Below are positions 1 through 64,000 of a stretch of 64,000 bases of DNA, piece by piece. The translations under genes and the position numbers were made by a program. The DNA comes from Marivivens donghaensis. GTDB lineage: Bacteria > Pseudomonadota > Alphaproteobacteria > Rhodobacterales > Rhodobacteraceae. The stretch spans positions 186,001 through 250,000 of the forward strand of contig NZ_JAATOP010000004.1 in NCBI RefSeq assembly GCF_011806565.1, read 5' to 3'. Positions within the stretch are counted from its first letter, which is position 1. Each line of letters starts with the position of its first letter. The notes under the pieces were generated by a model that was given only the letters and a program-made list of their open reading frames with translations, did not search any database and was not told where the DNA came from.

Positions 1-830
1 ACAATTCGGTCGAGGTCATCGCGCGTGGCGGCGGCATCGCCAACCCAATGGTCGTTCAGGGCGGCAAGGCGGAAATCGCCCTCTCCAACGTGGCGTCTGC
101 TGTCTGGGCCAGCGAAGGCAACGAAGGCGTTTATGAGGGCATGAGCGCTCCTGACATCCGCGCCCTCGTCGGCGGGCTGAACGACGTCTACGTCGGCGCC
201 ATGGCGCGCAAGGCCTTCACCGATCAGCTGGGCACCACCGACTTGGCCGAGATCATGGCCTCGGGCGAGCCCGTTCGCGTACTGATGAAGCCTGTAGGCT
301 CTTCGGCCGTGCCGGTCGCGCAGATGATCTTCGAGGGGCTCGGTACTTCGGTGGATCAGATCAAAGCCAATGGCGGTGATATCATCCAGGTCGACACCGG
401 CCAGATCGCGGACCAGATGCGCAACGGCAATGCCGACATCTACATCGATACGATGATCAAGGGTCACCCGACGATCACCGAGGTCGCTCTGACCGCCGAT
501 GTTGTCTTCCTCGACGTGCCCGCCCCGGCCATGGAAGTGCTGGAACAGAATGGCCTGACCCCCGGTAGCTATGGTCCCGAATGGTACAAGGGCCAGTCTG
601 AGGCCACTGCCGGTGCGAATTTGGGCACGGTCCTGATCGCGAGCGCTTCGATGGACGAAGAAGCCGCCTATCAGATCACCAAAGCCATCATCGAAAACGC
701 CGAACAGCTCAAGGCCTCGCATGGCGCCTGGTCGGGCTTTGACCCGAAGACGGCCATGCTACCCGAAAACGTCGGGATCGAACTGCATCCCGGTGCGCTG
801 CGCTACTACCGTGAAGCAGGCCTTATGTAA
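1..830 (+). CDS. TAXI-family TRAP transporter solute-binding protein (5' partial)
   Basis: The reading frame is open from the window edge (first full codon at base 3), so the N-terminus and signal peptide lie outside. The visible part resembles the C-terminal three quarters of TAXI-family periplasmic binding proteins, with the segment around bases 30-110 (GGGIANPMVVQGGKAEIALS) typical of the ligand-binding fold. It should capture a small organic acid in the periplasm and deliver it to the fused permease encoded 73 bases downstream. The ligand cannot be read from sequence. The neighbouring oligogalacturonate-lyase-like gene hints at a sugar-acid-type substrate, which is inference only. The ATG at 48 is internal, not the start. 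Confidence 0.9.
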   Translation, partial: NSVEVIARGGGIANPMVVQGGKAEIALSNVASAVWASEGNEGVYEGMSAPDIRALVGGLNDVYVGAMARKAFTDQLGTTDLAEIMASGEPVRVLMKPVGSSAVPVAQMIFEGLGTSVDQIKANGGDIIQVDTGQIADQMRNGNADIYIDTMIKGHPTITEVALTADVVFLDVPAPAMEVLEQNGLTPGSYGPEWYKGQSEATAGANLGTVLIASASMDEEAAYQITKAIIENAEQLKASHGAWSGFDPKTAMLPENVGIELHPGALRYYREAGLM

Positions 831-834
831 GGCC

Positions 835-873
835 AAAAGGGCATGGCCGGCACTCTCCGGCCATGCCTTTTCC
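835..873 (+). terminator. Hairpin between binding protein and permease genes
   Basis: An 11-bp perfect stem (840-850 with 857-867, six-base loop) is followed by TTTT at 868-871, which can also pair with AAAA at 835-838. It resembles an intrinsic terminator or processing stop that would leave the upstream binding-protein mRNA more abundant than the permease mRNA, a common arrangement in binding-protein-dependent transporters. Confidence 0.65.
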
Positions 874-903
874 AATAACGCGAAGTGTTGACTGGAGGAG
901 AAC

Positions 904-2799
904 ATGAGCGCCTTGCTGACCCAGAGTCCCGCCCGGACCGTCGCCTTCGCGATAGGTATTATCCTGATCGCGTTCCAGGTCTGGCTGCTATTCGAACCGC
1001 AGCAACCCTTATTTGAACGCCCCGTCCACCTGGCCGCCACGCTGGTGCTGCTGTTTCTTTACAAACCGCTGAAGTCCAAGGCGCTGCCCCGCGCCCTGCG
1101 CATTGCCATCGACGGGCTGCTGATCTTGGGCGCCGTTGCGGTGCTGGGATACTACATCACTGGGTTCGAGCGTCTGACCACACGTATGGAGAACGTCTCG
1201 CCGGTCTTCGGTACCGACATCTTCTTCGGTGCGCTGCTGGTGTTTCTGCTGCTCGAAGGGTCGCGCCGCGCGGTCGGTATGATCCTCGTCTGGGTGCTGC
1301 TGGCATTCATCGCATATGCCTTCTGGGGCAACGCGCTGCCCGGATGGCTGAACTTCCGCGGGTTCGGGATCGAAGCCGCAACCGAAATTACCACGATGAC
1401 CACCGCTGGCGTATTGGGCATCACCACCTCGACCTCGGTCAGCTTCGTCTTTTATTTCATCCTCTTCGGGGCCTTCTATTCAGCGGTCGGCGGCGGTCAA
1501 CTGTTCATCGACCTCGCCATCCGCGCCGCTGGCCGCGCCACTGGCGGAACCGCTAAGGCTGCGATCATCGGGTCCTCGCTGATGGGGTCGATCTCGGGCT
1601 CGGCCGTGGCCAATGTTGTCTCCACTGGAGTCTTCACGATCCCGCTGATGAAACGCACTGGCCTGACGCCACATCGCGCCGCGGGTATTGAAGCCATCGC
1701 CTCGACCGGGGGGCAACTGATGCCGCCTATCATGGGTGTAGCAGCCTTTGTCATGGCCGAACTGCTTGGCATGCCTTATGCGCAAATCGCCTTGGCCGGC
1801 CTGATCCCGGCGCTGGCCTTCTACTTGGCGCTGATCCTAGTAGTCGACCTGTCGGCCCGGCGTGAAGGTGTGCGGGCGCTGAGCGCCGCCGAAGTCTCCG
1901 AGACCGAAGCCATCGGTCCCCGTCTGCACCTTATCATCCCGCCGATCTTGCTGATCGGTTTACTGGTAAACGGCTTCTCGGCCTCCTATTCCGCTGTGAT
2001 CGCCGCCGCGTCGTGCCTGGTGGTCCCCTTCCTGCGACCGACCACGCGGATCGGTGTCAAAGAGGTGACCGAAGCCATGCGCGACGCTCCCAAGCAGGCC
2101 GCAGAAGTGGCGGTGCCGATTGCCTCGATCGGGTTGATCATCGCGGTCGCGGTGCAGTCGAACTTGGCGTTGAAGTTCGCGGGATCGCTGCTGTCTCTGT
2201 CCGAGGGGTCGATATACCTGTCGCTGATGCTGGCCATGGTAGGCTGTATCGTGATGGGCATGGGCCTACCAACGGTCGCCGCCTATATCATCGGTGCAGT
2301 ACTATTCGTGCCGGCAATCCAGGAACTCGGTATCGAGCCACTGGCCGCGCACTTCTTCATCTTCTACTACTGCGTGCTGTCGATGGTGACGCCGCCCGTG
2401 GCGCTGGCATCGTTTGCGGCTGCAGCGGTTGGGCAGGCTTCGACCGTCAAGACCAGCCTCTCCGCCTTTGGCTTATCGCTAGTGGCCTTTTTCGTGCCCT
2501 TCGCTTTTGTCTTTGACCCAGGCGTTCTGGCACAGGGCAGCGCGGCGCATATCGTGTTCAGCGCACTTTCGCTCCTGGCTTCAACCGCGCTCTGGGCCGT
2601 GGCCTTTGGCGGATGGGCGGGCAAGCCGCTTGGCTGGCCGATGCGATGCCTGATCGGGGCCACAGGTCTTGTCGCTGTGATCGCGCCCTCTGGCTCGCCG
2701 CTCTGGCTGACGGCGCTGGTCGCGGGCTGGGCTCTTACTATCGCCTACGCAGTGCTGTCGCGCCGTAGCCCGCAACGCCTCACCACCCCGGCGGAGTAA
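904..2799 (+). CDS. TRAP transporter fused 4TM/12TM permease, TAXI type
   Basis: A 631-residue integral membrane protein with many hydrophobic segments. The N-terminal third corresponds to the small (DctQ-like) subunit and the rest to the large DctM-like subunit, as in fused permeases that pair with TAXI binding proteins. DctM-like segments are visible around residues 215-290 (GSSLMGSISGSAVANVVSTG and then ASTGGQLMPPIMGVAAF) and near residues 450-510 (MGMGLPTVAAYI, MVTPPVALASFAA). It would use an ion gradient to import the ligand carried by the upstream protein. GGAGGAG at 894-900 precedes the ATG. Confidence 0.93.
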   Translation: MSALLTQSPARTVAFAIGIILIAFQVWLLFEPQQPLFERPVHLAATLVLLFLYKPLKSKALPRALRIAIDGLLILGAVAVLGYYITGFERLTTRMENVSPVFGTDIFFGALLVFLLLEGSRRAVGMILVWVLLAFIAYAFWGNALPGWLNFRGFGIEAATEITTMTTAGVLGITTSTSVSFVFYFILFGAFYSAVGGGQLFIDLAIRAAGRATGGTAKAAIIGSSLMGSISGSAVANVVSTGVFTIPLMKRTGLTPHRAAGIEAIASTGGQLMPPIMGVAAFVMAELLGMPYAQIALAGLIPALAFYLALILVVDLSARREGVRALSAAEVSETEAIGPRLHLIIPPILLIGLLVNGFSASYSAVIAAASCLVVPFLRPTTRIGVKEVTEAMRDAPKQAAEVAVPIASIGLIIAVAVQSNLALKFAGSLLSLSEGSIYLSLMLAMVGCIVMGMGLPTVAAYIIGAVLFVPAIQELGIEPLAAHFFIFYYCVLSMVTPPVALASFAAAAVGQASTVKTSLSAFGLSLVAFFVPFAFVFDPGVLAQGSAAHIVFSALSLLASTALWAVAFGGWAGKPLGWPMRCLIGATGLVAVIAPSGSPLWLTALVAGWALTIAYAVLSRRSPQRLTTPAE

Positions 2800-2801
2800 T
2801 T

Positions 2802-3875
2802 GTGACCAATATTGCCATCAGACCCGAAAGCCGGATCATCCACCAAAATGCCGAGGCCACCCTTCGGCAGGTCACGGACCATCCCTCGATACACCACCAT
2901 CCGTTTTTCTTCGTGGACGCCTGGGATGCGGCGATGTCCTTCTTGCTTCTGATCTCGCACCGCACTGGCAAGCCTCAGATCTACATTGAGCGGGAACCAG
3001 GGGGCGAGCTGACCCAGTTGACGGACGAGCCCGCGCTGGCCGAATGGTCAGTGATCCCCTCCAAGGATGGTCGTTGGATCTACTACGTCGCCGGGCAAGA
3101 AGGGAAACGCGTCTCGCCCCGAGACGGAACGGTCGAGAGCCTTGCGTGCTTTGACAGCACTGAAATGCGCGAAGCCGGCATGGTTGGCGCGGCCATGGGC
3201 ACCACTGCGTTGTCGGCCAGCGGCCGGTATTGGGCGGTGCCTGTCAAGACGGGCGCGGTCAGCCGGTTCTGGATGATCGACACCGAAGCTCAGTCCGCCG
3301 ATGTTTTCCTCGAGGCCCCGACGATCGGGCATCCGCAGTTCTGTCCCGACGATGAAGACCTGCTCCTTTATGCCGGACCGATGACGGACCGGGTCTGGGT
3401 TACGGACCGAGCGGGCAACAACCGGCGCATCTATCAGCGCGAGCACGCCATGCAGTGGGTCACTCACGAGGTTTGGCGCCCGGGACACCGAACGGTTCTC
3501 TTCGTGGACTGGCCCAATGGGATGGGCGAGATCGACCCGGAAACCGGCCTCGTGACTGGGATCACCGATTTCCCAGTCTGGCACGGCGCTCCAGACGCGA
3601 CGGGCTCCCAATTGGTCTGCGACACCAACTTTCCTGATCGCGGGTTGCATTTGCTAGACCTCTCTGGCGCAGAAGCACCACGCTTCCTGACCGAGCCCAA
3701 GGCGACTTCGCAGGGCGCCCACTGGGCGCATCCCTTCCCTTACAACAGCGGACCGGTAAAAGTGTACGCACCGCAGCATACCCACCCGCATCCCCGCTTC
3801 TCGCCAAACGGAAAGCATGTCGTCTACACGTCCGATGCCAGCGGTCATCCTCAAGTTTTTGTGCTGACGCTTTAG
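2802..3875 (+). CDS. Oligogalacturonate-lyase-like beta-propeller protein
   Basis: A 357-residue protein with TolB/PD40-type propeller repeats (for example FSPNGKHVVYTSDASGHPQV at the C-terminus), starting at GTG two bases after the permease stop. It resembles oligogalacturonate lyase (Pectate_lyase22 family), a cytoplasmic Mn-dependent beta-eliminating enzyme. From memory of that family, the metal site is a His plus a Gln-x-x-His-x-His set, with a separate catalytic His. Matching residues are visible here: Gln325/His328/His330 (PQHTHPHP), His261 (WHGAPD) and His222 (THEVW). No signal peptide is seen, consistent with cytoplasmic action on an imported sugar acid. The final G of the TAG stop belongs to the inserted IS element. 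The family call is good; the exact substrate is uncertain. Confidence 0.75.
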   Translation: MTNIAIRPESRIIHQNAEATLRQVTDHPSIHHHPFFFVDAWDAAMSFLLLISHRTGKPQIYIEREPGGELTQLTDEPALAEWSVIPSKDGRWIYYVAGQEGKRVSPRDGTVESLACFDSTEMREAGMVGAAMGTTALSASGRYWAVPVKTGAVSRFWMIDTEAQSADVFLEAPTIGHPQFCPDDEDLLLYAGPMTDRVWVTDRAGNNRRIYQREHAMQWVTHEVWRPGHRTVLFVDWPNGMGEIDPETGLVTGITDFPVWHGAPDATGSQLVCDTNFPDRGLHLLDLSGAEAPRFLTEPKATSQGAHWAHPFPYNSGPVKVYAPQHTHPHPRFSPNGKHVVYTSDASGHPQVFVLTL

Positions 3876-3884
3876 GGTCAGGAT

Positions 3885-4319
3885 TCATAGCCAATAGATG
3901 ACGAGAACCGCGAGAGCGATGGCTGAGAGGAAGACCTTTGGGCAGCGGTCATAACGGGTGGCAACGCGCCTCCAGTCCTTGAGCCTGCCGAACATGATCT
4001 CAATGCGGTTGCGCCGTTTGTATCTCCGTTTGTCATACTGGACCGGCGTCTTGCGTTGTTTCCGGCCGGGGATGCAGGCGCGTATGCCCTTGTCCTGCAA
4101 CGCTTCTCGAAACCAGTCGGCATCGTAGCCGCGATCACCGAGCAGCCATTTGACGTTTGGTAGGCGACTGAGCAGAGCCCGTGCGCCGATGTAATCACTG
4201 ACCTGTCCGGCGGTGACGAACAGGTCGATCGGTCGTCCCTGGCTGTCACAGATGGCGTGCAACTTGGTGTTCATGCCGCCTTTGGTTCGACCGATCAGGC
4301 GACCACGCCCCCCTTTTTT
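3885..4319 (-). CDS. IS5-family transposase, second frame (orfB)
   Basis: The catalytic half of the transposase. A separate ATG exists at 4274, but the frame is open back to the slippery site at 4313-4319, so it is normally expected as the 3' part of an orfAB fusion. Two of the three DDE residues are visible here: the Asp of LLGDRGYDADWFREAL and the Glu of RRNRIEIMFGRLKDWRRVA. The protein ends in the hydrophobic tail common in this family. Confidence 0.85.
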   Translation of the reverse strand, partial: KKGGRGRLIGRTKGGMNTKLHAICDSQGRPIDLFVTAGQVSDYIGARALLSRLPNVKWLLGDRGYDADWFREALQDKGIRACIPGRKQRKTPVQYDKRRYKRRNRIEIMFGRLKDWRRVATRYDRCPKVFLSAIALAVLVIYWL

Positions 4320-4642
4320 GCGGCCATGCTGGTCGCCGTTCGGTGGGCCTTGAGGTATGTCGCATCGATCATCACGGTCGTCTTCTCACCGTGTTCCGCC
4401 GCCAGTCCGGCCATCATCCGCGCGAAGATGCCCTTTTCGCTCCAACGCTTCCAGCGGCTGTAAAGTGTTTTGTGAGGATCATATGCAGCAGGAGCGTCAC
4501 GCCAACGCAAGCCATGGCGATTGATGAAGATAATCCCGCTCAGCACCCGCTTGTCATCAACCCGGGGCTTCCCGTGTGACTTGGAAAAGAAGGGAGCCAG
4601 ACGTGCCATCTGCGCGTCGGTCAGCCAGAAGAGATCGCTCAT
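4295..4642 (-). CDS. IS5-family transposase, first frame (orfA)
   Basis: A 115-residue N-terminal half with the DUF4096-type helix-turn-helix region (MSDLFWLTDAQMARLAPFF at the start, then INRHGLRWRDAPAAY). The first catalytic Asp is in VMIDATYLKAHRTA. The start at 4642 has a GGAG ribosome site; the longer frame from 4693 would begin almost at the IS end. Near its 3' end the minus strand reads A-AAA-AAG at 4319-4313, the canonical heptamer for -1 frameshifting, which joins this frame to orfB. Confidence 0.88.
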   Translation of the reverse strand: MSDLFWLTDAQMARLAPFFSKSHGKPRVDDKRVLSGIIFINRHGLRWRDAPAAYDPHKTLYSRWKRWSEKGIFARMMAGLAAEHGEKTTVMIDATYLKAHRTATSMAAKKGGVVA

Positions 4643-4813
4643 GTCATCGCTCCGTTTTCGGAGGCGTGAATCGCGCAGCGCAACTGAAATCAATGCATCC
4701 TGACCCTAGTGAAATCTACTAATATCCTGTTGAAAAGATTTGTATTTATTCGGAAGTCTGAAAATGACCGAAAAACGCCGCTTGCGCACGCTCTTTCGTG
4801 GTCTGGCTTTGGC

Positions 4814-4835
4814 GTAGACTCTTTACAGAGTCTAC
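4814..4835. promoter_or_regulatory. Perfect inverted repeat upstream of the SPOR-protein gene
   Basis: GTAGACTCT and AGAGTCTAC form 9-bp perfect arms around TTAC, about 40 bases before the start at 4877. There is no following T-run, so an operator, or a hairpin in the 5' leader, is more likely than a terminator. No regulator can be named. Confidence 0.4.
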
Positions 4836-4876
4836 TCGCTCGTACATTGTTTCCATGAGATATTTTGGAGACGGGC

Positions 4877-6304
4877 ATGTTGAACTCGCGCTTCGTTGCG
4901 GCGGCGGTCATTTCGGTTCTATCGCAGGTCCTGCCTGCATCTGCACAAAGCAGCATCATGGCCGTTCCCGCCGAAATTCCGGCGGCGAGCTACTCCGGCA
5001 GCCAGTATGTCGATAGCAAGGGCTGCGTCTTCATCCGCGCGAACATGGCGGGCACTTATAGCTGGGTGCCGCGCCTGACCCGCGATCGCCAACAGCTTTG
5101 TGGTTTCCAGCCGACCGGCGGCGCAACGCGCTCGATCGAGGCGGCGAATGCGGCTGCGGCAGCGAGCGCCGAGGTTCTGACGCTTGACCTCGATACGCCA
5201 GCCGCGCCGCCCGCACCGGTCCAGGTTCAGGCACCCGCGCCAGTCCGGACGGCGTCGACCTCGGTCGGTGATCCGATCCGCACGGTTGCGTCGATGACCA
5301 CGCGTCCGGCTACTCCGCCCGTCGCAGTGTCGATCAATGTGCCGTCTGTGACCCCGCAGATCGTGGCTGCGCCCGAGCCGCAGCGCATGACCCTGTCAGA
5401 GATTTGCGAGGGCCGCACGGGTATCCAGCGGTCGTACCTCAACGCCGAAACCGGCCAGCCCGTGGACTGCGGCCCTGCGCCTGTGGTTGCGACCGTTGCG
5501 CCTGCGCCCGTGGCGAACGGCTGTGATACCTCGGCGCATATGAACTCGCGCTACGCCGTGCGCTGCGGTCCGCAGACCCAGCCGATCCGCGCAGGCGGTG
5601 CGACCGTTCCCGCCAGCAATCCCGTGCTCGAATTCAACCGTACGCCGCCGAGCGTTTCGACGGTCTCGGTAGCGCCGACCGTGGTGGCTCCTGTCGTGAC
5701 CGTGGCCCCGACCGTGACTGTCACCGCGCCCGTCGTGATCGCACCGACCCAAGCCGCGCCTTCGGCTTCGTCGTGCAGCGGCTTTGACGATGTGAGCTCG
5801 CGCTACATGGCAGGGGCGGTCCGTTGCGGTCCGCAGACCGTGTCGCCGTCGGGCGCCTCTTCGCTGGGCTACAAGACCTCCAGCCTTTTCGGCGCTGACA
5901 TTCCGGCATCCAACCCGACCTCTGGCACCTACCGCGTGGGCGACCATCCGGCGGGCTACGAGACAGCTTGGGATGACGGTCGTTTGAACCCGAACCGCGG
6001 CATTCCGGCAGCAACGGCGCAGGTCGTCATTTCGACCCGTACGGCTCCGGTCGCGTCAGCTGCCGCTGTTGCGACCTCGCACCGCTTTGTGCAGGTCGGC
6101 ACCTATGCGGTGTCAGCGAATGCACAGGCTGCGATGGCGCGCCTTCAGTCGATGGGCTATCCGGTGTCGAACGGAACGGTGCGTTCCAATGGTCAGAATA
6201 TGACCGTCGTCGCAGCAGGTCCGTTCAGCAACGCCGCCGCGCTGCGCGGTGCGCTTCAATCGGTTCGCGCGGCTGGCTACGCCGACGCGTTTACGCGCGG
6301 CTGA
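4877..6304 (+). CDS. Secreted SPOR-domain protein with repeated Cys-pair modules
   Basis: A 475-residue protein starting at the ATG preceded by GGAG at 4867-4870; a TTG four codons earlier is less likely. Residues 1-24 are a signal peptide ending ASAQ. The last 80 residues (from HRFVQVGTYAV) form a SPOR domain, which binds denuded peptidoglycan glycan strands, often at division sites. The middle is a Pro/Ala/Val-rich linker carrying four short modules each with two Cys (two of them ending RCGPQT), probably disulfide-bonded in the periplasm. A cell-envelope or division-associated role is inferred from SPOR. Confidence 0.8.
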   Translation: MLNSRFVAAAVISVLSQVLPASAQSSIMAVPAEIPAASYSGSQYVDSKGCVFIRANMAGTYSWVPRLTRDRQQLCGFQPTGGATRSIEAANAAAAASAEVLTLDLDTPAAPPAPVQVQAPAPVRTASTSVGDPIRTVASMTTRPATPPVAVSINVPSVTPQIVAAPEPQRMTLSEICEGRTGIQRSYLNAETGQPVDCGPAPVVATVAPAPVANGCDTSAHMNSRYAVRCGPQTQPIRAGGATVPASNPVLEFNRTPPSVSTVSVAPTVVAPVVTVAPTVTVTAPVVIAPTQAAPSASSCSGFDDVSSRYMAGAVRCGPQTVSPSGASSLGYKTSSLFGADIPASNPTSGTYRVGDHPAGYETAWDDGRLNPNRGIPAATAQVVISTRTAPVASAAAVATSHRFVQVGTYAVSANAQAAMARLQSMGYPVSNGTVRSNGQNMTVVAAGPFSNAAALRGALQSVRAAGYADAFTRG

Positions 6305-7324
6305 TTACCGACCACAGATATTCTGGAGCGCAACCCAGTCGCCATCCGACAGGATGAGCGGCGCTTGCGCGGCATTTACCGGATCGGCAGCGATCAAGTT
6401 GGCGGTCGTGTTGCCGGTCTCGTCCACTGCGTAAGCGTAGGGCTTGGTCGAGATCTGGGCATTTTCGAACGCCGCGAGCATCTGGTTCAGCGAGGGCTGG
6501 GGCAGGTCTTCGTTCGTCATCGACAGCGCGTATTCACGCAGCGCGTTGCTGTCGATCTCGCCCGTGGTGAGCAGGTGGAACGTCTCGAACAGGCCGATGT
6601 GGCTGAGCACTTCGGCCAGCGGGTCATTCTCTGCGCGGATGCGCTCCGCGGCGATCAGGTAGCCGGCGGCAACGGCGGGATCCTCGTGGTTTTCAACCAG
6701 CGAACGGTTCAGAACGGTGATGTTACCAGGCAGGGCGAGGACGGCAGGTACCTCTTCGGGCAGGATCACGACCTGCGCGTCGGAATTGTTCGGAAGGGCG
6801 CGTGACTTCAGGCGGTTCAGCGAAAGCAGGCCGCGCGGGTTGCGGCACGCAGTGCCAGAGACCCGCTGAAGATGGCCGAGGATCGTTGCGCCGATTTCCT
6901 CGCGCTTGGCCATTGGAACGGCCTCGACCGCTTGGTGGCGGAGCAGCGGAGGCACAGTGAACGCGCCCGCGACGATGGCCAGCAGAAGGATACCCCTGAT
7001 CCAGCCCTTACGGCGCGGAGCATTCGTCGGACGGCGGCGGGCGATGCTGTCGCGGACGGTCTCGATCGCCTCGACCATCGTTTCATCCTCGATCTCCAGC
7101 ACTTCAAAGGCATCGCTATCGGGCGAGTAGAGCGCAGGCATCTCGGTGCCGTTCAGGCGCATCGTGGCGGGCAGGGACCAGTGGGTGAGGGGCTGACCGC
7201 TGGTGTCGCGGATGATCAGCGACGCATCACCGAACGATACAACGACCTCGAATGGCGCGTCGTCCTTCGACGGGCGCCAGTATCCGGTGCTTTCAAGTCG
7301 TGCGTAGCGTGTAAGTGCGGTCAT
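6305..7324 (-). CDS. Single-pass membrane protein, possible inactive M48-peptidase-like domain
   Basis: A 339-residue protein starting at MTALTRYARL; the longer frame from 7369 lacks support. The first ~120 residues are soluble (FGDASLIIRDTSGQPLTHWSLPA). One transmembrane segment follows around residues 132-150 (GILLLAIVAGAFTVPPLL), then a C-terminal domain. The stretch VLALPGNITVLNRSLVE resembles the strand preceding the active site of M48 metallopeptidases, but no HExxH follows, so peptidase activity is doubtful. It converges on the SPOR gene with no gap between stop codons. No function can be assigned; the M48 comparison is tentative. Confidence 0.6.
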   Translation of the reverse strand: MTALTRYARLESTGYWRPSKDDAPFEVVVSFGDASLIIRDTSGQPLTHWSLPATMRLNGTEMPALYSPDSDAFEVLEIEDETMVEAIETVRDSIARRRPTNAPRRKGWIRGILLLAIVAGAFTVPPLLRHQAVEAVPMAKREEIGATILGHLQRVSGTACRNPRGLLSLNRLKSRALPNNSDAQVVILPEEVPAVLALPGNITVLNRSLVENHEDPAVAAGYLIAAERIRAENDPLAEVLSHIGLFETFHLLTTGEIDSNALREYALSMTNEDLPQPSLNQMLAAFENAQISTKPYAYAVDETGNTTANLIAADPVNAAQAPLILSDGDWVALQNICGR

Positions 7325-7389
7325 CTGCTTTGTTATTTTTGTCCCACCCCTTTGAAGTGCATCCAACAAGGGGGTGGGTCAAGGGCAGT

Positions 7390-9027
7390 TTAAGCAGACT
7401 CTACCATTGCGCGAGCCTTGGCGCGCAGTTCGAACTTCTGGATTTTGCCGGTCGAGGTCTTGGGAAGTTCCTCGAACAGCACCTTTTTCGGGGTCTTGAA
7501 GCCTGCCAGACGGGAACGGACGTGCGCGATGAGGTCGGCATCGGTCGCCTCGGCACCTTCTTTGAGTTCGACGAAGGCGCAGGGCACTTCGCCCCACTTT
7601 TCATCAGGCATTGCGACCACGGCGCAAAGGTTGACGGCGGGATGGTGCATCAGCGCGCCTTCGACTTCGACCGAAGAGATATTCTCGCCGCCCGAGATGA
7701 TGATGTCTTTGGCGCGGTCAGCGATCTGCATGTAGCCGTTGGGGTGCTGGATTGCGAGGTCTTCGGAATGGAAGTACCCGCCGCGGAAGGCTTTCTCGGT
7801 CGCTTCGGGGTTCTTGTAGTAGCCCTTCATCACCGAGTTGCCGCGCATCACGATCTCGCCCTGCGTGGTGGCGTCCATCGGGATCTGCTGCACGTTTTCA
7901 TCGACCACGGTGATGTGTTCGTTCATCGGCATGGAGACACCCTGACGGGCCTTGATCGCGGCTTGTTCGTCGGCTGGCAGGGCCTCCCATGCGGGGTCCC
8001 ATGTGCATTCGGTGGCGGGGCCGTAGGTTTCGGTCAGGCCGTAGACCTGCGTGATATTGAACCCGAGTTTTCCGACAGCGGCGAGCGTTGCGGCAGCGGG
8101 CGGTGCGCCTGCGGTGAACACCTCGACCGTGTGGTCGAATTCGCGGCGGTCCTCTGCCTTCGCGTTGACGATCAGGTTCAGAACGATGGGCGCGCCGCCG
8201 AAGTGGGTGACGCCCTCATCGGCGATGGCGTTGTAGATCGCCTTGGCCGTCACGTCGCGACAGCAGACGACCGCACCGCCGAGCGCTGGGATCATCCAGA
8301 CGTGGCACCAGTTGTTGCAGTGGAACAGCGGCACGATGGTCAGGTAGCGCGGGTAAAGCGTCATGCGCCACGAAATCGGCGTGGCCATCGTGATGAGGTA
8401 TGCGCCGCGGTGGTGGTAGACCACGCCCTTGGGGCGGCCCGTGGTGCCGGAGGTGTAGTTGAGCGCGATGCTCTCCCATTCGTCCTCGGGCATGATCCAC
8501 TGGAAGTCGAGATCGCCGGTTTTCAGGAAATCCTCGTAGTCCATCTGGTTGCCGAGGTGCGGCACGCCCGCGACGTCATCTGGCACTTCGATCACGAGCG
8601 GGGCGGGGCCCTCCATGCGGTCGATGGCTTCCATGCAGACCGGAATGAACTGGCTGTCGCACAGGATGATCTTCGCTTCGCCATGGTCGAAGATGTAGGC
8701 GATGGTGTCCACGTCGAGGCGGATGTTGATCGTGTTGAGCACGCCGCCCGTTGCGGGCACGGCCCATGTCGCTTCGACGTGGGCGGGGACGTTCGGCAGG
8801 ATGGTGGCGACCACATCACCCGGTTTGATGCCAGCCTTCACCAGCGCGGAGGCAAGGCGCGTGACCCGTTCATGCATCTGGGCGTAGGTGTAGCGATGAT
8901 GGCCGTAGACAAGCGCGTCGCGGTCAGGAAACACCCGCTTGGCGCGGGTCAGATGGCTGAGAGGCGTGAGCGGCACATAGTTCGCTTCACGTTTGTCCAA
9001 ACCTGTTTCATCGGCCATCCAGCCCAT
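7390..9027 (-). CDS. Acyl-CoA ligase (fatty-acid/DmdB-like AMP-binding enzyme)
   Basis: A 545-residue adenylate-forming enzyme that activates a carboxylic acid with ATP and CoA. Visible signatures are the P-loop-like YTSGTTGRPKG, the adenylate motif YGLTETYGP and the C-terminal KTSTGKIQKFELR hinge with its catalytic lysine. The N-terminus (LDKREANYVPLTPLSHLTRA) closely resembles medium-chain acyl-CoA and 3-methylmercaptopropionate-CoA ligases of roseobacters (DmdB). Substrate preference cannot be decided from sequence. GGGAGAG precedes the ATG. Confidence 0.88.
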   Translation of the reverse strand: MGWMADETGLDKREANYVPLTPLSHLTRAKRVFPDRDALVYGHHRYTYAQMHERVTRLASALVKAGIKPGDVVATILPNVPAHVEATWAVPATGGVLNTINIRLDVDTIAYIFDHGEAKIILCDSQFIPVCMEAIDRMEGPAPLVIEVPDDVAGVPHLGNQMDYEDFLKTGDLDFQWIMPEDEWESIALNYTSGTTGRPKGVVYHHRGAYLITMATPISWRMTLYPRYLTIVPLFHCNNWCHVWMIPALGGAVVCCRDVTAKAIYNAIADEGVTHFGGAPIVLNLIVNAKAEDRREFDHTVEVFTAGAPPAAATLAAVGKLGFNITQVYGLTETYGPATECTWDPAWEALPADEQAAIKARQGVSMPMNEHITVVDENVQQIPMDATTQGEIVMRGNSVMKGYYKNPEATEKAFRGGYFHSEDLAIQHPNGYMQIADRAKDIIISGGENISSVEVEGALMHHPAVNLCAVVAMPDEKWGEVPCAFVELKEGAEATDADLIAHVRSRLAGFKTPKKVLFEELPKTSTGKIQKFELRAKARAMVESA

Positions 9028-9194
9028 GTCTGCTCTCCCGTACTAGAATGATAACAAACGGCATCCTCCCACGCCGTCGCAACGATGTTGCCGCAACGCG
9101 GCACTGAAAGCTACTAATGTTTTGCGCGCGATGCCGCGTCGGGCGGACGCATGCACGATTGCGCATGGTTCGGCTGATCGGATAGCAATGCGGT

Positions 9195-9854
9195 ATGATT
9201 ATCTCGCGCGGGCGCCGCTACATCTTTGTCCACATTCCCAAGACGGGCGGCACCGCGATGGCTCTTGCGTTGGAGCAGCGGGCCAAGGCGGACGACATCC
9301 TGATCGGTGACACGCCGAAAGCACAAAATCGCAAACGCAGGGTGAAGGATCTGAAGCCTGCGGGGCGGCTGTGGAAGCACTCCACGCTGGCGGATATCGA
9401 CGGGGTGGTGACGCCGGAAGAGATGGACGGGATGTTCATTTTTACCCTCGTGCGCAATCCGTGGGACAGGCTGGTGAGTTATTACCACTGGCTGCGGGAG
9501 CAGTCGTTCGACCATCCTGCGGTCATTGCGGCGAAGGCAGTGAACTTCGAAGCGTTCCTTCACAGGCCCGAAATCCAAGCTTCCATCGCGGCCAATCCCT
9601 ACGGAAAATACCTGACCGATGCGGCGGGGTGCGAGCGGTGTTCGGCCTATCTGAGGCTGGAAAACCTCGCCGAGGATATGGCGCCTCTGGCGGCTCATCT
9701 GGGCTTTGTTCCGGACATGCCCGTGGCCAACTCCTCCGAGCGCAACCGCGACTGGCGGCCGTATTATTCGGACGACACCGCTGCCATCGTAGCGCGAATC
9801 TGTGCGGCAGATGCTCAAAAGTTCAGCTACAGCTTTGACGTGCTTGGTGCGTGA
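9195..9854 (+). CDS. Sulfotransferase family protein
   Basis: A 219-residue cytosolic-type sulfotransferase. The PAPS 5'-phosphosulfate loop is FVHIPKTGGTAM near the N-terminus, and the 3'-phosphate-binding motif is LVRNPWDRLVSYYHW around residue 85. Such enzymes transfer sulfate from PAPS to glycans or other hydroxylated acceptors; the acceptor here is unknown. It stands alone, with no glycan-biosynthesis neighbours, so context gives no further help. Two Cys in AAGCERCSAY may pair. Confidence 0.8.
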   Translation: MIISRGRRYIFVHIPKTGGTAMALALEQRAKADDILIGDTPKAQNRKRRVKDLKPAGRLWKHSTLADIDGVVTPEEMDGMFIFTLVRNPWDRLVSYYHWLREQSFDHPAVIAAKAVNFEAFLHRPEIQASIAANPYGKYLTDAAGCERCSAYLRLENLAEDMAPLAAHLGFVPDMPVANSSERNRDWRPYYSDDTAAIVARICAADAQKFSYSFDVLGA

Positions 9855-10001
9855 TCGCGCTCAATCAGTCTATGTGAGCGGTGCTCTGTGCAACAATAGA
9901 AACCATTGCCCTGAAACTGCCCGATTTGCGCTGAATTGCTGACCTACTGAGAAGGTCAACTGGGATTAACCAAATTTGATTCACATTTAAGGACAATTCA
10001 G

Positions 10002-10649
10002 ATGTTCGCCTGGAATGACGAGACGTGGGGCATCGCCGCCAACGTCAATGGTCAATCCCTTACCCTCCCGGAGATCGGTCATGGATTTATGACCGGCTCC
10101 ACTATCGCTACGCCTAACGGCTGGCGCTTTGTCGAAGCACTCTCGGTGGGAGACGAGGTGATGACCTTCGACGGCGGTGCGCAGCGGATCGTCGATATCC
10201 GCCGCCACTACATTTACACTCACGAGAGCCACGACCAGATCGAGTACTGGCCGATCCACGTGCCGACAGGCGCGCTTTCGAACCTCAAAGACATGATGCT
10301 GCTGCCCAATCAGGCGGTGATGATCGAAAGCGATGCTGCAGAGGAAGTATACGGCGATCCCTTCGCTCTCGTTCCTGCTGCCTCGCTCGAAGGTCTGCGC
10401 AAGATCGCTCGCGTCAAACCGAGCCCGCGCGTGGAGGTTATTTCACTCTCCTGCGCGCGTGACCAGATCCTGTTCACCAACGGCAACACCCTGTGCCTCT
10501 GCCGTAAGAGCCGTGACATGATGGACGAGCTGTTCGGACGCGATCAGAGCTACCGCATCCTGCCGATGGATCAGGCCGAACTGCTGGTCGACCTGATGGA
10601 AATCGACGACGGTCTCATCGCAAGCGGCCAAGGCCACCTGCGCGCCTGA
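10002..10649 (+). CDS. Hint-domain (Hint_2) protein
   Basis: A 215-residue protein whose centre is a Hint_2 domain: GFMTGSTIATPNGWRFVEAL, then SVGDEVMTFDGGAQRIVDI, and the late block LSCARDQILFTNGNTLCLCR. Rhodobacterales encode many such proteins, often attached to secreted RTX adhesins, but this one is a short stand-alone form. The residue after the short N-extension is Phe-Met-Thr-Gly rather than the Cys/Ser nucleophile of splicing inteins, so self-splicing is not expected. Its role is unknown. Confidence 0.75.
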   Translation: MFAWNDETWGIAANVNGQSLTLPEIGHGFMTGSTIATPNGWRFVEALSVGDEVMTFDGGAQRIVDIRRHYIYTHESHDQIEYWPIHVPTGALSNLKDMMLLPNQAVMIESDAAEEVYGDPFALVPAASLEGLRKIARVKPSPRVEVISLSCARDQILFTNGNTLCLCRKSRDMMDELFGRDQSYRILPMDQAELLVDLMEIDDGLIASGQGHLRA

Positions 10650-10651
10650 GC

Positions 10652-11248
10652 TTAGAACTGGTAGCCGAAGGTTACCGACAGATACGGTATCGCCGCCATA
10701 TCGGACAGGTCGCTGTTCAGGTCGGCGATATCGCTTTGCACAGCCGGATCGGACGAGGTGGACGACGCTTCGAGCTGGGCACCGATGGCACCGAGTTCGC
10801 CTGCGAGCGTGTAGCCGCTGTTCCACTGCTTGCGGTAGCCTGCGGTAATGACGGGCGCGATGCTGCGGTCGAACGCGATGGTGCCTGTGTAGGTCTCGTC
10901 GTCGTAGAATGTGCCTTCGATCTCGCCCTTGGTCATGAACATGCCGAGCGAAAGGCGGAAGCCGCTCTGTTTCCAGTAATAGTCGGCCATCAGGCCATAT
11001 CCGCCGAGGCTGTCGTTGCCCTCGACCAGAACGCTGTCGCCGTCGTCCTCATAGGTTTCGCTGGTCGACATGGTCAGAACGCCCGCACCGAAGCCGCGCA
11101 GATCAAGACCCGGCTGGATGGCGTAGGTACCTTCGACCTGGGTGCCGAACGAGGACACACCGCTGGCGTAGCCCCAGTCTTCGATACCTTGGGCATGGAT
11201 GGTGGTTGCAGCCATGAGTGCGGCTGCCGTGAATGCGGCAAGTTTCAT
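10652..11248 (-). CDS. Outer-membrane beta-barrel protein
   Basis: A 198-residue protein with a signal peptide (residues 1-19, ending HAQ), alternating-hydrophobicity strands (GGYGLMADYYWKQSGFRLSL, APVITAGYRKQWNSGYTLAG) and a C-terminal aromatic (FGYQF), the signal read by the BAM machinery. It resembles small OmpW/OmpA-barrel-like Rhodobacterales proteins. It converges with the Hint gene at a two-base gap. Confidence 0.7.
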   Translation of the reverse strand: MKLAAFTAAALMAATTIHAQGIEDWGYASGVSSFGTQVEGTYAIQPGLDLRGFGAGVLTMSTSETYEDDGDSVLVEGNDSLGGYGLMADYYWKQSGFRLSLGMFMTKGEIEGTFYDDETYTGTIAFDRSIAPVITAGYRKQWNSGYTLAGELGAIGAQLEASSTSSDPAVQSDIADLNSDLSDMAAIPYLSVTFGYQF

Positions 11249-11369
11249 GCTCGGTCCCTCACATTTTCTTTTTATTGATGAGAAGGATTAGTCTGTGCCG
11301 CGCGCGTTGATAACAGGTTTGAGTTAAGCGCCGTGAGAAACCCTATTCTTGTGGTTTCCACGCCATAGC

Positions 11370-11397
11370 AAAAGGGCGACCCGTGGGCCGCCCTTTG
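11370..11397 (-). terminator. Intrinsic terminator of the fad operon
   Basis: On the minus strand AAAGGGCG and CGCCCTTT (11396-11389 and 11378-11371) enclose a GC-rich inner stem and end in TTTT, just 3' of the FadJ-type gene. Confidence 0.7.
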
Positions 11398-11402
11398 TTC
11401 GT

Positions 11403-13601
11403 TTATGCCGCTTGGGCTTTGGCTGCGTTGCCGTAGAAGGTCTGGTCCTTCTCGGCCATGTCGCGCAGCAACTGCGGGCAGGCGAAGCGGGCGCCGTAAG
11501 TTTCTGCCAGCTGATCGCAACGCTCTGCCGCGTAGGGCGAGCCCAGCATGTCCAGCCACGAGAACGGACCGCCCGACCACGGGGCATAGCCCCAGCCGAG
11601 GATCGCGCCGACGTCGCCTTCGCGGATGTCCATCAGCACGCCTTCCTCCAGCGCGCGGACGGCTTCGAGGGTCTGAACGAACATCAGGCGGTGCTGGACT
11701 TCGATCAGGTCGGGCTGCTCTTCGGCGACGGGGTACTTGGCTTCGAGGCCATCCCAGAGGCCGGTGCGCTTGCCCTTGTCATCGTAGCCGTAGAAACCCG
11801 AACCGGACTTGCGGCCCAGACGGTTCTGATCGGCCATCCAGAAAAGAACCTCGTCCACTTCGCCGTCGGGGTAGTCGTCACCCATCGCAGCGCGGGTCGC
11901 CTTGGCGATCTTTACGCCGAGGTCGATGGAGGTCTCGTCTACGAGCTGGAGCGGGCCGAGCGGCATACCCATCAGCTTGGCAGCGTTTTCGATGAGGGCG
12001 GGCTCGACGCCTTCCTTCACCATGCGGATGCCTTCGTTGATATACGGGATGATGCAGCGGTTCGCATAGAAAAAGCGCGCGTCATTAACCACGATCGGGG
12101 TCTTGCGGATCTGGCGCACGTAGTCGAGCGCTTTGGCCGTCGCGCGGTCGCCGGTTTCCTTGCCCTTGATGATCTCCACCAGCAGCATCTTGTCGACGGG
12201 GCTGAAGAAGTGGATGCCGATGAACTGCTCGGGGCGGCTGGATGCCTTGGCGAGCATGGTGATCGGCAGGGTCGAGGTGTTGGTCGCGAAGATGCAGTCG
12301 TCACCGACGATGGCTTCGACCTTCTGGGTCATCTCGCCCTTGATCTTCGGGTCTTCGAACACGGCTTCGACGATCAGGTCACAACCCTTCAGCGCGTCAA
12401 GGTCGGAGGTCGCGTTGATACGGCCCAGAACTTCCTCTTTCTTCTCGGCAGTGACCTTCTTGCGGCTCATGCCCTTATCGAGGATGCCTTCGGCGTAAGA
12501 TTTACCCTTGTCGGCGGCTTCCTGATCGCGGTCGATCAGCACGACCTCGATACCTGCGTTGGCCGAGACGTAGGCAATGCCCGCACCCATCATACCCGCG
12601 CCCAGAACGCCGACTTTCTTGACCTTCTGGTCGTCGACGGCAGGACGGTTCGCGCCTTTCTCCAGCGCCTCTTTGTTGATGAAGAGGCTACGGATCATGT
12701 TGGCCGACGACGGGTTCATCAGGATGTTAGTGAACCAGCGCGCTTCGATCTTGAGCGCGGTATCGAACGGCACCAGCGCGCCTTCGTAGACCGCCGACAG
12801 CAGCGCCTTGGCGGCAGGATAGACGCCTTGGGTGTTGCCGTTAACCATCGCAGAAGCACCGACAAAGGTCATGAAACCAGCGGGGTGGTAAGGCGCGCCG
12901 CCGGGCATCTTGTAGCCTTTGGCATCCCACGGCTTGACCAGATCGGCTTCCTTGGCGTTCAGAACCCATTCCTTCGCCTTGGCGATCAGTTCGTCGGCAG
13001 AAACAACCTCGTCGATGATACCCATCGACTTGGCTTTTTTGGGATCGCTCAGCTTGCCTTCGAGCAGGATGGGCGAAGCACCCATGGCGCCCAGCTTGCG
13101 CGACAGGCGGGTGGTGCCGCCAGCGCCCGGGAAGATGCCGACCTTGATTTCCGGCAGGCCGATCTTGGCCTTCGGATTGTCGGCGGCAAAGATGCGGTGC
13201 GTGGAGAGCGGCAGTTCCAGACCAATACCCAGCGCAGTGCCGGGCAGGGCGGCTGCAATCGGCTTGCCGCCTTTCTTGGTCTTCAGGTCCATGCCTGCCA
13301 GTTCCATCTTACGCATGATGCCGTGGATGCGCATGATGCCGTCGAAAAGGCCCTTGGCCGGATCGTCGCCCGCCATTTCCTTCATCTTGGCGATGACGTT
13401 GAGGTCCATGCCGCCCGCAAAGGTGTCTTTGCCAGAGGTCAGAACGATTCCCTTGACTGCCTCGTCAGCCAGTGCGGCATCGAGCAGCCCTTCGAATTCG
13501 TCCCAGCCGTCCAGCGACATGACGTTCATGGATTTGTTGGGTACGTCCCACGTGATGACGGCAACGCCGTCACCGTCTACGGACATCGTAAATTCGTTCA
13601 T
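11403..13601 (-). CDS. fadJ: Multifunctional enoyl-CoA hydratase / 3-hydroxyacyl-CoA dehydrogenase
   Basis: A 732-residue FadJ/FadB-type enzyme catalysing hydration of 2-enoyl-CoA and NAD-dependent oxidation to 3-ketoacyl-CoA in beta-oxidation. Residues 1-190 form the crotonase domain, with its two glutamates in LGIGLELPLS and IGLPEIKVGIFPG. The dehydrogenase Rossmann motif GVLGAGMMGAGIAYVSA lies near residue 335, followed by the FATNTSTLPIT and HFFSPVDKM blocks. It is the last gene of a minus-strand operon with thiolase and acyl-CoA dehydrogenase. FadB and FadJ cannot be told apart from sequence alone. Confidence 0.92.
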   Translation of the reverse strand: MNEFTMSVDGDGVAVITWDVPNKSMNVMSLDGWDEFEGLLDAALADEAVKGIVLTSGKDTFAGGMDLNVIAKMKEMAGDDPAKGLFDGIMRIHGIMRKMELAGMDLKTKKGGKPIAAALPGTALGIGLELPLSTHRIFAADNPKAKIGLPEIKVGIFPGAGGTTRLSRKLGAMGASPILLEGKLSDPKKAKSMGIIDEVVSADELIAKAKEWVLNAKEADLVKPWDAKGYKMPGGAPYHPAGFMTFVGASAMVNGNTQGVYPAAKALLSAVYEGALVPFDTALKIEARWFTNILMNPSSANMIRSLFINKEALEKGANRPAVDDQKVKKVGVLGAGMMGAGIAYVSANAGIEVVLIDRDQEAADKGKSYAEGILDKGMSRKKVTAEKKEEVLGRINATSDLDALKGCDLIVEAVFEDPKIKGEMTQKVEAIVGDDCIFATNTSTLPITMLAKASSRPEQFIGIHFFSPVDKMLLVEIIKGKETGDRATAKALDYVRQIRKTPIVVNDARFFYANRCIIPYINEGIRMVKEGVEPALIENAAKLMGMPLGPLQLVDETSIDLGVKIAKATRAAMGDDYPDGEVDEVLFWMADQNRLGRKSGSGFYGYDDKGKRTGLWDGLEAKYPVAEEQPDLIEVQHRLMFVQTLEAVRALEEGVLMDIREGDVGAILGWGYAPWSGGPFSWLDMLGSPYAAERCDQLAETYGARFACPQLLRDMAEKDQTFYGNAAKAQAA

Positions 13602-13776
13602 GATTTCCTCCCGAAGTCAGGATCTGAATTTGAAAGCGCCGTCGCCCCGCCACGGATCTGCTGAGCCTGGGCCTGCGCTGAAATGTTGGTCGATGCAGCG
13701 ATGGCGCGCGGCTGTCGTCCCGCGATGAGCTCGTCACCGCGTTGACCAACAGATGTGCCGCGCGCGCAGGCCACAA

Positions 13777-14988
13777 TCAGATACGCTCGATAATGGTGGC
13801 TGCACCCATGCCGGACGCGATGCAGAGGGTCGCGAGGCCCGTGCCCTTGCCCGAACGCTCAAGCTCGTCCAGCAGCGTGCCGATGATGATCGCGCCGGTC
13901 GCACCGAGCGGGTGCCCCATCGCGATCGAGCCGCCGTTGACGTTGACCTTGCTGTCATCGACGTTGAATGCCTGCATGAAGCGTAGAACGACCGACGCGA
14001 ACGCTTCGTTCACTTCGAAGAGGTCGATGTCGTTGATCGACATGCCGCTGTCCTTGAGGATCTTTTCAGTCACCGGAACCGGACCCGTCAGCATGATGGT
14101 CGGATCGGTGCCGATCTTGGCCGTCGCGCGGATGCGGGCGCGGGGCTTCAGGCCCCACTTCTCGCCGAATTCCTTGTTGCCGATCAGAATACCGGCGGAA
14201 CCGTCCACAATGCCGGACGAGTTGCCTGCGTGATGGATGTGGTTGATCCGCTCGAGGTGCGGGTACTTCATCAGCGCGACCTTGTCGAAGCCGGGCATGA
14301 CCTCGCCCATTTCCTTGAAGGACGCTTTGAGCGAGCCGAGCGCCTGCATGTCTGTACCGGGACGCATGTATTCGTCATGATCGAGGATCGCGATGCCGTT
14401 CTGGTCGCGTACCGTGATGACCGACTTGGCAAAACGGTTGTCATCCCAAGCGGCTTTTGCGCGGCGCTGCGATTCAACGGCCAGCGCGTCGGCGTCGTCA
14501 CGGCTGAAGCCATACTCGGTCGCGATGATGTCGGCCGAAATGCCCTGCGGAACAAAGTAGGTGTCCATCGCAACGCTCGGATCGACGGCAATCGCCGCAC
14601 CGTCCGAACCCATCGCCACGCGGCCCATCATCTCGACGCCGCCGGCGATGTAGGCTTCGCCTGCGCCGCCTTTGACCTGATTGGCAGCAAGGTTCACGGC
14701 TTCCATGCCAGAGGCGCAGAAACGGTTGATCGCGAGACCGGGGATCGACTGGTCGAGGTTCGACGCCAGAACTGCGGTACGCGCCAGACAGCCGCCCTGT
14801 TCGGCTACTTGGGTGACGTTGCCCCAGATCACGTCTTCTACGGCGTGACCTTCGAGGCCATTGCGTTCCTGAAGCGCGTTGAGCACCTGCGACGACAGGC
14901 GGACGCTGGTCACCTCATGTAGCGCGCCATCCTTGCGGCCCTTGCCGCGCGGCGTGCGAACGGCGTCATAAATATAGGCTTCGGTCAT
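13777..14988 (-). CDS. fadA: Acetyl-CoA C-acyltransferase (3-ketoacyl-CoA thiolase)
   Basis: A 403-residue thiolase catalysing CoA-dependent cleavage of 3-ketoacyl-CoA, the last step of beta-oxidation. The nucleophilic Cys is in INRFCASGMEAVN, and the C-terminal catalytic block is GGSIAMGHPLGATGA with CIASGMGAATII near the end. GAGGA lies just before the ATG. The gap to the FadJ gene downstream is 175 bases, longer than usual within an operon, and no convincing ORF was found in it. Confidence 0.93.
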   Translation of the reverse strand: MTEAYIYDAVRTPRGKGRKDGALHEVTSVRLSSQVLNALQERNGLEGHAVEDVIWGNVTQVAEQGGCLARTAVLASNLDQSIPGLAINRFCASGMEAVNLAANQVKGGAGEAYIAGGVEMMGRVAMGSDGAAIAVDPSVAMDTYFVPQGISADIIATEYGFSRDDADALAVESQRRAKAAWDDNRFAKSVITVRDQNGIAILDHDEYMRPGTDMQALGSLKASFKEMGEVMPGFDKVALMKYPHLERINHIHHAGNSSGIVDGSAGILIGNKEFGEKWGLKPRARIRATAKIGTDPTIMLTGPVPVTEKILKDSGMSINDIDLFEVNEAFASVVLRFMQAFNVDDSKVNVNGGSIAMGHPLGATGAIIIGTLLDELERSGKGTGLATLCIASGMGAATIIERI

Positions 14989-15130
14989 AAGTTCCTCCTC
15001 GGACCCGCCCCGAATTGAAAGCGGCGGGCGTAAATGGATCGTTCGTTCAGTCTGCCGGCAAGTGGCGGTCTGCTATTTGCGGACCTCTCCGCTGCCGGAA
15101 AAGGAGAGCCGGGGATTTTCCACCCCCGGA

Positions 15131-15160
15131 CCCCCGGAAGGTATTTGTGTCAGAATGAAG
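15131..15160 (+). repeat. Interspersed repeat, tail module
   Basis: CCCCCGGAAGGTATTTGTGT followed by CAGAATGAAG matches the tail of the copies at 60064 and 62566 but lacks the double-hairpin head. Confidence 0.55.
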
Positions 15161-15300
15161 AGCGCCTTGACCCTTCATTAACCTTGCCCTGCCATGTTCG
15201 GCTTGCGGTACAGGCCGAGGGGCCGATGACCGTTCAGAGTGAAGCTCTGCCTCGCGCGCCGCCTGTTGGTTCTGGCGTTGCGGGGCAGGGTGCGCCCTCG

Positions 15301-15371
15301 TCTTCATTCTGACAGAAATACCTCGGGGGACGCCTCCGTAGGAGGCGGGGGGCAGAGCCCCCGGCAAGGTA
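15301..15371 (-). repeat. Interspersed repeat, reverse copy
   Basis: CTTCATTCTGACAGAAATAC followed by CTCGGGGG is the reverse complement of the repeat tail. It continues into the hairpins CGCCTCC-gta-GGAGGCG and GGGGG-cagag-CCCCC. Confidence 0.55.
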
Positions 15372-15387
15372 TCAATCTGCCCGAAGG

Positions 15388-15600
15388 TCACCGTTTTCGT
15401 GCCTCGAGTTCCGAGTTGAACAAACGCAGCCGTGCAGCGAGGTTTTCGCCGTTCGTGACGCTTTCGAAGTTCTCGAACAGGAACGAAAGCGCCTCGCCCT
15501 CATCCAGACCTGCTTGTTGCGCGAACTTGCGCAGGCGGCGGTAGCCGTCCTCGGTCATCGACACCGGAAAGCGGCGGGTCAGGCGGAAGCGTTTGGGCAT
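15388..15600 (-). CDS. Small conserved hypothetical protein (70 aa) in the fad operon
   Basis: A 70-residue basic protein (MPKRFRLTRRFPVSMTEDGY then RRLRKFAQQAGLDEGEALSF) with predicted helices and a short N-terminal strand, reminiscent in layout of ribbon-helix-helix DNA-binding proteins, though this is not secure. A GGAGAC ribosome site precedes the ATG. It follows the acyl-CoA dehydrogenase gene by 57 bases on the same strand. It was kept as real because of its start signal and position; its function is unknown. Confidence 0.6.
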   Translation of the reverse strand: MPKRFRLTRRFPVSMTEDGYRRLRKFAQQAGLDEGEALSFLFENFESVTNGENLAARLRLFNSELEARKR

Positions 15601-15657
15601 GGGCGTCTCCTTTGATGTTTTGGCGGGCCGGAGGGGACTCGGGCCCGCCTGTCCACC

Positions 15658-17430
15658 TTAGAAGTGGTCTGCGGACAATGCCATGACAGGCTCGGCACCG
15701 CTTTCGATGCGTGCGAGGTGCATCGCACAAGCGGGCAGGTGGCGTGCCATGTAGTATTTGCCGGTCGCGATCTTCGTCTCGTAAAACGCGGTGTCCGATG
15801 CGCCGCCGTCGAGGGCTGCGTAGGACGCGGCCGCCATACGGGTCCACATCAGGCCGAGGCAGACATGGCCCATCATGGTCATGAAGTCGTACGAGCCGGA
15901 GAGGGCGTTGTTCGGGTTCTTCATGCCGTTCTGCATGAAGTACATGCCCGCCGCCTGAAGCTGCTTCGACGCGCCTTTGAGGGCGTCGGTGAACGGCTTC
16001 ATGCGTTCGTCCTCGTGCTGCTTGCACTCGTTTTTGACCATCTCAAAGAAGGCCATGACGTGCTTGCCGCCGTCCTGCGCCAGCTTGCGGCCGACGAGGT
16101 CGAGGGCCTGAATGCCGTTCGCGCCCTCGTAGATCATGGTGATACGGGCATCGCGGGCGTATTGGGACATGCCCCATTCTTCGATGTAGCCGTGGCCGCC
16201 GTAGACCTGCTGCGCCTGGCTCGCCATTTCGAACCCTTTGTCGGTCTGGAAGCCTTTGATGACCGGCGTCAGAAGCGACACGAGGCCCAGAGCTTCCGCA
16301 TCATTCGAGCGGTGCGCCTTGTCGATCAGCATCGCGCCCCAATATGTCAGCGCGCGCGCGCCTTCGACAAAGGACTTCTGGTCCATCAGGTTGCGGCGGA
16401 TGTCGGGGTGGACGATCAGCGGATCGGCCGGACCTTCGGGGTTCTCTGCGCCGGTGACGGCACGGCCCTGAAGGCGGTCCTTGGCGTAGGCAACCGCGTT
16501 CTGGTAGGCGATCTCGGCCTGCGCATAGCCCTGAAGGCCGACGCCCAGACGGGCTTCGTTCATCATGGTGAACATGGCGCGCATACCCTTGTGGGCTTCG
16601 CCGAGCAGGTAGCCGGTCGCACCGTCGTAGTTCATCACGCAGGTGGCGTTGCCGTGGATGCCCATCTTTTCTTCGACCTTGCCGACCGACACCGCGTTGC
16701 GGTCACCGAGTGAGCCGTCGTCGTTGACGATGAACTTGGGCACGATGAAGAGCGAAACGCCCTTGATGCCTTCAGGGCCGCCGGGAATCTTGGCCAGAAC
16801 GAGGTGGATGATGTTGTCGGCCATGTCGTGGTCGCCGGCAGAGATGAAGATCTTCTGGCCGGTAACTTTGTAGCTGCCGTCATCCTGCGGTTCCGCCTTG
16901 GTGCGCATCAGACCCAGATCGGTGCCGCAGTGCGGTTCGGTCAGGTTCATGGTGCCGGTCCATTCGCAGGACACCATCTTGGGCAGGAATTTCGCCTTCT
17001 GTTCGTCCGAGCCGTGGGCGTGGATGGCCGAGTAGGCGCCGTGGGTCAGGCCCTGATACATGTTGAAGGCCATGTTGGCCGAAACGAACGGTTCCTGAAC
17101 TGCGGTGTTCATCAGATAGGGAAGGCCCTGGCCGCCATACTCCGGATCGCAATCCAGCGCGGTCCAGCCGCCTTCCTTCATCTGCTCGAAGGCTTCCTTG
17201 AAGCCTTCGGGGGTGCGGACGACGCCGTTTTCCAGCGTCACGCCTTGCTGGTCGCCGATGACGTTCAGCGGTGCCAGTACCTCGGAAGCGAGTTTGCCTG
17301 CTTCTTCGAGGACGGCCGCTGTGAAATCGCGATCCAGCTCGTCGTATCCGGGGGTGTCTTGCTCCGATGCCTTCAGAAGATCATGCAGTACAAACTGGAT
17401 GTCCTTGGTCGGTGCGGTAAAGCTGGGCAT
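15658..17430 (-). CDS. Acyl-CoA dehydrogenase with C-terminal extension (DmdC/FadE-like)
   Basis: A 590-residue FAD-dependent acyl-CoA dehydrogenase that makes the 2-enoyl-CoA double bond. The flavin and substrate blocks are visible ([17 protein letters not shown] near residue 165, [20 protein letters not shown] near residue 425, with the catalytic-Glu region [13 protein letters not shown]). The extra C-terminal domain and total length match the subfamily that includes DmdC (methylmercaptopropionyl-CoA dehydrogenase) of roseobacters, as well as general long-chain enzymes. The gene sits 31 bases after MerR gene 1 and heads the catabolic genes of the operon. Confidence 0.9.
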
Positions 17431-17461
17431 TCGTTCCTTCTCCTCGCCTTGCGGGGAAGGT

Positions 17462-17872
17462 TTACGCTGCCTCCCCCCCTTTGAGTTTGGCCAGATGTTC
17501 GCGGCCCCACTCGATCTGTTGTTTCAAATCCTCGATGGCTGTTTCGAGCTCAGCCTTCTGGGATTCCATTTCTGCAAGATGGCGCTTGGCCACCTCGTAT
17601 GTCCGTTCGAGCTGCGTCTCCTGCTGGTCGTCCAGTTCGTACAGGTCCAGAAGTTGCCGGATCTCTTCGAGAGAGAAACCGAAACGCTTGCCACGCAGAA
17701 TGAGTTTCAGGCGGGCGCGGTCACGGCGGGTAAACAGGCGTTTCTGGCCTTCGCGGATCGGGAACAGCAGCTCCTTTGCTTCGTAGAACCGCAGGGTGCG
17801 CGGAGTGACGTCGAACGTCTCGCACATCTCACGGATCGATAAGATCTCTTCAGTCATCATATGTCGTCTCAC
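17462..17872 (-). CDS. MerR-family regulator 1, first gene of the beta-oxidation operon
   Basis: A 136-residue MerR protein with an N-terminal winged helix ([20 protein letters not shown], then the [15 protein letters not shown] block) and a C-terminal coiled-coil dimerisation helix from residue 75 to the end. No metal-binding Cys set is present, so it fits the organic-effector type (LiuR/FadP-like). Position and family suggest control of fatty-acid or acyl-CoA catabolism, with acyl-CoA as probable ligand (inference). The start could also be the adjacent ATG at 17857. It is about 40% similar by eye to the MerR protein encoded upstream. Confidence 0.88.
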
Positions 17873-17928
17873 AGATGTTTAGCGATGAAGCCGGTCATCT
17901 GCTGCCGACATCACCATCCTACAAGTCA

Positions 17929-17948
17929 GGTTTACCCGAACGTAAACG
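17929..17948. promoter_or_regulatory. GTTTAC dyad upstream of MerR gene 1
   Basis: GTTTAC-N6-GTAAAC (17930-17947) is a perfect dyad. On the minus strand a -35-like TTTACG within it is followed after 19 bases by TAGGAT, the long spacer characteristic of MerR-controlled promoters. It is a candidate operator/promoter for the beta-oxidation operon. Confidence 0.45.
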
Positions 17949-17956
17949 AAACGCTG

Positions 17957-17976
17957 CGTCACAAACCCAAGTGACG
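17957..17976. promoter_or_regulatory. CGTCAC-N8-GTGACG dyad upstream of MerR gene 1
   Basis: Perfect 6-bp arms around AAACCCAA. The same arms around a similar centre occur at 18565-18583 upstream of MerR gene 2, in each case about 10 bases upstream of a putative -35 element. Confidence 0.5.
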
Positions 17977-18136
17977 AAAGGTCAAAAAAGGTACCGTAGG
18001 GGAATGCGAAATATCATGAGCGCCGGAAAGCGCAATATTTAACGGTGAAACAAGATTCTCACGATTTCTCGATCAGTCGAGCGCCCCTCGGACGGCCGGG
18101 GCCGTCTCGATTCGCATCATGACAGATAACCTAGGG

Positions 18137-18505
18137 TCAAGAAAGGCTGGCAGCCGTCTCGTTCCGGAGGATTTCAAGCTCGTTGATGGTCTCTTCAAGC
18201 TGGATTTTCTGCTCGGCCAGTTCTGCCAACTGGCGGTCTGCCATCTCGACCCAGACACGCATCTGTGCCGAAGTGCCTTCTTTTTCATAGATAAGTAGCC
18301 ACTGGCGGATGTCTTCGAGGGCAAAGCCGAACTTGCGCCCACGCAGGATGAGCGTCATCCGCGCGACTTCCTTCGGGCCATAGAACCGCGAGCGGCCGTC
18401 CTTCTCGGGCGACAGCAGTTCGATGTACTCGTAGTAGCGAAGCGTGCGCGGCGTCACGTCGAACTTGGCGCACATCTCTTTGAATGAAAGGCGGCTTTCG
18501 GTCAT
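18137..18505 (-). CDS. MerR-family regulator 2
   Basis: A 122-residue MerR protein with helix-turn-helix [20 protein letters not shown], wing region FGFALEDIRQWLLIYEKEG and a C-terminal coiled coil. It lacks the Cys ligands of metal-sensing members. It is evidently a paralogue of the MerR encoded at 17462-17872 and lies just upstream on the same strand, separated by 264 bases holding two dyads. It is divergent from the thioesterase pair, so it may control both directions. Confidence 0.88.
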   Translation of the reverse strand: MTESRLSFKEMCAKFDVTPRTLRYYEYIELLSPEKDGRSRFYGPKEVARMTLILRGRKFGFALEDIRQWLLIYEKEGTSAQMRVWVEMADRQLAELAEQKIQLEETINELEILRNETAASLS

Positions 18506-18564
18506 TCAATCCTCCAGTTGACGCATAAGTTAGGTCGAAATGTACGGTTCGGCAACACGACTTG

Positions 18565-18583
18565 CGTCACGTTGGGTGTGACG
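18565..18583. promoter_or_regulatory. CGTCAC-N7-GTGACG dyad in the MerR 2 / thioesterase divergent region
   Basis: Perfect 6-bp arms around GTTGGGT; the reverse complement (ACCCAAC) matches the centre of the dyad at 17957-17976. On the minus strand TTGCCG-17-TAACTT follows 9 bases later as a plausible promoter of MerR gene 2. On the plus strand TTGCAC lies just downstream, towards the thioesterase genes. Confidence 0.5.
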
Positions 18584-18639
18584 AGGGGTTGCACCCCGTA
18601 GAGGATTGTTGAACCTATCCGCCAGTACAGGAGCACCCC

Positions 18640-19086
18640 ATGACCGACTCTGCACAGGACCGGAAAACCAAGATGGCGAGCCAGTTCATCGGCGCGCTTC
18701 CCCATGCCAAGGCGCTGGGGCTGACGATGACCGAAATCGGTGACGGGCGCGCCGTGATCGAGATGCCGTATGACGAACAGCTGATCGGCGATCCCGAGAC
18801 GGGCGTTGTTCACGGCGGTGCGGTTTCGGCCCTGATGGACACCTGCTGCGGCGCGGCTGTGATGGTGCATCCGTCTTCTCGGGGCGGGACGGCAACGCTA
18901 GGTCTGCGCATTGATTATATGCGCCCCGCCACCCCCGGTCAGACGATCACGGCATGGGCCGAATGCTACCACGTGACCCGCAGCGTGGCGTTCGTCCGCG
19001 CGACCGCGATGGATGATGACGGCGAGCGCCCCGTGGCGACCGCAACCGGCACCTTTACCGTCGAACGTCCGAGAAAGGCCGAATGA
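18640..19086 (+). CDS. PaaI-family hotdog thioesterase 1
   Basis: A 148-residue hotdog-fold acyl-CoA thioesterase. The family signature GVVHGGAVSALMDTCCGAA (about residues 62-80) carries the conserved His-Gly-Gly and the helix with the catalytic Asp. It would hydrolyse acyl- or aryl-CoA to free CoA. The product overlaps the next thioesterase gene by four bases (ATGA), so the two are translationally coupled and may form a hetero-oligomer. AGGAG lies before the start. Confidence 0.87.
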   Translation: MTDSAQDRKTKMASQFIGALPHAKALGLTMTEIGDGRAVIEMPYDEQLIGDPETGVVHGGAVSALMDTCCGAAVMVHPSSRGGTATLGLRIDYMRPATPGQTITAWAECYHVTRSVAFVRATAMDDDGERPVATATGTFTVERPRKAE

Positions 19087-19586
19087 TGCGCAAGCCCGAA
19101 CCAGTCCAGATGGTCAAACAGCGCCGTGACGCTGCTCTCGAACGGCTCGTCGGCGGTGTGCCTTACATCCGCTTTCTGGGGATCAAGTTCGACCGCCGGG
19201 GCGACGAGCTGACAGCCATCATGCCATTCGACGACAAGCTCATCGGCAACCCGATGTTGCCCGCGCTGCACGGCGGTGCGACGGCGGCTTTCCTTGAGAC
19301 CACAGCGATTGTCGAGCTCGCATGGGCGATGCTTTGGGAAGATATGGAGAATACGGGCGGGCAGGAGTTCGAGCCGCAACTCTTCACACCGCGCCTGCCG
19401 AAGACCATCGACTTCTCGGTCGACTATCTACGCTCCGGACTGCCGCGTGACGCCTATGCCCGTGCCCGCGTGAACCGCTCGGGTCGCCGCTATGCCTCCG
19501 TCCATGTCGAGGGTTGGCAGGATAACCGGTCTCGCATGTTCGCGCAGGCAACGGGCCATTTCCTGATGCCTTCCCGCGATGAGTGA
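19083..19586 (+). CDS. PaaI-family hotdog thioesterase 2
   Basis: A 167-residue second hotdog protein with the block LPALHGGATAAFLETTAIVE (His-Gly-Gly motif with Glu in place of the usual Asp on the hotdog helix). It starts inside the stop of thioesterase 1 and overlaps the start of the MATE gene by eight bases, giving a three-gene operon. Substrate unknown; the neighbouring fad operon suggests acyl-CoA. Confidence 0.85.
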   Translation: MMRKPEPVQMVKQRRDAALERLVGGVPYIRFLGIKFDRRGDELTAIMPFDDKLIGNPMLPALHGGATAAFLETTAIVELAWAMLWEDMENTGGQEFEPQLFTPRLPKTIDFSVDYLRSGLPRDAYARARVNRSGRRYASVHVEGWQDNRSRMFAQATGHFLMPSRDE

Positions 19587-20877
19587 GATCACGCACGCCC
19601 GCGTTCTGAAAATTGCCTTTCCGATTGTTCTGGCGAATGCCACGGTGCCTTTGCTAGGGCTCGTCGATACAGGCGTGGTCGGGCAGCTTGGCGCGGCGGA
19701 GCCGATCGGCGGCGTTGCCATCGGTGCGCTCGTCTTGTCATCGATCTACTGGGTTTGCGGGTTTCTGCGGATGGGCACAACGGGCCTGACCAGTCAGGCG
19801 CTGGGCGAAGGGCAAAGCCGCGAGGTCGCATCACTCCTTCTGCGCGGACTGCTGATCGGGGGCGGGTTCGGCCTGCTCGTCATCCTGCTGCAACTGCCGC
19901 TGATCGCCGGAGCATTCGCCATTTCGCCCGCGAGTGACGAGGTCGAAAGCCTCGCCCGCGATTACATGACTATTCGAGTCTGGTCCGCGCCTGCGGCGGT
20001 GTCGATGTATGCCTTGACAGGCTGGCTGATAGCGCAAGAGCGGTCGCGGGCGGTGCTGGTCCAGCAGATATTCGCGAACGGGATCAATATCATCCTCGAT
20101 ATCCTGTTCGTGCTGGTCTGGGACTTCGGCGTCAAAGGCGTCGCGATGGCGACGTTCATCGCGGAGTGGGGCGGGCTGCTGCTTGGCCTTTGGCTCTGCC
20201 GCGATGCGTTTGCGGTGAAGCTGCGCTGGCCCGAGATCCTCGACCCCGCGCGGCTGAAGCGCATGGTGGTCGTGAATACGGACATTCTGATCCGTACGCT
20301 GCTCCTTCAGTCGATCATCATTCTGTTCGTGATGTGGGGCGCGCGGTTCGGGGATGTGACCCTGGCCGCCAATGAGGTGCTGATGCAATTCGTTACGCTG
20401 ACGGCCTTCGCCTTGGACGGGTTCGCGTTTTCTGCCGAGGCCCTGGTCGGGCAGGCGCTGGGCCGAAAGGACAAGCCGATGCTCCGCCGTGCGGCGCTGC
20501 TGACATCCTATTGGGGCTTCGGGGCCTGCGTCGTGTTCGCTGTATTCTTCGCGTTCGGAGGCGGGGCGATCATCGACATCCTCACGACCGCGCCCGATGT
20601 GCGTAGCCACGCGCGCGAGTTCCTTCCGTGGATGGTTGCGGGGCCGGTGATCGGCGTTTCAGCGTGGATGTTGGACGGCATTTTCATTGGCGCGACCCGC
20701 AGCCGCGACATGCGCAACATGATGCTGATCTCGTTCGTGATCTATGTCGCGGCAGCCATTCCGCTGATGGCGGCCTTCGGCAATCACGGCCTGTGGGCCG
20801 CGATGCTGGTGTCATGGATCGCGCGGGGGGTGACGCTGGGCCTGCGGTATCCGGCGCTCGAGCGGACTGCGATCTGA
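19579..20877 (+). CDS. MATE-family efflux transporter
   Basis: A 432-residue, twelve-helix MATE protein (DinF-like group). The N-terminus LKIAFPIVLANATVPLLGLVDTGVVGQLG is the usual first helix with the conserved Asp region, and there is an internal repeat typical of the two-bundle fold. It exports cationic drugs or metabolites by H+ or Na+ antiport. Its overlap with the thioesterase genes suggests co-expression, but a shared pathway is not evident. Confidence 0.9.
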   Translation: MSEITHARVLKIAFPIVLANATVPLLGLVDTGVVGQLGAAEPIGGVAIGALVLSSIYWVCGFLRMGTTGLTSQALGEGQSREVASLLLRGLLIGGGFGLLVILLQLPLIAGAFAISPASDEVESLARDYMTIRVWSAPAAVSMYALTGWLIAQERSRAVLVQQIFANGINIILDILFVLVWDFGVKGVAMATFIAEWGGLLLGLWLCRDAFAVKLRWPEILDPARLKRMVVVNTDILIRTLLLQSIIILFVMWGARFGDVTLAANEVLMQFVTLTAFALDGFAFSAEALVGQALGRKDKPMLRRAALLTSYWGFGACVVFAVFFAFGGGAIIDILTTAPDVRSHAREFLPWMVAGPVIGVSAWMLDGIFIGATRSRDMRNMMLISFVIYVAAAIPLMAAFGNHGLWAAMLVSWIARGVTLGLRYPALERTAI

Positions 20878-20880
20878 GGA

Positions 20881-20940
20881 GGAGCGCTGCCCCTCTGGCC
20901 TGCGGCCATTCACCCCGGGATATTTGGGGCACAAAGGCAG
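20881..20940 (+). repeat. Interspersed repeat, full copy with variant tail
   Basis: The double-hairpin head (GCCCCTCTGGCCTGCGGCCA then TTCACCCC) is followed by GGGATATTTGGGGCACAAAG. The head is nearly identical to copies at 30383, 60064 and 62566; the tail is the variant shared with the copy at 30383. It directly follows the MATE stop codon and ends at the arsC-like stop. Confidence 0.8.
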
Positions 20941-20941
20941 G

Positions 20942-21283
20942 TCAGAGGATCGCGAGCACGGCTTCGGGCGGGCGGCCGATGGCGGCTTTGCTGCCGTTGA
21001 TCAGGATCGGGCGCTCGATCAGGCGGGGATGGGTGATCATCGCGTCGATGAGCGTGGCGTCATCCGCAGCGGCGAGGTTCAGGTCCTTGAACTCTTTTTC
21101 CTTTTTGCGGGCGAGGTCATGTGCACTGATGCCGAGCGTCGTCAGCAGTTCGCGCAGTTCATCCGCATCGGGCGGGGTTTCCAGATATAGGCGGACCGAC
21201 GGATCGAAGCCGTTGTCCTTGAGCAGTGCGAGTGTCTCGCGGCTTTTGGAGCAGCGCGGGTTGTGCCAGAGGATCATGTCCAA
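20942..21283 (-). CDS. arsC: ArsC/Spx-family reductase (arsenate-reductase-like)
   Basis: A 113-residue thioredoxin-fold protein of the glutaredoxin-coupled ArsC family. It has the single nucleophilic Cys in [15 protein letters not shown] and the conserved Arg region [17 protein letters not shown]. True arsenate reduction is not certain, since YffB/YfgD-like relatives share this pattern and no ars genes are nearby. The start overlaps the pyrD end by ten bases. Confidence 0.75.
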
Positions 21284-22326
21284 TCGCTCCGTCCTGTGCC
21301 GATGGCATCTGCCACGTTGGCAAAGCCATCACGGGCGAGGAGCTGGTCGAGGCCCTTTGTGATTTCGTCCACAAGGCTGATGCCGCCGTAGACCAGCGCG
21401 GTGTAGAGCTGGACCGCCGAGGCGCCTGCACGAATTTTCTGGTAGGCCTGTTCGGCAGAGCCGATGCCGCCGACGCCAATGATCGGCAGGCTGGTCATGC
21501 CCGAGAGTGCGGCGAGGATGCGGGTCGATTTTTCGAACAGCGGCTGGCCGGAGAGGCCGCCTTTTTCATCGCGGTGCGCACTGGCGAGGCCGTCGCGCGA
21601 CAGGGTGGTGTTGGTCGCGATGATGCCTGCGATGCCGGAGGTGTTCGCCACATCCGCCACGTCTGCAAGTTCGTCCGGCGACAGGTCGGGAGCGATCTTC
21701 AGGAAGACGGGCAGCGGACGGGCGAGACCGGCGTTGGTTTCCAGCACGCCGTTCAGCAGCGCGGAGAGGGCGGCTTTGCCTTGCAGGTCGCGCAGCTTTT
21801 CTGTGTTCGGACTGGAGACGTTGACGGTCGCGAAATCGAGATGCGCGCCGCAGCGGCCCAGCACTTTGGCAAAGTCGGACGCGCGGTCGTCACTGTCCTT
21901 GTTCGCGCCGAGGTTCAAGCCGATGATGGCGTTCTGCGGGCGTTTGGACAGGCGATCAACGGCGGCTTCCATGCCTTCGTTGTTGAAGCCGAAGCGGTTG
22001 ATGGCGGCTTCGTCCTCGGTCAGGCGGAAGAGGCGCGGCTTGGGGTTGCCGAGCTGTGGGCGGGGCGTGATGGCGCCGACCTCGACAAAGCCGAAGCCGC
22101 AGCGGGCGAGGGGATGCAGCACGGTAGCGTTTTTGTCGAACCCGGCGGCGAGGCCCACGGGGTTCGGCAGCGCGAGGCCCGCCACGGTCGTTTTCAGGCG
22201 CGGGGTCGTGTAGGGGCCGGATTTCGGGCCGAGGCCCATCGACAGCGATTTGAGGGCGATGCCGTGGGCGGCTTCGGGATCGACGCTGCGCAGCGCCTTC
22301 ATACCAAGCTGTTCGATCAGGCTCAT
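21274..22326 (-). CDS. pyrD: Dihydroorotate dehydrogenase (quinone), class 2
   Basis: A 350-residue FMN enzyme oxidising dihydroorotate to orotate in pyrimidine synthesis, with electrons passed to quinone at the membrane. Class 2 features are the N-terminal helix ([20 protein letters not shown]), [13 protein letters not shown], the FMN block [20 protein letters not shown] with the catalytic-Ser region, and [13 protein letters not shown]. It is the middle gene of a three-gene overlapping operon with DUF952 upstream. Confidence 0.95.
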
Positions 22327-22658
22327 GCGAGGTCCGGAAACTGGTGCGTGCCGTCAACCAGCGGCAGGGGCTTCTGCCAGATGATGTCGGTCATACGCAG
22401 GTTGCGATAGATGTGCGGGAAAAGCTGGCCGCCGCGGGAGGGCTCCCACTTCAGCTCGTCGCCGAAGCTGTCGGATTCGAGCGCGAGAAGGACCAGTCCG
22501 TCTTCGCCCGCGAAGTGCTTGGCGGCGGTTTCTCTGGCTTGTTCGGCGGTCGAGGTGTGGACGTAACCGTCGGTGATATCGATCGGCGCACCGGCGGTTT
22601 CGCCGTTCGCTTGAAGGGCGGCCCATTCGTCCGCGCGGAAGATTTTGTAGATCAGCAT
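22323..22658 (-). CDS. DUF952-domain protein
   Basis: A 111-residue protein beginning [16 protein letters not shown]; the longer frame from 22700 is unlikely. DUF952 features are [23 protein letters not shown] and the C-terminal [11 protein letters not shown]. The family is small and soluble, with uncharacterised biochemistry. The stop overlaps the pyrD start by four bases. Confidence 0.85.
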
Positions 22659-22784
22659 GAGATGTCTGATGCATGGAGTGCCTCGTTTGGTCAAGTTCAC
22701 CCAACGTCACTGCCCGAAAAAGATGCGCCACTGTTTACGAGACTGTCGCAATCGTTGCGTAGTCGATCATACGAAGACGGTTTG

Positions 22785-22802
22785 TTTGACTTGTTAGTCA
22801 AA
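22785..22802. promoter_or_regulatory. Perfect 7-4-7 palindrome upstream of the 5'-nucleotidase gene
   Basis: TTTGACT-tgtt-AGTCAAA lies 38 bases before the start at 22841, where an operator overlapping the promoter is expected. The following CTGACA/CTGTCC motifs are only weakly like a Pho box. Confidence 0.45.
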
Positions 22803-22840
22803 TCTGACAAAGCTGTCCGTCATTCCAACAGGAGGTTTCC

Positions 22841-24403
22841 ATGATTGCACGTATTCTCGCGTCGAGCTGTGTTCTGGCTCTGAGCGCAGGGGCGGCGATG
22901 GCTGATTATTCGCTGACCATTCTGCACACCAACGATTTCCACGCCCGTTTCGAACCCGTCTCGAAGTACGATTCGACCTGTTCGCCGGACGCGAACGCCG
23001 AGGGCGAATGCTTTGGCGGTACCGCACGTCTTGTGACCGCGGTCGAAGCTGCGCGCGAAGAGTTCCCGAACAGCATCCTCGTCGACGGCGGTGACCAGTT
23101 CCAGGGCACGCTGTTCTACACCTACTATAAAGGTGCGATGGCTGCCGAGTTCATGAACAAGCTCGGCTACGATGCGATGACCGTGGGCAACCACGAATTC
23201 GACGACGGCCCCGAAGTTCTGCGCGGTTTCATGGACGCACTCGACTTCCCGATCCTGATGTCGAACGCCGACGTTTCGGCAGAGCCGCTGCTCGCCGACA
23301 CACTGATGAAGTCGACCATCATCGAAAAGGACGGCGAGAAGATCGGCCTGATCGGTCTGACCCCGCAGGACACCGATGAACTGGCAAGCCCGGGCAAGAA
23401 CATCACGTTCTCCGACCCGTCGGAAGCCGTTCAGGGTGAAGTCGACAAGCTGACCGCCGAAGGCGTGAACAAGATCATCGTTCTGTCGCACTCGGGTTAC
23501 GGCGTTGACCAGACCGTTGCTGCCAACACCACCGGCGTTGACGTGATCGTCGGCGGCCACACCAACACCCTGCTGGGTGACATGGAAGGCGCCGAAGGCC
23601 AGTACCCGACCATGGTCGGCGACACTGCCATCGTTTCGGCCTACGCCTACGGTAAGTTCCTCGGCGAGCTGACCGTCACCTTCGACGACGAAGGCAAGAT
23701 CATCGAAGCTTCCGGTCAGCCGCTGCTGATCGACGCTGCTGTCGAAGAAGACGAGGCGACCGTTGCACGTATCGGCGAGCTGGCCGAGCCGCTCAACGAA
23801 ATCCGCAACAAGGTTGTTGCTGAAACCGCGGAAGAAATCATCGGCGTTCGCGAAGACTGCCGTGCGCGTGAATGTGCGATGGGTTCGCTGATTGCAGACG
23901 CCATGCTTGAGCGCGTTGCCGATCAGGGCATCCAGATCGCGATCCAGAACGGCGGCGGTATCCGCTCGTCGATCGACGCTGGCGAAGTCACCATGGGCGA
24001 AGTTCTGACCGTTCTTCCGTTCCAGAACACCCTGTCGACCTTCCAGGTTTCGGGCGCAGCCATCGTTGAAGCTCTCGAAAACGGTGCATCGCAGTACGAA
24101 GAAGGCGCTGGCCGCTTCCCGCAGGTTGCTGGCATGACCTTCACCATCGACCCGTCGAAGCCCGCCGGTGAACGCATTTCGGACGTCATGGTTGGCGGCG
24201 AAGCCATCGACACCGAAGCCACCTACGGCGTTGTTTCGAACAACTACGTGCGTAACGGCGGCGACGGCTTCTCGATGTTCGTCGATGCCGAGAACGTCTA
24301 CGACTACGGTCCGGACGTTGCTGACGTTCTGGCAGAGTACCTCGCAGCGAACACCCCGTTCACTCCCTACACCGACGGCCGCATCACCATTGTCGGCGAA
24401 TAA
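22841..24403 (+). CDS. Periplasmic 5'-nucleotidase / metallophosphatase (UshA-like)
   Basis: A 520-residue secreted protein with a signal peptide (residues 1-22, ending AMA). The N-terminal calcineurin-like metal domain shows LTILHTNDFHARFEP, VDGGDQFQGTLFY, VGNHEFDDG and VGGHTNTLLG. The C-terminal 5'-nucleotidase domain shows IAIQNGGGIRSSIDAGEV and VSNNYVRNGGDGFSMF. It releases phosphate from nucleotides in the periplasm. AGGAGG at 22829-22834 is an excellent ribosome site, and the codon use (many GTT/GCT/CTG) suggests strong expression. Confidence 0.93.
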   Translation: MIARILASSCVLALSAGAAMADYSLTILHTNDFHARFEPVSKYDSTCSPDANAEGECFGGTARLVTAVEAAREEFPNSILVDGGDQFQGTLFYTYYKGAMAAEFMNKLGYDAMTVGNHEFDDGPEVLRGFMDALDFPILMSNADVSAEPLLADTLMKSTIIEKDGEKIGLIGLTPQDTDELASPGKNITFSDPSEAVQGEVDKLTAEGVNKIIVLSHSGYGVDQTVAANTTGVDVIVGGHTNTLLGDMEGAEGQYPTMVGDTAIVSAYAYGKFLGELTVTFDDEGKIIEASGQPLLIDAAVEEDEATVARIGELAEPLNEIRNKVVAETAEEIIGVREDCRARECAMGSLIADAMLERVADQGIQIAIQNGGGIRSSIDAGEVTMGEVLTVLPFQNTLSTFQVSGAAIVEALENGASQYEEGAGRFPQVAGMTFTIDPSKPAGERISDVMVGGEAIDTEATYGVVSNNYVRNGGDGFSMFVDAENVYDYGPDVADVLAEYLAANTPFTPYTDGRITIVGE

Positions 24404-24428
24404 TATCGCCTGACTGGTAAAGTCATCG

Positions 24429-24457
24429 GGCCCCCGCCATAGTGCGGGGGCCTTTTT
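24429..24457 (+). terminator. Intrinsic terminator after the 5'-nucleotidase gene
   Basis: GGCCCCCGC-N6-GCGGGGGCC followed directly by TTTTT at 24453-24457. Confidence 0.92.
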
Positions 24458-24475
24458 CGTTTCGGGAGGAAAACC

Positions 24476-24925
24476 ATGAGGGGTCGCTGTACTTGCGGTG
24501 AAGTGTCTTTCGAGATGAAAGCCGCGCCGATGTTCGTCCACTGCTGCCATTGCACGTGGTGCCAGCGGGAAACGGGCACAGCCTTTGCGCTGAACGCTCT
24601 GATCGAGACTGCGAACGTCGAAGTCAGCGGCGAGACGGAGGCCTGTAATTTGCCTTCAGCGAGCGGGGGCGGGCAGATCGTGCATCGGTGTCAGACGTGC
24701 AAGGTCGCGCTCTGGTCGCACTATTCCAATCCGAAGATCGCCTTTGTCCGTGTCGGAACGCTCGATGACGCGGCGAAAGTCGCGCCGGACGTTCACATCT
24801 ACACCACGACCAAACTTCCGTGGGTGAATATCGAGGGCGGGGCGCCTATATTCGACGGGTACTACAAACCGCGAGAGCTTTGGTCCGCCGAGGCGCAAGC
24901 GCGCTACAAGGCTTTGCTGGACTGA
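24476..24925 (+). CDS. GFA-family zinc protein
   Basis: A 149-residue protein of the glutathione-dependent formaldehyde-activating-enzyme (GFA) superfamily. Zinc-binding Cys are at RGRCTCGEVSFE, HCCHCTWCQRETG and HRCQTCKVALW. Most members have unknown substrates, and formaldehyde activation should not be assumed. It overlaps the following DUF1992 gene by one base (TGATG) and is preceded by GGGAGGA. Confidence 0.88.
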   Translation: MRGRCTCGEVSFEMKAAPMFVHCCHCTWCQRETGTAFALNALIETANVEVSGETEACNLPSASGGGQIVHRCQTCKVALWSHYSNPKIAFVRVGTLDDAAKVAPDVHIYTTTKLPWVNIEGGAPIFDGYYKPRELWSAEAQARYKALLD

Positions 24926-25224
24926 TGGATCACCCGCTTATCGACCTCATCTCTGCCAAGATCGCGGCTGCGGAAGCCGCGGGGGAATTCGAGAACCTTC
25001 CGGGCGCGGGGAAGCCTCTGCCCGAATGTGATGACCCCGAAAACGCGCTGCTGAACCGCGTGGTGAAGGAAAACGGCGCGGTGCCCGAATACGTGAGTCT
25101 CAGCCGCGAGCTGGCGAAGCTGCGCGAAGAACTGGCCGAGACGGGGGACCGGACCGAGCGGGTGCGGATCATGAAGGAGATGTCGATGATGGAGGCCAAG
25201 ATCGGCTTGGCCCGCGGCCGCTAA
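24925..25224 (+). CDS. DUF1992 / DnaJ-homologue-subfamily-C-member-28-like protein
   Basis: A 99-residue soluble protein with the DUF1992 core (LISAKIAAAEAAGEFENLPG AGKPL, with NRVVKENGAVPEYVSLSREL) and a helical C-terminus. Its molecular role is unknown. The start at 24925 overlaps the GFA stop and its stop overlaps the HMCES start, so the three genes are coupled. Confidence 0.88.
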   Translation: MDHPLIDLISAKIAAAEAAGEFENLPGAGKPLPECDDPENALLNRVVKENGAVPEYVSLSRELAKLREELAETGDRTERVRIMKEMSMMEAKIGLARGR

Positions 25225-25898
25225 TGTGTGGCCGTATGGCGATCACGCTGCCGCACGAGGCCATGGTGCAGATGTTCGATGCGGCGCCCTCGAATGACCT
25301 TCCTGCCGATACGGCCAACTACAACGTCTGCCCGACGAATACTCTGGCGGTCGTCACGTCTCAGGACGACACCCGCCGCCTGCGCCCGATGCGTTGGGGC
25401 TTCATTCCGCATTGGTACAAAAAGCCGAACGGCGGCCCGCTTCTGATCAACGCGCGGTCGGAGACCATCGCCGACAAGCCTGCCTTCCGTGATGCCTGCC
25501 GCAATCGCCGCTGCCTGATTGCCTGTGACGGGTTCTATGAATGGAAGCGCGAAGCCGACCAGACGCCGCTGCCCTATTGGGTCACGCGCTCGGATGGCGG
25601 GCCAATGGTGTTTGCGGGCATCTGGCAGGACTGGGGGCAGGGGGATGACCTTATGTCGACCTGCGCCGTGGTTACCTGCGATACGAACGCCGACATGGCG
25701 CCGGTGCATGATCGTTTGCCCGTCGTGCTGGAGCCCGAAAACTGGGCTCTCTGGCTGGGCGAGAAAGGTCACGGCGCGGCACCGCTGATGAAACCGGCAG
25801 AGCAGGGCGTGCTTCAGTTGCGCCGCGTCGGGACGGCCGTCAACTCCAACCGCGCGAGCGGGCCGGAGTTGATCGAGCCATTGGTTGTCGACGAGTGA
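25224..25898 (+). CDS. HMCES/YedK-type abasic-site protein (SRAP)
   Basis: A 224-residue SOS-response-associated peptidase family protein. Mature Cys2 (MCGRMAITLP) is the nucleophile that forms a thiazolidine crosslink with abasic sites in single-stranded DNA, protecting them from breakage. Other SRAP blocks are visible: YNVCPTNTLAVV, RWGFIPHW, NARSETIADKPAF with the conserved Asn/Arg/Glu, CLIACDGFYEW, and MAPVHDRLPVVL with the catalytic His. Confidence 0.93.
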   Translation: MCGRMAITLPHEAMVQMFDAAPSNDLPADTANYNVCPTNTLAVVTSQDDTRRLRPMRWGFIPHWYKKPNGGPLLINARSETIADKPAFRDACRNRRCLIACDGFYEWKREADQTPLPYWVTRSDGGPMVFAGIWQDWGQGDDLMSTCAVVTCDTNADMAPVHDRLPVVLEPENWALWLGEKGHGAAPLMKPAEQGVLQLRRVGTAVNSNRASGPELIEPLVVDE

Positions 25899-26288
25899 TT
25901 ACTCGGCGATGACCGCATCACCTTCGGAAATGTCGTCCGCTTCGAAGTCGTCTTCGAACGGCGGTTCGTCAAAGCTGAAAGATCCGATATCGCCAAGGTC
26001 GACGGCCGTATGGAAATCCATGACGGTAGCGGGCGTGACGATAATGCTGAAGCTTTCGCCGTGCTGAAGCTCGCCCGACGACCATTCCACGATGTCGAGG
26101 CCGGTTGCTTCCAGCGAACTTACGGTGCGCGGGGCGGCAGCCTGATTGTTGAACGTGACCGTATCGCCCACATTGACGTAGGAGATCATCGGAAAGAAAC
26201 CGAGGTCGGTAATCAGAACTTCGTTTAATTCGGCGTGTGCAACCTGTCCGCTCATGACGAACAGCGCAGCCAACAAGGCGCGTTTCAT
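25899..26288 (-). CDS. Secreted cupredoxin-like protein without obvious copper ligands
   Basis: A 129-residue protein with a signal peptide (residues 1-19, ending AHA) and a cupredoxin-like beta-sandwich pattern (FFPMISYVNVGDTVTFNNQA, ending in an acidic tail). The His/Cys/Met set of blue-copper proteins is not visible; the usual first His position reads NNQAAAP. It may be a structural relative or bind something else. It converges on the HMCES gene with adjoining stops. Confidence 0.55.
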   Translation of the reverse strand: MKRALLAALFVMSGQVAHAELNEVLITDLGFFPMISYVNVGDTVTFNNQAAAPRTVSSLEATGLDIVEWSSGELQHGESFSIIVTPATVMDFHTAVDLGDIGSFSFDEPPFEDDFEADDISEGDAVIAE

Positions 26289-26434
26289 ATGCAGTTTTCC
26301 CCAATCACATTACTAACCGCGCATTGCGGCATCGTCTTTGTGCCTAGCGGGGGAAAATGACCGAAGTTGGGCTGCAAAAAGGCATCTGTAACCGCTTGAA
26401 GTCCCCCGCAGCATCGGACTATATGAGGCGTAGC

Positions 26435-26508
26435 GCGGGTGTTGTGTAATGGTAAGACCTTAGCCTTCCAAGCTAATGATACGGGTTCGATTCCCGTCAC
26501 CCGCTCCA
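26435..26508 (+). tRNA. tRNA-Gly (anticodon TCC), CCA encoded
   Basis: Acceptor stem GCGGGTG (26435-26441) pairs with CACCCGC (26498-26504). The anticodon arm TTAGC-CTTCCAA-GCTAA gives anticodon TCC, the T arm is ACGGG-TTCGATT-CCCGT, the discriminator is T, and CCA is genomic at 26506-26508. Confidence 0.97.
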
Positions 26509-26594
26509 AAATCCCCCACATTTCCTGACCGTCATATGCTTGTACCGCTGGTGCACGAGCGTTATCTGAGCTTGTAACTGATGGACGAGGGATC

Positions 26595-28388
26595 ATGGCT
26601 AAAGCACCGGTCGCCAACGAGCAGGATCGCGAAGGGTCCAAACGAATCTCCGCGCTGGGCGGTCTGTGGCCGTTCATCCGTCCCTATAGCCGGATGCTGG
26701 CGGCGGCTTTCGTAGCCCTCACGGTAACGGCGATGGTGTCGCTCGTGATGCCGCTGGCCGTGCGTCAGGTGGTGGACAATTTCCAGGCAGGCGCGTCCCC
26801 AATTCTCGACCAGTATTTCGCTGCTGCTCTGGTCATCGTAGCGTTCCTCGCCGTGGGGACGGCGGTGCGCTATTACCTTGTCACGAGGCTGGGCGAGCGC
26901 GTTGTGGCTGACATCCGCAAGGCTGTGTTTGACCGCATGATCCACATGAGCCCCGCGTTTTACGAACGCATCATGACGGGCGAGGTGCTGAGCCGCATCA
27001 CCACCGACACCACGCTGATCCTGTCGGTCATCGGCTCGTCCGTGTCCGTGGCCCTGCGCAACGTGTTCATCTTTTTCGGCGGTCTGATCCTGCTGTTCCT
27101 GACCTCGGCCAAGCTGACGGGTCTTGTTCTGCTCATCGTGCCTGCCGTGATTGTACCAATCGTCGTTCTGGGCCGCCGCCTGCGCAAGCTGGGCCGCGAG
27201 AACCAGGACTGGATCGCGAACTCCTCGGGTTCCGCCTCCGAGGCGCTGCTTTCGGTCCAGACCGTGCAGGCGTTCACGCAAGAGGTTCGCACCGCGCTGA
27301 AATTCAGCAATGTGACCGAGCAGAGCTTTGTGTCGGCCAAGCGCCGCATCGCGACCCGCGCGATGATGACGATGATCGTAATTTTCCTGATCTTCTCGGG
27401 CGTCGTAGGTGTCCTTTGGATCGGTGCGCGTGACGTGGGTGCTGGCGCGATGTCGATTGGCGAATTGGTGCAGTTCGTCATCTACGCCGTCATGGTTGCC
27501 GGTGCCGTTGGCGCTCTGACTGAAATCTGGAGCGAATTGCAGCGCGCCGCAGGTGCCACCGAACGTCTGGTCGAGCTGCTGAATGCCGACGACACCGTGA
27601 AAGACCCTGCCAATCCCGTGGCGGTTCCCGACATGAACAAGGGCGCGATTGCGTTCGAGGATGTGACGTTCTTCTATCCGACGCGCCCGAACCGCTCGGC
27701 CCTCGATCACATCAGCCTCGATGTGAAACCGGGCGAGACGGTTGCGCTGGTCGGCCCGTCGGGCGCGGGTAAATCCACCATCATTCAGCTTCTGCTGCGG
27801 TTCTACGATCCTGCGTCAGGCGCCATCAAGGTCGGCGGCGTCGATCTGCGCGAGATGGACCGCAGCGCGTTCCGCCAGAACATCGCGCTGGTCCCGCAGG
27901 ACCCCGTGATCTTTGCCGACACTGCCCGCGAAAACATCCGCTTTGGTCGCCCCGATGCAACGGATGCCGAAGTTGACGCCGCCGCCAAAGCTGCCGCCGC
28001 TTACGACTTCCTCTCCGCGCTTCCCGAAGGGTTCGACACCTACGTGGGCGAACGCGGCGTGATGCTCTCAGGCGGTCAGAAGCAGCGTATCGCCATCGCT
28101 CGCGCCATCCTGCGTGACGCGCCGATCCTGCTGCTTGATGAGGCGACCAGTGCGCTCGACGCAGAAAGCGAACGTCTGGTGCAGGGCGCGGTCGATGACC
28201 TCGCCAAATCGCGCACGACCCTGATCGTGGCCCACCGCCTAGCGACCGTCAAAAAGGCCGACCGCATCGTGGTCTTCGACGAAGGCCGCATCGTCGCGCA
28301 GGGAACGCACGATAGCCTCGTGGCCGAAGGCGGGCTCTATGCACGCCTCGCGCGACTGCAATTCACCGAAGGCGTCGCGGCGGAATAG
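26595..28388 (+). CDS. ABC exporter, fused permease-ATPase (MsbA/ABCB-like)
   Basis: A 597-residue half-transporter. The N-terminal six-helix exporter domain (residues ~30-330) carries the coupling stretch YERIMTGEVLSRITTDTTLI. The C-terminal ATPase has Walker A GPSGAGKST, the Q-loop region ALVPQDPVIFADT, signature LSGGQKQRIAIARA, Walker B PILLLDEATSALD and the switch His in IVAHRLATV. It should dimerise in the inner membrane and export lipids or amphiphiles; the substrate is not readable. Confidence 0.9.
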   Translation: MAKAPVANEQDREGSKRISALGGLWPFIRPYSRMLAAAFVALTVTAMVSLVMPLAVRQVVDNFQAGASPILDQYFAAALVIVAFLAVGTAVRYYLVTRLGERVVADIRKAVFDRMIHMSPAFYERIMTGEVLSRITTDTTLILSVIGSSVSVALRNVFIFFGGLILLFLTSAKLTGLVLLIVPAVIVPIVVLGRRLRKLGRENQDWIANSSGSASEALLSVQTVQAFTQEVRTALKFSNVTEQSFVSAKRRIATRAMMTMIVIFLIFSGVVGVLWIGARDVGAGAMSIGELVQFVIYAVMVAGAVGALTEIWSELQRAAGATERLVELLNADDTVKDPANPVAVPDMNKGAIAFEDVTFFYPTRPNRSALDHISLDVKPGETVALVGPSGAGKSTIIQLLLRFYDPASGAIKVGGVDLREMDRSAFRQNIALVPQDPVIFADTARENIRFGRPDATDAEVDAAAKAAAAYDFLSALPEGFDTYVGERGVMLSGGQKQRIAIARAILRDAPILLLDEATSALDAESERLVQGAVDDLAKSRTTLIVAHRLATVKKADRIVVFDEGRIVAQGTHDSLVAEGGLYARLARLQFTEGVAAE

Positions 28389-28486
28389 GCGAAATTTCGC
28401 AGCGTCATACTTGCGTCCACAAACCATTCTGACCCATCCTCGGATCAAGAGATGCGCCCCACAGGCGTAAAAGGGAGGGAGACGGC

Positions 28487-30376
28487 ATGACCTATGCCAC
28501 AATCGCGGACCGCGATGCGATCACGGCTGAAAAGCTTTGGAACGAAAGAAATCAGCCGAAAACCACGTACGAGCTGATCACCCGCACCGCTGGCCAGTTC
28601 GGCTCGCGCCCCGCGATCACCTTCCAGCTGTTTTCCGATCCGGATGCGAAGGCAGAGACGCTGACCTGGACCGAACTGCGCGAGCAGACCATCCAGACCG
28701 CGAACCTGCTGCGCTCGCTCGGCGTGGGCGAGAACGACAAAGTCGCCTATCTGCTCCCCAACGCGACAGAGACCGTGCTGACCTACATTGGCGGCCAGAT
28801 CGCTGGCGTCGTCAGCCCGATCAACCCGCTGCTGGAGCCCGACCACATCGCGGGCATCCTGCGCGAAACGGGCGCGAAGGTGCTGGTCACGCTCAAGGCG
28901 TTCCCCAAGACCGACATCGCCCAGAAGGCCGCCGAGGCCGTTGCGAAAGCGCCGAACGTCGAGCATGTTATCGAGGTCGACCTCGTGCGCTACCTCACGG
29001 GCGTTAAGAAGCTGATCGTGCCGTTCATCCGCCCGAAGGTGGAAACCAAGCACAACGCCAAGGTCCTTGATTTCCAGAAGGCGATCAAAGCCCAGCCGAA
29101 AGAACTGACGTTCAAAGACGGCGGCGTCGACCGCGTCGCAGCGCTGTTCCACACAGGCGGCACCACCGGTCTGCCGAAGATCGCGCAACACCGCTATTCG
29201 GGCATCGTCTACAATGCATGGCTCGGCGCGCGTCTTCTGTTCAAAGAAGACGACGTCCAGATCTGCCCGCTGCCGCTGTTCCACGTCTTCGCTGCTGTCG
29301 TATCGCTCGGCGCTTCGCTGGGTTCCGGCGCGCATGTGGTCTTCCCGACGCCTGCCGGCTACCGCGGCGATGGCGTCTTCGACAACTTCTGGAAGCTGGT
29401 CGAGCGCTACCGTGTGACCTTCATGATCGCTGTTCCGACTGCGATCTCCGCGCTGATGCAGCGCCCCGTGAACGCGGATATCTCTTCGTTGAAGCTGGCG
29501 TTCTGCGGCTCCTCGCCGCTGCCAGTCGAGCTCTACAAGCGTTTCGAAGAGGCCGCAAAGATCACCATCTGCGAAGGTTACGGCCTGACCGAAGCAACCT
29601 GCCTCGTGTCAATCAACCCGCCAGATGGTGAGAAGAAAATCGGCTCGATCGGTTTCCCGTTCCCTTACACGGACGTCAAAATCTTCGACATGCACAGCCA
29701 CGAGGAGTGCCCCGTGGACACCATTGGGGAGATCTGCGTCTCGAACCCCGGTGTGTCGATGGGCGATACCTACACAGAGGGTGCAAAGAACAAAGACCTC
29801 TACTACCCCGGCTGGCTCGGCGAGCATCAGTACCTGCGCACCGGTGACCTTGGCCGTTTTGACGAAGACGGCTACCTCTGGATTACGGGCCGCGCGAAAG
29901 ACCTCATCATCCGCTCGGGCCACAACATCGATCCGGCAGAAATCGAAGAAGCCCTCGCAGGCCACGAAGCCGTCGCCTTCGTCGGCGCCATCGGCCAACC
30001 GGACAGCTACGCGGGCGAACTGCCCTGTGCATACGTTGAGCTGGTGTCGGGCGCCAGCGTGACGCCGGAAGAACTCATCACCTATGCCAAGTCGCACATC
30101 CACGAACGTGCCGCGCACCCCAAATATATCGAGATCCTTGATGAACTGCCGAAAACGGCGGTCGGCAAGACCTTCAAGCCCGCGCTCCGCAAGCTCGCAA
30201 TCACTCGTGTGTATAACGAAGCGCTGACATCAGCCGGTCTGAATGTCGAAGTGACCGAAGTGATCGAAGACAAGAAGCGTGGCCTCGTAGCTAAACTGGT
30301 CAAAACCGGCGAAGTCGATGAAACTGCTGTTCAGCAGTGTCTCGGATCTCACACGAACCCGTGGGATTGGGCATAA
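28487..30376 (+). CDS. Long acyl-CoA ligase (AMP-binding family)
   Basis: A 629-residue adenylate-forming enzyme, longer than the ligase at 7390 and from a different subgroup. Motifs are LFHTGGTTGLPKIAQHRYS (P-loop region), CEGYGLTEATC, YLRTGDLGRFDEDGYLWITG and the C-terminal KTAVGKTFKPALRK with the catalytic Lys. It probably activates fatty or aromatic acids. GGGAGGGAGA lies before the ATG, and it is monocistronic between an ABC exporter and convergent metG. Confidence 0.88.
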   Translation: MTYATIADRDAITAEKLWNERNQPKTTYELITRTAGQFGSRPAITFQLFSDPDAKAETLTWTELREQTIQTANLLRSLGVGENDKVAYLLPNATETVLTYIGGQIAGVVSPINPLLEPDHIAGILRETGAKVLVTLKAFPKTDIAQKAAEAVAKAPNVEHVIEVDLVRYLTGVKKLIVPFIRPKVETKHNAKVLDFQKAIKAQPKELTFKDGGVDRVAALFHTGGTTGLPKIAQHRYSGIVYNAWLGARLLFKEDDVQICPLPLFHVFAAVVSLGASLGSGAHVVFPTPAGYRGDGVFDNFWKLVERYRVTFMIAVPTAISALMQRPVNADISSLKLAFCGSSPLPVELYKRFEEAAKITICEGYGLTEATCLVSINPPDGEKKIGSIGFPFPYTDVKIFDMHSHEECPVDTIGEICVSNPGVSMGDTYTEGAKNKDLYYPGWLGEHQYLRTGDLGRFDEDGYLWITGRAKDLIIRSGHNIDPAEIEEALAGHEAVAFVGAIGQPDSYAGELPCAYVELVSGASVTPEELITYAKSHIHERAAHPKYIEILDELPKTAVGKTFKPALRKLAITRVYNEALTSAGLNVEVTEVIEDKKRGLVAKLVKTGEVDETAVQQCLGSHTNPWDWA

Positions 30377-30382
30377 GGGCAG

Positions 30383-30446
30383 GCAGGGGCTCTGCCCCTC
30401 TGGCCTGCGGCCATTCACCCCGGGATATTTGAGGCACAAAGGCAGA
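30383..30446 (+). repeat. Interspersed repeat, full copy with variant tail
   Basis: GGGGCTCTGCCCCTCTGGCC with TGCGGCCATTCACCCC and then GGGATATTTGAGGCACAAAG, almost identical to the copy at 20881. It starts seven bases after the acyl-CoA ligase stop. Confidence 0.82.
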
Positions 30447-30458
30447 GCCGCGCCGCGC

Positions 30459-30490
30459 TTCATTCTGACAAAAATACCTCCGCCGGAGGC
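30459..30490 (-). repeat. Interspersed repeat, reverse tail copy
   Basis: CTTCATTCTGACAAAAATAC followed by CTCCGCCGGAGGC is the reverse-complement tail, facing the forward copy at 30383 as in the pair at 15131/15301. Confidence 0.6.
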
Positions 30491-30518
30491 AACGTCCGCG
30501 CAGCGGACCTAAAGAAAT

Positions 30519-30548
30519 AAGCCCGCCAAATGGCGGGCTTTCGTTTTT
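30519..30548. terminator. Bidirectional intrinsic terminator between acyl-CoA ligase and metG
   Basis: AAGCCCGCC-aaat-GGCGGGCTT followed by TCGTTTTT on the plus strand; on the minus strand the stem is followed by ATTTCTTT. Confidence 0.85.
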
Positions 30549-30551
30549 CTA

Positions 30552-32264
30552 TCAGTCGCGTGTGCCTGCGAAGCGTTGTTGCCAGTCTTCGCGTTCCTCA
30601 TCGGTGATCTTACGGAAGAGATTCTCAGGCACTGCGAAGCTATGCCCTGTGCCGAGTGCGCTGAGAGCTGCCGCGATGTCGCTTGGCCAGCCTTTGTCGT
30701 CCGACTTCATGGCTTCCAGCATCGCATCGGAGGCGTCGGGGATGAACGGTGCCGACAGGATCGCATAAACGCGGATCAGGTTCAGGCCGAAGCGGACTTG
30801 AGCGGCGGCGGTTTCGGGGTCTTCCTTGAAGGTCGACCATGGGGCGGCTTCCTGCAGGTATTCGTTGCCGATTACCCAGATGGCGCGCAGTTCGTTGGCA
30901 GCTTTGCGCACTTCGATCGCGTCCATGAAGCCCTCATAGGCTTTCAGGCGGTCGCTGATTTCCTTGATCGCTGCTTCTTCGCGGTCGCCGTAAGCGCCGC
31001 CAGCAGGGACTTCCTCGCCGAATTTGGAGCGGCAGAATTTGGTGATACGGCTGACGAAATTGCCGAGTACGTCCGCGAGGTCTTTGTTCACCGACTGCTG
31101 GAAGTTTTCCCACGTGAACTCGCTGTCCGAGCTTTCCGGCGCGTGGCTCATCAGCCACCAGCGCCAGTAGTCTGCGGGCAGGATTTCGAGCGCTTGGTCC
31201 ATGAACACGCCGCGGCCGCGCGAGGTCGAGAATTGGCCGCCGTCGTAGTTCAGGTAGTTGAACGATTTGATGTAATCGACCAGCTTCCACGGCTCGCCTG
31301 AGCCGAGGATGGTGCAGGGGAAGGACAGGGTGTGGAACGGCACGTTATCTTTCCCCATGAACTGGGTGTAGGTCACGTCGTCCGCGCCTTTGTCGGTGCG
31401 CCACCAGCGTTCCCAGTCCTCGCCTTTGCCTGCATCGACCCATTCCTGGCTGCAAGCGATGTATTCGATGGGTGCATCGAACCAGACGTAGAAAACTTTA
31501 CCTTCCATGCCCGGCCAGTCTTCGCCGCCTTTTTTCACCGGAACGCCCCAGTCGAGGTCGCGGGTGATGCCGCGGTCCTGAAGGCCGTCGCCGTCGTGGA
31601 GCCACTTCTTGGCGATGGAGGTCGTGAGGACGGGCCAGTCGGTCTTGCTGTCGATCCACGCGTCAAGCTGGTCCTTCATCTGCGACTGGCGCAGGTAGAG
31701 GTGCTTGGTTTCGCGCATTTCCAGATCGGTCGAGCCCGAGATGGTCGAGTGCGGGTTGATGAGGTCGACGGGGTCGAGCTGCTTGGTGCAGTTGTCGCAC
31801 TGGTCTCCGCGAGCCGAGTCAAAACCGCAGTTGGGGCAGATGCCTTCGATATAGCGGTCGGGCAGGTAGCGGCCATCGGCGTGGCTGTACATCTGCGTTT
31901 CGGACACTTCGCGGATCAGGTCCTGTTCGGCCAGCACACCGGCAAAGTGCTGGGTCAGCGCCTTGTTCTGTTCCGACGACGAACGACCGAAGTGGTCGAA
32001 CGACAGGCGGAAGCCTTCGGCGATCTTGGCCTGAACTTCGTGCATTTCGGCGCAGTATTCGGCGACGGGCTTGCCCGCTTTGGTAGCAGCCAGTTCGGCG
32101 GGGGTGCCGTGTTCGTCCGTCGCGCAGAGGAAAAGGACTTCGTTGCCACGGCCACGTTGGTAGCGGGCGAAAAGGTCCGCCGGAAGCTGCGAGCCGACGA
32201 GATTGCCGAGGTGCTTGATCCCGTTGATGTAGGGGATAGCCGAAGTAATGAGGTGCCGTGCCAT
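30552..32264 (-). CDS. metG: Methionine--tRNA ligase
   Basis: A 570-residue class I synthetase that charges initiator and elongator tRNA-Met. The HIGH-type motif is in [20 protein letters not shown], the zinc knuckle is [17 protein letters not shown], and the KMSKS loop appears as [13 protein letters not shown], the variant of the longer zinc-containing class. Length matches this class, which lacks the C-terminal EMAP-like domain. Confidence 0.95.
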
Positions 32265-32393
32265 AATATCGTCCTGTTCGGGGTTAGGAGCCTTTTAGAC
32301 TCGACAGAACGCGGATGCCAGCACAGAGCGGCTTTCCCCGTTCGTTTGAGTGGGGTATGCAAAAGGCGGAGCAGACTAAAGAGGATCTTCGAA

Positions 32394-32852
32394 ATGAAGA
32401 CGTTCGTTTTTGCAGCTGCCGTTGCGCTGGTGGGGACCGTTGCGCAGGCACAGGATTTCTACGCAGGCGCGGTGTACGACCTCGTTCTGCCGCACTCGGG
32501 CGAGGACGCATCGTCCGTCGACCTGCTGGGCGGTGTGCGTTTTGGCGACGGTCAGGTGAGCTACGGCGCCGAGGCCGATCTAGGCCTGTCGGGTGATACT
32601 GAGTATTCGCCAATGCGTCTGCGCGGCATCGTTCGCAATGACATGGGCCGTTATGCGCTTTTGGGCAGCATCGGCTACACCAGCTACGATCTGGATACTG
32701 GCGGCACGACCGGTGGCTATAACTTCAGCCTTGGCGGCGATATCGAGATCACTCCGATGATCGATCTGCGGCTCGAAGTGATGCGGGATATGATGCCCGA
32801 CTATTCGACCAACGTGACCAACGTTCGGATCGGGTCGGTCTTCAATTTCTAA
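32394..32852 (+). CDS. Small outer-membrane barrel protein
   Basis: A 152-residue protein starting at MKTFVFAAAVALVGTVAQAQ (signal peptide, cleavage after AQA), followed by about eight amphipathic strands and a C-terminal Phe (RIGSVFNF). The frame is open far upstream, but only this ATG gives a signal peptide; GAGGA at 32381-32385 is a fair ribosome site. It is likely an eight-stranded OmpW/YfaZ-like barrel; function unknown. Confidence 0.78.
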   Translation: MKTFVFAAAVALVGTVAQAQDFYAGAVYDLVLPHSGEDASSVDLLGGVRFGDGQVSYGAEADLGLSGDTEYSPMRLRGIVRNDMGRYALLGSIGYTSYDLDTGGTTGGYNFSLGGDIEITPMIDLRLEVMRDMMPDYSTNVTNVRIGSVFNF

Positions 32853-32858
32853 GTGAAA

Positions 32859-32883
32859 CGGGGCGCCAGTGGCGCCCCGCTTT
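32859..32883. terminator. Terminator hairpin between barrel protein and SDR genes
   Basis: CGGGGCGCC-agt-GGCGCCCCG, 9 bp perfect, followed by CTTT. It can serve both convergent genes. Confidence 0.75.
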
Positions 32884-32885
32884 GG

Positions 32886-33632
32886 TTACTGGGCCGTGTA
32901 GCCGCCATCGACGAGGTGGTAGCTGCCGGTGATGAAGCTGGCATCGTCGGACAGCAGGAAGCAGGTCAGATTGGCGACCTCCTCGGGCGTGCCGAGGCGC
33001 TTCATCGCGTGCTGGTTCGCTAGATAGTCCATGGTGTCCTGATCAAGGTTCGCATCGAGCAGGGGCGTCTTGATAAAGCCCGGTCCGACCGCGTTGATGC
33101 GGATGCCCTTGTCGCCGTATTCGAGCGCTGAGGATTTCGTCAGGCCGAGCAGCGCGTGCTTGGTTGCGACATAAGCGCTGGAGCCTGCAATGCCGACGGA
33201 GCCGAGGATCGACGCTATATTCACGATCGAACCGCCGCCCGCTTTCTGCATGGCGGGGATCGCGTAACGCATTCCGTAGAAGACGCCGTGCAGGTTCACG
33301 TCGATGACCTTTTTCCAGCTATCGACCGGATATTCGCCAACGGGAGCGTTCGCGCCGCCGATGCCTGCGTTGTTGACCAGCAGATGAAGGCCGCCGCCAA
33401 ACTCCTCGGCCGCTTTGACCATCGCCTCAACCGAGGCGGCATCGCCGGTGTCGACTTTCACCGCTTTGGCGTTTTCGCCGACTTCCGACGCAATTTCTTC
33501 GGCGTGCTCCATGCTGATGTCAGCCACGATGACCTTTGCGCCGTCGGCTGCGAGCTTTTTGACAATCGCTGCGCCGATACCCGATCCACCGCCGGTGACG
33601 ATCGCGGTTTTTCCTTTGAAATCATAAGTCAT
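32886..33632 (-). CDS. Short-chain dehydrogenase/reductase
   Basis: A 248-residue classical SDR. It has the cofactor loop TGGGSGIGAAI, the acidic residue after strand 2 (VADIS) favouring NAD(H), NNAGIGG, and the catalytic Ser...YVATK tetrad (SSAYVATKHALLGLT). It oxidises an alcohol or reduces a ketone; substrate unknown. Confidence 0.88.
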   Translation of the reverse strand: MTYDFKGKTAIVTGGGSGIGAAIVKKLAADGAKVIVADISMEHAEEIASEVGENAKAVKVDTGDAASVEAMVKAAEEFGGGLHLLVNNAGIGGANAPVGEYPVDSWKKVIDVNLHGVFYGMRYAIPAMQKAGGGSIVNIASILGSVGIAGSSAYVATKHALLGLTKSSALEYGDKGIRINAVGPGFIKTPLLDANLDQDTMDYLANQHAMKRLGTPEEVANLTCFLLSDDASFITGSYHLVDGGYTAQ

Positions 33633-33689
33633 TCTGTAAATTCCTGTCTTGGGAGTGACAGGACTTACTTAGGTACTGACCGCGTTTCG

Positions 33690-33711
33690 GACCATGATCT
33701 GGATCATGTCC
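33690..33711. promoter_or_regulatory. Dyad between SDR and aldo/keto reductase genes
   Basis: ATGAT-ctgg-ATCAT (33694-33707) extends outward to GGAC/GTCC with one unpaired base. Spacing resembles FNR/CRP-family sites (TTGAT-N4-ATCAA), but the outer T is missing. It may serve the divergent promoters. Confidence 0.35.
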
Positions 33712-33818
33712 CTTTCACACACAGCATGTTCGCACAGGACTGGAACACATTCGTGCACTTGCGCCTCGTGCCTGCGGGGTTAGGCTGCGCGCAAAGTTTA
33801 GCTGCAAGGAATTTCCCA

Positions 33819-34856
33819 ATGAAAATGATCCCGCTTGGGAACACCGATGTCATGGTTTCGGACCTCTGCCTCGGTACGATGACCTATGGCACCCACACGC
33901 TTGACGAAGATGCGCACCGCCAGATCGACATGAGCCTCGACGCTGGTATCAACTTCCTCGACGTGGCCGAGATGTATCCGGTCAATCCGGTGAAGAAAGA
34001 AACCGCTGGCATGTCCGAAGAGACGCTGGGCCGTTGGTTCACCAAGACCGGTCGCCGCGAAGAGGTCGTGCTTGCCACCAAAATCTCCGGGGACAGCGCG
34101 ATCCTGCGTCCGGGTGGTTTCAGCAAGGCCAATATGCGCGAAGCGGTTGAAAACTCGCTGCGCCGTCTGGAGACCGACTACATCGACCTCTACCAGCTGC
34201 ACTGGCCGAACCGTGGAAGCTACGCATTCCGCCAGAACTGGACCTTCGATCCGTCCAAGCAGGACAAGGAAGCCGAGTGGGCGAACATGATCGGCGTCAT
34301 GGAAGCGGCCAAGGAACTGGTTGCAGAGGGCAAGATCCGCCACATGGGTCTGTCGAACGAAAGCGCATGGGGCACGATGAAGTGGCTTGATGCGGCCGAA
34401 GAAACCGGCGGCCCGCGCATGGTATCGATCCAGAACGAATACTCGCTGCTCTACCGCATGTTCGACACCGACATGGCCGAAGTTTCGGTCCACGAGGACG
34501 TCACGCTGCTGTCCTATTCGCCGCTGGGCTGCGGCCTGCTGACGGGTAAGTACCAGAACGGCGCGCTGCCGGAAGGCTCGCGGATGTACATTAACGGGGA
34601 CCTCGGTGGCCGCAAGACCGACCGCGTGTTCGATGCAACGCAGGCGTACCTCGATATCGCGGCAAAGCATGGCCTCGATCCGGTGCAGATGTCGCTGGCG
34701 TGGCAGGCGACCCGTCCGTTCCCGATCTCGGCGATCTTCGGCGCGACCAATGTCGGTCAGCTCGAAGTTATCCTCGCAGGCAAGGATCTCGTTCTGTCGC
34801 AGGACGTGCTGGACGACATCGAGGCAGCGCATAAAGCGTGGCCGCTGCCTTACTAA
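33819..34856 (+). CDS. Aldo/keto reductase
   Basis: A 345-residue NADPH-dependent TIM-barrel reductase, starting at MKMIPLGNTDVMVSDLCLG behind AAGGA. The catalytic tetrad region is visible: Asp in FLDVAEMYPV with Tyr, Lys in LATKISGD and His in LYQLHWPNRG. The length and insert after the second strand fit the Tas/YajO-type subgroup. It ends overlapping the NUDIX gene by four bases tail to tail. Confidence 0.9.
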   Translation: MKMIPLGNTDVMVSDLCLGTMTYGTHTLDEDAHRQIDMSLDAGINFLDVAEMYPVNPVKKETAGMSEETLGRWFTKTGRREEVVLATKISGDSAILRPGGFSKANMREAVENSLRRLETDYIDLYQLHWPNRGSYAFRQNWTFDPSKQDKEAEWANMIGVMEAAKELVAEGKIRHMGLSNESAWGTMKWLDAAEETGGPRMVSIQNEYSLLYRMFDTDMAEVSVHEDVTLLSYSPLGCGLLTGKYQNGALPEGSRMYINGDLGGRKTDRVFDATQAYLDIAAKHGLDPVQMSLAWQATRPFPISAIFGATNVGQLEVILAGKDLVLSQDVLDDIEAAHKAWPLPY

Positions 34857-35536
34857 TCGAGCTCCCGACCGAGGCGCGCCACAGCGTGCGCCTCGTCATC
34901 GTTCTTGAAGAACGGAATATCCTCGGGCGGGCCGTCATTGCTGATGGTCCGCTCGAGCTCCGCTAGCACCACTTCGGTGATGAACGGCAGGTCGTACTGA
35001 CGCGCGTTCTCCAGCGGCACCCACTGCAAATGCTCCAACTCGTCCTCCGCCCGCGAAAAATCGTCAGGGTCGGTCGCGAGGCGTTCGGCATCTGCCACAA
35101 AGAACCGCGCATCAAAACGGCGAGGGCGGCCTTGCGGCGTCACGGCGCGGAAGAAATAGGTGAGGGCGGAGGCGTCGGGCAGATACCCCGCCTTCGCAAA
35201 GCCGCGCCATCCCTGCGGCGCATCCGGCCAGTCGCCCGTCTGCCCGATGATGTGGCCGGTTTCTTCCCACAGCTCGCGGATCGCGGCGGCGGCGAGCGTG
35301 TGAGGGCTGGCGCTGCTCGCCTCCATCAGGCGCTTTTCACAAACCGGAGTCAGGGGTGCGGAAAATGGCACCGTGCTGTCGTTCGGATCGACCGCTCCGC
35401 CGGGGAAGACGAATTTTTTCGGCATAAAAACCGCGCCTTCGCCCCGCTGGCCCATCAAAACGGATGGGCGTGTATGGCGGTCGCGCACGATGATAATCGT
35501 GGCGGCGTCGCGAATTGTGGTCTTGTCGATGGTCAT
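34853..35536 (-). CDS. NUDIX hydrolase
   Basis: A 227-residue NUDIX protein. FVFPGGAVDP leads, after a long insert, to the Nudix-box segment AAIRELWEETGHIIG with the metal-binding Glu pair. It hydrolyses a nucleoside diphosphate linked to another moiety, possibly CoA or a nucleotide sugar; the substrate is unknown. The start has a strong GGGAGGGG ribosome site. Confidence 0.88.
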   Translation of the reverse strand: MTIDKTTIRDAATIIIVRDRHTRPSVLMGQRGEGAVFMPKKFVFPGGAVDPNDSTVPFSAPLTPVCEKRLMEASSASPHTLAAAAIRELWEETGHIIGQTGDWPDAPQGWRGFAKAGYLPDASALTYFFRAVTPQGRPRRFDARFFVADAERLATDPDDFSRAEDELEHLQWVPLENARQYDLPFITEVVLAELERTISNDGPPEDIPFFKNDDEAHAVARLGRELD

Positions 35537-35548
35537 CGCCCCTCCCGT

Positions 35549-35947
35549 TCAGGATGAGGCGCTGGCTCCGAAACCGTGCATGCGCTTGGCCCATTGGATC
35601 GCAACGATCAGGCCCTTCATCCTCGGCAAAAGGTAGAGTGAAAGCGCAACGCATCCAACCGTGAAAATGGTGGCCAGCACCAGCGGTTCGGGGCGGAATT
35701 TTTCGAAAACCCACAGGATCGTCGGGGCCATCAGGTGGCCCACGATCAGGATGGTCAGATAGGCAGGGCCGTCATCCGCGCGGTGGTGCGACAGCTCTTC
35801 CTGACAGGAGGGGCAGCGGTCGGTCACTTTGAGGTAGCCGGTAAACATATGTCCTTCACCGCAGTTGGGGCAACGGCGGCGCAGTCCACGCAAAAGCGCG
35901 GTCTTCATGGGGCGTTCTTCCAGATCGGTCATGGCGGCGAATGTCAT
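35549..35947 (-). CDS. DUF983 membrane protein
   Basis: A 132-residue protein with an N-terminal zinc-ribbon pair (RRCPNCGEGHMF and DRCPSCQEEL) and two transmembrane helices (YLTILIVGHLMAPTILWVF; LVLATIFTVGCVALSLYLLP). This is the DUF983 architecture widespread in alphaproteobacteria. The start at 35947 has AGGAGA; the frame extends to 35992 without support. The gene lies 12 bases downstream of the NUDIX start, on the same strand and upstream of it in transcription. Confidence 0.88.
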   Translation of the reverse strand: MTFAAMTDLEERPMKTALLRGLRRRCPNCGEGHMFTGYLKVTDRCPSCQEELSHHRADDGPAYLTILIVGHLMAPTILWVFEKFRPEPLVLATIFTVGCVALSLYLLPRMKGLIVAIQWAKRMHGFGASASS

Positions 35948-36159
35948 CCGGTTCTCCTGCGGTTCAACCCAAATGCTATTTCTTGGCTGCAAAATAAAGG
36001 GGGCAGACCGTCGCCGCGTCCGGATGTCGCAAACCTCCGCTGATTTGCGGGTGTGTGAAAAAAATTTGGGTCAATGCGACGGAAGTCGTAGGCACCCCCG
36101 TTCTAAGGGCACCTTGGGAGTTGAGGCCCGGGGTTCAGACAACCTCGAAAGGGAACAAA

Positions 36160-36717
36160 ATGAAGAACAAGATCGTATTCGCATCCGTCGTTGCCGCTCT
36201 GCTTGGAACTGCTGCTTTCGCTGCTGGCCCGAACGGTATGCGTGGTCACGCGCCGATGGACTTTGCGACCCTCGATGTGAACGGCGATGGTTCGGTGACA
36301 CTCGAAGAGCTAGAATCGATCCCCGGCACCAAGTTCGCCGAAGCCGACACCGATGGAGACGGTGTGCTGTCGCAAGCTGAACTCGAAGCCATGGTTTCGG
36401 CGCAGATGGCCGAAATGGCCACCAACCGCGCCGCCATGATGCTGGAGCGCATGGACACTGACGGCGACGGCGCCCTGTCGGCTGACGAAATGCAGCCCGC
36501 AGATGGTCGCGGTCCGGCTGCCATGTTCGACCGTGTCGACGCGGATGGCGACGGCGTTCTGACCGAAGAAGAATTCGCAGCGGCTGCCGAGCGTATGGGC
36601 GGTCACGGCGGTGAGCGCGGCAAGGGCCACGGCCCGCGCGGCGGTGATCACGCTGAGCGCGGCGAAGGTCATGGCCCCCGCGGTCAGGCCGACACTGACA
36701 CTGAAACCACTGAGTAA
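36160..36717 (+). CDS. Secreted EF-hand calcium-binding protein
   Basis: A 185-residue protein with a signal peptide (MKNKIVFASVVAALLGTAAF, cleaved after AFA) and four EF-hand loops of DxNGDG/DxDGDG type (at DVNGDGSVTLEE, DTDGDGVLSQAE, DTDGDGALSADE and DADGDGVLTEEE). It ends in a Gly/His/Arg-rich tail that could bind metal. The position 73 bases upstream of an ECF sigma gene suggests a periplasmic calcium or metal sensor or buffer for that system (inference). The start is the ATG giving a signal peptide. Confidence 0.88.
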   Translation: MKNKIVFASVVAALLGTAAFAAGPNGMRGHAPMDFATLDVNGDGSVTLEELESIPGTKFAEADTDGDGVLSQAELEAMVSAQMAEMATNRAAMMLERMDTDGDGALSADEMQPADGRGPAAMFDRVDADGDGVLTEEEFAAAAERMGGHGGERGKGHGPRGGDHAERGEGHGPRGQADTDTETTE

Positions 36718-36727
36718 CACCAATAGA

Positions 36728-36755
36728 CAATCGGCGGTGCTTGCGCCGCCGATTG
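36728..36755 (+). terminator. Hairpin between EF-hand and ECF sigma genes
   Basis: CAATCGGCGG-N8-CCGCCGATTG, a 10-bp perfect stem without a strong T-run. It may attenuate read-through or stabilise the upstream mRNA. Confidence 0.5.
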
Positions 36756-36790
36756 CGCCGGAGCGTGAAGACGTTTAGCTCTGACGGACG

Positions 36791-37378
36791 ATGGATATGG
36801 CCTTTGACCACTTTGCCGGTGCGCCCGATGAGGCACTTCTGGTCGCCTTTGCAAACGGCGATCAGGCCGCTGCCCGTTTGCTGGCGACACGGCTCGCGCC
36901 GCGCGCGATCGGCCAGGCGTTCCGTTTGCTCCACGACAGGGCCGAAGCCGAAGACGTCGTTCAGGAAGCGATGCTGCGCCTTTGGCGGGTCGCACCCGAA
37001 TGGCGGCAGGGCGAAGCGCAGGTGTCGACGTGGCTCTACCGCGTTGTCGGCAACCTTTGCATCGACCGCCTGCGCAAACGCAAACGCTCGGTGGGCATAG
37101 ACGAGATAGCGGAACCGGCTGACGATACGCCGTCGGTTTCGGACCGGATGCAGGACAATGCTCGGCTTCAGGCGCTCTCTGACGCGCTGGCCGAGATGCC
37201 GGACAGGCAGGCGCAGGCCGTGTCGCTCAGGCATCTGGAAGGTCTCGGCAATCCCGAGATTGCCGAGATTATGGAAATCAGCGTCGAGGCTGTAGAAAGC
37301 CTTACGGCGCGAGGAAAACGGACGCTCGCCAAGATACTGGCGGGCCGTAAGGCGGAACTGGGGTTTGGCAATGACTGA
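36791..37378 (+). CDS. ECF-type sigma-70 factor
   Basis: A 195-residue sigma factor. Region 2 is at residues ~25-95 (ARAIGQAF RLLHDRAEAEDVVQEAMLRLWR, then STWLYRVVGNLCIDRLRKRK) and region 4 at ~130-190 (EMPDRQAQAVSLRHLEGLGN, then the helix-turn-helix EIAEIMEISVEAVESLTARG). It directs RNA polymerase to a small regulon, probably including its own operon. The next gene starts inside its last codons, the usual layout for a sigma/anti-sigma pair. Confidence 0.92.
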   Translation: MDMAFDHFAGAPDEALLVAFANGDQAAARLLATRLAPRAIGQAFRLLHDRAEAEDVVQEAMLRLWRVAPEWRQGEAQVSTWLYRVVGNLCIDRLRKRKRSVGIDEIAEPADDTPSVSDRMQDNARLQALSDALAEMPDRQAQAVSLRHLEGLGNPEIAEIMEISVEAVESLTARGKRTLAKILAGRKAELGFGND

Positions 37379-37727
37379 CAAACACGACCACTTAGATGAT
37401 TTCGAACTGGACGCCCTTTTTGCGAGTGCGCGAAAGGCCGACCCCGAACCGTCGCCGGATTTCATGGCGCGGCTCTTCGGCGACATCGACATGGTGTCTG
37501 CCGAAGTCCCACCTGCCGACGCGGTGCGTGGAGGTCTTTTCGCGTCGATCTGGGATGCCGTTGGCGGCTGGATCGGGGCGAGCGGGCTGGCTGCCGCAAC
37601 TGCGGCGGGGGTCTGGGTCGGTGTTGTTTCTCCGTCCTCGCTTGATAATGTGACGAACGCGTTTTTTGGCGATAGCGTGTCTGTCTCGCTCTTTGCGAGC
37701 GAGGATGTCTTGGGAGTCGATGGCTGA
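37371..37727 (+). CDS. Small protein downstream of the sigma factor, possible anti-sigma
   Basis: A 118-residue protein starting at ATG 37371, overlapping the sigma gene by eight bases. The acidic N-terminal half (LDDFELDALFASARKADPEP) is followed by one hydrophobic segment around residues 68-90 (WIGASGLAAATAAGVWVGVV), giving a single-pass topology. Position, coupling and topology fit an anti-sigma factor, but no zinc-binding HxxxCxxC motif is present. Identity remains open. Confidence 0.7.
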   Translation: MTDKHDHLDDFELDALFASARKADPEPSPDFMARLFGDIDMVSAEVPPADAVRGGLFASIWDAVGGWIGASGLAAATAAGVWVGVVSPSSLDNVTNAFFGDSVSVSLFASEDVLGVDG

Positions 37728-37729
37728 AA

Positions 37730-38218
37730 ATGACCGAGAAACCTAAATCCCGTATGCGTCTGGGACTGCGTATCCTGCTGATCGCATCGCTCGCGCTGAA
37801 CATGATGATTATCGGTCTGGTTGTCGGCGGGATCGCGAAGGGCAAGCCCCCGCGTTCGTTCAGTGGCGGCTACGGTTTCAGCCTTGGCGCTGTCGGTGCC
37901 GCGCTGGATGAAGACGACCGCCGCGCGCTGCGCGATGACCTGCGCGGCCGTGAAGACCTGCGTCCCCCGCGCCGCGAAGACCTCAACGCTATGCGCGATG
38001 CCTTCACTGCCGCCATTATTTCCGAACCCTTTGATCGTTCGGTGCTTGAGGCGCTCTTTACCGAGCAGCGTGACCGCCAGTTCGAGGTCATGCAAGCAGG
38101 GCAGGAGGCGATGCTTGATCGTTTGGACCAGATGTCCGCCGACGAGCGCAAAGCCTTCGTCGAGCGCTTGAACCGCCGCGACTGGGGGCGTGGTGGCCCC
38201 GATCGGGACGATCACTAA
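37730..38218 (+). CDS. Periplasmic heavy-metal sensor-like protein (CnrX/CpxP-type)
   Basis: A 162-residue protein with an N-terminal anchor or signal (LRILLIASLALNMMIIGLVVGGI) and a helical periplasmic domain (ALDEDDRRALRDDL...RREDLNAMRDAFTAAI...MSADERKAFVERLNRR). This is the pattern of CnrX/NccX/CpxP-fold sensors that transmit metal or misfolding stress to an anti-sigma partner. The start overlaps the preceding stop region (TGAAAATGA). It is the last gene of the sigma operon. Confidence 0.82.
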   Translation: MTEKPKSRMRLGLRILLIASLALNMMIIGLVVGGIAKGKPPRSFSGGYGFSLGAVGAALDEDDRRALRDDLRGREDLRPPRREDLNAMRDAFTAAIISEPFDRSVLEALFTEQRDRQFEVMQAGQEAMLDRLDQMSADERKAFVERLNRRDWGRGGPDRDDH

Positions 38219-38220
38219 AC

Positions 38221-39600
38221 TTACGCGGCCGTGACGAGGGTGACCTTGTTGCGGCCCATTGATTTGGAACGATAGAGCGCGTCATCGGCACGCGACATCA
38301 CGGTGGTAAAGTCCTTGTCCGCTGTTGTTCCCATCGCCACCCCGATCGACATGGTAACCCGTGCTTCACGTCCGCAAGGCAGCATGATCGGGGTGTCCTC
38401 GATATGATTGCGGACCCGCTCTGCAGTGCGCTGGGCGTTGTGGATGGATGTTTCCGGCATAGCGACGAGGAATTCTTCGCCCCCGATCCGCGCCACGAGG
38501 TCGAACGCGCGGACGTTGCTGCGGATACAGTCGGCCACAGTGCGCAGAACCTCATCCCCGCCGACATGCCCGAAGGTGTCATTCACCGTTTTGAAATGGT
38601 CAATGTCCAGCATCATCAGCGCAAAGTCCTGATCTTTCTGGTTCGCCCGTTCGGTCAGAGCGGTGAGGTAAGGCTGCGCATAGCGACGATTATAGAGGCC
38701 GGTGAGTTCGTCGGTGACAGCCGCCTCAAGCCCGGTGCGCACGGTATCGCGTAGCTTCTTCATGCGCGCGACGCGCTTCAGGAGCGCCTTGGTCCTGATC
38801 GCCAGCTCCGCCATCAGCGAATCTCGCATCGCGACATCATCGGCACCTAGATCAAGCACCATAGCGGCGAGGTTGCTGGCATCGTGCGGCAAAATAACGA
38901 GCTGCGCAGCGTGGCGGCTTTCGGGGCGGCTTCGAAGGTCGGCAATCAGTTGGAAAAGCTGTCCGTCGTTGCTCATCCCGTCGGCGTGGCGGCTGTCGAT
39001 GATGAAAAGATCGGGACGCTCGGTGTCTGAGCCTGCCTGATGCACCTGCTCGGGTGACAGCAGTTTCACCTGCGTTCCCAAGGCTTGCGACATCGCGCGG
39101 GACAGTCCTATCGTCGTCGGAGACGCAACGCCGACGACCGCGACCTTGTTCGGCAGGATCAGGGGCTCGGACACCTCGGCGAAACCGAACGCCTGACTGG
39201 TTTCATTGCGCAGGCGCAGCTCCGCGTCGGCTTCGCTGGCTCTGAGCAGACTGCGGATGCGCGCATGAAGGAGCATGTCGGAGAGCGGGCGAGGGAGGAC
39301 TTCGTCGACGCCGAGTTCCAGCGCCTTCAGTCGCAATTCAGGGGAGGAAATATTGCCGATGCCGATGATCGGCACCTTCACGTTGCCATCTCGGCCAATC
39401 CGCGAATTGCAGAGCGCCTTCAGACCGTTACAGTCGCTCACATCGGCCAGCACGAGGTCAATCGGCACCTCATCCATGACGCGCCGCGCCTCGTTGATCG
39501 ACGCGCAGGGATAAACGCTGTAGTGGGCACAGCAGAGTTTGACCTTGAGAACGATGCGGTTCGTCGCCACGCTGTCGAGAATGAGAATCCGACCTGACAT
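38221..39600 (-). CDS. pleD: PleD-like response regulator with diguanylate cyclase domain
   Basis: A 459-residue REC-REC-GGEEF protein. The first receiver (residues 1-120) keeps the phospho-acceptor-like Asp in LVLADVSDCNG, but its acidic pair reads LDS rather than DD. The second (about 150-270) is a degenerate adaptor receiver. The C-terminal GGDEF domain has VTDELTGLYNRRY and the active-site motif IGGEEF, so it can make c-di-GMP from two GTP, probably as a phosphorylation-driven dimer. PleD in alphaproteobacteria controls polar development and surface attachment. It is monocistronic. Confidence 0.9.
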   Translation of the reverse strand: MSGRILILDSVATNRIVLKVKLCCAHYSVYPCASINEARRVMDEVPIDLVLADVSDCNGLKALCNSRIGRDGNVKVPIIGIGNISSPELRLKALELGVDEVLPRPLSDMLLHARIRSLLRASEADAELRLRNETSQAFGFAEVSEPLILPNKVAVVGVASPTTIGLSRAMSQALGTQVKLLSPEQVHQAGSDTERPDLFIIDSRHADGMSNDGQLFQLIADLRSRPESRHAAQLVILPHDASNLAAMVLDLGADDVAMRDSLMAELAIRTKALLKRVARMKKLRDTVRTGLEAAVTDELTGLYNRRYAQPYLTALTERANQKDQDFALMMLDIDHFKTVNDTFGHVGGDEVLRTVADCIRSNVRAFDLVARIGGEEFLVAMPETSIHNAQRTAERVRNHIEDTPIMLPCGREARVTMSIGVAMGTTADKDFTTVMSRADDALYRSKSMGRNKVTLVTAA

Positions 39601-39678
39601 AAAGGTCTCCTAAGGTGCGTTTGAAGCACTCTCGGGCAAAAGAGTTAAGAAACAGTTTCCCGCAGACGGAGAATGGGA

Positions 39679-39957
39679 ATGAAACGTGAACAGGGCGAAA
39701 CGATTGCCTTGCAGGCGCTGGCTTGGCTGGCGAGCAACGAAGAGCTGATGCCGATCTTTATGGGATCGACCGGCGTGTCGGTCGATGACGTTAAAAATCA
39801 GGCGGGTCAGCCCGAATTTCTACTGTCGGTGCTGGAGTTCATCACGATGGACGACAAGTGGATCGTGGACTGCTGCGACGCGCTGAACGTGCCCTACACG
39901 ACCTTAATGGAAGCCCGCGCCGCACTGCCCGGCGGCCAACACATGCACTGGACCTAA
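39679..39957 (+). CDS. DUF3572 protein
   Basis: A 92-residue soluble helical protein (ETIALQALAWLASNEELMPI, FLLSVLEFITMDDKWIVDCC) of the alphaproteobacterial DUF3572 family, function unknown. GGAG at 39668-39671 is seven bases before ATG 39679, preferred over the ATG at 39673. The next gene begins four bases after its stop. Confidence 0.85.
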   Translation: MKREQGETIALQALAWLASNEELMPIFMGSTGVSVDDVKNQAGQPEFLLSVLEFITMDDKWIVDCCDALNVPYTTLMEARAALPGGQHMHWT

Positions 39958-39960
39958 ACT

Positions 39961-40653
39961 ATGCCGATCCACGGAATCATCTTCGACAAAGACGGAACGC
40001 TCTACGATTTCAACGCAACGTGGGGCGCTTGGACCAAAAGCCTACTGGAGCAGGAGGCCGAGGATGCGGCGCACGGCGCGACGCTTGCTGATGTGCTCGG
40101 CTTCGATCTGGAGAACGAGACGTTCCGCAAGGACAGCATCGTCATCGCGTCGACAGCGGACGAGGTTTCGCAGGTCCTATTACCGCTCATTCCCGAAGAA
40201 AAGCGCGACAACTTTATGGACCGCCTGAATGCGCTGGCCGCGGTCGCGCCGCAGGTGGAGTCCGTGCCTTTGTCGGACTTCTTGAGCGAACTCAAAGGCA
40301 TGGGGCTCAAGGTCGGGGTCGCGACGAATGACGGCGAAAGCTCTGCGCTTGCTCATCTGGGCCGGTCGGGCGTCGCGTCTGGTTTCGATTTCATTGCGGG
40401 CTATGACAGCGGGTTCGGCGGCAAGCCCGAGACAGGACAACTGCTTGCCTTCTGCGATCAGGTCGGTGTCGCGCCGGAACATTGCGTGATGGTGGGCGAC
40501 AGCACGCATGACCTTGAAGCGGGGCGCAAGGCGGGGATGAAGGTCGTGGCGGTATTGACGGGCATCGCAGAAGAGCCCGAGCTGGCGCCTCACGCCGATG
40601 CAGTTCTGCCGTCGATTGGCGATCTGGCGGAGTGGGTGCGTGCTCAGCCCTGA
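39961..40653 (+). CDS. HAD-family hydrolase (Gph-like phosphatase)
   Basis: A 230-residue HAD phosphatase. Motif I is IIFDKDGTLYDFN with nucleophile and acid/base Asp, motif II VGVATND, motif III the Lys in GGKPETGQ, and motif IV MVGDSTHDLEAGRKAGM. It resembles phosphoglycolate phosphatases; the natural substrate is not certain. Co-transcribed with the DUF3572 gene. Confidence 0.88.
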   Translation: MPIHGIIFDKDGTLYDFNATWGAWTKSLLEQEAEDAAHGATLADVLGFDLENETFRKDSIVIASTADEVSQVLLPLIPEEKRDNFMDRLNALAAVAPQVESVPLSDFLSELKGMGLKVGVATNDGESSALAHLGRSGVASGFDFIAGYDSGFGGKPETGQLLAFCDQVGVAPEHCVMVGDSTHDLEAGRKAGMKVVAVLTGIAEEPELAPHADAVLPSIGDLAEWVRAQP

Positions 40654-41240
40654 CCGATCAGGCGCAGGGTGAGGTCAGCAGCGCGTCGCGAGCGGCTGTT
40701 GATTTCCTCATCTTTGAGCAACGGTACCGAGCCAATGACGCGGCGGATTTGCAGGTCGCCGATCAGAAGGTCGTAGTAAATCTCTGCCGCTTCTTCGGGC
40801 GTGCCGTCTTCGATGAAACGGCCGAAAATCTGGGTGAGGAGGGGGATGATCGACGCGCGGCCCGCGTCGGCCAACGTGCGCCCCAGCATCCCCGTATCAT
40901 GCACGTCACCGGCTGCCGCGCGGTTCAGAACCACGGCGCGTTGGCCGGTGAGGGTGTTCAGAAGCTCAGGTCCGAAAGCCAGCAGAATGTCCGGTAGCGA
41001 GGCGTCATCAGTCAGCGCGGATTGCAGCTGTTCGAGCGAAGTTTCGGCGTTCCGCTCGACCATCGACAGGAACAGGCCCTGCTTGTTCCCGTACCATTTA
41101 TAGAGCGTCTCGTTTGACGCTTTGGCCCGTTTCGCCACTTCAAGCATCGAGGTCGCCTTGTATCCCTTGAGCGCCAGCAAGCCATAGGCTGCCGTCTCGA
41201 TCTGGATACGTCGTTCGGCCTGTTTTTCTTGGTGCATCAT
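40644..41240 (-). CDS. TetR/AcrR-family regulator
   Basis: A 198-residue TetR-type repressor with the N-terminal helix-turn-helix (ETAAYGLLALKGYKATSMLE VAKRAKASNETLYKWYGNK) and a variable ligand-binding C-terminal domain. No adjacent target transporter is seen. Its stop overlaps the HAD gene tail to tail by ten bases. The region upstream (41265-41287) has an imperfect dyad that could be its own operator. Confidence 0.88.
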   Translation of the reverse strand: MMHQEKQAERRIQIETAAYGLLALKGYKATSMLEVAKRAKASNETLYKWYGNKQGLFLSMVERNAETSLEQLQSALTDDASLPDILLAFGPELLNTLTGQRAVVLNRAAAGDVHDTGMLGRTLADAGRASIIPLLTQIFGRFIEDGTPEEAAEIYYDLLIGDLQIRRVIGSVPLLKDEEINSRSRRAADLTLRLIGQG

Positions 41241-41264
41241 GTGCTCCTGCCCGCATTGCTCGAA

Positions 41265-41287
41265 GTGTAACGAGGTATACGGTTCAC
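41265..41287. promoter_or_regulatory. Imperfect dyad upstream of the TetR gene
   Basis: GTGTAACG-N7-CGGTTCAC matches at six of eight arm positions, 25 bases upstream of the TetR start. It is a possible autoregulatory site. Confidence 0.3.
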
Positions 41288-41328
41288 CATCAAGAAAACG
41301 GCGGGCAGGTCATACGAATGCCCCGTGA

Positions 41329-42222
41329 CTAGCCTTTCAGACAGGCGGAAAGGGCATTCGCCGTGTCCAGAATTATGGCAGTTGCCTGATGTCCGTCAGC
41401 GGGCAGCGCCGCGCCGAGCGGATCTACCACGGCAAAGCTGACATCCTGTCCTTCGCCCACCAGTTCGGCCCACCCGAGGTTGGTCTGGGTGTCGGTCAGA
41501 ATGCACGTCACGCCTTCCTCCGCCACGCGGTCCTTAAGGGCGGCAAGGTGCGCAGCGCCGGGGTTCGAGGCATCGGACAACGCAATCATGCCGGTCGAGG
41601 GCATGTCGAAAGCGGCCTCGAAATACTGGAACCCGTCGTGGGACACGACGTATTTGCCGTCCTTCAAGTCTGCCAGCAATGCGGCGGCTTCTGCGTTGGC
41701 GGCATCGACCTCGGTCACAAAGGCGGCGGCGTTGTCGCGATAGGTCTCTGCGTTGTCCGGATCGGTCGCGGAAAGGGTGTCGGCGACGATGCCGGCCCAA
41801 GCAATCAGGGTGTCCGGCGACAGCCACGCGTGCGGGTCGAGGTCGCCGTGATCATGGTGGTCGTGGCCTTCTTCCTCGTCATGGAAATCGCGCATTGGAA
41901 GCGGTTCCCACCCTTCCGCGTGCAGGAATTCGACGCTTGTTGCATCGGCTGCCAGCGACTCGACGGGCGCTTCGAGGAACGGCGTTAGCCCTTCGCCGAC
42001 CCAGAACACGATGTCCGCGTTGGTCAGCATCCGCGCCTCGGACGGGCGCATGGCATAGTCGTGCGGGCTGGCACCGGGCGGGAGCAGAACGCCGACCTCC
42101 GCACTGGTGCCCGCAACGGCCTCGACCAGCGAACGCACGGGCGCGATATCGGTCACAATCGTCAGCGGATCAGCACTGGCAGTGGTGGCGAGCAGGGCGA
42201 AAACAGCGGACATACGAATCAT
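41329..42222 (-). CDS. znuA: Zinc ABC transporter substrate-binding protein
   Basis: A 297-residue periplasmic protein starting MIRMSAVFALLATTASA (signal peptide). The longer frame from 42282 would run through the Zur box and is rejected. Zinc ligands are expected at the His of PPGASPHDYAMRPSEA, in the His-rich acidic loop EEEGHDHHDHGDLDPHAWLS, and in VSHDGFQYFEAAFD. It captures Zn2+ and delivers it to ZnuBC. Divergent from zur-znuCB and repressed by Zur. Confidence 0.93.
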   Translation of the reverse strand: MIRMSAVFALLATTASADPLTIVTDIAPVRSLVEAVAGTSAEVGVLLPPGASPHDYAMRPSEARMLTNADIVFWVGEGLTPFLEAPVESLAADATSVEFLHAEGWEPLPMRDFHDEEEGHDHHDHGDLDPHAWLSPDTLIAWAGIVADTLSATDPDNAETYRDNAAAFVTEVDAANAEAAALLADLKDGKYVVSHDGFQYFEAAFDMPSTGMIALSDASNPGAAHLAALKDRVAEEGVTCILTDTQTNLGWAELVGEGQDVSFAVVDPLGAALPADGHQATAIILDTANALSACLKG

Positions 42223-42266
42223 CTTGGGCCTCTTGTGTTGCGGACAAGCGGTGGGTATAAAGGCAG

Positions 42267-42281
42267 TGTTATAGTATAACA
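42267..42281. promoter_or_regulatory. Zur box
   Basis: TGTTATA-g-TATAACA is a perfect palindrome of the alphaproteobacterial Zur consensus (GTTATNNTATAAC-like), centred between divergent znuA and zur. It would allow one repressor dimer set to control both transcripts. It lies only ten bases upstream of the zur start. Confidence 0.88.
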
Positions 42282-42290
42282 AGTGCGCAA

Positions 42291-42764
42291 ATGACAGAAC
42301 AGATCAGCGGCTTCGTTCCGCACGACCATCACCATTGCATCACCTCGGCGCTGGATACGGCTGCCGACCAATGCCGCGAGCGCGGTGTTCAATTCACCCC
42401 CGTCCGCAAGCGTGTGCTGGAGATTTTACTCGAAGCGCATACAGCGATGGGTGCGTACGATGTGCTCGCGCGTCTGGACGCCGAAGGGCTGGGCTCCAAG
42501 CCGCCCGTGGCCTATCGTGCGCTGTCTTTTCTGGTGGAGCAGGGCTTTGCCCACCGGATCGAAAAGCTGAACGCCTTTGTCGCTTGCTCGCACCCCGCCG
42601 CCACGCACAGTCCCGCTTTCATGATCTGCCGCTCGTGCAACACAGTGGCCGAGGCCGACATGCCCGAGACGTTCGGCGCGCCTGCGGAGCAGGCGGGCTT
42701 TACTATCGAAAAGACCGTGATCGAGGCCGAGGGCATCTGCCAGAACTGCAAGGACTCCGAATGA
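42291..42764 (+). CDS. zur: Zinc uptake regulator, Fur family
   Basis: A 157-residue Fur-family repressor. The winged helix covers RGVQFTPVRKRVLEILLEAH to VAYRALSFLVEQGFAHRIE, and the structural zinc Cys pairs are ICRSC and ICQNC. Its position at the head of znuCB and beside a Zur box identifies it as Zur rather than Fur. Its stop overlaps the znuC start (ATGA). Confidence 0.93.
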   Translation: MTEQISGFVPHDHHHCITSALDTAADQCRERGVQFTPVRKRVLEILLEAHTAMGAYDVLARLDAEGLGSKPPVAYRALSFLVEQGFAHRIEKLNAFVACSHPAATHSPAFMICRSCNTVAEADMPETFGAPAEQAGFTIEKTVIEAEGICQNCKDSE

Positions 42765-43510
42765 GCCTGATTTCCGCTCGCGGTCTGACGGTGCGCCACG
42801 GCGCGCAAACCGTTCTGCAAAACGTAGATTTCGATATCGACAGCGGTGAGATCGTCACCATCGTTGGCCCCAACGGGTCAGGTAAGTCGACGCTACTCCG
42901 TGCACTGATCAATGCGGCGAAACCCTCCGCAGGGTCGGTCAAACACAAGCACGGGCTGCGAATCGGCTATGTGCCGCAAAAGCTCCACGTCGATGCAACG
43001 CTGCCGATGACCGTGCGCCGTTTCCTCGACCTGCCGCGCCGTGTGAGCGATGTGGAAGCAGAGGCCGCGCTGGAGCGCACCGGCGTGCCGGAGCTGATCA
43101 AACGTCAGCTCGACGGTCTGTCGGGCGGGCAGTTGCAACGTGTCCTGCTGGCCCGCGCTCTGCTGGGTGCGCCCGATATTCTGTTGCTCGACGAAGCCAC
43201 GCAGGGCCTCGACCAACCTGGCGAGGCGGCGTTCTACCGACTGATCGAGGACGTCCGGAACCAGATGGGCTGCGCTATTTTGATGGTCAGCCACGAGTTG
43301 CACGTCGTCATGAGCGCCTCCGACCGCGTCATTTGCCTGAACGGTCACGTCTGCTGCGAAGGCACGCCCGAGGTCGTCTCTGCCGCGCCTGCGTATCGCC
43401 AGTTGTTCGGCACGGGGACGGGCGGCGCGCTGGCGCTCTACCGTCACGACCACGACCATTCGCACGACTGCGCGCATGATCACGACCACCACGAAGGGCA
43501 CCACCACTGA
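42761..43510 (+). CDS. znuC: Zinc ABC transporter ATPase with His-rich tail
   Basis: A 249-residue ABC ATPase with Walker A GPNGSGKST, signature LSGGQLQRVLLARALLG, Walker B ILLLDEATQGLD and the H-loop MVSHELH. The last ~22 residues are a His/Asp-rich tail (HDHDHSHD...HHEGHHH), not needed for ATPase function and probably zinc-binding in the cytoplasm. The start overlaps zur and the stop overlaps znuB. Confidence 0.93.
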   Translation: MSLISARGLTVRHGAQTVLQNVDFDIDSGEIVTIVGPNGSGKSTLLRALINAAKPSAGSVKHKHGLRIGYVPQKLHVDATLPMTVRRFLDLPRRVSDVEAEAALERTGVPELIKRQLDGLSGGQLQRVLLARALLGAPDILLLDEATQGLDQPGEAAFYRLIEDVRNQMGCAILMVSHELHVVMSASDRVICLNGHVCCEGTPEVVSAAPAYRQLFGTGTGGALALYRHDHDHSHDCAHDHDHHEGHHH

Positions 43511-44301
43511 TGCTGGACGATTTTCTCATCCGCGCCATTCTGGCGGGCGTCGGTGCCTCGGTCGCGGCGAGCCTTCTGGGCTGTTTCGTCGTCTGGCGCC
43601 GCATGGCGTACTTCGGGGACGCGACCGCGCACGCGGCGATCCTCGGCGTGGCGCTGTCGCTCGCGTTCGGCTTCTCCACCCTGATCGGCGTGAGCGCTGT
43701 GGCGCTGCTGATGGCATTGTCGATCTTTGCGCTGACCAACCGCCAGATCGCGGTCGACACGATCCTTGGCGTTCTGGCGCATGGAGCGTTGGCGACCGGC
43801 CTTGTGGCGATTTCCTTGGTGCCGAGCGCACGCATCAACCTTGAAAGCTACCTGTTCGGGGACGTGCTGATCGTCGGCAAAACCGACCTCGCCGTCATCT
43901 GGATCGGCGCTGCACTAGTGGCTCTTGTTATATGGAGGCAGTGGTCGCGAATGCTGACCGCGACGCTCTCGCCAGAACTGGCCTATGCTGCGGGCATCGA
44001 TCCGAAGCGCCAACAAATCATCCTGACGCTACTCCTTGCTGCCGTGGTCGCCGTGGCCATCAAGGTGATCGGAGCGCTACTCATCACCGCGCTGCTGATC
44101 GTTCCCGCCGCGACCGCCCGCAACCTGTCGCGCACGCCCGAAGCGATGGCTTTTGCCTCTATCGGCTTCGGTGCGGCCAGTGCGGTCGGCGGGATCGGCC
44201 TGTCGTTTCAAGCCGACACGCCCGCCGGTCCATCTATCGTCGTGGTCTCGGTCGTGTTCTTTGCGGCGGCGCTGTTCGTGCGCCGCCTGCGGGGGCTTTA
44301 A
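43510..44301 (+). CDS. znuB: Zinc ABC transporter permease
   Basis: A 263-residue inner-membrane permease of the ABC-3 family with about eight hydrophobic helices. Conserved blocks are CFVVWRRMAYFGDATAHAAI near the N-terminus and VGALLITALLIVPAATARNL. It forms the Zn2+ channel with ZnuC and receives zinc from ZnuA. The start overlaps the znuC stop (TGATG), and it ends tail to tail with asd by four bases. Confidence 0.94.
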   Translation: MLDDFLIRAILAGVGASVAASLLGCFVVWRRMAYFGDATAHAAILGVALSLAFGFSTLIGVSAVALLMALSIFALTNRQIAVDTILGVLAHGALATGLVAISLVPSARINLESYLFGDVLIVGKTDLAVIWIGAALVALVIWRQWSRMLTATLSPELAYAAGIDPKRQQIILTLLLAAVVAVAIKVIGALLITALLIVPAATARNLSRTPEAMAFASIGFGAASAVGGIGLSFQADTPAGPSIVVVSVVFFAAALFVRRLRGL

Positions 44302-45353
44302 GCGGCCTGCGACGTGACCTGTTGGGCCAGCAGGTTCTCGGCAATCTGAACCGCGTTGAGCGCCGCGCCCTTCAGCAGTTGGTCGCCCGAAATGAACATC
44401 GCGATGGTCTGGCCCGTGGGGTCGATCAGATCGGTGCGGATGCGGCCGACAAGGACATCTTCAATGCCGCTTGCCTCGCAAGGCATCGGAAAGTGGTTGT
44501 TCTCGATGTCATCGACGACCCGCACACCCGGCGCATTCGACAGCTTGTCACGCACGGATTCCGGCGACACGAAGCCGTCGAAACGGACCGACAGCGCGAT
44601 GGAGTGCGCGCGCAGCACAGGCACGCGAACGCAGGTGATGCCGACAGGAAGACGGGGCAGGCCGAGGATGCGGCGCGTCTCGGCAATCACCTTGGTTTCT
44701 TCGCCATTGTAGCCCGTTTCGGGGTCGATCTCGGCGTTGTGGCTGAAGAGGTTGAAGGCCATCGGGTGCGGCATGATCTGCTGCTCGAACGGCTCTTCGT
44801 TGACGGCGGCGGCGGTCGCTTGTCGCAGCTCGTCCATCGCGGCAGCACCTGCGCCGGATGCGCTCTGATAGGTGACCATGTTCAGGCGCGTGATCGCCCA
44901 GCAGCGTTGCAGCGGTGCGAGCGCGGTCGTGGCGATTGCGGCGACACAGTTGGGGTTGGCGATTATGCCGGCGTGAGGCGCGATGGTGCCGCCGTTGGCT
45001 TCGGGCACGATCAGCGGAACGTTCGGGTCCATGCGGAACGCGGACGAGTTGTCGACCACGACTGCACCCGCAGCGACAGCCAGAGGAGCGTACTTGCGAG
45101 ACACCGAAGCACCTGCGGAGAAGAACACGATGTTGCAGCCATCGAAGCTGCGCTCGGTCAGTTCCTGAACCAGCACATCGCTGCCACGGAAGGGCAGGTG
45201 CTGACCGGCAGAGCGGGCCGAGGCGAGCAGACGCAGTTCGCCCACCGGAACATCGCGGCTTTCAAGGCAGTTGATAATTTCGATACCCACAGCGCCGGTT
45301 GCGCCGACAACGGCGATCACTGGCAAGGGTGGAATGGATTGCTGTACGTTCAT
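44298..45353 (-). CDS. asd: Aspartate-semialdehyde dehydrogenase
   Basis: A 351-residue NADPH enzyme that converts aspartyl phosphate to aspartate semialdehyde, the branch point to Lys, Met, Thr and Ile (and to diaminopimelate). The NADP loop is VVGATGAVGIEI, the catalytic Cys is in IIANPNCVAAI, and the substrate Arg/His region is VPVLRAHSIALSV. A candidate leader peptide and a hairpin precede it (45372-45593). A GGAGAG ribosome site lies before the ATG. Confidence 0.95.
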   Translation of the reverse strand: MNVQQSIPPLPVIAVVGATGAVGIEIINCLESRDVPVGELRLLASARSAGQHLPFRGSDVLVQELTERSFDGCNIVFFSAGASVSRKYAPLAVAAGAVVVDNSSAFRMDPNVPLIVPEANGGTIAPHAGIIANPNCVAAIATTALAPLQRCWAITRLNMVTYQSASGAGAAAMDELRQATAAAVNEEPFEQQIMPHPMAFNLFSHNAEIDPETGYNGEETKVIAETRRILGLPRLPVGITCVRVPVLRAHSIALSVRFDGFVSPESVRDKLSNAPGVRVVDDIENNHFPMPCEASGIEDVLVGRIRTDLIDPTGQTIAMFISGDQLLKGAALNAVQIAENLLAQQVTSQAA

Positions 45354-45417
45354 GGGTCTCTCCGGCAGGCTGGCGGGAGGAGGACGGGGAACGCTGTGAT
45401 TATCTTGCTTTCAACCC

Positions 45418-45446
45418 CGTCCGGCTCCGGCGGGGTTGGTTTCGCT
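45418..45446 (-). promoter_or_regulatory. Hairpin between leader ORF and asd
   Basis: On the minus strand the leader stop is followed by AACCCCG-N11-CGGGGTT, whose inner part (CCGG-ag-CCGG) also pairs. There is no clear U-run after it, so it is not a textbook terminator. Its position between leader and gene makes it a candidate regulatory RNA structure. Confidence 0.4.
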
Positions 45447-45535
45447 TAGATCGTGACATCCGACCACGCGAAACGCACCCCCGCCGAAGCGGTGGTCATT
45501 TTGGTGGTCATGGTTTTGTTCATCAGGATCGTCAT
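45446..45535 (-). CDS. Candidate 29-aa leader peptide upstream of asd
   Basis: An ORF too short for standard gene finding. It begins MTILMNKTMTTKMTT, in which 14 of 15 residues are Met, Thr, Ile, Asn or Lys, all derived from aspartate through the pathway in which asd acts, and then continues ASAGVRFAWSDVTI. It ends 92 bases before asd and is followed by a stable hairpin. This is the composition expected of a transcription-attenuation leader sensing aspartate-family tRNA charging. Caution: no good ribosome site is seen, and a run of A-initial codons gives such residues automatically. Not a known family as far as can be recognised. Confidence 0.45.
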   Translation of the reverse strand: MTILMNKTMTTKMTTASAGVRFAWSDVTI

Positions 45536-45558
45536 GGCGTTTGGTTAGCCGAAGAGCG

Positions 45559-45593
45559 GCGCGCAATGCAAATATTATTTTCGCATTGCGCGC
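45559..45593. promoter_or_regulatory. Long inverted repeat at the start of the asd upstream region
   Basis: GCGCGCAATGC and GCATTGCGCGC form 11-bp perfect arms around a 13-base AT-rich centre (AAATATTATTTTC). It lies between the dtd stop and the leader ORF. The AT-rich centre could hold a -10 element for asd (ATAATA on the minus strand), or the structure may terminate dtd transcription. Confidence 0.45.
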
Positions 45594-45601
45594 GGCTGCG
45601 C

Positions 45602-46039
45602 TCAGACCTCGGTCCAGATGGTGACGGGGCCATCGTTGATCAGGGACACCTGCATGTCGGCGCCGAAGCGGCCGCAGGCGGCCTGGATGCCGAGTTTAGC
45701 AACCTCGTCCTTGAACATCTCGTAAAGGCGCTCGCCCTCGGCGGGGCGGGCGGCAGTGGAAAATCCGGGGCGGTTGCCGCGCGAGGTATCTGCGGACAGG
45801 GTGAACTGGCTGACGATGAGGGCGCTGCCGCCCACGTCGACGAGCGACTTGTTCATCTTGCCTGCTTCATCCTGAAAGATACGCATTTTCGAGAGCTTAG
45901 CAGCCAGTTTGGCGGGAAGCTCGTCGGTGTCGCCTTCCATGGCGCAGACCAGAACGAGCATGCCATGGCCGATCTCGCCGACCACTGCGCCGTCGATTGT
46001 TACGGATGCTTCGGAAACGCGCTGGACAAGTGCTCTCAC
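45602..46039 (-). CDS. dtd: D-aminoacyl-tRNA deacylase
   Basis: A 145-residue DTD that hydrolyses D-aminoacyl-tRNA, a translation proofreading enzyme. The start at GTG 46039 gives the family N-terminus (V/M)[14 protein letters not shown] and overlaps the kinase stop by four bases (GTGA), with GGAG nine bases upstream. An in-frame GTG at 46054 is less likely. Catalytic blocks [18 protein letters not shown] and the C-terminal [17 protein letters not shown] (the usual Gly-cisPro is seen as NDGPVT) are present. Confidence 0.93.
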
Positions 46040-46953
46040 AGTTCGTTGCTCCACGGCGGGTTCGCACCCGCGCGGCTGACGGTGATCGCGGCAGAGCGGT
46101 TGCCGAGGCTCAATGCGGCCTTGATCGTGTCTTCATCCAGCGACGCGATGTCGTCCTTCGACAGCTTGCCAGCCGACTGGAGCGAGGCCAGAACACCTGC
46201 GTTGAACGTGTCACCGGCGCCGACGGTATCAATGACTTCGACCTTGTTGGCAGGCACGAAGACGACGTTATCGGCGGTGATTCCGTAGGAGCCGTTCGCG
46301 CCTTCGGTGATGCAAACCAGCTTCGGACCCTTGGCGATGATCTTGCGGGCGTTCTCAATCAGGTCGCCTTCGCCGACGAGCCAGTTCAGGTCCTCGTCGG
46401 ACAGCTTGATGATGTCGCAAGCTGCGGTCATGCGCTCGATACGGGCGCGGTAGGCCGCTTCGTCGCGAATGAATCCGGGGCGGATGTTGGGGTCCATCAT
46501 GATGACGCGCTTGGGGGCTTCGCGCAGGCAAAGCGCCTCGTAAGTCGCACCGCAGGGCTCGACGGGCAGGGAGATGCCGCCGAAGAACATCGCATCAGCG
46601 GTGACTTCGTTCGGCAGGTCCTCGATGGCGAGCAGACGTCCAGCGGTGCCTTCGTCATAGAACGCGTAGGTCGCTTGACCGTTGACCAGTTTGACGAACG
46701 CGACTGTCGACGGACGATCAGCCAGAACGACGTTCGAGATGTCGACCTTGGACGCCTTCAGCGTGTCGGTCAGAACCTCGCCCATCATGTCTTGGGCAAT
46801 GCCTGAAAAGAAGCCGACCTGCGCGCCGAGACGGCCAAGCGCAATCGCGGTGTTGAAGACGGCGCCGCCTGCGTAGGGGGCGTAACATGCCTCGCCTTCG
46901 GTCGAAGTGCGGGGCAGCATGTCGATAAGGGCTTCACCACAGCACAGGATCAT
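46036..46953 (-). CDS. PfkB-family carbohydrate kinase (fructokinase-like)
   Basis: A 305-residue ribokinase-fold kinase: N-terminal [11 protein letters not shown], sugar-binding [20 protein letters not shown] and the C-terminal signature [17 protein letters not shown] with the catalytic Asp. It phosphorylates a sugar, most like fructokinase, but substrate identity is inferred. Co-transcribed with dtd through a four-base overlap. Confidence 0.87.
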
Positions 46954-47021
46954 TTTGGCCTCTTTCTGGTAGCGATAACGGTTTCGCCGTGGGTGCCGTG
47001 AAACGACCTGCCAGTCAAGCG

Positions 47022-48113
47022 TTACTGCATGTATTCGGCGTAGTAGGCGACTCCACCGACGGCCAGTGCGACAACGAGCACCGCAAAGGCGATCTTGATC
47101 GCCGAATAGGGCCGCTCGCCTTTTACCTTGCCGGTCTGTCCGTTGACGACAAAGCGGTAAGATTTGCCTTTGTAGCGATAGGCCGCGAGCCAGATCGGCA
47201 GCAGGACGTGCTTGAAGGTGATGTCGCTGTGCACCGTATCCATCGAGCTAATGCGCTGGTGGTCGCCGCCGATGTCGCGTTCGATATCGCGGCGGATCTG
47301 GTGTTCCATGACCTTCTTGGCGTTCTGGAAACCCTCATCCAGTTGGATCTGGTAGCCCTCGGCGTTGAAGCCGGCGAGGAAGTTCGGGTCGTAGGGCTTG
47401 AGCGACTTCAACTCCCACGGCTCCAGCGCGTCGGTGTGTTTGCGCGGCAGGGAGTTCGACGCAAGGATCAGAACGTCATCGAAGAAGCGCTTTACGCGGC
47501 CCGAGGCATGGCTCCAGCGGGTGTGGCGTTGCTGGTAGGTTTCGGTCTTGCCGTTCACCGTGCGTGTTTCTGTGGTGTAGTAGTCATCGCCGCGCTGGCC
47601 CGTGTATTTGGTGCGTGTGTCGGCATCGTAGGTCCAGAACGGCACATAGACGCCGTTCATCTTGCGGCCCTTGCGGGCGTATTCGGTCAGACCGCTCGGC
47701 GCGAACCAGAGACGGCCCATCCATTTGTTCATAGCGGCGTGCGCTTGCGGCTCGTCCAGTAAGAACGGCAGCAGGCCTTGCGGTTTGATCTGACGATGCA
47801 AGCCTGTGTCGGTCACAACGGGGGTGGCGCAGAACGGGCAGGTGGTTGCGTGATCCTTTTCGTGAATTTCGATCTGCGCACCGCAATTGGGGCAGGGGCT
47901 GATCCGCACCTCCTCGATCTCGTGAGGCAGGAGCTGTTCGCTCATGGCCGCATTGAAATCGAGCTCTCGGATCGGTTCGGCGTATTTCTCGAGGCCCTTT
48001 TCGACGACCTCGGTATGACCGCAGAAATCGCAGATCAGACGGTTCTGGCCCGGATCGAAACGCATGTCTGCGCCGCAGCTCGGGCAAGGGAAGCGGTGTT
48101 GTTCTTCGACCAT
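47022..48113 (-). CDS. Zinc-ribbon protein with C-terminal membrane anchor (YdjG-like)
   Basis: A 363-residue protein with two N-terminal zinc ribbons (CPSCGADMRFD...LICDFCGHTE and CPNCGAQIE...TTCPFCATPV), a large soluble middle (VPFWTYDADTRTKYTGQRGDDYY) and a C-terminal transmembrane helix (IAFAVLVVALAVGGVAYYA). This architecture resembles TFIIB-type zinc-ribbon proteins such as Bacillus YdjG that sit with SPFH and PspA genes. It is the last gene of the six-gene operon and may bridge membrane and cytosolic partners (inference). Confidence 0.78.
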   Translation of the reverse strand: MVEEQHRFPCPSCGADMRFDPGQNRLICDFCGHTEVVEKGLEKYAEPIRELDFNAAMSEQLLPHEIEEVRISPCPNCGAQIEIHEKDHATTCPFCATPVVTDTGLHRQIKPQGLLPFLLDEPQAHAAMNKWMGRLWFAPSGLTEYARKGRKMNGVYVPFWTYDADTRTKYTGQRGDDYYTTETRTVNGKTETYQQRHTRWSHASGRVKRFFDDVLILASNSLPRKHTDALEPWELKSLKPYDPNFLAGFNAEGYQIQLDEGFQNAKKVMEHQIRRDIERDIGGDHQRISSMDTVHSDITFKHVLLPIWLAAYRYKGKSYRFVVNGQTGKVKGERPYSAIKIAFAVLVVALAVGGVAYYAEYMQ

Positions 48114-48149
48114 CTGATCGCTCCGTTATGCGCGGACGTTCGGCTCGTT

Positions 48150-49274
48150 TCAGACTGCGGGCGGCGGAGGCGGAGGGGGCGGTGCCACAGTGAACAGCTG
48201 AGCGAGTTCCGCGATGTCGCCTGCTTTGGTCCAGCCGGACATGCCCGCCGACCACACGAGCGTTTCGCGGGTCAACTGTCCACCGCCAGCCATACGGCCA
48301 AGGTCGGCGCGGCTGAACGGGCCGGTGGTCGCGCCGTTTTCCGCGATGTGCCAGACGGTTTCAACCGGCGGAGGCGGCGGAGCGGCGGGGGCGGCGGCTT
48401 GCGGCTGCTGCTGGCCGCCCATCGGACCCCACGGTCCCATGTTCATGCCCATCGCCATACCCATGCCGGCGCCCATACCCTGACCCATCGCGTTACCTGC
48501 GGCGGAGTTCGGGTTGTTCATGGCCTCGGCGGCGCGCCACTTCATATGGTCGTCGAGGTTACCAGCGATGCCGCGCGATGTGCGGGCGTCGAGCGCTTTT
48601 TCCACGTCCTCGGGGAGGCTGATGTTTTCAATATAGAATTCGGGGATCGACAGGCCGTATTGCGCAATCGTCGGCGCGATGGCGTTCGCGACCAGATCGC
48701 CGACATCCTTGGTGTTAGCGGCCATGTCCAGTACGGGAATTTCGCTCGACGCGATGGCGCGGCTGAATTCCTGAACGATCACGTTGCGGATCTGGAAGCT
48801 GATCTCGTCCGAGGTAAACTCGCCGTCCGTGCCAACGATTTCGCGCAGGAACAGGCCCGGATCGGCGACTTTGATGGCATAGGTGCCGAAGGCGCGGATG
48901 CGGACGGGGCCGAACTCCGGATCGCGCATCATGATGGGGTTTTTGGTGCCCCACTTCTGGTCGCCGAAGCGGGTGGTGTTGACGAAGTAGATCTCGCTCT
49001 TGAACGGCGACTTGAACCCGTGGTCCCAGTGCTGGAGCGAAGTCATCACCGGCATGTTGTTCGTCTCTAGCTGGTAGAGACCCGGCTGGAAGATATCGGC
49101 AAGCTGCCCTTCGTGCACGAAAATCGCGGCCTGACCTTCGCGGACCGTGAGCTTGGCACCGTACTTGATTTCGTGGCCGTAGCGCTCGAAGCGGTAGACC
49201 ATCGTGTCGCGGGTGTCGTCGGTCCACTCGATGACGTCAATAAATTGACCGGACAGAAAATCCAGAATGCCCAT
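48150..49274 (-). CDS. SPFH-domain protein with GYF-type C-terminal domain (YdjI-like)
   Basis: A 374-residue protein. Residues ~1-260 are the virion-core/SPFH region (WTDDTRDTMVYRFERYGHEI, QAAIFVHEGQLADIFQPGLY, IRNVIVQEFSRAIASSEIPV) as in Bacillus YdjI. A Met/Gly/Pro linker follows, then a GYF_2/DUF4339 domain (WHIAENGATTGPFSRADLGR, TLVWSAGMSGWTKAGDI) and a poly-Pro end. SPFH proteins scaffold membrane microdomains, while GYF domains bind proline-rich partners, so this could be a scaffold of the operon's system. Confidence 0.8.
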   Translation of the reverse strand: MGILDFLSGQFIDVIEWTDDTRDTMVYRFERYGHEIKYGAKLTVREGQAAIFVHEGQLADIFQPGLYQLETNNMPVMTSLQHWDHGFKSPFKSEIYFVNTTRFGDQKWGTKNPIMMRDPEFGPVRIRAFGTYAIKVADPGLFLREIVGTDGEFTSDEISFQIRNVIVQEFSRAIASSEIPVLDMAANTKDVGDLVANAIAPTIAQYGLSIPEFYIENISLPEDVEKALDARTSRGIAGNLDDHMKWRAAEAMNNPNSAAGNAMGQGMGAGMGMAMGMNMGPWGPMGGQQQPQAAAPAAPPPPPVETVWHIAENGATTGPFSRADLGRMAGGGQLTRETLVWSAGMSGWTKAGDIAELAQLFTVAPPPPPPPPAV

Positions 49275-49292
49275 ACCAAAGGCTCCTCTTGC

Positions 49293-50264
49293 TCAGGTCG
49301 CGTTACCAGTAAGCTCACTCGCTATCCGGCGGACGATCGGGCCTGCCTCGTCGGCGGTCATGCCGACCCTCAAGCGTGAATCGTACAGTATCCGAAGTAG
49401 CATTTCATCGTATCCTGTTAGTAACGCGAACTCTTCATCGTCGTTAAAAATAGACGGACGGGCACGCGGACTATCATTCGTGAGCCCCATACCCTGCGCA
49501 AGTTCTTCGTGAACACAAGCCTGCTTCATCAGCGTCGGGTGTTCGGCGCGGATGATGGCGAGGGCCTTGTTGTAAGTGACGCCGTCCGGTTTGAACGTGC
49601 TGATCACGAGGCAAAGCTGTTCGCGGGGCAGGTTCAGCGCATAGTCGAGCGAGGAATGTTCGATGCCGGGTATCAGTTCGCGGATGCGCGCGGCGGCACC
49701 TTTGCGGTCGTCCTCGTCAAGGAACAGCACGTGGAAATTCGGGCGGCTGTTCGTCATGGTGATCGGCACGCCCGACAGGCTCGACAGGCGGCGGGTGTAG
49801 TCGTTCACCATCGCGTAGTCGGTGAACTGGTCTTCGCTAGCGACATTCGCGCCGAATTCGACCGCCATGCGGATCGGGTTTTCCCAGCGGCGTAGCGCGG
49901 TTGCGGTCGCTTGGGCCCGCAGGGTGGTGCCGTCGCTGGTGTATTCGTCGTGCAGAGCCACGTCGATGAACCCGGTCGCCAACTGCGTATCGGTGAACGG
50001 CGTATCCACGCTGCCGCCGTCCGTGCGCATCAGATGCTGGTTCACCAGATCGTTTTGCAGACGGCGGTAGTAGGTCGCAAGCTGGGTGCTGGCGGTCGAT
50101 GCAGGGCGGGTGCTGATCGATACCGTTTGCGGCTGGGTGGTGGCGACCTCCGGACTCCGTGCCACGGCGGCACGCGGTACGGCCACGCTGTCGGGGGACA
50201 GGTTCGTACAGCTCGATAGCAGTGTGGTGACAAGTACTGCCGCGAGTCCGGTGGTTCTATTCAT
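49293..50264 (-). CDS. DUF2927 lipoprotein
   Basis: A 323-residue protein with a lipoprotein signal peptide (TGLAAVLVTTLLSSCTNLSP, lipobox LSSC). The C-terminal DUF2927 region includes ACVHEELAQGMGLTNDSPRA, with a metallopeptidase-like HEELAQ helix, and FNDDEEFALLTGYDEMLLRI. Whether it has peptidase activity is unknown. It lies between TelA-like and SPFH genes and starts one base inside the TelA stop, so it is co-expressed and gives the operon an envelope-exposed component. Confidence 0.8.
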   Translation of the reverse strand: MNRTTGLAAVLVTTLLSSCTNLSPDSVAVPRAAVARSPEVATTQPQTVSISTRPASTASTQLATYYRRLQNDLVNQHLMRTDGGSVDTPFTDTQLATGFIDVALHDEYTSDGTTLRAQATATALRRWENPIRMAVEFGANVASEDQFTDYAMVNDYTRRLSSLSGVPITMTNSRPNFHVLFLDEDDRKGAAARIRELIPGIEHSSLDYALNLPREQLCLVISTFKPDGVTYNKALAIIRAEHPTLMKQACVHEELAQGMGLTNDSPRARPSIFNDDEEFALLTGYDEMLLRILYDSRLRVGMTADEAGPIVRRIASELTGNAT

Positions 50265-51454
50265 CAGGCGCCCGTCGAAGTTCCTTCGTTTGCCCTGCTA
50301 CCATCGGCTTTCGACTTCGCGGATGCTAGTGCCGATTTCAGTTCGAGTTCCATCTTTTGCAAATCTGCCTCAGCGGCGGCACGTTTCCGCTTGCCTTCGT
50401 CGGCAATGCTGAGGCTCTCGTCGATGGTCGCGATGAGCGTGGCATTGGCGAGTTTGACAGCTTCGATGTCGAAGACGCCGCGCTCCATTTCGGTGCGGAT
50501 AGTGGCGTTCGCCTGTTGGAGGTTCTTGGCGTTCGAGGTCAGCAATTCGTTCGTCAGATCGGTCGCCTCGCGCACGGCGCTGGCGGCTTCGGCGGATCGC
50601 TGGATGGTCACGGCCTGCGCCAGTTGGGTTTCCCACAGCGGCACAGTGTTGACGAGCGTCGAGTTGATCTTGGTCACGAGAGACTTGTCGTTCTCTTGCA
50701 CCAGACGGATCGACGGCAGCGACTGCATTGTCACCTGACGGGTCAGTTTCAGGTCGTGCACACGGCGTTCGAGGTCATCGCGGGCGGCACGCAGATCGCG
50801 AAGCTCCTGCGCAACCATGACACCGTTTTCTTCTGATGCGGCCTGCACTTCGGCATCCTTTGTAGGGATAATGGTGCTGTCGAGCTCGGCCAGCTTTGCC
50901 TCGCCCGCCGCGATGTAGAGCGCCAGTTCGTCGTAGAATTCCAGCGTCTTGATATAGAGCTGGTCGAGGCTCTCGATGTCCTTGATCAGCTCGTGCTCGT
51001 GGCGGAGCAGGTCGCTGGTGATACGGTCGATCTGGCCCTGCACTTCCTCGTATTTGGCGACGAACTTGGCCATCGGCTTGGCCTTGCCCATCAGACGCTC
51101 CCAGAAGGACGGCTTGCGGTTGGGGTCCAGTTCGCTGACGGAAAATCCGCGGATGGTGGACACGATTTCGCGCAGGGAATTGCCCGCGGGGCCGACCTCT
51201 TGGTTCTTGACGCCGCTCAGCATGGCTTGCGAAATCTGCTGAAGCTCGGCCTGCGCGCGGCTGCCGAACCGCACAATGGAGTTGGTGTCCGTGATGTCGA
51301 TTTCGGCCATGCGGCGCGAGATTTCGTCGGTCGTCGGCTGGTCCGCCTGATCGAGCGATACGGTGACGGCATTGGGCTCAGGCAGGACGGCGGCTGTCAC
51401 TTTTTGCACTTCGGCCAAGGTGGCTTCGGCCTTTGCGCGGACGTTCTCGGACAT
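50264..51454 (-). CDS. telA: TelA-family toxic-anion-resistance protein
   Basis: A 396-residue helical protein of the TelA/KlaA family (IVRFGSRAQAELQQISQAML, KPSFWERLMGKAKPMAKFVA, LDQLYIKTLEFYDELALYIA). The family is linked to tellurite and other toxic-anion or antimicrobial resistance and to membrane stress; biochemical function is unknown. The partner XpaC gene lies 12 bases upstream, and the DUF2927 lipoprotein gene follows with a one-base overlap. Confidence 0.88.
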   Translation of the reverse strand: MSENVRAKAEATLAEVQKVTAAVLPEPNAVTVSLDQADQPTTDEISRRMAEIDITDTNSIVRFGSRAQAELQQISQAMLSGVKNQEVGPAGNSLREIVSTIRGFSVSELDPNRKPSFWERLMGKAKPMAKFVAKYEEVQGQIDRITSDLLRHEHELIKDIESLDQLYIKTLEFYDELALYIAAGEAKLAELDSTIIPTKDAEVQAASEENGVMVAQELRDLRAARDDLERRVHDLKLTRQVTMQSLPSIRLVQENDKSLVTKINSTLVNTVPLWETQLAQAVTIQRSAEAASAVREATDLTNELLTSNAKNLQQANATIRTEMERGVFDIEAVKLANATLIATIDESLSIADEGKRKRAAAEADLQKMELELKSALASAKSKADGSRANEGTSTGA

Positions 51455-51466
51455 CGTATTCTCCTG

Positions 51467-52342
51467 TTAATCGGGCCTGACGCCCTCGCGTTGTAAACGG
51501 TCACGCAAAACCTTGATCTCGATATCCATATCGAGGCGGTTGTTCTCGCGCAGTTTGCCGGTCATGGCAGAAAAATTGGTTTGCAGGTCCGAGAGTAGCG
51601 CCTCGTATTCGGCGCGTGAATTCCCGTCATGGCTTTTGCTATAATGCTCCGCGAATTTCAGCGACGCATCGCGTGCACCCATCAGATAAACGCCAAGGTA
51701 CTTGCGGGCGCCAGTCAGATCGCGCGGATCGCTTTGCACGGTGTCTATCATCCGCTGCGCTTCAAACTGGAACGCAGCCACCCGCCCGTCGAGGCGGCGG
51801 TCGTTCAGCGTTTCGATCGTCCTGCGCATATCGGCGAGGTAAACCTCGGCCTCATCAACGACACGGTTCACGCGGCTGGCTTGAAAATCATCCACGCCTT
51901 CGGTGCGCTTGTCCTTCAACGGATCAACGCCGAACGCGGCGAGGTGCAGGGCAGTCCCTGCAATGCCAAAGATCGCCGCAGCCACAGAAGGGGAGCCATG
52001 GCTGAGCGCGGCCCCTGCAATGCCGAGGCCTGTCAGAACTCCGGCGAGGATCTTGCGAGGAAGGGCGGGGCGCTTGGCAATAGAGCGGGCGTTATAGGCC
52101 GCTTCGGCGCGCAGGCCGTCTCGCAGCAGCCACGCGCCGAGCGCCAGCACCGCCGCAGAAGGCAGCCCGAATGCCAGCGCAGTTGCACCGCCTTTGACCG
52201 AAAAGAACGCGAGCAAGCCCGCAGGCACGAACATCACATTGGAGCGTGCGCCGGCAGGATCGACCTTGCGGTTTTCAAACGGGCTGACATTGTCGCGGGA
52301 CTGCGGATCGGGGCTGTATTTGCCGCCATAGCGCTGCGCCAT
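51467..52342 (-). CDS. XpaC-like (5-bromo-4-chloroindolyl phosphate hydrolysis) membrane protein
   Basis: A 291-residue protein with a positively charged N-terminus, several hydrophobic helices at residues ~37-60 and 95-130 (GLPSAAVLALGAWLL, ILAGVLTGLGIAGAALSHG) and a helical cytosolic domain to the end. It is of the XpaC family, usually paired with TelA. The start is in a TGATG junction with the 28-aa miniprotein gene; a GTG one codon earlier is also possible. Confidence 0.8.
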   Translation of the reverse strand: MAQRYGGKYSPDPQSRDNVSPFENRKVDPAGARSNVMFVPAGLLAFFSVKGGATALAFGLPSAAVLALGAWLLRDGLRAEAAYNARSIAKRPALPRKILAGVLTGLGIAGAALSHGSPSVAAAIFGIAGTALHLAAFGVDPLKDKRTEGVDDFQASRVNRVVDEAEVYLADMRRTIETLNDRRLDGRVAAFQFEAQRMIDTVQSDPRDLTGARKYLGVYLMGARDASLKFAEHYSKSHDGNSRAEYEALLSDLQTNFSAMTGKLRENNRLDMDIEIKVLRDRLQREGVRPD

Positions 52343-52428
52343 CACATGCCTCCGACGAAACCGACAACGGTGCCGAAGAGCAGAAAAATAAGCAGGCCGT
52401 AAGCAATATGGCGAACGGGATCAGGCAT
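52342..52428 (-). CDS. 28-aa single-pass membrane miniprotein
   Basis: A short ORF (MPDPVRHIAYGLLIFLLFGT and eight more residues to VGGM), too short for gene finders, consisting mainly of one transmembrane helix with a basic N-terminus. It has a strong ribosome site (GAGGGA, five bases upstream), and its stop overlaps the XpaC start (TGATG). It leads the TelA/XpaC/SPFH operon and is probably a small regulatory or structural membrane subunit. Novelty beyond this window was not testable. Confidence 0.6.
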   Translation of the reverse strand: MPDPVRHIAYGLLIFLLFGTVVGFVGGM

Positions 52429-52563
52429 CCGGTCCCTCGTTATAAAGTGTCAGATCGCATTTAAGCGCTCGGCACTCCCAAACAAGGTAAAGGCATGGAA
52501 ATGCTGCCCCTGCGCGCCCACCGCTGGGTTCAGGATGGGCCGCACGGGGGCGTCTGGCAAGCC

Positions 52564-53643
52564 TTAGCGCGGCTTTTTCGGCGTGAACTTGCGCGGGCCC
52601 TTTGCGGGGCCTGCGTCATCGCGCGACCCGAAGGGCTTGCGGCCCGGTGCCTTGCTGCCGAAGGTTTTGCCACCTGCGGGGCGACCGTCGGTTGGTTTGC
52701 TGCCGAAGGTCTTGCCGCCTGCGGGGCGCCCGTCAGTCGGTTTGCTGCTGAAAGTCTTGCCGCCAGCGGGCTTACTGCCAGACTTCGCCGCCGATTTGCC
52801 GCCGACGGTCCGGCCGCCAGCGATCCGGCCCTTGGGGTGGGCGTCTTCGTTGCGGCGGGTGCGGACGGGCTTTTTCTTCGGCTCTTCGAGCGGCTGCATG
52901 TCACCGTCGAGGCCAAGCTGGTCGCGCAGGACGCGGCGCTTGATCTCTTCGACTTCGCCAGCCTTGAGGTTGCCGATTTGGAACGGACCGTAGGAGACGC
53001 GGATCAGGCGGTTCACGACCGCGCCGATGGCTTCCATCGCGCGGCGGATTTCGCGGTTCTTGCCTTCGCGGATCGAAATGGTGAGCCACGCATTCGCGCC
53101 CTGCTGGCGGTCGAACTGCACCTGCATTGGCTGGTACTTGACGCCTTCGACGTCGATACCAGCACGCAAACGGTCGAGGTCCAGCTTGCTCGCCTCGCCC
53201 TTGACGCGGACGCGGTAGCGGCGGAGCCAACCTGTCGACGGCAGTTCCAGACGGCGCTTCAACTCGCCATCGTTGGTCAGCAGCAGCAGACCCTCGGAAT
53301 TGAGGTCGAGGCGGCCAATGCTCATCACGCGCGGCATGTCTTCGGGAAGGGCAGAGAAGACCGTCGGGCGGTCTTTCTCGTCGCGTTCGGTGGTCACGAG
53401 ACCGGAGGGCTTGTGATACAGCCAAAGGCGCGCGGGTTCCGCAGCAGCCATCGGCGCGTCATCAATCATCACGCGGTCTTTGTCGGTCACGTTGAGAGCG
53501 GGGCTCTCGATGACCTTGCCATTCACCTTCACGCGGCCTTCCGCAATCATGCGTTCGGCTTCGCGGCGCGAGGCGACGCCTACGCGGGACAGAACTTTGG
53601 CGATGCGGTCGCCTTCCGGGGTCTCGTTGCTCATGTCGCCCAT
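52564..53643 (-). CDS. rluB: RluB/RsuA-type pseudouridine synthase with repetitive basic tail
   Basis: A 359-residue pseudouridine synthase that modifies rRNA. An S4 domain (residues ~10-70: DRIAKVLSRVGVASRREAER) is followed by the catalytic domain with SIGRLDLNSEGLLLLTNDGE (catalytic Asp) and REGKNREIRRAME. The last ~120 residues are a low-complexity basic tail with repeats of a 15-residue unit (GGKTFGSKPTDGRPA type), probably an RNA-binding tether. The start at 53643 has GGAG; 53634 is an alternative. Confidence 0.9.
   Translation of the reverse strand: MGDMSNETPEGDRIAKVLSRVGVASRREAERMIAEGRVKVNGKVIESPALNVTDKDRVMIDDAPMAAAEPARLWLYHKPSGLVTTERDEKDRPTVFSALPEDMPRVMSIGRLDLNSEGLLLLTNDGELKRRLELPSTGWLRRYRVRVKGEASKLDLDRLRAGIDVEGVKYQPMQVQFDRQQGANAWLTISIREGKNREIRRAMEAIGAVVNRLIRVSYGPFQIGNLKAGEVEEIKRRVLRDQLGLDGDMQPLEEPKKKPVRTRRNEDAHPKGRIAGGRTVGGKSAAKSGSKPAGGKTFSSKPTDGRPAGGKTFGSKPTDGRPAGGKTFGSKAPGRKPFGSRDDAGPAKGPRKFTPKKPR
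52640..52775. repeat. 45-bp tandem repeat inside the pseudouridine synthase gene
   Basis: About three copies of a 45-base unit beginning TGCTGCCGAAGGT on the plus strand encode the 15-residue Gly/Lys/Pro-rich repeat; copies differ by a few bases. Confidence 0.75.
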
Positions 53644-53704
53644 TAGACCACTCCGGCGTCGCAGTTCAATGTCCCGCGCAGGTTTTGCGCAATTTACCTC
53701 ACCG

Positions 53705-55105
53705 TCAGGCCAAGCTGGGCAGCCAGAGCACAATCGACGGGAAGGCGACGAGCAGGGCGATGGTAATGCCGTCCGCGACGAAGAACGGGGTCACGCCGCG
53801 GAACACGTCCTGCACGGTCAGGTCATCGCGCACACCGGCCACCACGAAGCAGTTCAGTCCGATGGGCGGTGTGATCAGGCAGAACTCCGCCATTTTCACC
53901 ACGAGGATGCCGAACCAGATCGCGCACATCGGGCCCGACATGCCGAAGGTGCTGTCTGCTGCCGACACCATCTCTCCGCCGTTGAGCGCCATGACAGCGG
54001 GATAAACGACGGGGAGGGTCAGGAGCATCATGCCGATGGCGTCCATGAACATGCCGAGCACAGCATAGGCCAACAGGATGCACACAAGGATCAGCATCGG
54101 CGACATCTCCAGCGAGGTCAGCCAGTCCGAAAACGCACCCGGCAGGTCGGCGAAGCCGAGGAAGCGGACGTAGATCAGCACGCCCCAGATGATAGTGAAG
54201 ATCATCACCGCGAGCTTTGCGGTTTCCAGCAGCGCGCCTTTGAACTCGCCCCAACGCATTCCGTTGTAGAGCGCCATGAGGAACACCACGAACGCACCGA
54301 TCGCGCCGCCTTCGGTCGGGGTGCCCCAAGCCTCTCCGCCGAACGGGTTGTAGACGAAGAGCACGATGGTCAGAACGACGATCAGGATTGGTGCGGCGGG
54401 GGGCAGGGCGGCAAAGCGCTCTTTCCACGTAAAACCGCCAACCGACGGGCCGAAACCTTTGATCGTCATGGCCATGCCGATGATCAGCAGCGCGTAGACG
54501 ATGGCCGAAAAGACACCGGGGATGAAGCCTGCCAGCAGCAGCTTGCCCACGTCCTGTTCCACGATGATCGCGTAGATCACGAGGATCGCGGAGGGCGGGA
54601 TCAGCGATGCAAGCGTGCCGCCTGCCGCCACGACACCTGCCGCGAAGCGTTTGTTGTAGCCGACCTCCAGCATTTCGGGGATCGCGATGCGGGCGAAAAC
54701 AGCGGAGGTCGCGATGGACGCGCCCGACACTGCCGCGAAGCCTGCGGTCGCAAAGACGGTCGCAACCGCCATGCCGCCCGGCACCCACGCGATCCAGCGC
54801 TTTGCGGCGGTAAACAGCGCCTTGGTCAGTCCCGCGTAATAGGCGAGGTAGCCGATGAGGATGAACGTCGGGATGAGGCTCAGCGCTTGGCTCGCGACCT
54901 TCGAATGAGGCACCTGACCGCCGGTTTTCACGGCGACCTCCAAGGCCCACATGAATTGCGCGGGGTCATAGCCCTTCTTCGCCCAGAAAATCCAGATCAG
55001 GCCGGTCAGACCTGCGAGGCCCGCCGCGAATGCAACGCGCATCCCGAGGATGACCATGACCAAAAGTCCGGCAGAGACCACGAGACCGATTTCAATACTT
55101 TCCAT
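53705..55105 (-). CDS. TRAP transporter large permease (DctM-like)
   Basis: A 466-residue membrane protein starting MESIEIGLVVSAGL; the upstream open frame to 55258 is spurious. It has about twelve helices with DctM blocks FAAVSGASIATSAVFARIAI, GGTLASLIPPSAILVIYAII, GTPTEGGAIGAF and LITPPIGLNCFVV. It works with the small and binding subunits encoded 5' of it to import an organic acid with Na+. Confidence 0.93.
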   Translation of the reverse strand: MESIEIGLVVSAGLLVMVILGMRVAFAAGLAGLTGLIWIFWAKKGYDPAQFMWALEVAVKTGGQVPHSKVASQALSLIPTFILIGYLAYYAGLTKALFTAAKRWIAWVPGGMAVATVFATAGFAAVSGASIATSAVFARIAIPEMLEVGYNKRFAAGVVAAGGTLASLIPPSAILVIYAIIVEQDVGKLLLAGFIPGVFSAIVYALLIIGMAMTIKGFGPSVGGFTWKERFAALPPAAPILIVVLTIVLFVYNPFGGEAWGTPTEGGAIGAFVVFLMALYNGMRWGEFKGALLETAKLAVMIFTIIWGVLIYVRFLGFADLPGAFSDWLTSLEMSPMLILVCILLAYAVLGMFMDAIGMMLLTLPVVYPAVMALNGGEMVSAADSTFGMSGPMCAIWFGILVVKMAEFCLITPPIGLNCFVVAGVRDDLTVQDVFRGVTPFFVADGITIALLVAFPSIVLWLPSLA

Positions 55106-55116
55106 GTCCGGTCTCC

Positions 55117-55746
55117 TTAGTCGTGACCAGAGACCTGTTCGGCCTCTTGTGCAGCTTGGGTTGCGACGTCGACCGGCAGAGGCACGGCCACCGGCTCGGT
55201 TTCGCCCGTGATGATCGCTTTGGTGTAGGATGCGAGTTGCAGCACGAGCCGCACGCACAGCACCGAAAATGCGACCGGCGCGAGCAGTTTGGCGGGCCAG
55301 ATCGGCAGGCCGATGTCCATCGTGCTGTCACGGCTCCACAGCGGCATCGACATGTCAAAGCTGCGCTGGAAGTGCGCGTAGGAGCCCCAGACCAGCAGGA
55401 CCATGAGGACAAGGATCGCAAACGTGGTGATCCATTCCGCAATGAACAGCGGGCGGCCCGATAGCCTGCCGACCAGCATATCCATGCGGATATGGCCGCC
55501 ATCGCGCTGCGTGAACGAGATGCCCATGAACGCGATCAGCGGCATCGCCTGCTGGATCCAGTCCACATATCCGGGCAGGGGGTCGTTGAAGAAATTACGC
55601 GACGAGACCGAAAACACCGCCAGCAGCATCAGGCCGAACACGGTCAGGCCACTAACGAGCGCGAGCAGTTTTTCGAGTTTGTAGAAGTTCCGGTCCAGAC
55701 GGCTGAGTATGCTGTCGTCTTCCAGAACCGAGGCAGATCCGGCCAT
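55117..55746 (-). CDS. TRAP transporter small permease (DctQ-like)
   Basis: A 209-residue protein with four transmembrane helices (LLALVSGLTVFGLMLLAVFS, WIQQAMPLIAFMGISF, FIAEWITTFAILVLMVLLVW, LAPVAFSVLCVRLVLQLA). The start at 55746 (AGGA upstream) is preferred over 55794. It forms the membrane complex with the large permease, 11 bases downstream. Confidence 0.88.
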   Translation of the reverse strand: MAGSASVLEDDSILSRLDRNFYKLEKLLALVSGLTVFGLMLLAVFSVSSRNFFNDPLPGYVDWIQQAMPLIAFMGISFTQRDGGHIRMDMLVGRLSGRPLFIAEWITTFAILVLMVLLVWGSYAHFQRSFDMSMPLWSRDSTMDIGLPIWPAKLLAPVAFSVLCVRLVLQLASYTKAIITGETEPVAVPLPVDVATQAAQEAEQVSGHD

Positions 55747-55819
55747 GGCGCGGTCCTTTCCATAGGCTGAACCCCGCGCTGCGAATGGCGGCACGGGGAA
55801 AGCTGCGTTCGTGAGTGGG

Positions 55820-56830
55820 TTACTGCCCTTCGGCTACCATTCCCGAAACGAGGTCGTAGAGTTCCTGCGCAGGCAGACCGCGTGCGTTGTTCTCTTCGAT
55901 CCATGCGTCGGCAGCCGGTCCGGCAGCAGCTTCGCGGAACGCCGCGATCTCGTCATCGGAGAATGAAACCTGTTCGACGCCCTTTTCTTCGAGCAGCGGC
56001 CACCACTTGGCCATGGTCTCGTTCTCGTAATACTCGATGTAGTAATCGAGTGCCTCTTCGACCGAGCCATCCAGCGCCGCACGCTCGTCGTCGGTCAGTG
56101 CCTCATAGGCGTCGATGTTCACGACCACAGGGCAGTTCACCGCGCCAGGGTTGAGGTTGCTGGTCCACCAAGTCGCGTTCTCGATCGTGCCGAAGGACAT
56201 GTGGGCGTGCGGCGCAAAGGAGGCCGCGCGGATCACGCCGCTGTCCATGGCCTGACGCACTTCGGTGGCCGACATGGAAGTCGGAACAGCGCCGACAGCG
56301 CCCAGAGCCGCACCGATACCGCCCGTGGCACGAACGGTCAGGCCGTCAAAGTTGTCGATGCTCGACGGGACATCGCCGACGCCAGCAAGGTTGTACTGCG
56401 GCAGGGGCGACGGCATCAGCAGCTTGGCGTTCCAACGTGCGAGGTCGGCAGCAACCGCCGGATGTTCGTAGACGGCCATCGAAATATCGCGCTCTTGCTC
56501 GAGCGACGAGATACCGAGGAACGGCAGTTCCATCACGGTGATCGACGGGTTCTTGTCGGGGTGGTAGCCCGCGCAGAACTGCGCCATCTCGAACGCGCCG
56601 ATTTCGATGCCGTCGAGGTTTTCGGTGTTCTTCGACAGACCGCCGTAGGAGATGTTCAGGGTGAACTCGCCGCCGGTTTTTTCCGAAACGAGTTCGGCCA
56701 GCTTCTCGACGTGTTCGGTGAACGCACGGCGCTTACCCCAGAGCGAGACGTTCCATTCGGTGGCCATGCCTTCGGACGCGAAAGCAACGGCGAGCGCCGC
56801 GATGGCACCGCGGGTCAGAAATTTGGTCAT
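55820..56830 (-). CDS. TRAP transporter solute-binding protein (DctP-type)
   Basis: A 336-residue periplasmic binding protein with a signal peptide (residues 1-23; start MTKFLTRGAIAALAVAFASE with GGAGGAGAT upstream). Resemblance to DctP/TakP-like proteins is seen in DGLTVRATGGIGAALGAVGA (Arg for ligand carboxylate) and ATEVRQAMDSGVIRAA. The ligand is likely a carboxylate. It is the first gene of the TRAP operon and is downstream of, and in the same orientation as, the two-component genes. Confidence 0.9.
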   Translation of the reverse strand: MTKFLTRGAIAALAVAFASEGMATEWNVSLWGKRRAFTEHVEKLAELVSEKTGGEFTLNISYGGLSKNTENLDGIEIGAFEMAQFCAGYHPDKNPSITVMELPFLGISSLEQERDISMAVYEHPAVAADLARWNAKLLMPSPLPQYNLAGVGDVPSSIDNFDGLTVRATGGIGAALGAVGAVPTSMSATEVRQAMDSGVIRAASFAPHAHMSFGTIENATWWTSNLNPGAVNCPVVVNIDAYEALTDDERAALDGSVEEALDYYIEYYENETMAKWWPLLEEKGVEQVSFSDDEIAAFREAAAGPAADAWIEENNARGLPAQELYDLVSGMVAEGQ

Positions 56831-56943
56831 GATCTCCTCCCAGAGATTTTTGTTTCCTCGGGAGTAGTCTGCTCTTTTTTTCGTGATCGCCCTATGAGGG
56901 ATTTCGCCCATTGATCGGACGCTGCCCTGCGGATTTCCGCAGG

Positions 56944-58281
56944 CTACAAAAGCGCGTCTTTGTTCAGCCCCAGCTTCACGATTTTCTCGTTGAGGGTGCG
57001 CCTCCCGATACCGAGAGCTTCGGCCGCCGCGTCCATGCGGCCCTTGTGGGCTTTGATGGCTTTTCCGATCAGCTCGCGTTCGAATGCGGCGACGGCTTCG
57101 CGCAGGGTTTCGGGCACGTCATCCAGTTGATCGGTGCGCAGCGCCTCGGCGATCGAACCGCCCCCGCGCCGCGCCAGAAGGATGCGCCGTTCGCAGACGT
57201 TGCGCAATTCGCGCACATTGCCCGGCCAGTCGTGCGCGAGCAGGGCGGCGGTGTCCTCGTTCGACAGCGCTTGGCGGTCGATCTCGTAGACGCTCGCGAA
57301 TTCATCGAGGAAATGCGCGGCCAGTAACATGACGTCGTCACGGCGGTTCCGCAGGGCGGGGATGTTCAGCACAACCGTGTTCAGACGGAACAGAAGATCC
57401 TGCCGTAGCCGCCCGTCGCTGACCGCCTGATCCACGTCCTCGTTCGTGGCAGACAGGAACCGCAGATTGACGGGCACAGGTTCGGTGCCGCCGATGGGAA
57501 GCACCTGTTTGTCCTCGATAATCCGCAAAAGCTTGGCCTGCACGGCCAGCGGAGCGGAGCAAATTTCATCAAGGAAAAGCGTCCCGCCCGACGCCGCCAG
57601 CAAACGCCCGTCGCTTTCGCCGTGCTTGCCGAACATCTCGACTTCGAACGTGTCGGGCGACAGTGCCGCGCAGTTCAGCGCAAGGAATGGCGCAGCGGGA
57701 TCAGGGCCGAGGTCATGCAGCGCGCGGGCCACGAGCTCCTTCCCCGTGCCCGTTTCACCCTGCACCATGATCGGCGTGTCGAGCGTGGCAAAGTCAATGA
57801 TATCGGTGCGCAGGTTCCGCACGGCCTCCGTCTGTCCGAGGAGCAGGCGATCAAGGCCGGACAGCTGGATCAGCCGTTCTTGCAGGCGCTCGTTGGTCTT
57901 CTGCATCCGGTTCTGCTCTGCCGCGTGGCGCAGGATTGTCAGCAGGCGGCGCGGCTCGTAGGGCTTTTCGACAAAGCTATACGCGCCGCTCTGCATCGCA
58001 TTAACCGCCATCGGGATGTCGCCGTGGGCAGAGATCAGAACCACAGGCGGCGAGGTGGATTTGTCGAGCGAAGCCAAGAGCTCGGTCCCTGTCATCCCCG
58101 GCATTCGCACGTCCGACAGGATGACATCGGGCATGAAGTCTGCCGCGAGGTCTTGGGTCTTTTCGGCGCGGGCCAAGGCGCTGACCTCCCAGCCTGCGGC
58201 CTCTAGCAGTTCGACCAGCGACAGGCGCATGGCTTTGTCGTCGTCCACCACGATGATGCGGAAGGGCTGGCCGGAGATCAT
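56944..58281 (-). CDS. NtrC-family response regulator (DctD-like) lacking the GAFTGA loop
   Basis: A 445-residue REC-AAA+-Fis protein. Phospho-acceptor Asp57 is in DVILSDVRMPGMTG, Walker A is QGETGTGKELVARAL, Walker B GGTLFLDEI, sensor region FLSATNEDV, and a Fis-type helix-turn-helix is at the C-terminus (AEALGIGRRTLNEKIVKLGL). The segment between EMFGKHGESDGRLLA and Walker B has no GAFTGA, the loop needed to contact sigma-54. The regulator therefore probably acts with another sigma factor, as known for Rhodobacter NtrC. It overlaps the kinase gene by four bases. Confidence 0.92.
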   Translation of the reverse strand: MISGQPFRIIVVDDDKAMRLSLVELLEAAGWEVSALARAEKTQDLAADFMPDVILSDVRMPGMTGTELLASLDKSTSPPVVLISAHGDIPMAVNAMQSGAYSFVEKPYEPRRLLTILRHAAEQNRMQKTNERLQERLIQLSGLDRLLLGQTEAVRNLRTDIIDFATLDTPIMVQGETGTGKELVARALHDLGPDPAAPFLALNCAALSPDTFEVEMFGKHGESDGRLLAASGGTLFLDEICSAPLAVQAKLLRIIEDKQVLPIGGTEPVPVNLRFLSATNEDVDQAVSDGRLRQDLLFRLNTVVLNIPALRNRRDDVMLLAAHFLDEFASVYEIDRQALSNEDTAALLAHDWPGNVRELRNVCERRILLARRGGGSIAEALRTDQLDDVPETLREAVAAFERELIGKAIKAHKGRMDAAAEALGIGRRTLNEKIVKLGLNKDALL

Positions 58282-60002
58282 GCGTCACCTCGTTCGTTCG
58301 CATTCGGGGCTGGGAAGGTCACACGGAAGAGCGCGCCGCCGTCTTCGATATTCGACGCCTGCATGGTGCCTTCGTGATCCTTGACGATGCTGGACGAAAT
58401 CGCGAGGCCGAGGCCCATGCCGCGTCCGCTTTCGCGGGTGGTCACAAACGGCTCCTGAAGGTCGGCGAGGGTCGCGTCACCAAGGCCGTGCCCATTGTCC
58501 TGCACCTCGAACCAAGGTGACGGATCGCTGCCGATGCGAATGCTGACGCTCGGCTGTTCGGTATCCTCAACTGCATCGATGGCGTTGCGCAGCACGTTAG
58601 TCATGACCTGTTCGACGCGCAGTTTGCTGCCGCGGATCATGACGGGACCATCGGGGCGGTCGAAGGTGATTACCGTGCCCGTCGTTTCGATATTCGGTGC
58701 GACCAAGGCAAGCGACGCATCCATCGCGGTCACAAGGTCGAACTCCGCGAAATCATCGGCGTCGGAGCGGGCGAAGAATTTGAGTTGCCGCGTGATGCCT
58801 TCCATCCGGTCGATCAGACTGCCGATGCTGCCCGTGAGGCGGCTCGGCCCGCTTGGCCCGAGCTCTGCCGCAGCGACATGATTGCGCATCGCGGCGATGG
58901 GCTGGCCAAGCTCGTGCGTCACCGACGCGGCGAGGCGACCCAGCGCGGCCAGACGACTGGCGCGCTCCAGTTCGTTCTGCGTGCGGCTCAGGCGGCGCTC
59001 TGCCGTTCTGCGATCCACGATCTCCTGTGCAAGGCGTTCGTTTGCGAGGCGGAGCTTGGCTTCCTCTTCCTCGGATCGCCTCAGCGCCGTGCCGATACGC
59101 CGCGTGCGCTGGATCTGGAAGGCAATGAGGATCGAGCCGAGGATGATCACCACAGCCGCGGCCGTCAGCCACGCGAGGGCAGAGGAGCGTTCATCCGCCA
59201 TGAAATAATGGATCTGCCAATTGTGCGGCGCGGCACTGGCGCTGAGATGTAGCCAATCGCGCCCCGAAAGTTTTGCCGTGTTGCCCGAGAGTGACCAGCC
59301 CAGCGGCTCCAGCGGCTGATTGGGAAACTGGCGGGAAAACAGGATCACATTCCGCTGCGAAGCGCTGAGCGGTTCGCTCGTGCGGTAGAGGTAGTCGCGG
59401 TCGGACGCGAGCAGGATCACACCGTCCTCATTGGCCATGAAAACCGTCTCGCCCGAGCTTCGCCAGCTTTCCTCAAGCGCGCCGAAGTTGATCTTGATCA
59501 CGACCACGCCAAGCACGCGGCCCCCTGTGGCGAGGACCGGATCGGCAATGAAATACCCCGGTTGTCCGGTCGTCGCGCCGATGGCGTAAAACCGGCCCTG
59601 TTTGCCGTCGAGCGCGTCCTGAAAGTAGGGGCGGAAGGAGTAATCCTCACCGATAAAGCTCGACGGTAGGGCGTGGTTCGAGGCGGCGATGGTTAGGCCC
59701 TGCGGGTTGATCAGGTAGATCGCATCGAGGCCGGATTGATTTGCGAAGTCCTCGAACCGGCTGTCGACGATGGTCGTGTTGCCGTTGAGAAGGCTGCTGA
59801 CGACAAACGGGTCCTTGGCAAGGATGTGCGTCAGGTGGGAAAACCGGTCAAGTTCGGCATTCACCGACGCGCGATAGAGCGACAGGCGGCCGCGAGCTTT
59901 CTCCAGTTCCTGACCTTGGAAATACTGATGCGCCACGAGGGCTGCCCCCAGCGAGACGAGCCCGATGAAGACCAGTGACAGAATGACCGAAAGGTAGCGC
60001 AT
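58278..60002 (-). CDS. Membrane sensor histidine kinase (DctB-like)
   Basis: A 574-residue sensor. Two transmembrane helices (residues ~7-25 and ~275-297) flank a periplasmic Cache-like ligand domain. The transmitter has the H-box SVTHELGQPIAAMRNH, and the ATP-binding lid region is VQDNGHGLGD...GMGLGLAIS. The DctB-type architecture implies sensing of the TRAP substrate and phosphorylation of the adjacent regulator. The start at 60002 is the first Met before helix 1; the open frame to 60095 is repeat-derived. Confidence 0.9.
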   Translation of the reverse strand: MRYLSVILSLVFIGLVSLGAALVAHQYFQGQELEKARGRLSLYRASVNAELDRFSHLTHILAKDPFVVSSLLNGNTTIVDSRFEDFANQSGLDAIYLINPQGLTIAASNHALPSSFIGEDYSFRPYFQDALDGKQGRFYAIGATTGQPGYFIADPVLATGGRVLGVVVIKINFGALEESWRSSGETVFMANEDGVILLASDRDYLYRTSEPLSASQRNVILFSRQFPNQPLEPLGWSLSGNTAKLSGRDWLHLSASAAPHNWQIHYFMADERSSALAWLTAAAVVIILGSILIAFQIQRTRRIGTALRRSEEEEAKLRLANERLAQEIVDRRTAERRLSRTQNELERASRLAALGRLAASVTHELGQPIAAMRNHVAAAELGPSGPSRLTGSIGSLIDRMEGITRQLKFFARSDADDFAEFDLVTAMDASLALVAPNIETTGTVITFDRPDGPVMIRGSKLRVEQVMTNVLRNAIDAVEDTEQPSVSIRIGSDPSPWFEVQDNGHGLGDATLADLQEPFVTTRESGRGMGLGLAISSSIVKDHEGTMQASNIEDGGALFRVTFPAPNANERGDA

Positions 60003-60063
60003 GGGCGGAGTTGTGGGCCGAAAGGGGCTTTGGGGGCAAGGTTTATCGGGCTGATAGGTCGCG

Positions 60064-60125
60064 GGAGGGGCGCTGCCCCTCTGGCCTGCGGCCATTCACC
60101 CCGAGGTATTTTCGTCAGAATGAAG
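60064..60125 (+). repeat. Interspersed repeat, full copy
   Basis: GGAGGGGCGCTGCCCCTCTG, then GCCTGCGGCCATTCACCCCG and AGGTATTTTCGTCAGAATGA, the fullest match to the copy at 62566. It encodes, in antisense, the last codons and stop of the LysR gene (60096 onward). Confidence 0.85.
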
Positions 60126-61013
60126 CGGGTGACGGAGCGCTTCTGCAAGGAAGTCGTAAACGAAGCGCAGGCGGCGGTTCTGGTAGATCTCGCGGTGGGC
60201 GACGAGCCAGATGGGGTAGGCGATGGGTCGCATGGCGGGGAGGGCTTCGGTGACTTTGGGCTCGGCATTGCCGATCTGTTCGTCGATGAAGCCGATGCCC
60301 AAGCCCTGTTTCACATGTTCCCACATGACAAGGAAGTTGTCGGTGACGATGGGAAAGTTCGCCTCGTTCAGATCGAAGCCGAAATCGGCGAGGGAGCGTG
60401 CGATCATGGCCGGATCATCGGGAGCGATGAAGCTCGCGCGGGAGAGGTCGGCCTGGGTCTCGGGATTGCCGATCGAGCGCAGGTAATCGGGCCTTGCATA
60501 GAGGCGGGCGCAGGTGTCGCGGAGTTTGCGGGCAACGAGGTTCGGCTCTTCGGGGCGGAAGTTGCGCAGGGCGATGTCGGCTTCGCGGCGGAGGAGGTCC
60601 GAGGCGGAGTTCGAGACGACAAGACGGATGGTGATGCGGGGCTCGGCCGCGCGGAGTTGTGCCACGATCTGCGGCATGATCAGGGCACCGTAGACGTCGG
60701 AGCAGGCAATGAGAACCTCTCCCTCCATCGCTTCGCTCTGGCTTACGGCGGACAGCGAAAGGCGGCTGGCGGCTTCGCCCATCTGGCGGGCGGCGTCCAT
60801 GAGTTCATGTCCCGCAGGCGTCAGGCGAAGGCCGCGGCCGATGCGTTCAAAGAGCATCACGCCGAGTTCCTGCTCGAGCGCGTCTACCTGTCTGCCTAGG
60901 GTGGGCTGGGTCAGGCCGAGGGCGCGTGCGGCGGCGGAAAGCGAGCCTTCCTCTGCGGTCACGAGGAAAGCGCGGGCGCGGTTCCAGTCGAAGTTGATCG
61001 ATCTCCAATCCAT
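60096..61013 (-). CDS. LysR-family transcriptional regulator
   Basis: A 305-residue LysR regulator. N-terminal winged helix (NRARAFLVTAEEGSLSAAAR ALGLTQPTLGRQVDALEQEL) and a co-inducer domain (GEVLIACSDVYGALIMPQIV) are clear. The start MDWRSINFDWNRAR at 61013 is chosen; the open frame to 61214 overlaps the divergent gene. The last residues (HSDENTSG) come from the interspersed repeat. It is divergent from the DUF4386 / NAD(P)-binding pair, which it may regulate. Confidence 0.9.
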   Translation of the reverse strand: MDWRSINFDWNRARAFLVTAEEGSLSAAARALGLTQPTLGRQVDALEQELGVMLFERIGRGLRLTPAGHELMDAARQMGEAASRLSLSAVSQSEAMEGEVLIACSDVYGALIMPQIVAQLRAAEPRITIRLVVSNSASDLLRREADIALRNFRPEEPNLVARKLRDTCARLYARPDYLRSIGNPETQADLSRASFIAPDDPAMIARSLADFGFDLNEANFPIVTDNFLVMWEHVKQGLGIGFIDEQIGNAEPKVTEALPAMRPIAYPIWLVAHREIYQNRRLRFVYDFLAEALRHPLHSDENTSG

Positions 61014-61185
61014 GCAAATTCGTATACCACTCAGGCAAAAACAGTCAATTTTATTGAGATATCGTTGCGGGTAGAACATCCGCAGAGCCGAGGATGATCG
61101 GCACATCAACCAGCGAACCGATGCTTTGAGCGAGCCGCTTTCGCGGCTCGCTACGGAGGAGGTTTGCCTGAAAGCGGAGGCCGAG

Positions 61186-61884
61186 ATGGCTGTTTTTTCT
61201 GATCCTTTGTCCAAGCCCTATGCGCGGCTGACGGGCATATTCTACCTTTTGATCGCGGTGTTTGGCGGCTTTGCGATCCTCTGGGTTCCGTCGCAGTTGC
61301 AGGTCGCGGGCGATGCGGGTGCCACGATGGTGAACCTTGTGGAGCGGCGCGGGCTGTTCTTTGCGGGGGTGGGCGGTGAGGTCGCCATTCTGGTGGCCGA
61401 GGTCATGTGCACAGCGATGCTGTATTTCATTTTCAAACCGGTGAACGCCACACTGTCTTTCGCGGCGGCACTCGCACGGCTGAGCATGGTCGGCGTGATG
61501 GCGGGGATGCTGTTTTTCAGCGTCGCGGCGCTGGGCGTGGCCGAGGGGAGCTTGCTCCCGAGTTTGGCCAATGAGGTCCGGGCCGAGGTGGCGACTGCGC
61601 TCCTTTATGTGCACGACGCAGGTGTCTGGGTCTGGCAGGTTTTCTTCACGCTGCACCTGATGGTGCTGGGTTGGCTAGTTGCACAGTCGCAGCGGTTTCC
61701 GCGTCTGCTCGGCTACCTGATGATTGCGGGCTCAGCGGGGTACCTGTGTGACAGCCTAAGCGCGTTTGTCTGGCCTGATGCGGGCGGGCTGGCACTGGTG
61801 ACAGGTGTGCTGCTTGCGCTGGTGAGTCTTGCCGAGGTCGGGTTTGCACTTTGGCTTGTCATCCGCGGTCAGCGGACAGTGTGA
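61186..61884 (+). CDS. DUF4386 integral membrane protein
   Basis: A 232-residue protein with six or seven transmembrane helices (LTGIFYLLIAVFGGFAILWV, GEVAILVAEVMCTAMLYFIF, LLGYLMIAGSAGYLCDSLSA), matching DUF4386. The start at 61186 has GGAGG. Function is unknown. It precedes the NAD(P)-binding gene by 11 bases. Confidence 0.85.
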   Translation: MAVFSDPLSKPYARLTGIFYLLIAVFGGFAILWVPSQLQVAGDAGATMVNLVERRGLFFAGVGGEVAILVAEVMCTAMLYFIFKPVNATLSFAAALARLSMVGVMAGMLFFSVAALGVAEGSLLPSLANEVRAEVATALLYVHDAGVWVWQVFFTLHLMVLGWLVAQSQRFPRLLGYLMIAGSAGYLCDSLSAFVWPDAGGLALVTGVLLALVSLAEVGFALWLVIRGQRTV

Positions 61885-61895
61885 GGAACGTGGCT

Positions 61896-62561
61896 ATGAA
61901 ACGTGTTTGTATTATTGGAATTTCGGGAAAGCTCGGCCGCTACATGGCGCGGGAGGCGCTGGATCGCGGGTATGAAGTGCGCGGGGTTTGTCGGCCCGAA
62001 AGTGTGGGCAAGCTGGCCGATCTGGCGGGCCGCATCACGCTGTTTCCCGCCCGCACGGACGATGCGGAAGTTGTCGCGGAAGCGGTGAAGAGCTGTGACG
62101 GGGTGCTGACGGTGCTCGTGCCTTGGGGCGTCAAAGACTATGCCTCGGGCACCGCGCGGGCGGTGCTGGAGAACGCGGAGCCGGATGCGCGGCTGGTGTT
62201 TTCCTGCGGTTGGCACATCAGTCGCGACGGGCAGGACGTCTATTCGTTCAAACTGAAGATGATCGTCGCGGTGTTCGGCAGGGTGGCGAAGTGGCTGCGG
62301 GCTGCGGACCTCGACGATCAGGTGCGGGCGACGGATATGATCTTTGCGTCGGACCGTGATTGGACGGTTGTGCGCGGGTCAAATCTGGAGGAAGGACCGA
62401 GCGAGGGGCTGCCTGTCTGGGCGGAGCACGTAGGCGATCCGCTGCTGGCTGCGAATATCACGCGGCGTGTGGATTTCGCGAAGTTCATGGTTCACGCGCT
62501 GACCGACGATGCGCTGACAAGGCAGGCACCTGCCATCGTGAGCGGCGTTCGGAAAGTGTGA
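61896..62561 (+). CDS. NAD(P)-binding Rossmann protein (atypical SDR, NmrA/SDR_a5-like)
   Basis: A 221-residue protein with the N-terminal dinucleotide loop CIIGISGKLGRYMAREAL (GxxGxxG) and the extended-SDR block VFSCGWHIS near residue 105. No classical Ser-Tyr-Lys set is clear, so activity as a reductase or as a redox sensor is open. The start at 61896 follows GAGGA. Co-transcribed with the DUF4386 gene. Confidence 0.8.
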   Translation: MKRVCIIGISGKLGRYMAREALDRGYEVRGVCRPESVGKLADLAGRITLFPARTDDAEVVAEAVKSCDGVLTVLVPWGVKDYASGTARAVLENAEPDARLVFSCGWHISRDGQDVYSFKLKMIVAVFGRVAKWLRAADLDDQVRATDMIFASDRDWTVVRGSNLEEGPSEGLPVWAEHVGDPLLAANITRRVDFAKFMVHALTDDALTRQAPAIVSGVRKV

Positions 62562-62565
62562 GGGA

Positions 62566-62630
62566 CGGGGAGGGGCTCTGCCCCTCTGGCCTGCGGCCAT
62601 TCACCCCGAGGTATTTTTGTCAGCGTGAAG
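62566..62630 (+). repeat. Interspersed repeat, full copy
   Basis: Head GGGGAGGGGCTCTGCCCCTC, TGGCCTGCGGCCATTCACCC and tail CGAGGTATTTTTGTCAGCGT. It fills the gap between the NAD(P)-binding gene stop and the phaZ stop. Confidence 0.85.
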
Positions 62631-62636
62631 CTGAGG

Positions 62637-63908
62637 TTAGACCGCGACGACAGACGGTTTCGGACGGGCAGTCGGTTCCGAGTTCGCGTCGATGAAATTG
62701 AGGACGAGCGGGCGGATGTTGTTCCGCCAGCTGCCGCCTGCAAAGATGCCGTAGTGACCGGCGCCGGGCTCGACGTGCCATGCTTTCTTCTCTTCCGGTA
62801 GGCCGGTGAGGAGGTCGAGCGCGGCTTTGCACTGGCCAGGCGCCGAGATGTCGTCTTTCTCGCCTTCGACGGTTTTCACCGCGACGGTGGTGATCTTGCC
62901 GATGTCGATGGTGTGGCCATCTACGGTGAATTCGTTCTGAGCGATCTCGCGGCCTTTGAAGACGCGCTCGACCGTCGAGAGGTAGAATTCGGCGGTCATG
63001 TCCATGACAGCAAGGTATTCGTCATAGAAGACGTTGTGCTTGTCATGGTCGCTGGCTTCGCCTTTGGCGACGCGGAAGATCTGGTCCTGAAACGCTTTGG
63101 CGTGGGTAGCTGCGTTCATCGAGATAAACGACGTCAGCTGCAGCAGGCCCGGATAGACCTTGCGGCCGACGCCGCGGTATTTCATGCCGACGCGTTGGAT
63201 CATGGTTTGTTCGAGCTGGCCCATGGTGACCGAGCGGCCAAAGTCGGTGACTTCGGTGTGGTTCGCTTCGGGGTCGATGGGGCCGCCGATCAGCGTCAGT
63301 GAGCGCGGCTGCGCTGCCGGATCAAGCTCTGCCAGATAGGCGGTGGCGGCGAGCGTCAGAGGTGCGGGTTGGCACACTGCGATGACGTGCAGGTCGCTGC
63401 CGAGTTTTTTCATGAAGTCGACGAGGTAGAGGGTGTAATCCTCGACGTCGAATTTGCCTTCGCTTACGGGAATGTCGCGGGCGTTGTGCCAGTCTGTAAT
63501 GTAGACTTCACAATCGGGCAGCAGACTGATCACCGTCTTGCGCAGCAGCGTGGCATAGTGGCCCGACATCGGGGCGACGAGCAGAACGCGGCGCTTTTTC
63601 GGTTTGCGGTTATGGACTTTGAAGTGGATGAGATCACCGAACGGGCGGCTAAGGATCGTTTCGACCGTGACGAGGTGGTCGCGGTGGTCGTCGTTGCTCG
63701 CGATCGAGGGGATGCCCCAGTCAGGCTTGGCAACCATGCGTTCGAACGAACGTTCGGTCACTTCGCCCCATGCGCCGAGCCATTCGACAAGCGGATTTGC
63801 GGTCATCGCCATCGCAGGGTAGGCGGCAAATGCGCGCGCAGATGCACCAAGCCATTGATTTGTGTTTCGCACGCTTTCCATAAAGTCGTAGGTGTACATA
63901 TACTTCAT
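62637..63908 (-). CDS. phaZ: Intracellular polyhydroxyalkanoate depolymerase
   Basis: A 423-residue PHA depolymerase that mobilises intracellular polyhydroxybutyrate. The lipase-box-like nucleophile is Cys in VIAVCQPAPLTLAA, the catalytic His lies in EPGAGHYGIFAGGSWRNNI, and SGHYATLLRKTV is the oxyanion region. The start MKYMYTYDFMESV at 63908 has GGAGA; the ATG at 63929 is less likely. A phaC gene would be expected divergent, outside the window. Confidence 0.92.
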   Translation of the reverse strand: MKYMYTYDFMESVRNTNQWLGASARAFAAYPAMAMTANPLVEWLGAWGEVTERSFERMVAKPDWGIPSIASNDDHRDHLVTVETILSRPFGDLIHFKVHNRKPKKRRVLLVAPMSGHYATLLRKTVISLLPDCEVYITDWHNARDIPVSEGKFDVEDYTLYLVDFMKKLGSDLHVIAVCQPAPLTLAATAYLAELDPAAQPRSLTLIGGPIDPEANHTEVTDFGRSVTMGQLEQTMIQRVGMKYRGVGRKVYPGLLQLTSFISMNAATHAKAFQDQIFRVAKGEASDHDKHNVFYDEYLAVMDMTAEFYLSTVERVFKGREIAQNEFTVDGHTIDIGKITTVAVKTVEGEKDDISAPGQCKAALDLLTGLPEEKKAWHVEPGAGHYGIFAGGSWRNNIRPLVLNFIDANSEPTARPKPSVVAV

Positions 63909-63965
63909 GTTGACGTCTCCATGTCGCACGGGGGCTCAAGCGCAGCATTCACTTATGACGGAAGT

Positions 63966-63980
63966 CACATGCTGCATGTG
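63966..63980. promoter_or_regulatory. CACATG-ctg-CATGTG dyad upstream of phaZ
   Basis: Perfect 6-bp arms about 58 bases upstream of phaZ and flanked by further TGC repeats. This is the type of TGC-rich sequence that PhaR-type repressors bind at PHA promoters; it is a candidate only. Confidence 0.4.
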
Positions 63981-64000
63981 CAAAGGTAAGGTGAGGAGTT

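Follow-up and report, generated by a model that had tools for sequence, protein, structure and literature searches.

The RNA upstream of asd in Marivivens donghaensis is, with good probability, a ribosome-mediated attenuator of this gene, with a leader peptide coded by Thr and Lys codons and an output that is most likely translational. The gene lies in a window of 64,000 nucleotides (contig NZ_JAATOP010000004.1, positions 186,001 to 250,000), which is the whole stretch of DNA that was analysed. An attenuation leader for asd is what the original prediction had read from the letters, and this reading is now supported by a conserved Thr/Lys peptide and by covarying alternative helices. Attenuation itself is a known process; what is new here is its combination with a probably leaderless, Thr-/Lys-coded leader and a changed output. 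Sequence comparison speaks for the proposal through the conservation of the peptide, the apparent promoter layout, the covariation of the predicted helices and the tie to asd or thrS.

The leader ORF is placed between dtd (46054-45602, Pfam Tyr_Deacylase) and asd, and the following features describe the gene, the ORF and its putative promoter.

44298..45353, minus strand: asd, aspartate-semialdehyde dehydrogenase, one of two in the genome (NCBIfam TIGR01296, 363.8 bits with a cut-off of 324.2)
45446..45535, minus strand: leader peptide ORF, taken from the ORF list and conserved in relatives
45542..45548, minus strand: -10-like element CTAACCA, which would put the +1 on the A of the leader ATG (45535) or beside it, judged from the position of the hexamer and from C at -2 and -1
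45566..45571, minus strand: -35-like element TTGCAT, judged from T at -36 and -35

Re-reading of the ORF bore out its description in the original prediction: it starts with ATG, has 29 codons followed by a stop, and encodes a peptide of 29 aa, MTILMNKTMTTKMTTASAGVRFAWSDVTI, in which Met, Thr, Ile, Asn and Lys make up 14 of the first 15 residues, with Leu4 as the sole exception. It is hence a short leader ORF with several codons for end products, as is expected of an attenuator. The G+C-rich hairpin that had been seen after the stop codon is present, with 11 pairs at 45439-45411 in its plus-strand listing, and the two absences that had been pointed out, of a ribosome site before the ORF and of a U-run after the hairpin, both hold in the window, with no Shine-Dalgarno-like sequence visible ahead of the leader ATG. 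The RNA from 45535 to 45354 has a predicted fold of -71.9 kcal/mol (z -4.0), and none of 200 shuffles was as low. The inverted repeat that had been described upstream of the ORF was also recovered, at 45592-45560, as a 33-base repeat with 10-base arms. Although it overlaps the -35 element, it was missing ahead of asd in L007, a relative from the same genus, and was rejected as a part of the switch; it is possibly an operator. The second asd of the genome (G000:C23:53484-54467) is 42% identical to the window copy, and upstream of it (L006) no comparable ORF was found, the best ORF there having 3 Thr+Lys.

The original prediction had proposed to look for the ORF in relatives, and the peptide is indeed conserved in frame before asd. 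All 17 loci for which upstream sequence was available, the window among them, have a small ORF at the matching place (L002 and L008 seem to be a single genome, and the incomplete L018 was left out of the count), and the leader consensus of these loci is close to M..(M).K(T)TTKTTAxAG(G). L002, in which the asd leader is present, is a Thalassococcus halodurans record (strain DSM 26915). This comparison identifies the 29-codon ORF as a conserved gene for a leader peptide, with relatives before asd or thrS in other families. The pN/pS ratio was 0.51 in frame vs 2.65 and 0.78 in the other frames for the 24 asd leaders of the family, a set in which L003, a metagenome-assembled alphaproteobacterium, was counted as a member; for 48 asd leaders it was 0.57 in frame vs 2.31 and 0.89. 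Both sets of values are to be read with caution, as the blocks were anchored on a Thr pair, which 48 of the 54 asd leaders allowed. A conserved peptide sequence would also be expected of a small protein that acts in trans, with the downstream RNA structure unrelated to it. However, the conservation is concentrated in the Thr/Lys codons and in AxAG(G), which overlap the hairpin, and the remaining C-terminal part varies, so that we consider such a protein very improbable.

It had been cautioned that ATN, ACN and AAN codons all give residues of this kind, so that a chance run of A-initial codons would have the same appearance. This caveat is answered, because the ORF is conserved and because Thr is specific to one frame, making up 40% of the residues of asd leaders in frame 0 vs about 1% in frames 1 and 2. 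We also asked how often an ATG ORF of 14-45 codons with at least 7 Thr+Lys in residues 2-17 arises by chance: the window ORF has 8, and this threshold was reached in 0 of 1820 mononucleotide shuffles (20 for each of 91 asd upstream regions). Conservation across families, frame specificity and the shuffles together refute a chance origin, which is now hardly conceivable.

How widely the element occurs was examined with covariance models. A scan of genome contigs gave 4 loci, and the wider surveys were made on whole genomes that we took to be members of the Rhodobacteraceae or of the Alphaproteobacteria. Model R1 matched 32 of 394 family genomes at E <=1e-3; strong matches (E <=4.4e-8) were found in 20 of the 394, and asd lies downstream in all 20. 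Weak matches (E 3.2e-5 to 8.6e-4) in 10 of 12 genomes (L040-L049) look like chance and were rejected; they fall on Asp-rich coding repeats or on unrelated hairpins, with asd by tblastn in none of the ten genomes. The weak matches in G191 and G205 and the weak second matches in G022 and G092 were left out of the reading. At the level of the class, R1 matched 18 of 289 genomes at E <=1e-5, and genus searches with it matched 5 of 18 and 1 of 1 genomes. A second model, R2, built from 47 sequences, was applied to three orders, where it matched 71 of 82, 6 of 10 and 10 of 17 genomes (E <=1e-5); some of the matches in these tallies precede other genes, and a few look like chance (L109, L119, L146-L149). 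A survey of 299 genomes across the phylum gave matches in 21 (E <=1e-6), three of them outside the class, one of which (L269) is chance-like. This survey gave 28 new loci, of which 27 were read, L256 being the place of L073, and their leaders were kept out of the statistics. L273, like L269 and the six chance loci of the R2 survey, was rejected as a match that looks like chance. Compared with Rfam, the window region reached the gathering score of no family.

The 115 matched loci that were classified, a set in which near-identical or duplicate loci were not all entered, comprise 71 before asd, 17 before thrS and 27 others, among which are three additional thrS leaders, leaders of other genes and matches that look like chance. 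The 88 leaders with a gene start (71 asd and 17 thrS) were reduced to 67 non-redundant ones (54 asd and 13 thrS). Of these, 66 were used in the swap test and in the accessibility folding described below, the choice depending on spacer length, and 48 strict representatives in the test with 5000 permutations.

Most asd genes examined have no such leader. The Thr+Lys threshold given above was reached by 9 of 91 asd upstream regions across the class (29 loci, 60 fetched regions, with two-asd genomes taken first among the matches listed, and the two copies of the window genome), and the true leaders L162 and L163 fall below it. Because 7 of the 9 precede an asd that is closer to the asd of the window than to the other copy in the window genome, a kind to which 19 of the 91 belong, the leader seems to be tied mainly to an extra asd, and it is this leader-bearing extra asd that would be inducible.

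The upstream sequences of the 67 leaders, aligned on the leader ATG, share a layout that resembles a promoter: T is found at -36 in 53 and at -35 in 46 of them, the best -10-like hexamer begins at -13 or -12 in 41, and C occupies -2 in 50 and -1 in 59. A Shine-Dalgarno-like sequence precedes the leader ATG in 2 of the 67 vs 6.6 (sd 2.5) in shuffles, and is found at the starts of the controlled genes in 56 of 67, a frequency that is biased upward since the Shine-Dalgarno score was among the criteria for choosing gene starts. The lack of a ribosome site before the ORF is accounted for if, as these elements suggest, the transcript starts at the ATG. A promoter with its +1 at the start codon and no Shine-Dalgarno sequence before it are the marks of a leaderless ORF, and by these marks, which are read from sequence only, the leader ORF is probably leaderless.

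Downstream of the control codons, the RNA contains a series of segments with more than one possible partner.

45489..45496, minus strand: RNA segment 1, ACCACCGC, which holds the last Thr codons of the control region and can pair with 45484-45477
45468..45486, minus strand: RNA segment 2, CGGCGGGGGTGCGTTTCGC, which pairs with segment 3 in the predicted fold and covaries with it
45427..45445, minus strand: RNA segment 3, GCGAAACCAACCCCGCCGG, from the predicted fold and covariation
45413..45437, minus strand: 3:4 attenuator hairpin with no U-run after it, from the inverted-repeat listing and 3:4 covariation
45415..45422, minus strand: RNA segment 4, GGACGGGG, which pairs with segment 3 or with segment 5, the latter with covariation
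45389-45382, minus strand: RNA segment 5, CCCCGTCC, from covariation
45382-45375, minus strand: anti-Shine-Dalgarno stretch, CTCCTCCC, which adjoins segment 5, from covariation
45358..45365, minus strand: asd Shine-Dalgarno sequence (SD), CCGGAGAG, which covaries with segment 5 (5:SD)

The possible pairings are 1:2, 2:3, 3:4, 4:5 and 5:SD. For the last four of these, the sequences' own partners beat swapped ones, with 0 of 2000 permutations for each helix in 66 sequences and 0 of 5000 for each on 48 divergent representatives, tests that reduce but do not remove the effect of shared ancestry. For 4:5, with one representative for each region-4 variant, the own partner surpassed the average of the swapped ones in 12 of 13 variants, and compensating variants are seen in L009 (GGTCGGGG with CCCGACC), L152 (with CCCCGACC), L039 and L063 (GCGCGGGG with CCCCGCGC) and L036 (GGACAGGG with CCCTGTC). 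All eight bases of segment 1 are invariant in a 16-sequence alignment, and because the bases of the 1:2 helix are nearly invariant, this helix is drawn mainly from reading the sequence. When the 13 thrS leaders are taken alone, only 5:SD beats swaps; 1:2, 2:3, 3:4 and 4:5 do not (309, 233, 732 and 1659 of 2000 as low). The predicted 1:2, 2:3 and 3:4 helices would be mutually exclusive, with the control codons at segment 1, as ribosome-mediated attenuation demands, and 5:SD is a conserved helix able to sequester the asd SD, a feature that a translational attenuator should have.

Based on these observations, we propose the following mechanism. Transcription would start on the ATG itself or one or two bases away from it, and a ribosome would load on the 5' end of the leaderless mRNA and read the short Thr-/Lys-rich peptide. 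When charged tRNA-Thr, and probably charged tRNA-Lys, is scarce, we infer that the ribosome halts at the control codons, part of which lie in segment 1. Segment 2 could then pair with segment 3, leaving segment 4 free for segment 5, so that the asd SD would be less tied up and asd would be on. When the ribosome passes, 1:2 and 3:4 would form, segment 5 would stay with the SD, and asd would be off.

In the window, the tail after the hairpin on the minus strand, TGAAAGCAAG, has no U-run of the kind that a classical transcription attenuator has, and an intrinsic terminator at 3:4 was rejected there for this reason. Counting at least 5 T in 8 after the hairpin as a U-rich tail, such a tail was found in 2 of 24 family asd leaders, 5 of 30 other asd leaders and 12 of 13 thrS leaders, some of the thrS tails being interrupted and weak. 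Since it is absent in 22 of the 24 family leaders and present in 12 of the 13 thrS leaders, the output in the window is most likely asd translation rather than intrinsic termination. Folding weighs against this reading, as the shift that it predicts is small, and a simple model with the SD wholly hidden or wholly freed by 3:4 was rejected. The predicted accessibility of the SD (unpaired, mean of the asd sequences) was 0.44 in the antiterminator state vs 0.39, and in 37 of 53 asd sequences the antiterminator state was the one with the freer SD (Wilcoxon p 0.006). The values for the window are 0.20 vs 0.17, the two downstream helices being largely compatible there, and in the thrS sequences the difference had the expected direction in 10 of 13 (p 0.17).

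The same Thr/Lys switch might instead act through premature termination of transcription, either by Rho or at 3:4 in spite of its poor U-run. In the Rho version, a C-rich stretch after the hairpin would be freed by 3:4 and hidden by 4:5 when the ribosome stalls. Rho-dependent termination on this spacer is a serious rival. The sequence between hairpin and asd is C-rich in the family set (C 38%, G 21%), some relatives have clear U-runs after the same hairpin (L010, L032 and L067, and also L261, L270-L272, L274 and L275), and a Rho-type mechanism has been proposed for a uORF-controlled DUF1127 gene of S. meliloti (PMC12218461). However, the scarcity of U-rich tails in the family is against termination as the output, and termination alone leaves the covarying 5:SD helix unexplained, so that, taking both versions together, we regard it as less likely than not. 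In some lineages the sensor is coupled to a terminator, and in the window it is most likely coupled to the Shine-Dalgarno helix.

What the leader senses can be approached through its second target, as the same element precedes thrS in other families. Nine of 14 chosen genomes encode a shortened ThrS (profile positions from about 165 on) as well as a full-length one, and in those nine the leader precedes the shortened one (L065, L066, L069, L070, L107, L120, L122, L134 and L138); in G443 and G739 it precedes a full-length ThrS. The ThrS of L065 lacks the TGS and tRNA_SAD domains, and that of L131 has both. Because the leader is tied to thrS, often a shortened, second one, this points to tRNA-Thr charging as the signal.

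The residues themselves lead in the same direction and probably add a second amino acid. Within residues 2-16, Thr is present in 67 of 67 non-redundant leaders (mean 6.1 for asd and 5.2 for thrS), and Lys in 54 of 54 asd leaders (mean 2.3) vs 7 of 13 thrS leaders (mean 0.54; Mann-Whitney p 1e-8, with relatedness not removed). Where both leaders of one genome were compared, Lys was more frequent before asd in 7 of 7 pairs (2 residues, vs 0 or 1 before thrS). Among the further leaders of the phylum survey, Lys is found in 9 of 9 before asd and 4 of 6 before thrS, and none of the three leaders before full-length ThrS (L131, L132 and L141) has Lys in residues 2-16. Since most of the sequences behind the covariance models were asd leaders, any such leaders before asd that lack Lys may have escaped detection. 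As Thr is found in all leaders, and Lys in all asd leaders but in 7 of the 13 before thrS, Thr is, on codon content, the main signal, and Lys is probably a second signal for asd. The suggestion in the original prediction that one leader might sense many residues of the aspartate family can thus be kept for Thr, for Lys and perhaps for Met, the mean of which is 1.6 in the leaders of the window's family vs 0.5 in other asd leaders, but not for Ile and Asn, which in asd leaders are not above thrS leaders.

Alternatively, Thr alone could be sensed, the Lys (and Met) codons serving to pace the ribosome or reflecting constraints on the RNA. Thr is the only one of the residues counted that occurs in every leader, and 6 of the 13 thrS leaders do without Lys in residues 2-16; yet Lys is present in every asd leader of both sets, and it recurs in Thr/Lys-cluster ORFs of a different build before other, canonical asd genes (L180, L214, L228, L231 and L248), some of which have a hairpin and a U-run. 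SEP5 of S. meliloti too is described with Thr and Lys codons (PMC10117765). We therefore consider sensing of Thr alone a possibility of some weight that is nevertheless the less probable one, and sensing of Thr and Lys remains the reading that we prefer.

Similar leaders were noticed before genes other than asd and thrS. Thr-rich leaders of the same build precede isochorismatase-family hydrolases (L130, L133, L136, L137, L142 and L157-L159, and L267 outside the class), an assignment made by Pfam for L133 and by reading for the others. In L125-L128, MSVI..RRSRI..GG-like leaders with a U-run, before a methyltransferase-like gene in L126, form a related attenuator-like element with another peptide. 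In L143, the leader of a dihydrodipicolinate synthase family gene contains LKKSP and has a U-run; it is possibly a lysine-type attenuator. Leader-like matches also lie before GNAT acetyltransferase-like genes (L139, L140, L144, L268 and L276), assigned by NCBIfam below the cut-off for L139 and by reading for the others. A similar leader with a U-run precedes a DUF1127 gene in L072, and control of a DUF1127 gene by a uORF is described for S. meliloti (PMC12218461).

Several known systems share parts of this design. The E. coli thr leader senses Thr and Ile. T-boxes bind tRNA directly, and in ermC-type attenuators, which are induced by antibiotics and have no amino-acid specificity, a ribosome stalled on the leader ORF changes access to a downstream ribosome site. 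Like the threonine operon leader thrL of enteric bacteria (Rfam RF00506, Thr_leader), the window element has a short Thr-rich leader ORF over mutually exclusive hairpins and is proposed to sense more than one amino acid; it differs in its targets asd and thrS, in having Lys beside Thr, in being probably leaderless, in the lack of a U-run and in the Shine-Dalgarno helix, and with 13.9 bits against a gathering score of 55 (E 4.6) it is not a member of RF00506 by that test. The translational T-boxes of ileS in Actinobacteria (PMC1262725) differ from the window element in having no leader peptide. The window proposal resembles the ermC-type translational attenuators (mentioned in PMC2965389) in the part played by the stalled leader ribosome, and it departs from them in antibiotic induction and in amino-acid specificity. 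The conserved ilvB-II uORF of Corynebacterium (PMC10272879) is enriched in pathway residues and was found via an RNA motif; unlike the window leader, it has branched-chain residues and acts by transcription attenuation. The trpL leader ORF (rnTrpL) of S. meliloti is described as leaderless, with an RNA that starts with AUG (PMC10117765), and is in this respect like the window ORF; unlike it, it is a Trp attenuator upstream of trpE.

For SEP5 of Sinorhizobium meliloti, Ribo-seq and Western blot are reported to show translation of a small ORF that contains six Thr and three Lys codons and lies in the 5'-UTR of what the authors name an aspartate dehydrogenase gene; a leader peptide was suggested, and conservation was reported only in Sinorhizobium (PMC10117765). 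Like the window ORF it is thus a small Thr/Lys-codon ORF in the 5' region of its target gene, but its codon cluster lies near the 3' end of the ORF, and the account of SEP5 gives no RNA switch (PMC10117765). Likened by description only, its layout is closer to the differently built ORFs of L180, L214, L228, L231 and L248 than to the window element. Among the matches listed from open-licence PubMed Central papers, a scope outside which subscription papers mostly fall, no asd or thrS leader switch in the class was found beyond the remark on SEP5.

As a more far-reaching picture, which we offer tentatively and which as a whole we believe somewhat more likely to fail than to hold, the leaderless uORF might be an OR-gate for Thr and Lys, and in the family perhaps also for Met, that works through codon-specific stalling. 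Translation of an inducible second Asd would be switched by a segment that competes with the SD for the same partner, and the same sensor with a terminator would drive a second ThrS, the output module having been swapped in evolution.

In a number of families of the class, the element brings asd and an additional threonyl-tRNA synthetase within the range of amino-acid attenuation. Lysine is usually thought to be sensed by a riboswitch; a leader peptide that counts Thr and Lys codons would, if true, be a different solution for a branched pathway. With U-rich versions of one sensor before thrS and some asd genes, and U-poor versions before asd in the family of Marivivens, moves of an attenuator between transcriptional and translational output become testable.
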